From the NCBI GenBank assembly GCA_030605195.1, contig JAUWBB010000006.1:1-34313 (forward strand): a stretch of 34,313 bases of DNA, written 5' to 3'. Below, in pieces: positions 1 through 34,313 of the stretch; positions within the stretch are counted from its first letter, which is position 1; every line of letters begins with the position of its first letter. The notes below the pieces were generated by a model. It saw only the letters and a list, made by a program, of their open reading frames with translations. It did no database searches and was not told where the DNA came from. A program made the translations under genes and the position numbers. The DNA is from Bacteroidota bacterium (GTDB lineage: Bacteria > Bacteroidota > Bacteroidia > Bacteroidales > VadinHA17).

Positions 1-91
1 TAATTGATATTTGGAATTTATTTGTTATTTGTTTTTTGTTATTTGGTGCTTTAATTCAAAATTTGTTTGACTTTATGGACTGACATTAAAT
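1..91. repeat. Partial copy of AT-rich intergenic repeat (right half)
   Basis: This AT-rich stretch ends with GACTTTATGGAC (69-80). It is close to the reverse complement of 3740-3822, sharing the TTATTTGGTGCTTTAATTCA stretch. It is probably the right part of the same element found whole at 3731-3945 and 33162-33451, cut by the window edge. No coding potential was seen. Confidence 0.7.
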
Positions 92-129
92 AGTCCAGTC
101 TTCAGGTTGCCGACTGCCGACTGAAGATT

Positions 130-163
130 GCCCGCCCGTACCGAACGGTACGTTCGGGCGGGC
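130..163. other. GC-rich long hairpin
   Basis: GCCCGCC (130-136) pairs with GGCGGGC (157-163), and CGTACCG (137-143) pairs with CGGTACG (146-152) around an AA loop, with a TTCG bulge on the right arm. It is strongly GC-rich in AT-rich surroundings. No T-tract follows, so it is not a classical terminator. It could be a mobile palindrome or the end of an upstream transcript. Confidence 0.6.
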
Positions 164-237
164 CGACTTAAAAATGCAAAGTATAATGAAATTAGCCATT
201 ATCAAACCATAAATATTGAACTTAACGTAACGATCTT

Positions 238-3200
238 TTGAACGAAGTGAGTAAATTCCGATACATATCAAATAGGGTTTTAATCATATTTTTATGGCTG
301 TTAATGCCGCTGTTCTTTTATGGATGTGGCAAACAGGCAGAGAAACAATCTGCCAATCAACTGTTTACACTCATGCCTGCTTCTGTTACCCACGCTGATT
401 TTATCAATCATCTGGATTACGATGAGCAATTTGAGAAAAAGTTCAATATATACACATACCGTAATTTTTACAATGGCGGTGGTGTGGGCTTAGGGGATGT
501 GAATAATGATGGTCTCATCGATATATTTATGACTTCCAATATGGGCTCTAACGTGTTGTATTTGAATAAGGGAAATCTTGAGTTTGAAGATATATCAGAC
601 CTGGCGGGCATTGCAGGCAAAGGCCAGTGGTCAACAGGTGTCAGCCTTGCCGATGTAAACGGAGACGGGTGGACGGATATATATGTATGTAACTCGGGAA
701 ATGTAAAAGGTGATGAAAAGCGAAATGAATTGTATATTAATAACGGGGATCTTACATTTTCAGAACAGGCAGAAGATTATGGTATAGATGATCCCGGTTA
801 TTCTACACACGGGGCATTTTTTGATTACGACAAGGACGGTGATCTTGACTTGTATTTGTTGAACAATTCTTTCAAAGCCATTGGCAGTTTCAGTCTGAGT
901 GATAACCAACGGTTTGTCCGGGATTCTATCGGCGGGGATAAGTTGTTCAGAAACGATAACAATAAATTTACGGATGTTAGTGTTGAAGCGGGTATTTATG
1001 GAAGCGTGATTGGATTTGGACTTGGTGTTACGGTTGGGGATATCGACCAGGATGGTTGGATGGATATTTATGTATCGAATGATTTTTTTGAAAGAGACTA
1101 CATTTATATCAATAATCATGATGGAACATTTAAGGAAACACTGGTAGATATGATGCGATGCACTTCTGCAGCTTCCATGGGAGCCGATATGGCTGATATA
1201 AATAACGACCGGTATCCGGAAATATTTGTGACCGATATGATTCCCGAGCATGACGAGCGCTTAAAAACAAAAACAACATTTGATAGCTGGGATAGTTACA
1301 AATCGAATGTTGAAAATGGTTATTACCATCAGTTTACACGCAATATGCTGCATTTAAACAATGCTGACGGCACGTTCAGTGAAATTGGCAGGCTGTCCGG
1401 TGTATATGCTTCCGACTGGTCGTGGGGCGCCTTGATCATGGATCTCGATAATGACGGTTTGAAGGATATTTTTATAGCTAATGGTATTTATCAGGATCTG
1501 ACCGATCAGGATTATATTCAATATTTTTCAAACCGGGATATGGTCTTATCTATTGTGTCAGGTAATAAGGTGGATTATAAAACCCTGATTGATGCCATTC
1601 CCTCGGTTAAAATCTCCAGTTATGCCTATAAAAATATGGGAAACTACAAATTTCAAAATATGGCGGTTCCCTGGGGGCTTGCTATGCCGAGTCATTCAAA
1701 TGGATCTGCATACGGCGATCTGGATAATGACGGTGACCTGGATCTCGTGGTTAACAATGTGAATATGCCCATGTTTATTTACCGTAATGAAACCAATCAC
1801 CTGTTACCGGACAATCACTATCTGAAAGTAATTTTAAAGGGTGAACCCGGAAATACAGCAGCCATCGGTGCCAAAGTGACGGTCAAACATAAAGGCAATA
1901 TTGTATATCTGGAGCAAATGCCGATGCGCGGATTTAAATCTACGGTCGATTTCCGCCCTAATTTGGGATTGGGTCCATTAACCATGGTGGATTCCCTCAT
2001 CATTGTATGGCCGGATGACCGGATTACAATTAAAACAGATGTACAAACAGATCAGATTTTAACCTTATATCAGAAAGACGCCGTTACAATGTCATTGCAC
2101 ATTGTAGATTCTGTAAGCTCTGAAAATGCTTATTTTGAAGATATAAGCAGGGATAGCAGAATAAATTTTATCCATAGGGAGAATGATTTTGATGATTTTA
2201 GAAGGGAACGTTTAATTTATCACATGATGTCGACCGAAGGGCCGCGTATGTGCAAAGGTGATGTAAATGGAGATGGACTGGATGATATATATGTCGGTGG
2301 TGCCAAAGGACAACCGGGAGCCTTGCTGATACAGCGCGCGAATGGTACCTTTGTGCCGGTTGATAATGCATTGTTTGAAACAGATAAAATATCAGAGGAT
2401 ACGGATTGCACCATGTTCGATGCGGATCAGGATGGGGATCTGGATTTGTATGTTGCCAGTGGAGGTAATGAATTTCCGTTGAGTTCATCGGCTTTGAGCG
2501 ATCGTTTGTATATAAATGATGGCACGGGGCATTTTGTCAAATCATCGCAAATATTACCTGCGGGAAAGTATGAGAGTACCTCATGTGTCAGGGCTGAGGA
2601 CTTTGACAATGATGGTGATATGGACTTGTTTGTTGGCTTGCGCCTTAAGCCGTTTTTATATGGTGTACCGGTAAATGGCTATCTATTGGAGAATGACGGG
2701 AAAGGAAATTTCACAAATGTAACTGCACAAATTGCCCCGGAGCTTATAGATGTTGGCATGATCCGTGATATGTTGTGGGAAGATGTGAATGGGGATGGAG
2801 ATAAGGATATGATCCTGGCAGGAGAATGGATGCCATTAAAAGTATTCTTAAATGAGAATGGTAAATTTAAAGAATTAAAAGAAGCCTTTTTTCATGATAA
2901 AACACATGGGTGGTGGAATTGCCTGGCAGCCGGCGATTTTGATGCCGATGGGGATGTGGATTTTGTAGCCGGAAACCACGGGTTAAACTCAAGGTTTCAG
3001 GCAACACCTGAAAAACCGGTGACCATGTATGTTAACGATTTTGATTTGAATGGTACAACGGACCAAATTATATGTGTTTACGAAGGTGATATATCGTATC
3101 CTTTGGCCTTAAAGCATGATCTGACCAGGCAATTGCCAGGGTTGATAAAAAAATATCCGAAATATGAAATGTATAAAGGTCAGCAGATTACAGATATTTT

Positions 3201-3618
3201 TACACCGGAGCAGTTGAAGAATTCTATTCATTTAGATGCATATGTATTGGAAACCTCCCTTTTTATCAATGATGGGAGCGGGCATTTTACCAGAAAATCT
3301 TTGCCGGTTGAGGTTCAATTCTCCTCGGTTTTAGCAGCGGAGGTTGGTGATTATAACGGTGATGGAAATATTGATATCTTACTCGGTGGAAATTTGTACA
3401 ATGTAAAGCCGGAAGTGGGGCGTTACGATGCCAGTTATGGATCGTTTTTGTTAGGTGACGGCCGGGGAAATTTTAAAAATGTCCCGTCAAAATTATCGGG
3501 ACTTAACCTTGATGGAGAGATCAGGGATATATTAAAAGTAAAAACCTCAACAGGGGAAATATTGGTGATCGCCCGCAGTAACGATCCGTTACAGGTTTTT
3601 AAAATATTAAGCCGGTGA
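238..3618 (+). CDS. VCBS/FG-GAP repeat lipoprotein with ASPIC/UnbV domain (CRTAC1-like), copy 1
   Basis: A secreted, surface-type lipoprotein of up to 1126 residues. The signal peptide is hydrophobic and its predicted lipidated cysteine is C30 (FFYGC). About fourteen DxDxDG-type calcium-binding loops of the FG-GAP/VCBS propeller class are visible, for example DVNNDGLID, DYDKDGDLD, DLDNDGDLD, DVNGDGLDD and DFDADGDVD. They lie on both sides of an ASPIC/UnbV domain at about residues 525-605 (the LGLGP and VWPD region). Proteins of this family in Bacteroidota often sit beside SusC/SusD and are thought to bind glycans or protein partners; no enzymatic role is established. The start is uncertain: TTG at 238 is the longest choice, and GTG at 247 gives a shorter, equally good signal peptide. 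It is paralogous to the next gene, sharing GRYDASYG and GWWNC segments. No SusC/D is in view. Confidence 0.9.
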   Translation: MNEVSKFRYISNRVLIIFLWLLMPLFFYGCGKQAEKQSANQLFTLMPASVTHADFINHLDYDEQFEKKFNIYTYRNFYNGGGVGLGDVNNDGLIDIFMTSNMGSNVLYLNKGNLEFEDISDLAGIAGKGQWSTGVSLADVNGDGWTDIYVCNSGNVKGDEKRNELYINNGDLTFSEQAEDYGIDDPGYSTHGAFFDYDKDGDLDLYLLNNSFKAIGSFSLSDNQRFVRDSIGGDKLFRNDNNKFTDVSVEAGIYGSVIGFGLGVTVGDIDQDGWMDIYVSNDFFERDYIYINNHDGTFKETLVDMMRCTSAASMGADMADINNDRYPEIFVTDMIPEHDERLKTKTTFDSWDSYKSNVENGYYHQFTRNMLHLNNADGTFSEIGRLSGVYASDWSWGALIMDLDNDGLKDIFIANGIYQDLTDQDYIQYFSNRDMVLSIVSGNKVDYKTLIDAIPSVKISSYAYKNMGNYKFQNMAVPWGLAMPSHSNGSAYGDLDNDGDLDLVVNNVNMPMFIYRNETNHLLPDNHYLKVILKGEPGNTAAIGAKVTVKHKGNIVYLEQMPMRGFKSTVDFRPNLGLGPLTMVDSLIIVWPDDRITIKTDVQTDQILTLYQKDAVTMSLHIVDSVSSENAYFEDISRDSRINFIHRENDFDDFRRERLIYHMMSTEGPRMCKGDVNGDGLDDIYVGGAKGQPGALLIQRANGTFVPVDNALFETDKISEDTDCTMFDADQDGDLDLYVASGGNEFPLSSSALSDRLYINDGTGHFVKSSQILPAGKYESTSCVRAEDFDNDGDMDLFVGLRLKPFLYGVPVNGYLLENDGKGNFTNVTAQIAPELIDVGMIRDMLWEDVNGDGDKDMILAGEWMPLKVFLNENGKFKELKEAFFHDKTHGWWNCLAAGDFDADGDVDFVAGNHGLNSRFQATPEKPVTMYVNDFDLNGTTDQIICVYEGDISYPLALKHDLTRQLPGLIKKYPKYEMYKGQQITDIFTPEQLKNSIHLDAYVLETSLFINDGSGHFTRKSLPVEVQFSSVLAAEVGDYNGDGNIDILLGGNLYNVKPEVGRYDASYGSFLLGDGRGNFKNVPSKLSGLNLDGEIRDILKVKTSTGEILVIARSNDPLQVFKILSR

Positions 3619-3730
3619 AACATTCTTATGAAACCCTCATCCTTAGGTAGGTAAATAAATAAAGATACAAAAACAAAAGGACATGTATAAAATAATATTT
3701 TTGTGAGGTAACAAATACCACAGAACTTAA

Positions 3731-3945
3731 TTAGTGTCCGTCCATAAAGTCAAACAATTTTTGAATTAAAGCACCAAATAACAAAAAACAAATGACAAAT
3801 AAATTCCAAATATCAATGATCAAATGTTCAAAACAGCTTTGAATATTGTGATTTAGATCATTGAGATTTATTTGAATTTTGGTGCTTGTTATTTGTGATT
3901 TTTTAATATTTATTTAAACTTTCGGACTTTATAGACAAACTCTAA
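3731..3945. repeat. MITE-like AT-rich element with terminal inverted repeats
   Basis: The left end (3731-3751) carries GTCCATAAAGTC. The right end (3925-3945) carries GACTTTATAGACAAACTCTA, roughly its inverse complement. The interior is itself an imperfect inverted repeat of TTTGAATTTTGGTGCTTGTT-type sequence. It fills nearly all of the gap between the two VCBS genes. A related whole element is at 33162-33451, and partial copies are at 1-91, 20490-20546 and 25320-25440. No ORF lies inside, so it is probably non-autonomous. Confidence 0.7.
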
Positions 3946-4000
3946 TTAGTTGCACTTTACCAACAAGTAAAATACAGGCCTTTAATATTGATTTAAACTC

Positions 4001-7000
4001 ATGAGAAATTCAATTTTAATTTTGCTTGTACTTTTATTGGTTTTTTCCTGTAACCCTGAGGAAAAAGAAAGAGATTATTTGTTTACGTTGTTATCTCCTT
4101 CCTACACGCATGTTGATTTTATAAACCAACTGACAGAAACCGAGCAATTTAATATCATTGAATATCTTTACTTCAATAACGGTGCAGGGATTGCCGCCGG
4201 AGACATCAATAACGATGGTCTGATAGACTTATATTTCACTTCCAGTCAACAATCCAATAAATTATACTTAAACAAGGGAAATCTTAGATTTGAAGATATC
4301 ACAGATGGTGCCGGGATGGCAGGAAAGGGTGATTGGACGACCGGTGTTACGATGGCAGATGTGAATGGGGATGGTTTTTTGGATATTTATGTTTGTCAGG
4401 TCGGGAATTATAAGGGTCTTCAGGGGAGAAACCAACTATTCATTAATCAGGGTGACCTGACATTTAAAGAGGAGGCCCATGACTACGGGCTTGATTTTCA
4501 GGGCTTTTCTACCCAGGCAGCTTTTTTTGATTACGATATGGATGGGGATCTTGACATGTATCTGTTGAACCATTCGGTACATACTTTCCGTAGTTATGGT
4601 GGTGCTGCTTTGCGCTTTGGTCATGATGCACGCGCAGGCGACAGGTTGTACAGAAATGATGAGGTAGAAGGAAGGCGTGTTTTTCGTGATATTACCCGCC
4701 GGGCAGGTATATATAGCAGTCAGATTGGTTATGGTTTAGGAGTAAATATCTGTGACATCAACAACGATGGTTTTCCCGATATTTATATATCGAATGATTT
4801 CCACGAAAATGATTATTTATATATCAATAACGGTAATGGCACTTTTTCAGAGCGATTGACAGAAATGTTAGCGCATACGAGCAGATCCTCAATGGGTAAC
4901 GATGTTGGAGATATCAACAACGATGGCCTTTTGGATGTGATGGTGTTGGATATGCTGCCGGATGAGCAAAATATTTTAAAACAATCGGGCGGGGAAGATG
5001 ACTATGAACTCTTTGAAATTAAGCTAAAATACGGTTATTATCACCAGTTTGTGCGAAATACGCTCCAACTCAATTTGGGTGGGGGAATGTTTAGTGAAAT
5101 TGGGCGGTTGGCCGGGGTTTACGCCACTGACTGGAGTTGGTCGCCTTTGTTTTGTGATGTGGATAATGACGGATGGAAAGATATTTTTATTACCAATGGA
5201 ATATACCGCAGGGCCAATGATCTGGATTATGTCAAATTTTTAACAGGAGGGAACAGATATTTTCCGACGCGGGATAATAGTGATGTTCCGAATAAAGTGT
5301 TGTACGAGAAGATGCCCCTGTATCCAAATGTCAATTATATCTATAAAAACAATGGCGATCTCACATTTACAAATATGGCTAAAGCATGGGGTTTTGACAC
5401 CAGGTCTTATTCCAATGGCTCCACTTATGCAGATCTCGATAATGATGGCGATTTGGATCTTATTGTCAACAATATCAATGGCTCAGCTTTTATCTACAGG
5501 AATAATACCGAAACGCAGTTGAATAACCATTATTTATCTGTTGTATTAAAAGGAAAAGGTTTGAACACACGAGCAGTAGGGACCCGTGTTACTTTGTTTT
5601 GTAATGGTCAGAAAATAGTCGCTGAGCAATTTGCAACAAGGGGATTTATGTCCGCCACCTCCGATGTGTTACATTTTGGATTGGGGCCAACGAATGTGAT
5701 TGATTCACTTGTTGTGCGTTGGCCGGACCGGTCGGAACAAATGTTCAATGATGTGCCGGTTGATCAGGTTATAACATTAGAAATGAAAAATGCGGGGAAG
5801 CCTGTATCAGGGAATGAGCAGGAAAATGAGAACGTGAAATTGTTTTCCCCGCTCCGGATCCCGGGACTTGAGTACAGGCATAAAGAAGATGCTTATGTGG
5901 ATTTAAACCGTGAACGCCTTATACCTCATAATTTATCGGCGGAAGGACCGGCTCTGGCTGTTGGTGATGTAAATGGTGACGGGCTGGATGATTTGTTTGT
6001 GGGTGGGGCAAAAGGGCAGGCAGCCATGTTGTTTACACAACAAAATGACGGAACTTTCAAGCCATTGCATGTGCCTCTTTTTATAAAAGACCGCTTCACC
6101 GAAGATGTTGATGCAGCCTTGTTTGATGCTGATGGAGACGGTGATCTAGATCTGTATATTGTACGGGGAGGCAATGAGGTACCCGTTGGGAATCCGTTGC
6201 TGGCTGACAGGCTGCTCATAAACGATGGAAATGGAAGATTTAATAAGTGTGAAAAAGGATCATTGCCTTTTATGGCTTATAATGGATCCTGTGTGCGGCC
6301 GGCCGACTTTGATAGCGATGGTGATTTGGACTTGTTTGTGGGTTCGAGATCTCTGCCGGGTGCCTATGGATTGTCACCCGGTCAGTTTCTTCTTGAAAAC
6401 GATGGAAATGGCATTTTTAAGGATGTAACAGATCATCGAACGAAAGGGCTAAAAGATGCCGGTATGGTGACTGACGCACGCTGGATTGATTATGACCGGG
6501 ATGGTGACCCGGATTTGGTGTTGGTGGGTGAATGGATGAAAGTATGTATGTTCAGGAATGATGGGGGGCATTTTACTGACATAACCGGTCCAACAGGTCT
6601 GGATGAAACATCAGGATGGTGGAATTGCATACAAGTTGCTGATGTTGACCGGGATGGGGATTTGGATTTAATTGGCGGGAATTTAGGACTGAATTCATTG
6701 CTAAAGGCTTCAAAGCAAGAACCGGTCGAAATGTATGTGAATGATTTTGATAATAATGGTTCGCTTGACCAGGTGATCTGTTCCTATCATAACGGTATAA
6801 GTTACCCCATAGCTTCTTTGGATGAGCTGGCTGGTCAGATGGCCGGCTTAAAAAAGAAGTATCCCAATTATTCTGATTTTGGAGGAAAGACTGCAAAGGA
6901 TATCTTTGGAAAGGAAAAATTGGACCAATCCATCATAAGAAGAGCAGTGCTTTTTGAAAGTTGTCTGTTCCTGAATAATGGAGATGGAACATTTGAAATA

Positions 7001-7315
7001 AATGAACTTCCCAAAATAGCCCAGTTTTCCCCGGTTCGCGATATTTTTATTCATGATTTTGACCTTGATGGGAAGAGTGACCTTGTTCTGGTCGGCAACA
7101 ATTATTCCGTGAGACCTTCTGTCGGTCGTTATGATGCCAGTTATGGCTGGTGTTTATTGGGTGAAACAGGTCATGGATTTAATGCATTGATGCCGGTGGA
7201 AAGTGGTCTTAGGATAAACGGAGATGCAAGGAGGATACATCCGATTGAGGTACTGGGAAAACATTTTTTGGTGGCCGTAGTAAATGACGGAAATCTGCAA
7301 ATATTCCAATATTAA
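4001..7315 (+). CDS. VCBS/FG-GAP repeat lipoprotein with ASPIC/UnbV domain (CRTAC1-like), copy 2
   Basis: An 1104-residue lipoprotein with a short signal peptide and predicted lipidated C17 (VFSC). It has about fourteen DxDxDG loops, for example DINNDGLID, DYDMDGDLD, DLDNDGDLD, DADGDGDLD and DVDRDGDLD. An ASPIC/UnbV domain lies at about residues 508-596 (LHFGLGPTN, VRWPDRS). The domain order matches the upstream gene throughout, including the GYYHQF, SEIGRL, DWSW, GWWNC and VGRYDASYG segments, so the pair arose by tandem duplication. The two copies are well diverged, which argues for an old event and separate ligands. The ATG start is well placed for the signal peptide. The intergenic repeat of about 215 bp between them suggests separate promoters. 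Function is inferred as extracellular binding or assembly. Confidence 0.9.
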   Translation: MRNSILILLVLLLVFSCNPEEKERDYLFTLLSPSYTHVDFINQLTETEQFNIIEYLYFNNGAGIAAGDINNDGLIDLYFTSSQQSNKLYLNKGNLRFEDITDGAGMAGKGDWTTGVTMADVNGDGFLDIYVCQVGNYKGLQGRNQLFINQGDLTFKEEAHDYGLDFQGFSTQAAFFDYDMDGDLDMYLLNHSVHTFRSYGGAALRFGHDARAGDRLYRNDEVEGRRVFRDITRRAGIYSSQIGYGLGVNICDINNDGFPDIYISNDFHENDYLYINNGNGTFSERLTEMLAHTSRSSMGNDVGDINNDGLLDVMVLDMLPDEQNILKQSGGEDDYELFEIKLKYGYYHQFVRNTLQLNLGGGMFSEIGRLAGVYATDWSWSPLFCDVDNDGWKDIFITNGIYRRANDLDYVKFLTGGNRYFPTRDNSDVPNKVLYEKMPLYPNVNYIYKNNGDLTFTNMAKAWGFDTRSYSNGSTYADLDNDGDLDLIVNNINGSAFIYRNNTETQLNNHYLSVVLKGKGLNTRAVGTRVTLFCNGQKIVAEQFATRGFMSATSDVLHFGLGPTNVIDSLVVRWPDRSEQMFNDVPVDQVITLEMKNAGKPVSGNEQENENVKLFSPLRIPGLEYRHKEDAYVDLNRERLIPHNLSAEGPALAVGDVNGDGLDDLFVGGAKGQAAMLFTQQNDGTFKPLHVPLFIKDRFTEDVDAALFDADGDGDLDLYIVRGGNEVPVGNPLLADRLLINDGNGRFNKCEKGSLPFMAYNGSCVRPADFDSDGDLDLFVGSRSLPGAYGLSPGQFLLENDGNGIFKDVTDHRTKGLKDAGMVTDARWIDYDRDGDPDLVLVGEWMKVCMFRNDGGHFTDITGPTGLDETSGWWNCIQVADVDRDGDLDLIGGNLGLNSLLKASKQEPVEMYVNDFDNNGSLDQVICSYHNGISYPIASLDELAGQMAGLKKKYPNYSDFGGKTAKDIFGKEKLDQSIIRRAVLFESCLFLNNGDGTFEINELPKIAQFSPVRDIFIHDFDLDGKSDLVLVGNNYSVRPSVGRYDASYGWCLLGETGHGFNALMPVESGLRINGDARRIHPIEVLGKHFLVAVVNDGNLQIFQY

Positions 7316-7484
7316 CCCGAAAAATTAACTTCGTTGAGTTCGCAAGCTCGGTTCACAGAATTTTTCGCCATTTATGGCTGACGAAAAGCCAAATTCAAGT
7401 ATATCAATTGTTTAATTCAACTTTAATTCTCAAAACTGATAAAAAATCCATATCCAAATTTGATGTTATTGAATTTGACTTTTA

Positions 7485-7535
7485 TCAGGGTTAACCCTGA
7501 CATACATAATTGGAAATCACCAGATTCCAATTATG
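7485..7535. terminator. Palindrome plus hairpin between convergent genes
   Basis: TCAGGGTTAACCCTGA (7485-7500) is a perfect 16-bp palindrome. CATAATTGGAA (7505-7515) pairs perfectly with TTCCAATTATG (7525-7535) around a 9-nt loop. They lie between the plus-strand VCBS gene ending at 7315 and the minus-strand GH130 gene ending at 7586, as expected for a two-way terminator. A strong T-tract is absent, so this is only a candidate. Confidence 0.4.
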
Positions 7536-7585
7536 TTTCGTCATTGTTAATGCTGGAAGCATGAATAATTCGGGTTAAAATGAAT

Positions 7586-8683
7586 TTATTCTGAAACCGC
7601 TACACCAACATACGAATCTGCTGTTCCATAATAAAGGAACCATTTCGATTTATAATATACGAGACCTTCTGCAAATATGGTTCCCGATTTATATTGACCG
7701 GATATCTCATGCGGAAGGGTTGGTTTTAATAAGTATGTATCGGAACGGGAAATAACTTTCTCCGGATTGTTAATATCAAAAACTATTTTTCCCACCGAAT
7801 AAATTCCTTTTGGTAAGTCAGGGTCAGAGTCTTCTGCTTCAGAGTTTCTGCCATTATAGAACAGGACAATACCATGATCCATCATTATTGCAGGTGGTCC
7901 GCATTCCGTAAGATGGCTATCAAATTTATTTCTTCGTGGCTTAACTATAGCTTTCAGTTCTCCCTGTTTGTTTAATAATGGATACCAATCTATTAAATTC
8001 TCAGACCATGCAAGATTGATAAAATTTTCACCCCAGTACATCCAATATCTATCATTAATCTTTGCCACTATTTGCCGGTCTCCATCCATTTTTGTGATAA
8101 TGGATCCGGATTTAGACCAATGATCTAAATATTTACCATCATAAACCCTGGCAAATGCAGGTCCTTTCTTCTCCCAGTTTATCAGGTCTTTTGAGAATGC
8201 GATGCTTAACCTGGCAACCTCTTGATTCCATGAAGTATAGGCCATTACATACAGGCCATCTCGTGTTTCAACGACCCTGGGGTCCTCACAGCCGCCAGGA
8301 TAATCGTATTGTAAAAAGTCACTACTGTCGGGGTATAAAACAGGCGTAGGATATTTTGTGAAATGGATGCCATCTTCGCTATAAGCCAAACCAATTCTGG
8401 AAGTTCGTCCACCAAGAATAGCTTCTGGATTATCTTCACAACGAAGTAGTAAATATACCTTGTTGTCTTTTATAATGGCAGCCGGGTTAAAGACATCTGC
8501 TTTCTGCCACTGTACCAACTCATTTTTTACCGGACAAACAAAAGTTAAAGTTGAATCAGCTTTAATAATCGGGTTTTCGTCTGGTTTATAAAAAGTTTGA
8601 AAATCCCAATCAAATGTATGATTTGTATTACATCCAAGGTTAATTAATAATACTAAATAAAGAATACTCTTTTTCATTTCCAT
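7586..8683 (-). CDS. GH130-family beta-mannoside-acting enzyme, lipoprotein
   Basis: A 365-residue protein with a lipoprotein signal (predicted C18, NLGC) followed by a five-bladed beta-propeller of the GH130 type. The hallmark GGCEDPRV motif carries the probable catalytic aspartate D135. Blade motifs such as RIGLAYSEDGIHF, LSIAFSKDLINWEKKG and the closing YYGTADSYVGVA are typical. GH130 enzymes are phosphorylases or hydrolases of beta-1,4- or beta-1,2-mannosides. Export as a lipoprotein makes a hydrolase more likely than a phosphorylase, which would need cytoplasmic phosphate. It is the last gene of a minus-strand operon 42 bp downstream of a small ORF, behind a NagB-like gene. That would fit use of mannosyl-GlcNAc glycans (inference). 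The start may be codon 1 or the ATG at codon 3. Confidence 0.82.
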   Translation of the reverse strand: MEMKKSILYLVLLINLGCNTNHTFDWDFQTFYKPDENPIIKADSTLTFVCPVKNELVQWQKADVFNPAAIIKDNKVYLLLRCEDNPEAILGGRTSRIGLAYSEDGIHFTKYPTPVLYPDSSDFLQYDYPGGCEDPRVVETRDGLYVMAYTSWNQEVARLSIAFSKDLINWEKKGPAFARVYDGKYLDHWSKSGSIITKMDGDRQIVAKINDRYWMYWGENFINLAWSENLIDWYPLLNKQGELKAIVKPRRNKFDSHLTECGPPAIMMDHGIVLFYNGRNSEAEDSDPDLPKGIYSVGKIVFDINNPEKVISRSDTYLLKPTLPHEISGQYKSGTIFAEGLVYYKSKWFLYYGTADSYVGVAVSE

Positions 8684-8725
8684 AGTCCTTTTATCAATGC
8701 AATTAGTTAGGTATATTACTTATTG

Positions 8726-8896
8726 TTAATAATAACCGATACTCAATTTTTGTTTTAAAAAATCTATCAGATTATCAACATCATGATCGATGCAAGCGTC
8801 AAATCCCAGGAAAGCGCTGGCATCAATAATTTCATTATGACTAAGCTGAAATCCTATTTCAGGGATGGCGTCAATGATTCGTTTATTCACACCCAC
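8726..8896 (-). CDS. Small ORF (56 aa), possible remnant of a PfkB-type sugar kinase
   Basis: This short frame starts at GTG four bases after the nagB stop and ends 42 bp before the GH130 start, inside a tightly spaced operon. The product has an acidic, helical look, with the segments RIIDAIPEIG, AFLGFDACID and NLIDFLKQKL. The LGFDACID stretch resembles the first beta strand and substrate loop near the N-terminus of PfkB carbohydrate kinases, but the rest of a kinase is absent. One reading is an in-frame deletion that joined the start and end of a kinase gene; another is an unrelated small protein. The frame is real on position and codon pattern, but its identity is a guess. Confidence 0.4.
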   Translation of the reverse strand: MGVNKRIIDAIPEIGFQLSHNEIIDASAFLGFDACIDHDVDNLIDFLKQKLSIGYY

Positions 8897-8900
8897 TCAT

Positions 8901-9623
8901 TTAGAGATATTTAGAGGCATCCTTGTCAAGAAGCAAAAAGGAATTCAAATGCGATTTTACAATTGAAGCAGGAAAAGCAGGAGAAATTTCACTATCAATC
9001 AATCGTCTGGCAACTTCAGCCTTCTTTGTACCGTTCAATTGTAAAATTACCGTTCTAGCCTCCATGATGTATTTTAATCCCAGAGAAATACCGGAAGTAA
9101 GTTGCACTTTACCCGAGAAGTATTTCTGGCCAACAATTTTTGTAGTTTCATCAAGATCAACGATATACGAATAGAGATCGAAAGAGGTTCCTGGTTCGTT
9201 TAATCCAAGATGGCCGTTCATTCCCATACCTAGCAGAATCATGTCAATAGGACCATTTTTTCTAATAAAATCATCAGTCTTAATACATTCTTGAACAAGA
9301 TCAGACGATTCGCCATCGAAAAAGCAAAAATTTTCTTCAGAATAATCAATGTGATCAAACAGATGTTTTTTCAGAAATGAGAAACAATTTTCGCTTCTCA
9401 TCTCTCCAATGTTTGCCCATTCATCCAATCCGACAATTCTACAATTCTTAAAACTGATTTTTGCTGATTTATTAAGTTCTATCAAATGCCTGAAAGTACC
9501 CACTGAGGTTTCTCCTGCAGGAAAACAGAGTAGCGCATCAGGTTTATCCGAAATAATGGCTGCAATCATTTCCGCAGTTTTCACCGATAGTTCGGAATAA
9601 TTATCATAAATGATTTGTTTCAC
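8901..9623 (-). CDS. nagB: Glucosamine-6-phosphate deaminase-like protein (NagB/6PGL family)
   Basis: A cytoplasmic enzyme of 240 residues, typical of the short NagB/AgaI type. It probably converts glucosamine-6-phosphate, or a related amino-sugar phosphate, into a ketose phosphate and ammonia. Visible motifs are FPAGETS at about 34-40, GLDEW at 65-69 (likely catalytic D67), GMGMNGHLGLNEPG at 132-145 (H138 and E143 matching the ring-opening residues), and LTSGISLGL. The NGH form of the loop is usual in Gram-positive-type NagB and is not a defect. The C-terminal allosteric region of the enteric enzyme is absent. It lies 51 bp downstream of the Gfo/Idh gene and 4 bp before the small ORF. An amino-sugar role is likely; exact substrate epimer unknown. 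Confidence 0.82.
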   Translation of the reverse strand: MKQIIYDNYSELSVKTAEMIAAIISDKPDALLCFPAGETSVGTFRHLIELNKSAKISFKNCRIVGLDEWANIGEMRSENCFSFLKKHLFDHIDYSEENFCFFDGESSDLVQECIKTDDFIRKNGPIDMILLGMGMNGHLGLNEPGTSFDLYSYIVDLDETTKIVGQKYFSGKVQLTSGISLGLKYIMEARTVILQLNGTKKAEVARRLIDSEISPAFPASIVKSHLNSFLLLDKDASKYL

Positions 9624-9674
9624 TTTGACAGAAATTTTAAAATCTATAAATGTGTATTACAGCAATTCTCAGTA

Positions 9675-11189
9675 TCAGATTTTCAACTCACTCCAGCCTT
9701 TCCTGTACTCTCGCCTGATAAACTGGTTGGCTTGTTCGAAGTTTGTTATTCTCATATTTGCTCCATCCCATTTATAGTTGATATACCTTCCCGGATAAAC
9801 GAAACCTTCCATTTCACCATAAACCGGGTCTTTTCTCGTTATTTTTTCGCGAATATTGAAACTTCTTAATAACAAGTTGCCCATTAGTACAGTTTCAGTC
9901 AGCGGACCGGCATATCCAATAAAAGGTGAATCAACTTCAGCATTTCCATAGCCAGCGATACAGGCATCGATCCATTGCCACCAGTGACCATCCATATCTC
10001 CTTCAACACGTGGATATTTTTGAGGAACATTAATCTCCTTATTTCTGGAAAGTGGCAAAAGTATTGGATTTCGTCCTCCCCAACCACACGCAGCTTTTCC
10101 TTTAGTTCCAATAAACAATGTGCTTCCTTCGTAATCATTTAAGCCAGGCCAATCCCCCATTATATCATTCATATTCACATCAGGATCGATCTCATATGGA
10201 CGTTCCGGAGTTATTCCTCCATCCATCCAGTAAAGATTTAAATCCTTTCCATTCTTCAGTTGGTATTTAAATCGGATAGAACTGGATACAGGACCGCTTT
10301 CGGGGAAAAACCCTTCAGTAAAGATACCGTTATAGACAGTACTTGCACTACAAGAAACCTCTGTCGGATATCCAAGATCAAGTAATTTAAATGGGGGTCC
10401 CATAATGTGACAACCCATATCACCCAACGCTCCTGTCCCAAAACGCCACCAACCCCGCCAGTTAAACGGGACCATATTATCAATGTAATTGGTTTCTTCA
10501 GCTGTTCCTAACCAGAGGTCCCATTTAAGTTCCTTCGGCACCGGAGGACGTGTCGCAGGCCAGGGAATTCCTTGTGGCCAGACAGGCCTGTCAGTCCAGC
10601 AATAGACCTTTTCAATTTCTCCTAACACATCAGCTTCAATCCATTCCCGTAACGTGCGCATACCATCACATGAAGTCCCCTGATCGCCCATTTGAGTAAC
10701 AACCTTATATTTTTCAGCTGCTTCTGTGAGAATGCGAGCTTCGTATATATCATGTGTCAGGGATTTTTGAAGGTACAGGTGTTTATTAAGCTGCATAGCA
10801 CTAAGACCTACAATGGCATGATTATGATCAGGGATAGCGACTGACACGGCATCAAAGTTTTTACTCTCTTTATCAAACATTTCGCGCCAGTCATAATAGA
10901 ATGATGCTTTCGGAAATTCTTTCCTTCTTGGTGCTGCCTGCCTGTCGTCAACATCGCAGAGAAAAGCAATTACTGCATTTTTTTTAGGAGTATTAGCATA
11001 ATGATTGATATCATCCCTGCCTTCACCGCCACATCCTATTGCTGCAATATGCAGCTTGTCGCTTGGAGGCACATGTCCCAGACCACTTATTGTGAAATTC
11101 GGAAGGATGGTTAAAGCAGCTGCTCCGGAAGCAGCAGTTTTTACAAAATTCCGCCTGGAATTTTTTGATTTTTGATTAATTTTTCTCAT
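9675..11189 (-). CDS. Gfo/Idh/MocA-family oxidoreductase with Tat signal
   Basis: A 504-residue NAD(P)-dependent sugar oxidoreductase exported by the Tat pathway. The twin-arginine motif SRRNFVK is at residues 11-17, followed by a hydrophobic AASGAAALTIL stretch. The Rossmann fold starts with IAAIGCGGEGR. The usual EKP loop is replaced by YLQKSL, which keeps the lysine. The C-terminal half has the WWRFGTGALGDMGCHIMG segment common in long Bacteroidota members. Relatives act on glycosides, often making or reducing 3-keto sugars. The DUF1080 gene lies 40 bp upstream, and that pairing is recurrent and fits a 3-keto-glycoside route. The start is set by the Tat signal. No defect was seen. Confidence 0.88.
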   Translation of the reverse strand: MRKINQKSKNSRRNFVKTAASGAAALTILPNFTISGLGHVPPSDKLHIAAIGCGGEGRDDINHYANTPKKNAVIAFLCDVDDRQAAPRRKEFPKASFYYDWREMFDKESKNFDAVSVAIPDHNHAIVGLSAMQLNKHLYLQKSLTHDIYEARILTEAAEKYKVVTQMGDQGTSCDGMRTLREWIEADVLGEIEKVYCWTDRPVWPQGIPWPATRPPVPKELKWDLWLGTAEETNYIDNMVPFNWRGWWRFGTGALGDMGCHIMGPPFKLLDLGYPTEVSCSASTVYNGIFTEGFFPESGPVSSSIRFKYQLKNGKDLNLYWMDGGITPERPYEIDPDVNMNDIMGDWPGLNDYEGSTLFIGTKGKAACGWGGRNPILLPLSRNKEINVPQKYPRVEGDMDGHWWQWIDACIAGYGNAEVDSPFIGYAGPLTETVLMGNLLLRSFNIREKITRKDPVYGEMEGFVYPGRYINYKWDGANMRITNFEQANQFIRREYRKGWSELKI

Positions 11190-11229
11190 TTTAAATTTGT
11201 TAAAATGTTAATTAATAATCTATTACCAG

Positions 11230-11952
11230 TTACTTTGAAGACTTGTTAAGAGGTTTGACCGCGATTTCCCTGAAGTATACTACATCCGTCTCTCCGTGAT
11301 TTTGCACACCGATATAACCTGAATCAGGACGGGGTCCGCGTATTGGTTCAAAATCAAATTTACGAACAGGCACCGGATCGCCCTCTTTGTAATCTGTTAC
11401 TTTAACTCCGTTCAAAAAAACAATAGTTCTTGGACCGTCTAAGGTAATTTCCATGGTATTCCATTCCGGACCTGGTTTGCCGGTTTTGGCTAATGGTTTT
11501 GACAGGGAATATACGGTTCCGGTATAATGGTATTCATCTTCATCAGAGAGTTCAGGTTGATTATCAATCTGAACTTCGTAGCCATAATGGATTGGCATCC
11601 ACTCTTCACGGGGTTCGATCGGTACTCGTATAAATACTCCTGAATTGCTGTTAGTGTCGCGCATTTTAAAAACTACCCGGATCGTGCAATTTCCAAACTT
11701 TTCTCCCGCCCAATATAAAAGTCCCATTCCTCCATGCGTTTGAATAATGCCTTCTTCTACAGTCATATACCCATTTCCAACATGCTTCCACCCTGTCAAA
11801 TCCTTTCCATTAAATAATTGTCTCCATCCTTTTGTACTATCTGACTGAACTGTATTTCCAGTATCATCATTATAAACAAAAGTTGAAGCATTGGTATTTG
11901 AAGCTATAAACAATAGGCTTAAGACTAATAGGTGAGAAAATGTATTTTTCAT
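11230..11952 (-). CDS. DUF1080 family protein (3-keto-disaccharide hydrolase-like)
   Basis: A secreted protein of 240 residues. It has an N-terminal signal peptide (residues 1-22, ending near NAS) and a single LamG/concanavalin-like DUF1080 domain. The family entry motif WRQLFNGKDLTGWKHVG is clear, as are FGNCTIRVVFKMRD, NSGVFIRV, NTMEITLDG and the closing GYIGVQNHG and VYFREI strands. Characterised DUF1080 members cleave 3-keto-glycosides made by Gfo/Idh or FAD-dependent oxidoreductases. It is the first gene of the minus-strand operon running to the GH130 gene, so the promoter should lie just above 11952. The Gfo/Idh partner is 40 bp downstream. Confidence 0.87.
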   Translation of the reverse strand: MKNTFSHLLVLSLLFIASNTNASTFVYNDDTGNTVQSDSTKGWRQLFNGKDLTGWKHVGNGYMTVEEGIIQTHGGMGLLYWAGEKFGNCTIRVVFKMRDTNSNSGVFIRVPIEPREEWMPIHYGYEVQIDNQPELSDEDEYHYTGTVYSLSKPLAKTGKPGPEWNTMEITLDGPRTIVFLNGVKVTDYKEGDPVPVRKFDFEPIRGPRPDSGYIGVQNHGETDVVYFREIAVKPLNKSSK

Positions 11953-12532
11953 TTTTTGTTGATTTTCTTGTTATTCAAAATGAGAATGATACGGTACCTT
12001 CGCACTTAATATTTTTTTATTAAAATACAATTATAAAGGCATCGTTGCAACAGTAATTGACTTTAAGATTCAGAATTAAGCTATGTATTAATAATCAATA
12101 AGAATTTTGATCCATGCAAGTTAAAAAAAATTTAGTAACTAAGGAATAGCTATATAAGTTATTGTGTAAATAACCGGTATGACTACATCAAAACCCCATT
12201 TGGGCATTTGGGGAGTGAGTTTTTGTATTTGGGAAGTTTTTAATGACTTGTTTTCATATAATTTAGTAAAAGCGGTCTGGTATAATAATTCAGAATTAAC
12301 GGAAGAACCTCTTTTTTTTAATCCCTCTCATTATAAACCTTTTTTCGTTTGGATGTAATTTGATTTAATATTAATTTTCTTTTTAATTTACATGGGAATA
12401 GGCTTTTGAAACAACGATCCGGGAGGATCGTTATAAAGGATTGCAGTAAAACGAAGTTCCGGTTCGTTTATTCACCGGCAAATCGAGTTAATTAGTCATT
12501 CAACCTATAACGCATTTTAGTTTCACCTGACA
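11953..12532. other. Long intergenic region between divergent operons
   Basis: There are 580 bp without a convincing gene between the DUF1080 operon (minus) and the GH53 remnant (plus). It should hold both promoters, but no clear consensus pair could be fixed. Short repeats of ATTTGGG occur around 12199-12235 (three close copies). A perfect hairpin, AACGATCC-GGGA-GGATCGTT, lies at 12413-12432 and could be an operator or the 5' leader of the plus-strand transcript. A SusCD pair or regulator expected in such a locus is absent. Confidence 0.5.
12413..12432. promoter_or_regulatory. Perfect palindromic hairpin upstream of GH53/GH13
   Basis: An 8-bp perfect stem AACGATCC/GGATCGTT with a GGGA tetraloop, 100 bp before the GH53 start. 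It may be a regulator site or an RNA leader hairpin. No T-tract follows. Function is inferred only from its position. Confidence 0.35.
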
Positions 12533-12834
12533 ATGAAAATAAAAGTATTTATAGTTTTGTGTATTTGCTCATCGTTGTTTAAGTCTTGTAATAAAGGTAA
12601 AAATGTAAAAAACAACAACGGCAATGATACTATTATGATATTCTACGAACCAAACCAATTTTGCATGGGGGCAGACCTTTCCTGGTGGTGTTTTACTGGG
12701 AACCAGGCTGGATTTCTTCAAATATAAAAACGCTATGGGGGCAAGGATCTGCCTGGGAATGTAATACACTTTTTGATTTTCAGGGGAATGTTATTAAGGG
12801 AATGAATTATCTGACTTATCCGTATAAATTTTAA
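12533..12834 (+). pseudogene. GH53 endo-beta-1,4-galactanase remnant with internal deletion
   Basis: The first 51 codons encode a lipoprotein signal (C19 in FKSC) and a mature start with the GH53 signature MGADLSW. Directly afterwards the reading frame changes, and another frame gives VFYWEPGWIS, then GQGSAWECNTLFDFQGN up to a TAA at 12832-12834. That is the recognisable C-terminal block of GH53 (FYWEP, GSSWEN, ALFDF patterns). About 250 residues holding both catalytic glutamates are missing. The junction is near 12678-12690, around a TGGTGG sequence. The N-terminal frame alone runs to 12727. The remnant ends 3 bp before the intact GH13 start, so it was its operon partner. No active galactanase can be made. 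Confidence 0.8.
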
Positions 12835-12837
12835 ACC

Positions 12838-14688
12838 ATGAAGCTAAAGATTTTTTCAAGTGCATTTTTAATCATTTCTATTGCAGCAATAACATATGTA
12901 AATGCCCAGATAAACCATGTTGAACCTCCATTCTGGTGGGCCGGGATGAAAAATCCGAGTTTACAGCTTATGGTGCATGGAGAAAATATATCAGCAACAA
13001 AAGTTGTGCTTGATTATGAAGGGGTTGAACTGAAGTCCGTGAATTCTGTTGAAAATCCGAATTTCCTGTTCATTGATTTACAATTATCCCCTGGCGTAAA
13101 CCCCGGGAAATTTGATATCTCTTTTAAAAAAGATGGAAAAACGACAGAATCGTTTACGTATGAGTTGAAAAAAAGGCAACCAGGTTCTGCACAGCGGGAA
13201 GGGTTTAAAAACTCCGATGTCATGTATCTGATAATGCCTGACCGGTTTGCAAATGGTGATTCTTCCAATGATTCAATGGATGGAATGAAAGAAGGCTTCA
13301 ACCGCAAAGATCCCCTGGGTAGGCATGGGGGTGATATCAAAGGAATAATTGATCATCTTGACTACATTGCCGATATGGGATTTACAACCATTTGGTTAAA
13401 CCCGGTTCTGGAAAATGATCAGACAAGAACTTCATACCATGGTTATGCCACTACTGATTTTTACAACGTAGACGGACGGTTCGGATCCAATGAAGATTAC
13501 AGGCAACTGGGTAGAATTGCAGAAGAAAAAGGAATTAAATTGGTTATGGATATGATCTTTAATTACTGTGGTTCAGAACATTGGTGGATGGATGATATGC
13601 CAACATCTGACTGGATCAATTTTTATCCCGATTATGTGAGAACAAATCACAGAAGAACCGTGAACCAGGATCCTCATGTTTCGAAAATTGATTTAAAAAG
13701 AATGACAGAAGGTTGGTTTGTCCCAACCATGCCTGACCTTAATTTGAGAAATCCTTTTCCGGCAAATTATTTGATCCAGAACAGCATTTGGTGGATTGAA
13801 TACATTGGATTGAACGGGATAAGAATGGATACCTATCCATATACCGACAAGTATGCAATGGCAGAATGGAACAGGCGGGTTTTAGAAGAATATCCTGATT
13901 TTAACATTGTGGGAGAAGAATGGAGTTTGAATCCTGCCATCGTTTCTTATTGGCAAAAAGGACAGAAAAATAGTGATGAATATGATGGAAATCTTCCCAG
14001 TGTAATGGATTTTCCGCTTCAGAACGCACTTAGTAGAGGATTAACTGAAAAAGAAGGAGGAAATAATGGATTGGTTAAACTTTATGAAGCCCTGGCCAAT
14101 GATTTCCTGTATCCTGATCCATACAACCTGGTGATTTTCCCGGACAATCATGATATGAGCCGTTTTTATATGCAGGTAGGTATGGATGTCGATCTGTTTA
14201 AACTGGGAATCGTTTACATTCTTACTACCCGCGGTATCCCTCAGATCTTTTATGGTACTGAAATATTAATGACTCATAAAGAAAGTAATAGTCATGGCCA
14301 TATCAGGAAAGATTTTCCCGGTGGTTGGGAAGACGATAAAGTAAATGCATTTACCGGGAAAGGACTCTTAAAAAAAGAAATTGAAGTTCAAAACTTCTTT
14401 AAAAAACTTCTGAATTGGCGAAAAGAGAATCCGGTAATCCATACCGGAAAACTAACTCATTTTGCACCTGAAAATGGAGTCTATGTTTTTTTCAGATATA
14501 ATAACGATAAAAAAGTGATGATCGTTTTAAATAAAAACAAGGAAGATCATCATTTGAAACTTAATAGATTCAATGAAATGATTGGTGGCTGTTCAAAAGG
14601 AAAAGATGTGATTAGTGAAAAACAATTTGATCTGAAGGATGAAATAATTATTCCTGCTTTAACTCCTTTAATTTTGGAATTACATTAA
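12838..14688 (+). CDS. SusA-like GH13 alpha-glycan hydrolase (neopullulanase/cyclomaltodextrinase type)
   Basis: A 616-residue periplasmic enzyme with signal peptide 1-23 (cleavage near NAQ). An N-terminal beta-sandwich at about 24-120 (starting near VEPPFWWAGM) is followed by the GH13 barrel. The GH13 regions are intact: DMIFNYCGSEHWW, GIRMDTYPY (nucleophile D331), NIVGEEW (acid/base E360) and FPDNHDMSR (transition-state D439). A C-terminal beta domain ends the protein. It hydrolyses alpha-1,4 linkages of starch-derived oligosaccharides in the periplasm. The ATG is 3 bp after the stop of the GH53 remnant. The locus lacks SusB, SusC and SusD, and its GH65 and second GH13 partners are broken, so it may be the last working piece of a starch/maltose locus. 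Confidence 0.93.
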   Translation: MKLKIFSSAFLIISIAAITYVNAQINHVEPPFWWAGMKNPSLQLMVHGENISATKVVLDYEGVELKSVNSVENPNFLFIDLQLSPGVNPGKFDISFKKDGKTTESFTYELKKRQPGSAQREGFKNSDVMYLIMPDRFANGDSSNDSMDGMKEGFNRKDPLGRHGGDIKGIIDHLDYIADMGFTTIWLNPVLENDQTRTSYHGYATTDFYNVDGRFGSNEDYRQLGRIAEEKGIKLVMDMIFNYCGSEHWWMDDMPTSDWINFYPDYVRTNHRRTVNQDPHVSKIDLKRMTEGWFVPTMPDLNLRNPFPANYLIQNSIWWIEYIGLNGIRMDTYPYTDKYAMAEWNRRVLEEYPDFNIVGEEWSLNPAIVSYWQKGQKNSDEYDGNLPSVMDFPLQNALSRGLTEKEGGNNGLVKLYEALANDFLYPDPYNLVIFPDNHDMSRFYMQVGMDVDLFKLGIVYILTTRGIPQIFYGTEILMTHKESNSHGHIRKDFPGGWEDDKVNAFTGKGLLKKEIEVQNFFKKLLNWRKENPVIHTGKLTHFAPENGVYVFFRYNNDKKVMIVLNKNKEDHHLKLNRFNEMIGGCSKGKDVISEKQFDLKDEIIIPALTPLILELH

Positions 14689-14828
14689 AACTATTGTGAT
14701 TAAAATTACTAAAATGAGTGAAAAGACATAATGTTATAAAATGTTATAAGTTATATGTTATATGTTAATTGTTATAAGTTCAGAACTCCTGACCCACTAC
14801 TTAATTATAAAACGATTATAAGAATATA

Positions 14829-14980
14829 TGGCTATGTTTCATAATCTTGTTGGTTTTTTAATTTTTTATCCTACTCGTCTGACCACTAAGATGTTCAAAT
14901 TTATTATTATATCTCATTATTAGCATAATATTTTAAATCTAATCATAAAGTTAAACAGTAGTAGTGGTCTGACGAGTATC
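14829..14980. repeat. MITE-like repeat, family CTCGTCTGACCAC, copy A
   Basis: The core 14872-14978 is bounded by TACTCGTCTGACCACTA and TAGTGGTCTGACGAGTA, a 17-bp terminal inverted repeat with one mismatch. The core is nearly identical to 18909-19014 (one substitution seen, GCATAAT/GCATGAT). Similarity extends about 40 bp to the left (CATAATCTTGTT). The rest of the 350-bp gap 14689-15038 is AT-rich, with repeats of GTTATAAGTTATATGTTA type. Confidence 0.8.
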
Positions 14981-15038
14981 AAAGTTAAATCCCACTAAAA
15001 CAATAGCATCTTAGAACAGAGCCAAATAAATTTGTAAA

Positions 15039-15788
15039 ATGAATCGTCTTTCATACAACTCTGTGTCTCTCCCTGTCTGCTCCATGATTTTCTGTGTACA
15101 GGACAGGCAGCTATCGTTGAAGCACTTCCGGCTGGCGTTCAGGATGGAATCAATTACACCACTGACACTTCTGTTACCCTTGTATTACATGCTCCCAACA
15201 AAAATCATGTATTTGTAATCGGAGATTTCACAGACTTGCTAGCCAGGGAGAAAGGTTATATGAAAGTTACACCTGATACAGCAAGGTATTGGATAGAAAT
15301 TAGTGGACTCACTCCCCCAAAAGAATATCGTTATCAATACCTTGTGGATGGTGAATTACTCATCGCCGATCCTTATGCAGATAAACTTCTCGATCCCTGG
15401 AACGATTACTATATTACAAATGAAACATACCACGGCTTAATCGAATATCCTGAAAATTATACTTCAGGCATCGTATCGGTTCTTCAAACTGGTCAGGAAG
15501 AATTTCAATGGCAGATTGCCGGATTTCAGGCTCCTTTAAAAACCGACCTGGTTATTTATGAATTGTTGATTCGTGATTTTATAGCCACCAGGCATGATTA
15601 CAAGACATTGATTGATACGCTAAGTTATTTGGACAATCTTGGAGTAAATGCCATTGAACTTATGCCAGTTAATGAATTTGAAGAGAATCTGAGCTGGGGA
15701 TATAATCCGTCATTTTGTTTTGCACCCGATAAATTTTATGGTCCGAAAGAAGATTTCAAAGCATTCGTTGATAGTTGTCATGCCCGGG
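15039..15788 (+). pseudogene. Truncated and frameshifted second GH13 alpha-amylase-family gene
   Basis: An ATG at 15039 opens a signal-peptide-like segment (MNRLSYNSVSLP...). The main frame from about 15104 is offset from it, so a frameshift lies near 15095-15107. The main frame gives AIVEALPAGVQDGINY, then an early-set/CBM48-like domain (HAPNKNHVFVIGDF), and then the start of the GH13 barrel (DLVIYELLIRDF, LGVNAIELMPVNEF, WGYNPSFCFAPD). It breaks off at CHARE, before any catalytic residue. The break falls at the CCCGGG palindrome 15783-15788, where an opposite-strand CotH fragment begins. The longest internal frame runs 15236-15829, but its last 14 codons are anti-sense CotH sequence. It is not functional. 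It probably once worked with the GH13 gene at 12838. Confidence 0.85.
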
Positions 15789-16311
15789 AAAGAACAAACT
15801 CCTCATCGATGTGTTCCACATTGATATAAAGTCCAAAATAGTTTTCGTTAATATATAATTCCACGTGATTGGATCTGGGAGCAGGGATCTCAAACTTTCT
15901 AAGAACATACCAGCAAAGCTTGGCCCGGATCACCGAAGGATCATTATGTTCGCCGTTAATGTTCATCTTCTCCAGTCCATAATACTTACCTCCAGGAATA
16001 AATGAATTGAATGAAATTTTAAATGATTTCTTTTGAGAATAGCGGGAAGTATTTCCGCGAAGTCTGAAGCTAACAGATTTAACGGTATCTGCAATGGTTC
16101 CTGCATGAAAAATAAATGTTGCCGGATATTCATGATAACTTGTTAAATCATCATAAATTGCCTGGAATGAATCCGGGTCGATGAGAATTTCAATCTTTGG
16201 GATAATTGAATCAGTAAATACAGGATCTGATGTAGGAAAGGATGGCTACGAAAAACCTGAGGAAATCAGGATCCGGGAAAATACAATTAATAATAATCCT
16301 GTTTTATTCAT
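15783..16311 (-). pseudogene. CotH-like protein, 3'-truncated with a nonsense codon
   Basis: The ATG at 16311 starts a signal peptide that is stopped by TAG at 16246-16248. The same frame then stays open and gives clear CotH family blocks: FRLRGNTSRYSQKKSFKIS, LEKMNINGEHNDPS, AKLCWYVLRKFEIPAP and VELYINENYFGLYINVEHID. It breaks at EEFVLSRA, at the GH13 junction 15783-15790. CotH proteins are atypical kinases, and in Bacteroidota many are secreted. The C-terminal catalytic part is missing here. The start lies 25 bp after the esterase stop, so the two were probably co-transcribed. The surviving open frame from an internal ATG covers only 15778-15966. Confidence 0.83.
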
Positions 16312-16335
16312 ACACCTGAAACATCGGTTGATGAA

Positions 16336-17082
16336 TTATTTCTTATGTTTTAATAACCAGTCATAGAATTCCGGATTGTCATATGTTTCGGTCCATGAAT
16401 CATGACCTGCCTCAGGATAGATAGTGAACCTGACATTTCCCTCAATTTTTTTAAGCGCTTCAACCATCTCTTCAGATTTTTGGATAGGAACTACGTTATC
16501 CTTCGCCCCATGAAAAACCCAGATGGGTATATGGCCAATTCTGTTGACCAGGACTGGGTTTCCTCCTCCACAAATGGGTACAATAGCAGCGAATTTATTC
16601 GGATATTTAACAGCCAGTTCCCAGGCACCAAACCCTCCCATACTTAATCCTGTAAGATAGACCTGGTTCGTATCCACCCGGTAATCCCGGATTATTTTTT
16701 CGAGCAAAAGATTCAAATCTTCCGCAATCCACCATTGTTCTTTAGGACATTGCGGGGAAACAATAATAAAAGGAAAGTCCTTTTCTTCAACTATTTTGGG
16801 AGGTCCGTGTTTTTTTACCAGTTCAAGGTTTTTCCCTCTTTCATCTACACCATGGAGAAACAGCAGAACTGGCCATTCTTTTGTTTTATCCTGGTGATAA
16901 CCAGCTGGAAGATAAAGCAAATAGTCCATGTGAACCACTTTTTTGACATCAAGACTTTTACTCAGTTGATGTTGCATCTTATCAGGGTTTGAATGATTCG
17001 ATCCGCATGATGTTACTGCCAAAACTAAAAATAAAAAAAACGAAACTGAAGAGAAGTAACTTATAAAGTTTTCATACTTCAT
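16336..17082 (-). CDS. Alpha/beta-hydrolase esterase lipoprotein
   Basis: A 248-residue secreted lipoprotein (predicted C26, AVTSC) of the PHB-depolymerase/feruloyl-esterase-like group of alpha/beta hydrolases. The oxyanion segment VLLFLHGVDERG is followed by the nucleophile elbow GLSMGG (S147), HGAKDNVVP (D195) and EAGHDSW (H227), a complete catalytic triad. The family removes acyl or aromatic esters from sugars, or hydrolyses small esters; the exact substrate is not shown. It lies just upstream of the broken CotH gene on the same strand. The start gives a good signal peptide. It appears intact. Confidence 0.87.
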   Translation of the reverse strand: MKYENFISYFSSVSFFLFLVLAVTSCGSNHSNPDKMQHQLSKSLDVKKVVHMDYLLYLPAGYHQDKTKEWPVLLFLHGVDERGKNLELVKKHGPPKIVEEKDFPFIIVSPQCPKEQWWIAEDLNLLLEKIIRDYRVDTNQVYLTGLSMGGFGAWELAVKYPNKFAAIVPICGGGNPVLVNRIGHIPIWVFHGAKDNVVPIQKSEEMVEALKKIEGNVRFTIYPEAGHDSWTETYDNPEFYDWLLKHKK

Positions 17083-17176
17083 GAAGTTTGAATATATTTT
17101 AACTTACGTACGATTGAAATTTTTTATCATGCTGATTTAGTGTGATTTTTGTATTATTAACAGTAGTAGCTTTTAT

Positions 17177-17323
17177 GGCTGTCCAAAAAGAAATAATATG
17201 TTACACTGAGAACCACAGAGGAGACACGGAGATTCACTGAGAGGTTGGATTTTCTCTGTGTTCCTCTGTGTATTCTCCGTGTAACTCTGTGAAACAACTG
17301 ATAAATTGACTTTTAGGACAGCC
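17177..17323. repeat. MITE-like element with 14-bp terminal inverted repeats (GGCTGTCC)
   Basis: GGCTGTCCAAAAAG (17177-17190) is matched by CTTTTAGGACAGCC (17310-17323), with one mismatch. The interior holds a second inverted repeat made of ACACAGAGG/CCTCTGTGT-type sequence (around 17200-17295). It is 147 bp with no ORF. No clear target-site duplication was seen. The ends recall the GTCCATAAAG ends of the 3731 and 33162 elements. Confidence 0.75.
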
Positions 17324-17341
17324 CCGTCAGAGGTAAAGTAG

Positions 17342-17390
17342 AAAAAAGCCGGGATAATTACAAATTGAATCCATAAACATTTTCCCGGCT
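17342..17390 (-). terminator. Rho-independent terminator of the aldolase gene
   Basis: On the minus strand, AGCCGGGA pairs with TCCCGGCT (17383-17390 with 17347-17354), followed by a run of six T (17342-17347). It starts 23 bp after the aldolase stop. The loop is long (28 nt), so folding strength is moderate. Confidence 0.65.
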
Positions 17391-17412
17391 AAACGACTCC
17401 AATCCTGGTATT

Positions 17413-18492
17413 TTAATTATTTTTGTTCAATGCGTTTAAATCCTTAAAGGCTTCTTTAAGTCTTTCAATAAAGCTTTCTTCTCCTTTTCTTAACCAGGCA
17501 CGTGGATCATAAAACTTTTTATTGGGTTTATCTTCGCCTTCCGGGTTACCAATTTGGCCCTGCAGAAAATCCTTCTTGTCTTTATAGTAACCGTGAACAC
17601 CATCCCAAAATGCCCATTGCATATCGGTATCGAGGTTCATTTTAACAGCGCCATATTCAATTGCCTCGGTAATCAGATGCTTTTCCGATCCTGATCCTCC
17701 ATGGAATACAAAATTCACCGGATTTGGACCCGTATTGAATTTCTGCCGGATATAATCCTGAGTATTTTTAAGAATGGCCGGTTTTAATTCGACATTTCCT
17801 GGTTTATAAACTCCGTGCACATTTCCAAAGGCCGCGGCTATAGTAAAATAATCACTTATCTTTTTCAGTTCTTCATAAGCATAAGCCACCTCTTCAGGTT
17901 GTGTATATAACCTGGAGCTATCCACACCGGAATGATCAACCCCGTCTTCTTCACCTCCTGTTACGCCTAATTCAATCTCGAGAGTCATACCGATTTTACT
18001 CATTCTCTCAAGATATTTTTTACAAATTTCAACGTTCTCCTCAATCGGCTCTACAGACAGATCGAGCATATGAGAACTATAAAGAGGGTGTTCGTGTTTT
18101 TCATAATATTTTTCACCAAAATCCAATAATTGGTCAATCCATGGTAGAAATTTTTTTGCAGCATGATCGGTATGCAGAACTACCGGAACGTTATAATATT
18201 CAGCCATAACATGCACATGTTGGGCTCCTGATATACCCCCCGCGATGGCAGCTTGGTGATTTTCATTGGAAAGCCCCTTCCCTGCAAAGAAAACAGCTCC
18301 ACCATTGGAAAACTGTATGATTACAGGCGAATTAACTTCTCTCGCGGTCTCCAATACAGCATTTACCGAATTCGTTCCCACAACATTAACGGCAGGTATT
18401 GCAAAATTGTTCTCGTTTGCATAATCAAAAAGCGCTTTTACATCCTCTCCATATAAAACGCCTGGCTTAAAATTTAATCCCCTATTGCTCAT
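17413..18492 (-). CDS. fbaA: Class II fructose-bisphosphate aldolase
   Basis: A cytoplasmic, zinc-dependent glycolytic enzyme of 359 residues, full length for the class IIA group. It interconverts fructose-1,6-bisphosphate with dihydroxyacetone phosphate and glyceraldehyde-3-phosphate. Visible motifs are the VVLHTDHAAK metal/catalytic histidine-aspartate block, the EIELGVTGGEEDGVDHS loop, GNVHGVYKPGNVELKP with a zinc histidine, FVFHGGSGSE, and KMNLDTDMQWAFWDG near the C-terminus. It stands alone with its own terminator. It lies between broken carbohydrate genes but is itself intact, as expected for a housekeeping gene. Confidence 0.95.
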   Translation of the reverse strand: MSNRGLNFKPGVLYGEDVKALFDYANENNFAIPAVNVVGTNSVNAVLETAREVNSPVIIQFSNGGAVFFAGKGLSNENHQAAIAGGISGAQHVHVMAEYYNVPVVLHTDHAAKKFLPWIDQLLDFGEKYYEKHEHPLYSSHMLDLSVEPIEENVEICKKYLERMSKIGMTLEIELGVTGGEEDGVDHSGVDSSRLYTQPEEVAYAYEELKKISDYFTIAAAFGNVHGVYKPGNVELKPAILKNTQDYIRQKFNTGPNPVNFVFHGGSGSEKHLITEAIEYGAVKMNLDTDMQWAFWDGVHGYYKDKKDFLQGQIGNPEGEDKPNKKFYDPRAWLRKGEESFIERLKEAFKDLNALNKNN

Positions 18493-18611
18493 TTTAATAT
18501 TGTTTAAATGTTTATTAATTAGTATGTTTAAATATAATTCAACACATTTAAAAGGAGTTTAAAGATAATATAAATTGAACAATTAATACGTATCGGAATT
18601 TACTCTCCGCC

Positions 18612-18629
18612 TCCCGATAGTTATCGGGA
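18612..18629. repeat. TCCCGATA-GT-TATCGGGA hairpin
   Basis: A perfect 8-bp stem with a 2-nt loop. The related sequence CCGATAGCTATCAG occurs near 33389-33402. It is probably a small palindromic repeat. It lies in the 536-bp gap upstream of fbaA, which also holds the tandem repeat at 18781-18908. Confidence 0.5.
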
Positions 18630-18738
18630 TTCCAATATTCCAAAGCGATGGACTTTTTAGAGTAGGCTCATAGTTATATGTTAATTGTTAGATTCTGTGT
18701 ACTGGATACTAGTTTTAATACTCTAATCTAAATAAAAG

Positions 18739-19016
18739 GCTATGGCCCATAATCTTGTTTGTTTTTTAATTTTTCAACCTACTCGTCTGATCACTACGAC
18801 ATTATGGCTTCCAATTCAAATTAAAATTCAAATCAATGAGTCTAATTCGTCTGATCGCTATGACATTATGGCTTACAATTCAAATTAAAATTCAAACCAA
18901 TGGGTCTAACTCGTCTGACCACTAAGATGTTCAAATTTATTATTATATCTCATTATTAGCATGATATTTTAAATCTAATCATAAAGTTAAACAGTAGTAG
19001 TGGTCTGACGAGTATT
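18739..19016. repeat. MITE-like repeat, family CTCGTCTGACCAC, copy B with 64-bp tandem units
   Basis: Two 64-bp units (18781-18844 and 18845-18908) start with CTCGTCTGAT or TTCGTCTGAT and share ACATTATGGCTT, CAATTCAAATTAAAATTCAA and the end GTCTA. They precede a complete element, 18909-19014, that matches copy A (14872-14978) almost base for base. Each unit restarts with the terminal-repeat sequence, as if the left end had been duplicated. No ORF and no spacer diversity, so not CRISPR. Confidence 0.8.
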
Positions 19017-19029
19017 AAAAAAACGACGA

Positions 19030-19354
19030 CTAAATACTGAATGGTTGCAATACAACTAAAGCAACTGATTGATCAGAAAGATTAAAAACATTTACTTCAA
19101 GGTTTGATACGCTAACCTTCAATAAACTTCCGCGAAAATGAACCTTAAAAGAATAATTTTTCCATTGTTCCGGTATTTGAGGCTTAAAATGAATTTTGTT
19201 ATCCCTGACCCGCGTACCACCGAACCCTTTAACAATTGACAACCAGGTTCCGGCCATTGCCCAGGACAAAAATGCTTTCGGAAGCCCGGTTATATTCGGG
19301 ATGAAAACCTTCTTCAATGATCAGCCACTCATGGTGCTTAATATATGAATTCAA
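19030..19354 (-). pseudogene. GH65 maltose/trehalose phosphorylase-type remnant with internal deletion
   Basis: From about 19354 (TTG) a frame reads YIKHHEWLIIEEGFHPEYN, RASESIF and LGNG, the standard N-terminal opening of Bacteroidota GH65 proteins. At about 19253-19262 it meets, in another frame, AGTWLSIVKGFGGTRVRD followed by HFKPQIPEQW and FKVHFRGSLLKVSV. That is the C-terminal end of the same family, running to the stop at 19030. GH65 proteins are usually 650-800 residues, and only about 34 plus 74 remain, so the (alpha/alpha)6 catalytic barrel is gone. GH65 enzymes phosphorolyse maltose, trehalose or related disaccharides, which fits the neighbouring GH13 genes. It is not functional. 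Confidence 0.82.
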
Positions 19355-19608
19355 TACGCTTGTCTACTCTAATTTTCACTTTTTTTTAAAATTTTACCCT
19401 GATCACTATTTCTAAAGAAAATTTGTTAAGAAAATAATCTTTTTTAAAGATTTTTTTTCCGTCAGAAATAAAAACATAAGAATATAGCATGTTACAAATT
19501 TTTACTAAATATTAACCATGTCATTCAAACTTGGCAGACTTTTAAACATTTTGTAACTTGTACCTTTTTTAATGGAACTTATACAACTTACATTAACTTT
19601 CACAGAAA
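19355..19608. other. Intergenic, likely promoter of the 290-aa gene
   Basis: 254 bp, AT-rich, with long T and A runs around 19378-19450. It separates the GH65 remnant (minus) from the next gene (plus). No firm promoter consensus or repeat could be assigned. Confidence 0.4.
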
Positions 19609-20481
19609 ATGACAGACCCTGATCTGCAAATACAACATTACCTGAATAAACAGGAAAATGTCAAGGCTTATTCAGAAAATGAATTTTACCCTGTTGAAAT
19701 ACAGATATCTTTAAATAATAAAACGATATATATAAGAAGTAAAATTTCAGAATATTCAAGAATGTATCGCGGCGATATAATGAAAATTACCGGGCATAAC
19801 CACAAAGTGGTCAGGTATATTCTTCAGGGATATTACACGGAAGATTTCTATAAAAAAGTTTTCAAAGAAAAACTTTTCCCTCTTTACGATCTTTTTATGG
19901 ATGAAATCGATTTGATTACCAGGATACTGGATTTCAATAAACCGTTTGATCTCAAGAACTTTTCCCCTAACAATTTTAGTAGGGAGTATGCTAAACACAC
20001 AACTGAGATAACCTATATTCTTAATGATTGCCTGAAAGAACATTATTTAGATGAAATCAAAGGACTTTTTGTAAAAAGTACCGATCCAAAAAAGAGTAAA
20101 GAAGTATTTAAAATTTCCAATTATTTCATACATTTTATCAATTGGGAAAACCGGTTTTGCGACTTTTATGAGATTACTTATGAAGTTCTTCCAAGCGAAT
20201 TAAAATTAATAGAAAATTATTTTTCCGATGAGCTGAAAACGCTTATAAAAGCTTATATGGCTTTTCATACCCAGGTGAATATTTTAAAAAGAACCTTCGA
20301 GAAAAGAAATCCCGGCAGAATCTCTACCCTTTCCTATTTTGAATGGGAAAGTCATATCAAAGATTTTATAGTCAATAAGTTTGAGGAAATATTCGGTAAA
20401 AATAAAGCCCTTGAATATATAACAAGTTTAGACAAGGTTTTAACAGATTATATGAGCAGGTCGGCTCTGCGAACCGCATAA
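19609..20481 (+). CDS. Conserved-looking protein of unknown function (290 aa)
   Basis: I do not recognise this family. The protein is soluble, with no signal peptide or membrane segment, and is rich in lysine, glutamate and aromatics. The N-terminal 50 residues look beta-rich (YPVEIQISLNNKTIYIRSKI), a short strand pair loosely like the N-terminal arm region of some phage-type integrases. The remainder looks alpha-helical, with aromatic clusters (YFIHFINWENRFCDFYEI). No catalytic motif, zinc ligands or recombinase R-H-R-Y set is visible, so an integrase call is not supported. The ATG is the only sensible start. It converges on the YgjP-type gene, with 62 bp of repeat-like DNA between. Confidence 0.75.
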   Translation: MTDPDLQIQHYLNKQENVKAYSENEFYPVEIQISLNNKTIYIRSKISEYSRMYRGDIMKITGHNHKVVRYILQGYYTEDFYKKVFKEKLFPLYDLFMDEIDLITRILDFNKPFDLKNFSPNNFSREYAKHTTEITYILNDCLKEHYLDEIKGLFVKSTDPKKSKEVFKISNYFIHFINWENRFCDFYEITYEVLPSELKLIENYFSDELKTLIKAYMAFHTQVNILKRTFEKRNPGRISTLSYFEWESHIKDFIVNKFEEIFGKNKALEYITSLDKVLTDYMSRSALRTA

Positions 20482-20489
20482 AGTTGAGT

Positions 20490-20543
20490 TTTTGAATTTG
20501 ACATTTGATATTTATTTGAATTTTGGGATTTGTTTATTGTGAT
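20490..20543. repeat. Short partial copy of the AT-rich repeat
   Basis: The stretch containing ATTTGATATTTATTTGAATT and TTGGGATTTG matches pieces of the 3731-3945 and 25320-25440 elements. It lies between two convergent genes and is too short to show terminal repeats. Confidence 0.5.
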
Positions 20544-21260
20544 TTAGAAAATCTGAATATCATAATTTCTCAATTCTTTTGCCAGTTCCTTTCCATCACC
20601 GGTAATTTCAGTTAACAACGACCAGAATTCTTTCCCGTGATTTTTATGAACAGTATGGGTTAACTCATGAAGGATAACATAATCGGCAAGTTTTTCCGGA
20701 AGCCGCATGATATGTAAATTCAGATTTATATTATTCCTTGAAGAACAACTTCCCCATCGTGTTTTGGAATTTCTTATACTTACGCGGTTAAATGTAAATC
20801 CATTTTTGGAAGCAAATTCTTCCACACGTTTTGGCAAAAATTTCTTTGCTTCCCTTCGCAGGGCCTCAACTATTCCTTTTCTGATCATCTCCTGAAGGAT
20901 TGAATTATTATCAGCCATAGCTGCCGGAAATTTTACTTTAATGATTCCATTATAAACCGTTACTTCAATCTTTTTCTTTTCCCATGGAGAAAAAACCAAC
21001 CGGTGAGATATGGTTGAATGTTCCATATCCCTGGTAAACACGGTTTGTTTGCCTTCCATTCTCTTCGTCCTTTCAAGTTGCCTGCTGATCCAGTCTGCCT
21101 TTTTATGAACAAATTCGATAGCTTTATCATAATTAACACCGATTGGCACGGTAACCATCACCCCTGTACGAGGTTTCACGCGGATGCTTACATGCCTGGC
21201 TCTTTTGCTTTTATTAATGGTTATTTCACCAATATCTTCTATTATTATTTTTTTAATCAT
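20544..21260 (-). CDS. YgjP/M48-type zinc metallopeptidase (DUF45)
   Basis: A 238-residue cytoplasmic protein of the YgjP-like metal-dependent hydrolase family. The zinc site HELTH is at residues 198-202, with the third ligand expected in HKNHGKEFW just after it. The preceding block RNSKTRWGSCSSRNNINLNL and the LADYVILHELTH segment are the family signature. The N-terminal half is beta-rich (ITINKSKRARHVSIRVKP). The biological substrate of these proteins is unsettled; in many genomes they are housekeeping-like or linked to restriction systems. No restriction gene lies nearby here. The gene appears intact. Confidence 0.9.
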   Translation of the reverse strand: MIKKIIIEDIGEITINKSKRARHVSIRVKPRTGVMVTVPIGVNYDKAIEFVHKKADWISRQLERTKRMEGKQTVFTRDMEHSTISHRLVFSPWEKKKIEVTVYNGIIKVKFPAAMADNNSILQEMIRKGIVEALRREAKKFLPKRVEEFASKNGFTFNRVSIRNSKTRWGSCSSRNNINLNLHIMRLPEKLADYVILHELTHTVHKNHGKEFWSLLTEITGDGKELAKELRNYDIQIF

Positions 21261-21375
21261 ACTTATTTAGTCTGTTATTTAACATACGGAAACTTCTCAC
21301 AGCAAAGCCAATTTTTAAATCAGTGAGCCTATGATTTTGGAAGTCGGAGACGTATTAAAATCATTTAGTCGAGCT

Positions 21376-21481
21376 GATCCCGAAAGCGAAGCTCTTCGGG
21401 ATCTGATGGTACTATTCCCCGATGCTCCGCATCGGGAAATTAAAAGAACATTATTGATACTCCGTAGCTCTACTGCGGAGT
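21376..21481. repeat. Cluster of three consecutive hairpins
   Basis: GATCCCGAA/TTCGGGATC (21376-21403), CCCGATG/CATCGGG (21418-21436) and an imperfect ACTCCG/CGGAGT (21459-21481) follow each other. The loop regions share GCTC-type sequence. They lie in the 554-bp gap 21261-21814, which has no gene. Confidence 0.6.
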
Positions 21482-21605
21482 AGTTCATTTGTCTATTGTC
21501 CTGAAGTAAAACAAATTTATTATCAAAATTACCTTATTAAGCTAAATCTGAGGGTTTTATCCTAAATAGTCTATCCTAATTGTTTAAAGCTTTCTACAAA
21601 CAAAT

Positions 21606-21724
21606 AATAGTCAGGTTCTGACTTGAAGTCAGGCCCTTTGAAATAATGCTCCGCATTAAATCTGCGATTTATTTCACCCCGTAGGATAAATCCAACAGGG
21701 TGAACGGGTCAGACTCTGACTATT
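21606..21724. repeat. MITE-like element with nested CCCCGTGAAATAA-type hairpin
   Basis: AATAGTCAGGTTCTGAC (21606-21622) and GTCAGACTCTGACTATT (21708-21724) are inverted repeats with two mismatches. The interior (about 21638-21682) is, on the minus strand, a degenerate copy of the hairpin at 25449-25496 and 33320-33367 (GAAATAAATCGCAGATTTAA). Confidence 0.7.
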
Positions 21725-21814
21725 TTCTGCAAATATCACATTTTTCTCAAATAATATATCTGCAGAACCGTTTTATATCTATCTTTACGCCTTATTTTTA
21801 AACCGACGATACTC

Positions 21815-23266
21815 ATGAAAATTTTCAGACGTCTTATCCCAATTGTTTTTATATTCTCAATTTTATTCTCATTTCGATCTTCCGGACAACAAAAAAAGTG
21901 GTCATTGGAAGAATGTATATCCTATGCTATAAAGAACAATATCCAGGTTAAACAACAGGAGCTAAATGCCGAATTTAGCCAAAATACTTTATTTCAATCC
22001 CGGATAAATGCACTTCCAACACTTAATGGTGCAGCCTCACACTCCTATTCCTTTGGAAGGGCACTGGATGAATCAACGTACTTGTTTACCATAGATACTG
22101 CTATTCAATCCAATAATTTTTACATAAGCAGTTCCTTTACTCTTTTTAATGGTCTCCAAACTCAAAATACCATCAGACAAAATAAGTATAATCTTCTTGT
22201 CGCCCGGGAAGATGTCGAAAAAATCAAAAATGATATTTCATTAAGTATTTCCCTTGCTTACTTACAAATATTGCTAAACAAAGAATTACTGGAAGTATCA
22301 AAAAACCAGCTTGACATCACAAAACAACAAATAAAAAGGACCAGTCAGTTGGTTGAAGCAGGTAGTCTTGCAAGAGGAAGCTTACTGGAAATCCAGGCAC
22401 AGGCTGCTTCGGAAGAATTATCGGTTGTTAATGCTGAAAACTATCTGGACATTTCCTATCTAAACCTGACTCAGCTTTTAGAATTGGAGACCGTAAGTGA
22501 TTTCACCATTCTGGTGCCTGAGCTGCCTGTACCCGGAGAGGATTTTCTGATTGAACAGGTCAATTTGATATATAAGGATGCCGAGAATGTTTTTCCCCAG
22601 ATAAAAAGCGCCGAATATTCCTTAAAAAGTTCTGAAATCGGTCTCGATATTGCCAGGGGCTCCCGAAGTCCGCGGATCTCGCTTCAAGGCTCCTATAGTA
22701 CACGCTATTCAAACATAAGGTCAAAACTTTCCATTGGTGACGATAAGGTGGTTCCCCCCTTTCCAATTGGGACTGTGGAAGGAACAGGACAAACCGTATA
22801 TTCCTTTCCTCAGACAATAACCCAAATGGGAGAGGGAAATTATCCGTTTAGAGACCAGTTTAAGGATAACCTGACTTACGGTTTAGCGTTAAACTTATCT
22901 ATCCCTATTTTCAACGGATGGCAGACCAATACTGCTATCAGCAATTCAAAACTTTCGGTATTGAATTCAAGATACCAGTTACAATATACTAAAAATTTAC
23001 TCTATAAGGAAATTCAACAGTCTTATGCTGATGCTGTTGCTGCTTTGAAAAAATACAGGGCAACTGAAAAAGCCGTTTCCTCCATGGAAGAATCCTTCCG
23101 TTATACCGAACAAAAATTCAATGTTGGTTTAGTTAATTCTGTCGATTACAATACTTCAAAAAATCAATTAACCAGAACCCAGTCAGATTTGTTACAAGCA
23201 AAATATGAATTTATCTTTAAAACCAAAGTCCTGGAATTTTACAGGGGGAATCCGTTAACTCTTTAA
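21815..23266 (+). CDS. TolC-family outer membrane efflux protein
   Basis: A 483-residue protein with a signal peptide (residues 1-24, ending SSG) and then two OEP repeats of long alpha-helical hairpins and short beta strands. Visible features are WSLEECISYAIKNNIQVKQQ at the mature start, the middle block ESTYLFTID and SFTLFNGLQTQN, and the second-repeat LNLSIPIFNGWQTNTAIS. The QSYADAVAALKKYRATEKAV helix is typical of the periplasmic tunnel. It forms the trimeric outer-membrane exit duct of a tripartite efflux or type I secretion system. The adaptor gene follows 10 bp later in the same operon. The cargo cannot be told. Confidence 0.92.
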   Translation: MKIFRRLIPIVFIFSILFSFRSSGQQKKWSLEECISYAIKNNIQVKQQELNAEFSQNTLFQSRINALPTLNGAASHSYSFGRALDESTYLFTIDTAIQSNNFYISSSFTLFNGLQTQNTIRQNKYNLLVAREDVEKIKNDISLSISLAYLQILLNKELLEVSKNQLDITKQQIKRTSQLVEAGSLARGSLLEIQAQAASEELSVVNAENYLDISYLNLTQLLELETVSDFTILVPELPVPGEDFLIEQVNLIYKDAENVFPQIKSAEYSLKSSEIGLDIARGSRSPRISLQGSYSTRYSNIRSKLSIGDDKVVPPFPIGTVEGTGQTVYSFPQTITQMGEGNYPFRDQFKDNLTYGLALNLSIPIFNGWQTNTAISNSKLSVLNSRYQLQYTKNLLYKEIQQSYADAVAALKKYRATEKAVSSMEESFRYTEQKFNVGLVNSVDYNTSKNQLTRTQSDLLQAKYEFIFKTKVLEFYRGNPLTL

Positions 23267-23276
23267 TTTGTTTAAA

Positions 23277-24554
23277 ATGAAGAATAAAAAACTATTCAGA
23301 ATAGTAATTATCATTACAGTGGCAGTGATCATACTTGCTTTTATTGGCAAACGGGTAGGTTGGTTCGGTAAAGAAGAGACCTTTGAGGTAACTACAGAGA
23401 AAGGCAAGAAACGAACCATTATCGAAACCACAACCGCCAATGGCAAGATACAACCTGAAACGGAAGTAAAAATAAGTCCGGATGTTTCAGGTGAGATTGT
23501 TGAACTGTATATCAAGGAAGGTGAATATGTTGAAAAAGGAAAGCTGTTATTGAAAATTAAGCCCGATACTTACATTTCGATGCGCGACCGGGCTGAAGCT
23601 TCCCTGAATTCTGCCAAAGCCAGGTTGGCACAGACTGAGGCGCAATACATTCAAAGTGATCTGTCATATAAAAGGAACAAACAGCTTTGGGAACAGAAAG
23701 CCATATCAAAAGCGGAATTTGAAAATGCCGAAGCTGCTTTTAAAATGGCTAAAGCAGATGTTGAAGCAGCAAGATTTACTATTAAAAGCGGTGAAGCATC
23801 CTTAAAGGAAACCGAAGAAAACCTGATTAAAACCTCCGTATATGCGCCCATGTCTGGAACCATTTCCAGATTGAATGTCGAAAAGGGCGAGCGGGTTGTT
23901 GGTACGGAATTGATGAGTGGTACTGAGTTAATGCGAATTGCCGATCTTAACCGGATGGAAGTGATGGTTGAAGTAAATGAGAATGATATCATCAGGGTAT
24001 TAACAGGAGACACGGCAATTGTTGAAGTGGATGCCTATATGGATGATAAATTTAACGGTATAGTTACGGAAATCGCGAACTCAGCTACTACTACCGGCAT
24101 TTCCGTCGATCAGGTGACCAGTTTTGATGTGAAGATTCTTTTACTTAAAGAATCATATCAACATCATATAACAGAAACCAACCCTACGCCGTTTAGGCCC
24201 GGAATGTCAGCAACAGTTGATATTCAGACAGAAACCAAATTGAATATTTTATCTGTTCCAATCCAGGCTGTAACAACACGGGCTGATACTACAGAGCAGA
24301 TATACGATGAGGAAGAAAGCAGTTTTGACGATGAGGAATTAAAACAAGTAGTTTTTGTTGTCAATGAAAATATGGCCTTAAGCAAAGAGGTTGAAACCGG
24401 CATTCAGGATAATAACTATATTGAAGTCCTATCGGGTATAACTGAAGAAGACGAAGTTGTTATTGCCCCTTACAGCGCAATTTCAAAAAAATTAAATGAT
24501 AGTTCCTTGGTTGAAGTCGTCACAAAAGAGGAGCTTTTTAAAGAAAAAAAATAA
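23277..24554 (+). CDS. HlyD/RND-type periplasmic adaptor (membrane fusion protein)
   Basis: A 425-residue protein anchored by one N-terminal membrane helix (residues 6-23). After it come a lipoyl-type half motif (KISPDVSGEIVELYIKEGEYVEKG), a coiled-coil hairpin rich in A, E and K at about 100-165, the second lipoyl half (VYAPMSGTISRLNVEKGERV), and beta-barrel and membrane-proximal domains. It links an inner-membrane pump to the TolC-like protein encoded just upstream. The start is taken at ATG 23277; a TTG at 23268 would add three residues. No ABC or RND pump gene follows; the next gene is tsaB. The adaptor must therefore use a pump encoded elsewhere, or the pump gene has been lost. Confidence 0.9.
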   Translation: MKNKKLFRIVIIITVAVIILAFIGKRVGWFGKEETFEVTTEKGKKRTIIETTTANGKIQPETEVKISPDVSGEIVELYIKEGEYVEKGKLLLKIKPDTYISMRDRAEASLNSAKARLAQTEAQYIQSDLSYKRNKQLWEQKAISKAEFENAEAAFKMAKADVEAARFTIKSGEASLKETEENLIKTSVYAPMSGTISRLNVEKGERVVGTELMSGTELMRIADLNRMEVMVEVNENDIIRVLTGDTAIVEVDAYMDDKFNGIVTEIANSATTTGISVDQVTSFDVKILLLKESYQHHITETNPTPFRPGMSATVDIQTETKLNILSVPIQAVTTRADTTEQIYDEEESSFDDEELKQVVFVVNENMALSKEVETGIQDNNYIEVLSGITEEDEVVIAPYSAISKKLNDSSLVEVVTKEELFKEKK

Positions 24555-24585
24555 ATTAATCCCCTTAGGTCGCCTTTACCGGGAG

Positions 24586-25299
24586 ATGGCAATCATCCTA
24601 AACATTGAAACGGCAACAAACATCTGTTCAGTTGCACTGGCAAAAGATTTAACAACTCTTTCTCTCAGGGAAAGCAGTGAGGAAAAATCGCATGCTACTA
24701 TTTTAACCGTTTTTATCAAAGAAATTCTTACATCTCAAAAATTAAGACCGGCTGATCTGGATGCGATTTCTGTTAGCAAGGGGCCTGGTTCCTATACCGG
24801 TTTGAGAATCGGAGTTGCTACGGCAAAGGGTCTTTCGTACGGCTCAAATATTCCACTAATCGCGGTAAATACCCTTCAGGCAATGGCATTCGGGATGATC
24901 AATTCAAAGAAATTATTATCCATTAACATAAAAGATACGGCAAATATTTGGTTTTGTCCCATGATCGATGCCAGGAGAATGGAAGTGTATCTGTCATTTT
25001 ACGATTTTCAGTGCAAAGAAAAACGTGAGGTTTCAGCCGATATCATTAAACCGGGAATTTATGATTTTATTCTTAACAAACGAAAGGTGATATTCTTTGG
25101 TACAGGATCAGGCAAATGTAAAAATATCCTGAACCATCGCAACGCGGTTTTTATCGATGGTTTTAATACATCAGCAGCCTTCATGACCCAACTCACGTAC
25201 CAGAATTACTTGAAAAAGGAGTTTGAAAATACCGCCTATTTTGAACCTTATTACCTGAAGGATTTTATAGCTACAAAACCAAGAAAGAATATATTTTAA
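24586..25299 (+). CDS. tsaB: tRNA threonylcarbamoyladenosine biosynthesis protein TsaB
   Basis: A 237-residue cytoplasmic protein of the actin-like ASKHA fold. It dimerises with TsaD and supports t6A37 modification of ANN-decoding tRNAs. The opening ILNIETATNICSVALAKD and the motif VSKGPGSYTGLRIGVATAKG are diagnostic of TsaB. DARRMEVYLSFYD matches the next conserved strand. The ATG at 24586 was chosen because the conserved protein begins there; upstream codons from 24496 overlap the adaptor gene and show no conservation signal. It lies 31 bp downstream of the adaptor gene, an arrangement common in Bacteroidota. Confidence 0.93.
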   Translation: MAIILNIETATNICSVALAKDLTTLSLRESSEEKSHATILTVFIKEILTSQKLRPADLDAISVSKGPGSYTGLRIGVATAKGLSYGSNIPLIAVNTLQAMAFGMINSKKLLSINIKDTANIWFCPMIDARRMEVYLSFYDFQCKEKREVSADIIKPGIYDFILNKRKVIFFGTGSGKCKNILNHRNAVFIDGFNTSAAFMTQLTYQNYLKKEFENTAYFEPYYLKDFIATKPRKNIF

Positions 25300-25319
25300 T
25301 AGAGTACTTATGTAAAGCC

Positions 25320-25440
25320 GGCTTCATTTCAAACAATGCACCAAAAAACAATACTAAAATAACAAATAAGCTCCAATGGATAAATCGCGAATTCCAAAAC
25401 TAAAATAACTATTTGAATATTGGGATTTAGATAATTGAGA
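25320..25440. repeat. AT-rich repeat copy (CACCAAAAAACAA type)
   Basis: CAATGCACCAAAAAACAATA and the later TTTGAATATTGGGATTTAGA match the 33162 and 3731 elements, but the ends are eroded. It directly adjoins the hairpin at 25449-25496, as at 33162-33367, so the two repeat types travel together. Confidence 0.6.
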
Positions 25441-25448
25441 TTTACCTG

Positions 25449-25496
25449 CCCCGTGAAATAAATCGTAGATTTAATGCGAAGCATTATTTCACGGGG
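25449..25496. repeat. CCCCGTGAAATAA double-hairpin repeat, copy 1
   Basis: CCCCGTGAAATAA (25449-25461) pairs with TTATTTCACGGGG (25484-25496), a perfect 13-bp stem. A nested AATGC-GAA-GCATT hairpin lies inside. It is almost identical to 33320-33367. The rest of the 610-bp gap 25300-25909 is AT-rich, with GTTATA/AACGTATAAC-type repeats and no gene. Confidence 0.8.
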
Positions 25497-25909
25497 TAAA
25501 AAATTTGTTTTTTGTGTTTTGAAATTTCAAATTCACATTAAAGTTTTAGTAACTAATCAGTGTGTTGATAGGCAAGGTTACAGAATGTTATATGTTATAA
25601 GTAATATGTTTAATAAAAATGCCGCTTGGTTTACTCAATGGTTATATTTTACTTAATAAAAGTTAAATCAAATACCAGGACTAATGGTAATATGCTTCAT
25701 GAAGGAGAAATAGTGTTTTATAACGTATAACTAATAACGTATAACCCTATAACCTAAAAAATTTATTGTGATGCAAATAAAACTCCTGTAAACTGAATAG
25801 TTAAAAGTTTTAAGTTTAAGAACAAACTATAAAACAATTGTGTTATCGTTTATAATTCTTAAAGAAACATCACCAACTTTTTGACAATATTTTTGCATGT
25901 TTTAGTTAA

Positions 25910-26710
25910 ATGAAACCACAAATCCATATTATTCTTTTTTTTATCCTTCTGAGATTTTTAATCCCCTGTAGCGCTCAGAGGCAAGGAATGCCTGATTCTC
26001 CTTACAAACCAGGGGAAAATCTCCAATATATAATAAGTTATGGTTTCATTAATGGTGGTAAAGCTTCCATTACTATCAACAAAGACATTCTATTAAAAGA
26101 TTCAGTATATCACTTTGTGGTAACTGCCCGGACTACCGGCATTGCAGATATTCTGTACCGTGTTCACGACACCTATGAAAGTTTTGTAAACCCTTATACC
26201 GATCTTCCGGCAAAGGCTATAAGAAACATCCGCGAAGGGAATTACAGGAAATATAATGAGGTGGTATTCGACCATGTTACACGTTCGGATTCCTCAATCG
26301 TTTACAGCCAAAGTTCCGGTAAACATATCGTTCCGAAAAACATCCATGATATCATTTCCGGATTTTATCATTTCCGGAAATATTTCAGGGATTACCATTT
26401 TAAAAAAGGTGAACTGATTCATATTGACACATATTTTACTGACGAAATATGGCCTCTGAAGATCCGTTACATGGGTAATGAAACCATAAGAACAAAATTG
26501 GGCAAGGTCGACTGCATGAAGTTTAATCCGGTAACCGAGATCGGTCGTGTGTTCGAGACAGAAGAGGATATGTCTGTCTGGTTCTCAAAAGATAAAAACT
26601 TCCTTCCGGTAAAAATCAGGTTTGATATGTGGGTTGGCGCTGTTAAAATCAACCTTGTTGAATACGAGGGACTTAAGCATGAATTCAAGAGTTTAGTGGT
26701 AAGAAAATAA
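25910..26710 (+). CDS. DUF3108 family protein, exported
   Basis: A 266-residue protein with an N-terminal signal peptide (residues 1-23, ending CSAQ), hence probably periplasmic. It has a DUF3108-type all-beta fold. Characteristic parts are YKPGENLQYIISYGFINGGKA at the mature start, TGIADILYRVHDTYESFV, and the DMSVWFSKDKNFLPVKIRF block towards the end. DUF3108 proteins are widespread in Bacteroidota beside EF-P or LpxD-type housekeeping genes. Their function is unknown, and a lipid- or envelope-related role has only been guessed. EF-P lies 94 bp downstream on the same strand. It appears intact. Confidence 0.87.
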   Translation: MKPQIHIILFFILLRFLIPCSAQRQGMPDSPYKPGENLQYIISYGFINGGKASITINKDILLKDSVYHFVVTARTTGIADILYRVHDTYESFVNPYTDLPAKAIRNIREGNYRKYNEVVFDHVTRSDSSIVYSQSSGKHIVPKNIHDIISGFYHFRKYFRDYHFKKGELIHIDTYFTDEIWPLKIRYMGNETIRTKLGKVDCMKFNPVTEIGRVFETEEDMSVWFSKDKNFLPVKIRFDMWVGAVKINLVEYEGLKHEFKSLVVRK

Positions 26711-26804
26711 TTCCGGCAAGCAGAGTAAAATTTAATTCGACTAACCTGGTAGGTATTTCAATGATTTCCACTATTTTTACAGTACTTCACAAAACCATAG
26801 ATTT

Positions 26805-27374
26805 ATGGCAAGTACAGCAGATTTTAAAAACGGACTTTGCATTGAATATAACAATAACCTGTTTATCATTGTCCGGTTTCAACATGTAAAGCCAGGTAAA
26901 GGACCTGCCTTTGTGAGAACCAAATTAAAAAGTGTTACAACCGGAAAGGTTATTGAAAATACTTTTTCTGCAGGGGTTAAAGTCAATCTGGCAAGAATAG
27001 AGCGGAGACCTTACCAATTTCTATATAAGGATGAGATTGGGTACAATTTTATGCATACGGAAACCTTTGAACAGATCCATGTTGAAGAAAAGCTTATTTC
27101 AACTCCTATGTTGTTAAAGGAAGGTCAGGAAGTTGAAATTATTTATCATGCTGATACGGAGACCCCGATCTCCATTGAACTGCCGCCGTTTGTAGTTCTG
27201 GAAATTACTTACTCCGAACCAGGTGTTAGAGGGGATACTACATCCACAACCGCTCAAAAACCCGCGACAGTAGAAACAGGTGCAAAAATTAATGTCCCCA
27301 TCTTTATCAATACAGGAGATAAAATTAAAATTGATACCCGGGACCAATCCTATGTTGAAAGGGTAAAAGAGTAA
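26805..27374 (+). CDS. efp: Elongation factor P
   Basis: A 189-residue, full-length three-domain EF-P (KOW-like domain plus two OB domains). It binds between the P and E sites of stalled ribosomes and speeds peptide bonds at polyproline stretches. The domain I loop reads HVKPGKGPAFVRTKLK, with the tip lysine K32, so modification at lysine is possible, although no modification genes are in this window. The conserved GYNFMHTETFEQI and the C-terminal GAKINVPIFINTGDKIKIDTRDQSYVERV are clear. A GC-rich terminator follows at 27380. Confidence 0.97.
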   Translation: MASTADFKNGLCIEYNNNLFIIVRFQHVKPGKGPAFVRTKLKSVTTGKVIENTFSAGVKVNLARIERRPYQFLYKDEIGYNFMHTETFEQIHVEEKLISTPMLLKEGQEVEIIYHADTETPISIELPPFVVLEITYSEPGVRGDTTSTTAQKPATVETGAKINVPIFINTGDKIKIDTRDQSYVERVKE

Positions 27375-27379
27375 ATACT

Positions 27380-27401
27380 CGCCTTCTGAGAAGGCGGTTT
27401 T
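27380..27401 (+). terminator. Rho-independent terminator of efp
   Basis: CGCCTT-CTGAG-AAGGCG followed by GTTTT, starting six bases after the efp stop codon. The stem is short (6 bp, extendable to 8) but GC-rich. Confidence 0.7.
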
Positions 27402-27492
27402 GATTCGCCCCGCAACCAGGACAATATTTTAGAAATTCGAATTAATTTCACAGATATCATTACGGAGAAATACAAAACAATTTTCCTGAAAA

Positions 27493-28722
27493 ATGACGAG
27501 TAAGGGATCCATAAACCGGCTGAAAATGTCCAAATTTAAGTTAAATGCCTTATTGGACATTACCCAGGCCATTACTGCAAATCTTCCTGTAGATGAATTG
27601 CTTAAAAAATATGAGAAAATCCTCAGGGAGGAATTAAATATAGGTAAGATACTGATCCATAAGTTTAGTGTTAAATGGGAATGTATCCTTGCTGCCGGCT
27701 GCTCCACGGATATGTGCAAAAAAATTGATGTGGAAAGGGATTTAATGAAATACTCCGAGATAACATTTGTTTCTTCCGGTGGAGACAATATTCTGAAGGC
27801 TTTTGATATTATTATTCCGGTTTTTAATAATAACGTACATCTTGCATTTGTTTTAATTGGTGATATCGATGAAGAAGGCGAAGGAGTCAGTCCGGTGATC
27901 AAGCACCTTAATTTCATACAAACCGTCTCGAATATCATAATTGTTGCCATTGAAAACATACGCTTGTTTAATGAAAGTTTGCGCCAGGTAGCAATAAAGA
28001 AAGAGCTGGAGTTGGCTTCCAGAATGCAAACTATGTTAATTCCCGATAACCGTGAATTACCGCAAAACAACAAGGTTTTTGTTACGGGCTTTTATCTTCC
28101 TCACTATGATGTTGGCGGAGATTATTATGATTGTATTTTATTGAATGAAGAAGAGATCGGTTTTTGCATCGCCGATGTTTCAGGAAAAGGAATTTCCGCT
28201 GCACTTCTGATGTCAAATTTCCAGGCTAATTTAAGAGCCCTTTTTACTCACGAGATTTCATTGGTTTCCCTGGTCGAAAAATTGAATGAAAGGGTTATTT
28301 ACAGTGCTGCCGGCGAAAAATTTATCACATTATTCGTTGCCAGGTATAACTACAATACCAAAATCCTGCAATACATCAATGCAGCACATAACCCACCTGT
28401 TTTTTACAATACCGTTTCAGGAAATATTTCCCTATTCCAAACCAGTTGTGTAGGGATGGGAATGCTGGATAAAATACCTGTAATTAACGAAGGATCACTT
28501 GAAATAAAGGAAAGGTCAAAAATACTTTGTTATACCGATGGCCTGTCTGAATTACCTGACGAAAACGGAGAAGAGATAGGAACCCGGGTAATAGAACAAA
28601 ATCTTTCCAATCAAGACAGGATTGACAAAAACATTAAAACCCTTATTGAAAAAGAAAATATTGTATCGGGTAGCACCAAGCTATTCGATGATGTTTCCAT
28701 TATAGGAATTGAATTCTATTAA
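27493..28722 (+). CDS. SpoIIE-type PP2C serine phosphatase with N-terminal GAF-like domain
   Basis: A 409-residue cytoplasmic signalling phosphatase. The N-terminal 20-165 looks like a GAF/sensor domain (LLDITQAITANLPVDELLKKYE start and VSNIIIVAIENIRLFNES exit helix). It is followed by a SpoIIE/PP2C catalytic domain with LASRMQTMLIP, HYDVGGDYYDC (metal-binding aspartates), CIADVSGKGISAALLMSNFQ, INAAHNPP and LCYTDGLSEL. Such proteins dephosphorylate anti-sigma-factor antagonists in partner-switching systems. No anti-sigma kinase or STAS partner lies in the window, so the target is unknown. Its last 23 bp overlap, tail to tail, the end of the O-antigen ligase gene. Confidence 0.92.
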   Translation: MTSKGSINRLKMSKFKLNALLDITQAITANLPVDELLKKYEKILREELNIGKILIHKFSVKWECILAAGCSTDMCKKIDVERDLMKYSEITFVSSGGDNILKAFDIIIPVFNNNVHLAFVLIGDIDEEGEGVSPVIKHLNFIQTVSNIIIVAIENIRLFNESLRQVAIKKELELASRMQTMLIPDNRELPQNNKVFVTGFYLPHYDVGGDYYDCILLNEEEIGFCIADVSGKGISAALLMSNFQANLRALFTHEISLVSLVEKLNERVIYSAAGEKFITLFVARYNYNTKILQYINAAHNPPVFYNTVSGNISLFQTSCVGMGMLDKIPVINEGSLEIKERSKILCYTDGLSELPDENGEEIGTRVIEQNLSNQDRIDKNIKTLIEKENIVSGSTKLFDDVSIIGIEFY

Positions 28723-30145
28723 TGGCTTTTGAGGTAAAGACATCCATAGCTACAAGTATGGCTATGAAACCCCAGAATGGCGCAGATGCCTTATCCGAAT
28801 CAAGAAAATTATTCAAAAATCCATGTGTAAAATAAGTTATCAGGCCCAGTAAAACGGATAGGGAAAGGATCTTGAATTCAGGCTTTGTCGCGTTTTTATA
28901 TACCCTTAGCCCGGTAATTACCGATAGAATAATAATTATCAGGAAGGTTAAGGTACCTAATACTCCTGATTCAGATAAGGGTCCAAGGTATTCGCTATGA
29001 GCATTCCCATGCTCGGCAAAATTTGTACTAATAATCGTACGGTCATGGGATACCTGAAAGGGTGCGTATTGAAACATATACGTACCTGGCCCCCAGCCAA
29101 AGAATGGTTTTTCATTAAACATTCTTACAGCACATTTCCAACGGTTAATCCGTTCCAGATTAGAAACATCAGAAGTAATATTCGAAACGGATTGAATGTG
29201 TTTGGAAAACTCTTTTGAAGAGTCCTGCCGGTTTTTTTCCAGTGTGATTTTAATCTCCGGCCATGAAACCGCGATAAGTCCGAAAATCAGAATACCTGCA
29301 AAAATCAGATACTGAATCCTTATTCGCAGTTTCACAACGATAAAAACCAGTATTGCGGCACCAACGCTTAACCAGGCTGCCCGTGAATATGACAATACAA
29401 GCGCAAAAATAAAAATACCGGTTAAAATCAAAATAAAAATCCGTCTAAAATATGCCTTCCCACCCGTGAAACCAAACCCAACCAAAACAGGGATAAACAT
29501 AGCCAATACAGCACCATATGCCGTATGATCATTATAAAAAGGATGAACTGCCGAATGGGCTGCTTTCTGGTTAACAAGGCCGTATTGTGAATGATTTATA
29601 ATGGTATAGACTATAACGGCTAAAAAAGGAATGACATAAAACCAGATATACCGTTTCATGTTTTTAGGATTAGAAAAAATCTGTGTTGCCAGAAAATAAA
29701 AAGCTGTTAAAAACCATATTCGGGTAATTAGAAATTTAAAAGATACAAGAGGAAGGGTGCTTGTTATGCTGGTGATAAATATCCAAATCAGGTTCAAATA
29801 AATGGCGATTGAAACAGGATGTAAAAAGATCCTGCGATCCATGTTTTCGGTTGAGAACGATTTAAAAATAAACAACAGTAAAATTCCAAACAACAAAGGT
29901 TCGGTTGGCAGGTGCAGATCGAATTCCAGATCAGTGACAAACTCCTTTAATGAAATAGAGATTGGGGTGAGAAAAACAATAACCAGTAACAACTTGTCCA
30001 TTGCAAGCAAACCCAGGGCAACAAGAGCAAGAATAAGGGGAACAAAACTCAGGAAATAAAACTCCTTAGCAATAAGAATGGAATTAGCAAGGATAAAAAT
30101 TCCTGAAAGAAGATATATCCAAACAAGGTGTTTTCTTTCGGTCAA
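28700..30145 (-). CDS. O-antigen ligase/polymerase-family membrane protein
   Basis: A 481-residue integral inner-membrane protein with about 10-12 hydrophobic helices. It has a large periplasmic loop in the second half (about residues 290-390) that carries the Wzy_C-type features FFGWGPGTYMFQYAPFQ and EHGNAHSEYLGPLSESG. The NAHSEYL histidine region is the usual functional site. It ligates or polymerises lipid-linked surface polysaccharide units. It is read after wzz, with only 14 bp between, which suggests one transcript and one polysaccharide system. Ligase and polymerase cannot be separated by sequence alone. No other glycan genes are in view. Confidence 0.87.
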   Translation of the reverse strand: MTERKHLVWIYLLSGIFILANSILIAKEFYFLSFVPLILALVALGLLAMDKLLLVIVFLTPISISLKEFVTDLEFDLHLPTEPLLFGILLLFIFKSFSTENMDRRIFLHPVSIAIYLNLIWIFITSITSTLPLVSFKFLITRIWFLTAFYFLATQIFSNPKNMKRYIWFYVIPFLAVIVYTIINHSQYGLVNQKAAHSAVHPFYNDHTAYGAVLAMFIPVLVGFGFTGGKAYFRRIFILILTGIFIFALVLSYSRAAWLSVGAAILVFIVVKLRIRIQYLIFAGILIFGLIAVSWPEIKITLEKNRQDSSKEFSKHIQSVSNITSDVSNLERINRWKCAVRMFNEKPFFGWGPGTYMFQYAPFQVSHDRTIISTNFAEHGNAHSEYLGPLSESGVLGTLTFLIIIILSVITGLRVYKNATKPEFKILSLSVLLGLITYFTHGFLNNFLDSDKASAPFWGFIAILVAMDVFTSKAINRIQFL

Positions 30146-30159
30146 AACGAATAAAAGAT

Positions 30160-31173
30160 TTAACGATTAACTCTGTCCCTGATACTTTTGAAAACAAACA
30201 TAAGAATAAGGGCAAGAAAAAAAGCCGACACAGTAGATACAAAAACAATCAGGCTTTTGTTGGGATATGATTTTTTCTCTGCCATGTATGCATGATCCAC
30301 TATAAATTTATAAGGTAGATTCTGATTAGCATCAACCTGCGCTTCAGCATATTTAGCTTTTAGTTCACTCAAATGCTCCTTTTCGTACTCGAGGAAATCA
30401 CTAATAGAGACATAAGCTCCGCCATATCTCTTTAATATCTCTAATTTCTTTTCGATTTCCCTGGCTCCTTCAACATTTTTTTCTACAATAGCAACGGCAT
30501 AAGCATTGCTAAACATTTCAGCCTGTGCTTCATAATCATAAACACCAAAGCTCCTGAGGACATTTAACGAATCCTCCAAAACCCGGATCTGGTCACGAAG
30601 GGAAAAATACTCCTCTTCCACCACTTTTAATGCCAGAAATGCCCTGTCCTGTTGCATCAGGTTCATGGTGGAATCCATAAGCGATGCAATGTTATTAGCT
30701 ATATTGGCAGCAATTTGCGGATCGGTATCCAGTACTGAAATTTCAACCGACATGAATTGCGTCTTTTTAAAGCTAATGTTCTTCTTATACTTGTTACGAA
30801 GTCTTGTCAACGGAAATTTTGAGTCCGGATCAACTTCATAATGATCCGTCAAATCATATTTCTTAATAATCCTGTCACGTATCTGACTTGAATTCAATAC
30901 CTGTAAAATATGCTCAGCCTCTTCCTCCTCCCCTAAGGTTAAAATTCCCTTCTGATAAGGATTATCGGTTAAGAGGGTTTTAGAAACCGATGTGGATGAA
31001 GCAGGAAACATAACCACAGTTGATTTGAACTTGGGAGGAATGGTAAGGGAGGCTATTAACGAAACTAAAAAAGCGAATAAAGAAATAACTATCAGGGGGA
31101 TTTTTCTCCTGTATAAGTACAAGATCAAATCAATCGAATCAAAACGAAAATCTTCATTTTTTGAATTTTCCAT
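30160..31173 (-). CDS. Wzz-type polysaccharide chain-length determinant
   Basis: A 337-residue inner-membrane protein with two membrane helices (about 30-50 and 310-330) and a long periplasmic coiled-coil region between. The FDSIDLILYLYRRKIPLIVIS opening and the IPPKFKSTVVMFPAS segment are typical of Wzz/GumC-like polysaccharide co-polymerases. There is no C-terminal kinase domain, so it belongs to the short Wzz group. It sets the length of polysaccharide made with the downstream ligase/polymerase. A 487-bp intergenic region lies upstream (31174-31660) and must contain its promoter. Confidence 0.88.
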   Translation of the reverse strand: MENSKNEDFRFDSIDLILYLYRRKIPLIVISLFAFLVSLIASLTIPPKFKSTVVMFPASSTSVSKTLLTDNPYQKGILTLGEEEEAEHILQVLNSSQIRDRIIKKYDLTDHYEVDPDSKFPLTRLRNKYKKNISFKKTQFMSVEISVLDTDPQIAANIANNIASLMDSTMNLMQQDRAFLALKVVEEEYFSLRDQIRVLEDSLNVLRSFGVYDYEAQAEMFSNAYAVAIVEKNVEGAREIEKKLEILKRYGGAYVSISDFLEYEKEHLSELKAKYAEAQVDANQNLPYKFIVDHAYMAEKKSYPNKSLIVFVSTVSAFFLALILMFVFKSIRDRVNR

Positions 31174-31318
31174 GAGTAGAAATTAAAGTGAGCAAATGAA
31201 ACAGGATTGTGAGCAATTAAGTTTAATTATCCAACGAAAGAATCAATAAAAAATTATAGGTATAGGCGTTTAGATCGCACAAATTCAATAATTAAATCCA
31301 GCTTTGTAAATTACATGA

Positions 31319-31403
31319 TGTCAGATGTTTCCACCTGACATTGAATACTGAAGTAATTAAAATCTTGCCATATCATTAACTGTCGGATGGAAACATCCGA
31401 CAG
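31319..31403. repeat. Two related small hairpins (GTCGGATGTTTCC type) in opposite orientation
   Basis: CTGTCGGATG-GAAA-CATCCGACAG (31380-31403) is a perfect 10-bp stem with a GAAA tetraloop. TGTCAGATGTTTCCACCTGACA (31319-31340) is the same unit on the opposite strand, with a compensatory G-C to A-T pair change. The 487-bp gap 31174-31660 otherwise holds a third hairpin, ACCCTGAC/GTCAGGGT (31529-31550), and no gene. Confidence 0.65.
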
Positions 31404-31660
31404 CATCGTAACGATTGATAGATTTTGCAATAGATATTATCCTTCTTGTTGAATCTCTTTCAAACACAAAGTCTGCAAATCACGTTGGAGTACAGTAACG
31501 CAAAAACAACGTTAACATTTTTTATTTAACCCTGACGTTTTAGTCAGGGTGTGACCAAAGCGTCATCACATTCGACAGTTATTATTTAAAATACAGGGCT
31601 AATCTTCAATACCTTACTAAAAAGGATGGTAGCAAACAATCCAATACGTTCTTATTACTT

Positions 31661-32971
31661 TTATCTTTTGTCTTCTTCACTGGTTATAAGAATTAAGAAA
31701 TAGGTTTTCTTCCCTTTTTGTACCAATATGTATTTTTTATTTATCAAATGACCCATGCTTACCACAAAGTCAGGATGATTGATTTTCTCCTTATTCAAAC
31801 TTAAACCACCTCCCTGGATCAGTCGCCTTAATTCTCCCCTGGAAGAAAAAATGGAAGTCTTTACTGTAAGCAGATCCGGCAGATTCAATCCTTCTTCCAG
31901 TTCTTTTTGGCTGACAATAAACTGGGGTACTCCTTCGAAAACATCGACAAAGGTATTTTCGTCGATAGTTTTAAGTAATTCAGTGGTGCCTTTCCCGAAA
32001 AGGATCTGTGAAGCGTCAAATGCTGCCTTGTATTCTTTTTCACCGTGTGTCAGAATGGTTACTTCTTCAGCCAGAACTTTCTGAAGCAGCCTGAGATGCG
32101 GCGCTTCCCGGTGTTTTGTAATAAGCTTATCTATGTTATCACGTGATAACATCGTAAATATCCTGATAAAATTCTCAGCATCGGCGTCCGACACATTTAA
32201 CCAGAATTGATAATATTTGTACGGAGATGTCCTTTCAGGATCCAGCCAAACATTTCCCGATTCAGTTTTACCAAATTTTCCTCCGTCTGCTTTTGTAATA
32301 AGCGGGCTGGTTAGGGCAAATGCTTCGCCACCGGTTTTTCGGCGGATTAATTCGGTGCCGGTTAAAATATTTCCCCATTGGTCCGATCCTCCCATCTGGA
32401 ACTTGCAATTTTTTGTTTGATAAAGATGAAGAAAATCAGTTCCCTGAACCAGTTGGTATGAAAATTCAGTGAATGACATCCCTGTATTGGAATCGGAACT
32501 TAACCGTTTTTTCACGGAGTCCTTAGCCATCATATAATTAACGGTGATATGTTTACCGATGCTGCGGATAAAATCTAAAAAGGAGTATTCCTTCATCCAG
32601 TCATAATTATTCACCATTTCGGCAACATTGGGTTTATCTGAATCGAAATCCAGAAAACGCGAAAGTTGCTTTTTAATTCTTTCCTGGTTGAAACGTAGGG
32701 TTTTCTCATCCAGTAGCTGACGCTCCTGGGATTTGCCGGACGGATCACCGATCATTCCCGTTGCACCACCGATCAGAACAATGGGTTTGTGGCCCGCTAA
32801 CTGGAAATGTTTTAACATCATGATCTGAACCAGGTTGCCGATATGTAAGGAATCCGAACTGGGATCAAACCCGATATAGGCGATTACCCTTTCTTTTTTT
32901 AACAGTTCCTGAGTACCGGGCATGATGTCATGAATCATCCCTCTCCAGCGTAATTCTTCAACAAAATTCAT
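31661..32971 (-). CDS. tyrS: Tyrosyl-tRNA synthetase
   Basis: A 436-residue class I aminoacyl-tRNA synthetase that charges tRNA-Tyr. The Rossmann fold shows [13 protein letters not shown] (HIGH motif 43-46), then [17 protein letters not shown], the tyrosine pocket [13 protein letters not shown] and [10 protein letters not shown], and the KMSKS-equivalent KFGKT at residues 232-236. An S4-like RNA-binding domain closes the protein ([17 protein letters not shown]). Full length. Its ATG overlaps the stop codon of a tiny upstream frame (TAATG), suggesting translational coupling. No leader or T-box was seen. Confidence 0.97.
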
Positions 32972-33129
32972 TATTCAAATAAATTTCCGGCAAAGATAAC
33001 AAATAGCGAGAAAAAGAAACTGAAAAAAACACCCAAGGTATCCTTTGCGATTTCCCGGGATGGCCGGTTAAGACCTTTGGCCGACTGGCCACAATTCGAA
33101 CAGGTTGTTATGCTGGGATTATCCTCCAT
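32971..33129 (-). pseudogene. Tiny DUF3667-like remnant coupled to tyrS
   Basis: A 52-codon frame from ATG 33127-33129 to TAA 32971-32973. It begins with one zinc-ribbon half, TTCSNCGQSAKGLNRPSREI, then AKDTLGVFFSF. That is the usual start of DUF3667 membrane proteins in Bacteroidota, and the FF-SF position is where their FNFDS-type segment follows. Instead it jumps to a hydrophobic end, [18 protein letters not shown]3667 proteins are normally about 200-350 residues with several membrane helices, so most of the gene seems deleted in frame. A real short zinc-ribbon membrane peptide is the alternative. Its stop overlaps the tyrS start by one base. Confidence 0.55.
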
Positions 33130-33161
33130 TTCTGATTAATTCGAGTTGCAAATTAGGTTAC

Positions 33162-33451
33162 TTAGAGTTTGTCCATAAAGTCATTGTTACACAAACAAAG
33201 CACCAAAAAACAAAACTCAAATTACAAATAAAATCCAAATTTCAATGACCAAAAAATCAAACAAATTTTTGTATATATACTGTTTGGGGTTTGTTTTTTC
33301 GAACATTGGATATTACCTGCCCCGTGAAATAAATCGGAGATTTAATGCGGAGCATTATTTCACGGGGTAAATTATTTGTTTTTTGTGCCGATAGCTATCA
33401 GTATTGTAATTTATTTATAAACGAAATATTGAGTTTATGGATAGGCTCTAA
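33162..33451. repeat. MITE-like AT-rich element with terminal inverted repeats
   Basis: TTAGAGTTTGTCCATAAAGT (from 33162) is mirrored by TTTATGGATAGGCTCTAA (33434-33451), imperfect but clear. The interior carries GCACCAAAAAACAAAACTCA and the hairpin 33320-33367. It is the same family as 3731-3945 and fills most of the gap between the DUF3667 remnant and cvpA. No ORF was seen. Confidence 0.72.
33320..33367. repeat. CCCCGTGAAATAA double-hairpin repeat, copy 2
   Basis: CCCCGTGAAATAA (33320-33332) pairs with TTATTTCACGGGG (33355-33367). A nested AATGC-GGA-GCATT hairpin lies inside. It differs from 25449-25496 only at two positions (TCGGAG/TCGTAG and GCGGAG/GCGAAG), both in loop regions. It is inserted inside the 33162-33451 element. 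Confidence 0.8.
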
Positions 33452-33501
33452 TTAATTTACGACACTCTGTTCTTATGATTGTATAAATAACCCCCTCTGT
33501 T

Positions 33502-33525
33502 TCTCCCCCTAAAAACAGGGGGAGA
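33502..33525 (-). terminator. GC-rich hairpin downstream of cvpA
   Basis: TCTCCCCCT (33502-33510) pairs perfectly with AGGGGGAGA (33517-33525) around a six-base loop, 13 bp past the cvpA stop. No T-run follows on the minus strand, so termination strength is doubtful. Confidence 0.45.
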
Positions 33526-33538
33526 TCGATCGGGTGTT

Positions 33539-34084
33539 CTATAAAAGACTGAGAACTATTACCTTATCCTTCTTTCTGAGGTCTTCAATATTTTCACGGA
33601 TTTCCTCGAAGTCAAGGTATGGAAAGATGGCCGGGGCAAAATTGAGAACCGGCCCGTAGAGAAGGGATTTTTCGAGTTTCTCTTTTGGAAGGAAGTTTGC
33701 CTTCTGGTTTACAGCGTCTAATATCACCAAAACAATGCTTAAAATAAAGGCAATTTTAACCACACCAAAAACAATTCCCGCTAACCGGTTAATGAATCCC
33801 AGGGCAATTGCCTTTACCAGTTTATCCAGAAATCGTGCCAATAAATGAACGACAATAACTATACACACAAAAGTTATGGCAAATGCGATTAAGGAGAGGT
33901 ATTTTGTAGTCAGGTCGAATTGTTCAACCAGAAAATCCGCTGTTAGGCCGGAGAACTTTATGGCCCCGAAAATGCCAAGGATAAGGGCGGCAAGGGAAGC
34001 TACTTCAATGATGAGTCCGTTTTTAAAGCCTTTATACGCAGCCCAAAGAAGAAAGATAGCAAGTATCAGGTCGATGTAATTCAT
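33539..34084 (-). CDS. cvpA: CvpA family membrane protein
   Basis: A 181-residue inner-membrane protein with four predicted helices: MNYIDLILAIFLLWAAYKGF, the segment around IIEVASLAALILGIFGAI, LIAFAITFVCIVIVVHLLA, and VVKIAFILSIVLVIL. The YKGFKNGLI turn after the first helix is a CvpA family mark. CvpA relatives are linked to colicin V production, envelope stress and bile resistance, but the molecular role is unsettled. It has a short charged C-terminal tail (FEEIRENIEDLRKKDK). The ATG start fits the first helix. It stands between a repeat element and a probable upstream gene end at 34272. Confidence 0.88.
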   Translation of the reverse strand: MNYIDLILAIFLLWAAYKGFKNGLIIEVASLAALILGIFGAIKFSGLTADFLVEQFDLTTKYLSLIAFAITFVCIVIVVHLLARFLDKLVKAIALGFINRLAGIVFGVVKIAFILSIVLVILDAVNQKANFLPKEKLEKSLLYGPVLNFAPAIFPYLDFEEIRENIEDLRKKDKVIVLSLL

Positions 34085-34271
34085 AAATAATTCAATAGTA
34101 ATTGTATTAGTTAATGGTTAATTGTTCATTACGGTTTTTAAATATTATGTTAGAAGATTCAACAGCTGAGCTAAGGCTAAGGGATTTGACTGCCCATTTT
34201 AGACTTATTAAATTCAATTTGTCTCATTTTTTTATTTTTCAGACATACCTTTCCTGTTTTATTTTGTTTAT

Positions 34272-34313
34272 TTATTTGAAATTTTCCAGCATTTTTCTCA
34301 TAGTTTCAGCATT
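34272..34313 (-). CDS. Possible C-terminal end of an upstream gene (window-truncated)
   Basis: A minus-strand frame open to the window edge reads NAETMRKMLENFK and then TAA at 34272-34274. Thirteen codons are too few to identify a protein, but the composition is protein-like and the strand matches cvpA. It could be chance. Confidence 0.3.
   Translation of the reverse strand, partial: NAETMRKMLENFK

Follow-up and report, generated by a model that had tools for sequence, protein, structure and literature searches.

The window, by which we mean the whole stretch of 34,313 nucleotides analyzed here, raises the question of how the two ends of a single GH53 (PF07745) gene came to lie side by side with nearly everything between them missing, and whether this arrangement records a genuine loss in the genome or a fault in its assembly. 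Positions 12533-12834 carry the first ~50 and the last 48 codons of the gene in different frames. Frame 1, beginning at 12533, reads MKIKVFIVLCICSSLFKSCNKG...FCMGADLSW and then continues out of frame until a stop, and frame 3, ending at 12834, reads ...FYWEPGWISSNIKTLWGQGSAWECNTLFDFQGNVIKGMNYLTYPYKF (FYWEPGW to the stop). The assembly studied (G000) is a draft, 83.5% complete, whose 393 contigs total 3.04 Mb. The nearest relative compared, CSMAG_1571 (G001; DAOVQI010000069.1), belongs to the same genus; changes were polarized against this one congener, with which wider relatives agree. The features of the remnant are as follows.

12516, unstranded: left limit of similarity to CSMAG_1571; susE/D/C, which lie 5' of GH53 there, are not present in the window
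12533-12683, forward strand: GH53 N-terminal stub (lipoprotein signal plus MGADLS), 50 codons, in frame with 0 stops; 92% nucleotide identity to the intact CSMAG_1571 gene over 12516-12683
12684-12690, forward strand: junction filler GGTGGTG (7 bp), replacing 884 bp of CSMAG_1571 (7874-8757, contig C18 reversed)
12691-12834, forward strand: GH53 C-terminal stub in frame 3, FYWEPGW...PYKF to the stop; ~97% nucleotide identity to CSMAG_1571; PF07745 at 35.5 bits (cut-off 24) over profile positions 296-339 in a Pfam profile search

The orthologue in CSMAG_1571 is intact (395 aa, PF07745 E=4e-98), occupies the equivalent position and adjoins the same cyclomaltodextrinase gene. It also matches the solved structures of GH53 endo-beta-1,4-galactanases, among them 7osk (6e-51) and 1r8l (8e-42), and each window stub shows homology to one end of these galactanases. 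In contrast to them, the window copy is without residues 54-348, the 884 bp absent relative to CSMAG_1571. Two glutamates of the orthologue, E189 (GNEIN) and E296 (VETAY), align with GNETN and AETSY of 1r8l; we take them, from established knowledge of the GH53 family, to be the catalytic residues, and both fall within the deleted part. No single open frame spans the GH53 domain, and the family profile is matched by the C-terminal stub only, which is the sole GH53 match across the whole assembly. Likewise, no second copy of the deleted segment was found elsewhere in the assembly, at its 83.5% completeness. The window copy is therefore described here as a predicted pseudogene devoid of catalytic residues, whose product would be at most a short lipopeptide. 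A preliminary description made from the sequence alone had already recognized both termini of one GH53 protein within 300 bp in different frames and had proposed a recent, clean internal loss; the reading frames, profile match and orthologue confirm the first point, the identity of both halves to the intact gene upholds their GH53 homology, and the well-kept stubs beside an intact orthologue support the second. Adjacency of GH53 and cyclomaltodextrinase is also seen in other genera (L005, L006, L009, L010, L011, L024 and L075). The more distant CSMAG_2868 (L023) carries lacI, three ORFs matching susC/D/E in size and order, cyclomaltodextrinase, amylase, a second GH13 and a hydrolase, arranged as in CSMAG_1571 and with no GH53.

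The junction itself is less simple than first described. The absent segment had been put at about 750 bp with nothing inserted, which underestimates the gap and overlooks the 7 bp between the matched ends. Alignment with the closest intact GH53 gene, which had been recommended for locating the breakpoint and any flanking short repeat, placed the breakpoint and revealed no such repeat relative to CSMAG_1571. Nucleotide identity is 85% overall across 12691-14754, a stretch that runs from the C-terminal codons into the neighbouring gene. The TGGTGG direct repeat to which the deletion had been tentatively attributed is found neither near nor within the CSMAG_1571 gene, at neither end, and none of the other relatives examined shows it at the corresponding codons; GGTGG occurs once in the CSMAG_1571 gene region, 24 bp inside the deleted part. 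Slippage on TGGTGG was rejected on the grounds that the intact gene lacks the repeat, and the absence of TGGTGG from that gene suggests that it is a product of the junction and not its demonstrated cause. No insertion sequence or recombinase gene was seen at the junction, and a search of viral contigs with the junction 34-mer gave no match. Candidate origins would include a repeat that has been masked by the divergence of CSMAG_1571, a pair of nested deletions, and end joining that left a filler of 7 bp.

The wider context, missed in the preliminary description, is that the GH53 loss is one among many deletions gutting a sugar locus. In the manner of the Sus-type starch utilization locus of Bacteroidota, CSMAG_1571 carries the order lacI, susC, susD, susE, GH53 and cyclomaltodextrinase on contig C18, and on contig C407 a secreted GH13 amylase, a second GH13, an alpha/beta hydrolase, a fructose-bisphosphate aldolase, GH65, a phosphatase-like gene and an MFS transporter (the C407 domain names are taken partly from homologues, and the phosphatase-like label was assigned by eye). 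Compared with this locus, the window retains whole only the cyclomaltodextrinase, the aldolase and a divergent hydrolase. The susC/D/E genes, the phosphatase-like gene and the MFS transporter are gone, the amylase is cut at both ends, and only the ends of GH65 are left. Flanking genes unrelated to sugar use (efflux, EF-P, TyrRS and others) are intact. The missing coding parts of C18 and C407 were searched for throughout the G000 assembly and none was found elsewhere.

12838-14688, forward strand: cyclomaltodextrinase (GH13; PF00128/PF09087/PF10438), intact, 616 aa without stops; a retained neighbour whose mosaic sequence diverges at the centre; dN/dS 0.12, dS 0.75
15103-15110, forward strand: 8-bp direct repeat ACAGGCAG at the junction of the amylase N-terminal deletion, 847 bp lost
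15111-15791, forward strand: secreted GH13 amylase stub, 227 codons, no stop; 91% to C407 2900-3586
15792-16312, reverse strand: CotH-like 5' stub (assignment by eye only), open frame except for one early stop; no match in CSMAG_1571
17413-18492, reverse strand: class II fructose-bisphosphate aldolase (PF01116), intact; 93% nucleotide identity to CSMAG_1571, dN/dS 0.10
19049-19257, reverse strand: GH65 C-terminal stub; 95% to C407 8532-8740
19249-19257, unstranded: GH65 junction with 9-bp direct repeat TCCGGCCAT; 1943 bp lost
19249-19354, reverse strand: GH65 N-terminal stub; 96% to C407 10684-10801
19366-19371, unstranded: point at which 2359 bp, with the phosphatase-like and MFS transporter genes, were deleted

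The amylase stub is missing ~225 aa before it and ~470 aa after it, and the CotH-like stub converges on it, both being without their 3' ends. Where the amylase tail and second GH13 stood, window positions 15792-17082 hold the CotH-like stub and the hydrolase (66% identity to CSMAG_1571), and this interval is a putative replaced segment, not a plain deletion. The retained cyclomaltodextrinase shows a pattern of its own: its centre (13091-14091) is 69-85% identical to CSMAG_1571 and its ends 89-97%, with a dS of 0.75 against 0.1-0.3 in neighbouring genes, and the centre looks like an allelic replacement from a divergent donor. The lacI of the lost locus exists as a C-terminal stub on contig C251 (L166; reverse strand, 3835-4166), followed by a different susC/D-like pair (reverse strand, 4398-9111) whose SusC shows 33% amino acid identity.

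The condition of the stubs bears on when these losses occurred. The amylase and GH65 stubs contain no internal stops, and their dN/dS values (0.20 over 227 codons for amylase; 0.12-0.25 over 97 codons for GH65) compare with 0.09-0.26 in intact neighbours. The pooled GH53 stubs differ from CSMAG_1571 by 9.5 nonsynonymous and 3.5 synonymous changes, numbers too small to judge, and the dN/dS of 1.1 for the N-terminal stub alone is based on just 9 differences. The lack of internal stops, together with dN/dS values mostly as in intact genes, indicates that most of the divergence from CSMAG_1571 arose before the genes ceased to function, and that the losses are recent on the scale of the divergence between the two genomes.

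The junctions of two neighbouring losses point to how they may have arisen. When 500,000 deletions of 0.2-3 kb were placed at random within the same contig, their junctions shared 8 bp or more in 0.029% and 9 bp or more in 0.009% of cases; the 8-bp repeat at the amylase junction and the 9-bp repeat at the GH65 junction are therefore not attributable to chance. The earlier proposal of slippage or microhomology-mediated deletion is thus unsupported at the GH53 junction, where comparison with CSMAG_1571 shows no shared repeat, and its general idea is right for the locus. Comparable deletions, occurring between short direct repeats with a median length of 8 nt and considered RecA-independent, are documented for S. 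agalactiae undergoing reductive evolution, in which a large loss may consist of several deletions in succession (PMC3637634). The amylase and GH65 junctions resemble that system; unlike it, the present case concerns a draft assembly from the Bacteroidota, with losses examined in two islands only. RecA-independent deletion between short repeats is the best account of these two junctions. We propose that the locus may have lost its use, that chance repeats of 5-9 bp could then have allowed its stepwise removal by replication slippage or RecA-independent recombination, and that stepwise deletion would have outpaced scarring by point mutations.

A comparison of random contigs between the two genomes, intended as a control, yielded no overlapping contigs, and a directed control stretch was used instead. 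This 20-kb stretch (contig C20) is colinear with CSMAG_1571 over 12 kb at 96-97% identity and then enters a second eroding island, with several successive small deletions. In this island (G000:C20:18673-19436; L193 and L215 versus L214), genes for a SusC-like TonB receptor, a lipase-like protein and a beta-propeller protein have disappeared, and what remains of an HsdR-like gene is pieces of ~90-150 bp. The alignments overlap by 11 and 7 bp at the junctions, with ~5 exactly shared bases each when read base by base, and these overlaps are weaker than the amylase and GH65 repeats. The second island suggests a genome-level process rather than one bad contig, with the caveat that a poor library could give the same result.

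Several other differences and repeats were recorded. Window positions 14873-14978 and 18909-19019 hold copies of a dispersed, MITE-like element of ~106 bp, the terminal inverted repeats of which are near-perfect (TACTCGTCTGACCACTA). The element has 21 matches in G000 and 55 in CSMAG_1571 (40 candidates scored per genome), forms a strong hairpin (z = -5.9) and found no match in Rfam. One copy lies inside the GH65 remnant, where CSMAG_1571 has none; a dispersed repeat is found near GH65, and none at GH53. Short dispersed repeats at window positions 1-275 and 3720-3950 flank FG-GAP/ASPIC-UnbV genes and recur many times in CSMAG_1571. That genome also has extra sequence at window positions 20474-20535 (747 bp, with a 202-aa ORF) and 30155-30160 (838 bp, with no ORF of at least 60 aa); the change could have gone in either direction at both sites.

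Taken together, the GH53 feature is very likely a real pseudogene, formed by a recent deletion in a sugar locus that is itself eroding. The alternative that would remove the observation altogether is an artefact of assembly or library, in which the true GH53 gene is intact and a chimeric contig skips its middle, as multiple displacement amplification or a misjoin, for instance, could produce. Amplification chimeras form at short homologies, and a draft of 393 contigs with several junctions within one contig invites such a reading. Against it, the skipped parts of GH53, GH65, the amylase, the second GH13, susCDE and the transporter are all missing assembly-wide, which is unlikely for so many pieces at 83.5% completeness; since the missing pieces are nowhere in G000, mere misjoining is disfavoured. 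Moreover, the junction homology of 0-9 bp is far below assembler k-mer length and too short for a misjoin, and the losses cluster in the sugar locus with housekeeping genes spared. Misassembly is thus unlikely, and we give the artefact as a whole little credence.

Two further readings accept the junction as genuine and differ over its history. The gene might be an old pseudogene that decayed slowly and lost its middle through many small events. With GGTGG present inside the stretch deleted relative to CSMAG_1571, the GGTGGTG filler could have been left by an intermediate, and the C20 island does show a succession of small deletions; stubs that are 92-97% identical to an intact gene, in frame and free of stops speak against such slow decay, which we regard as very improbable. 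Bacteroidota are known for outer-membrane sugar loci that invert and recombine, and on this general ground the catalytic segment might instead be an excisable or shuffled cassette whose absence is reversible. This would be an exceedingly improbable explanation, given that the segment has no second copy in the assembly, no recombinase gene lies at the junction, TGGTGG is lacking at the ends in CSMAG_1571, and neighbouring genes were lost likewise. In all probability, then, the middle of GH53 was removed by a clean internal loss of ~0.88 kb, and at least five separate losses, this one included, have taken apart a Sus-type starch/maltose locus in this lineage.

The kind of event is already known: this is ordinary genome erosion, seen at a fresh stage. 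A literature search found no report of a gutted GH53 gene within such loci. For genome annotation, it follows that a GH53, GH13 or GH65 match can be listed although no enzyme remains. It is doubtful, though conceivable, that the lineage sheds accessory loci almost purely through repeated deletions of 0.2-10 kb, leaving fresh gene ends before point mutations accumulate; if true, this habit would suggest that a short-homology deletion pathway is unusually active or that repair is defective. G000 represents an uncultured member of the Bacteroidota, its congener is one of the CSMAG metagenome-assembled genomes, and the pair offers a stepwise snapshot of the loss of a sugar-utilization locus, with stubs that can be dated and junctions that can be read.
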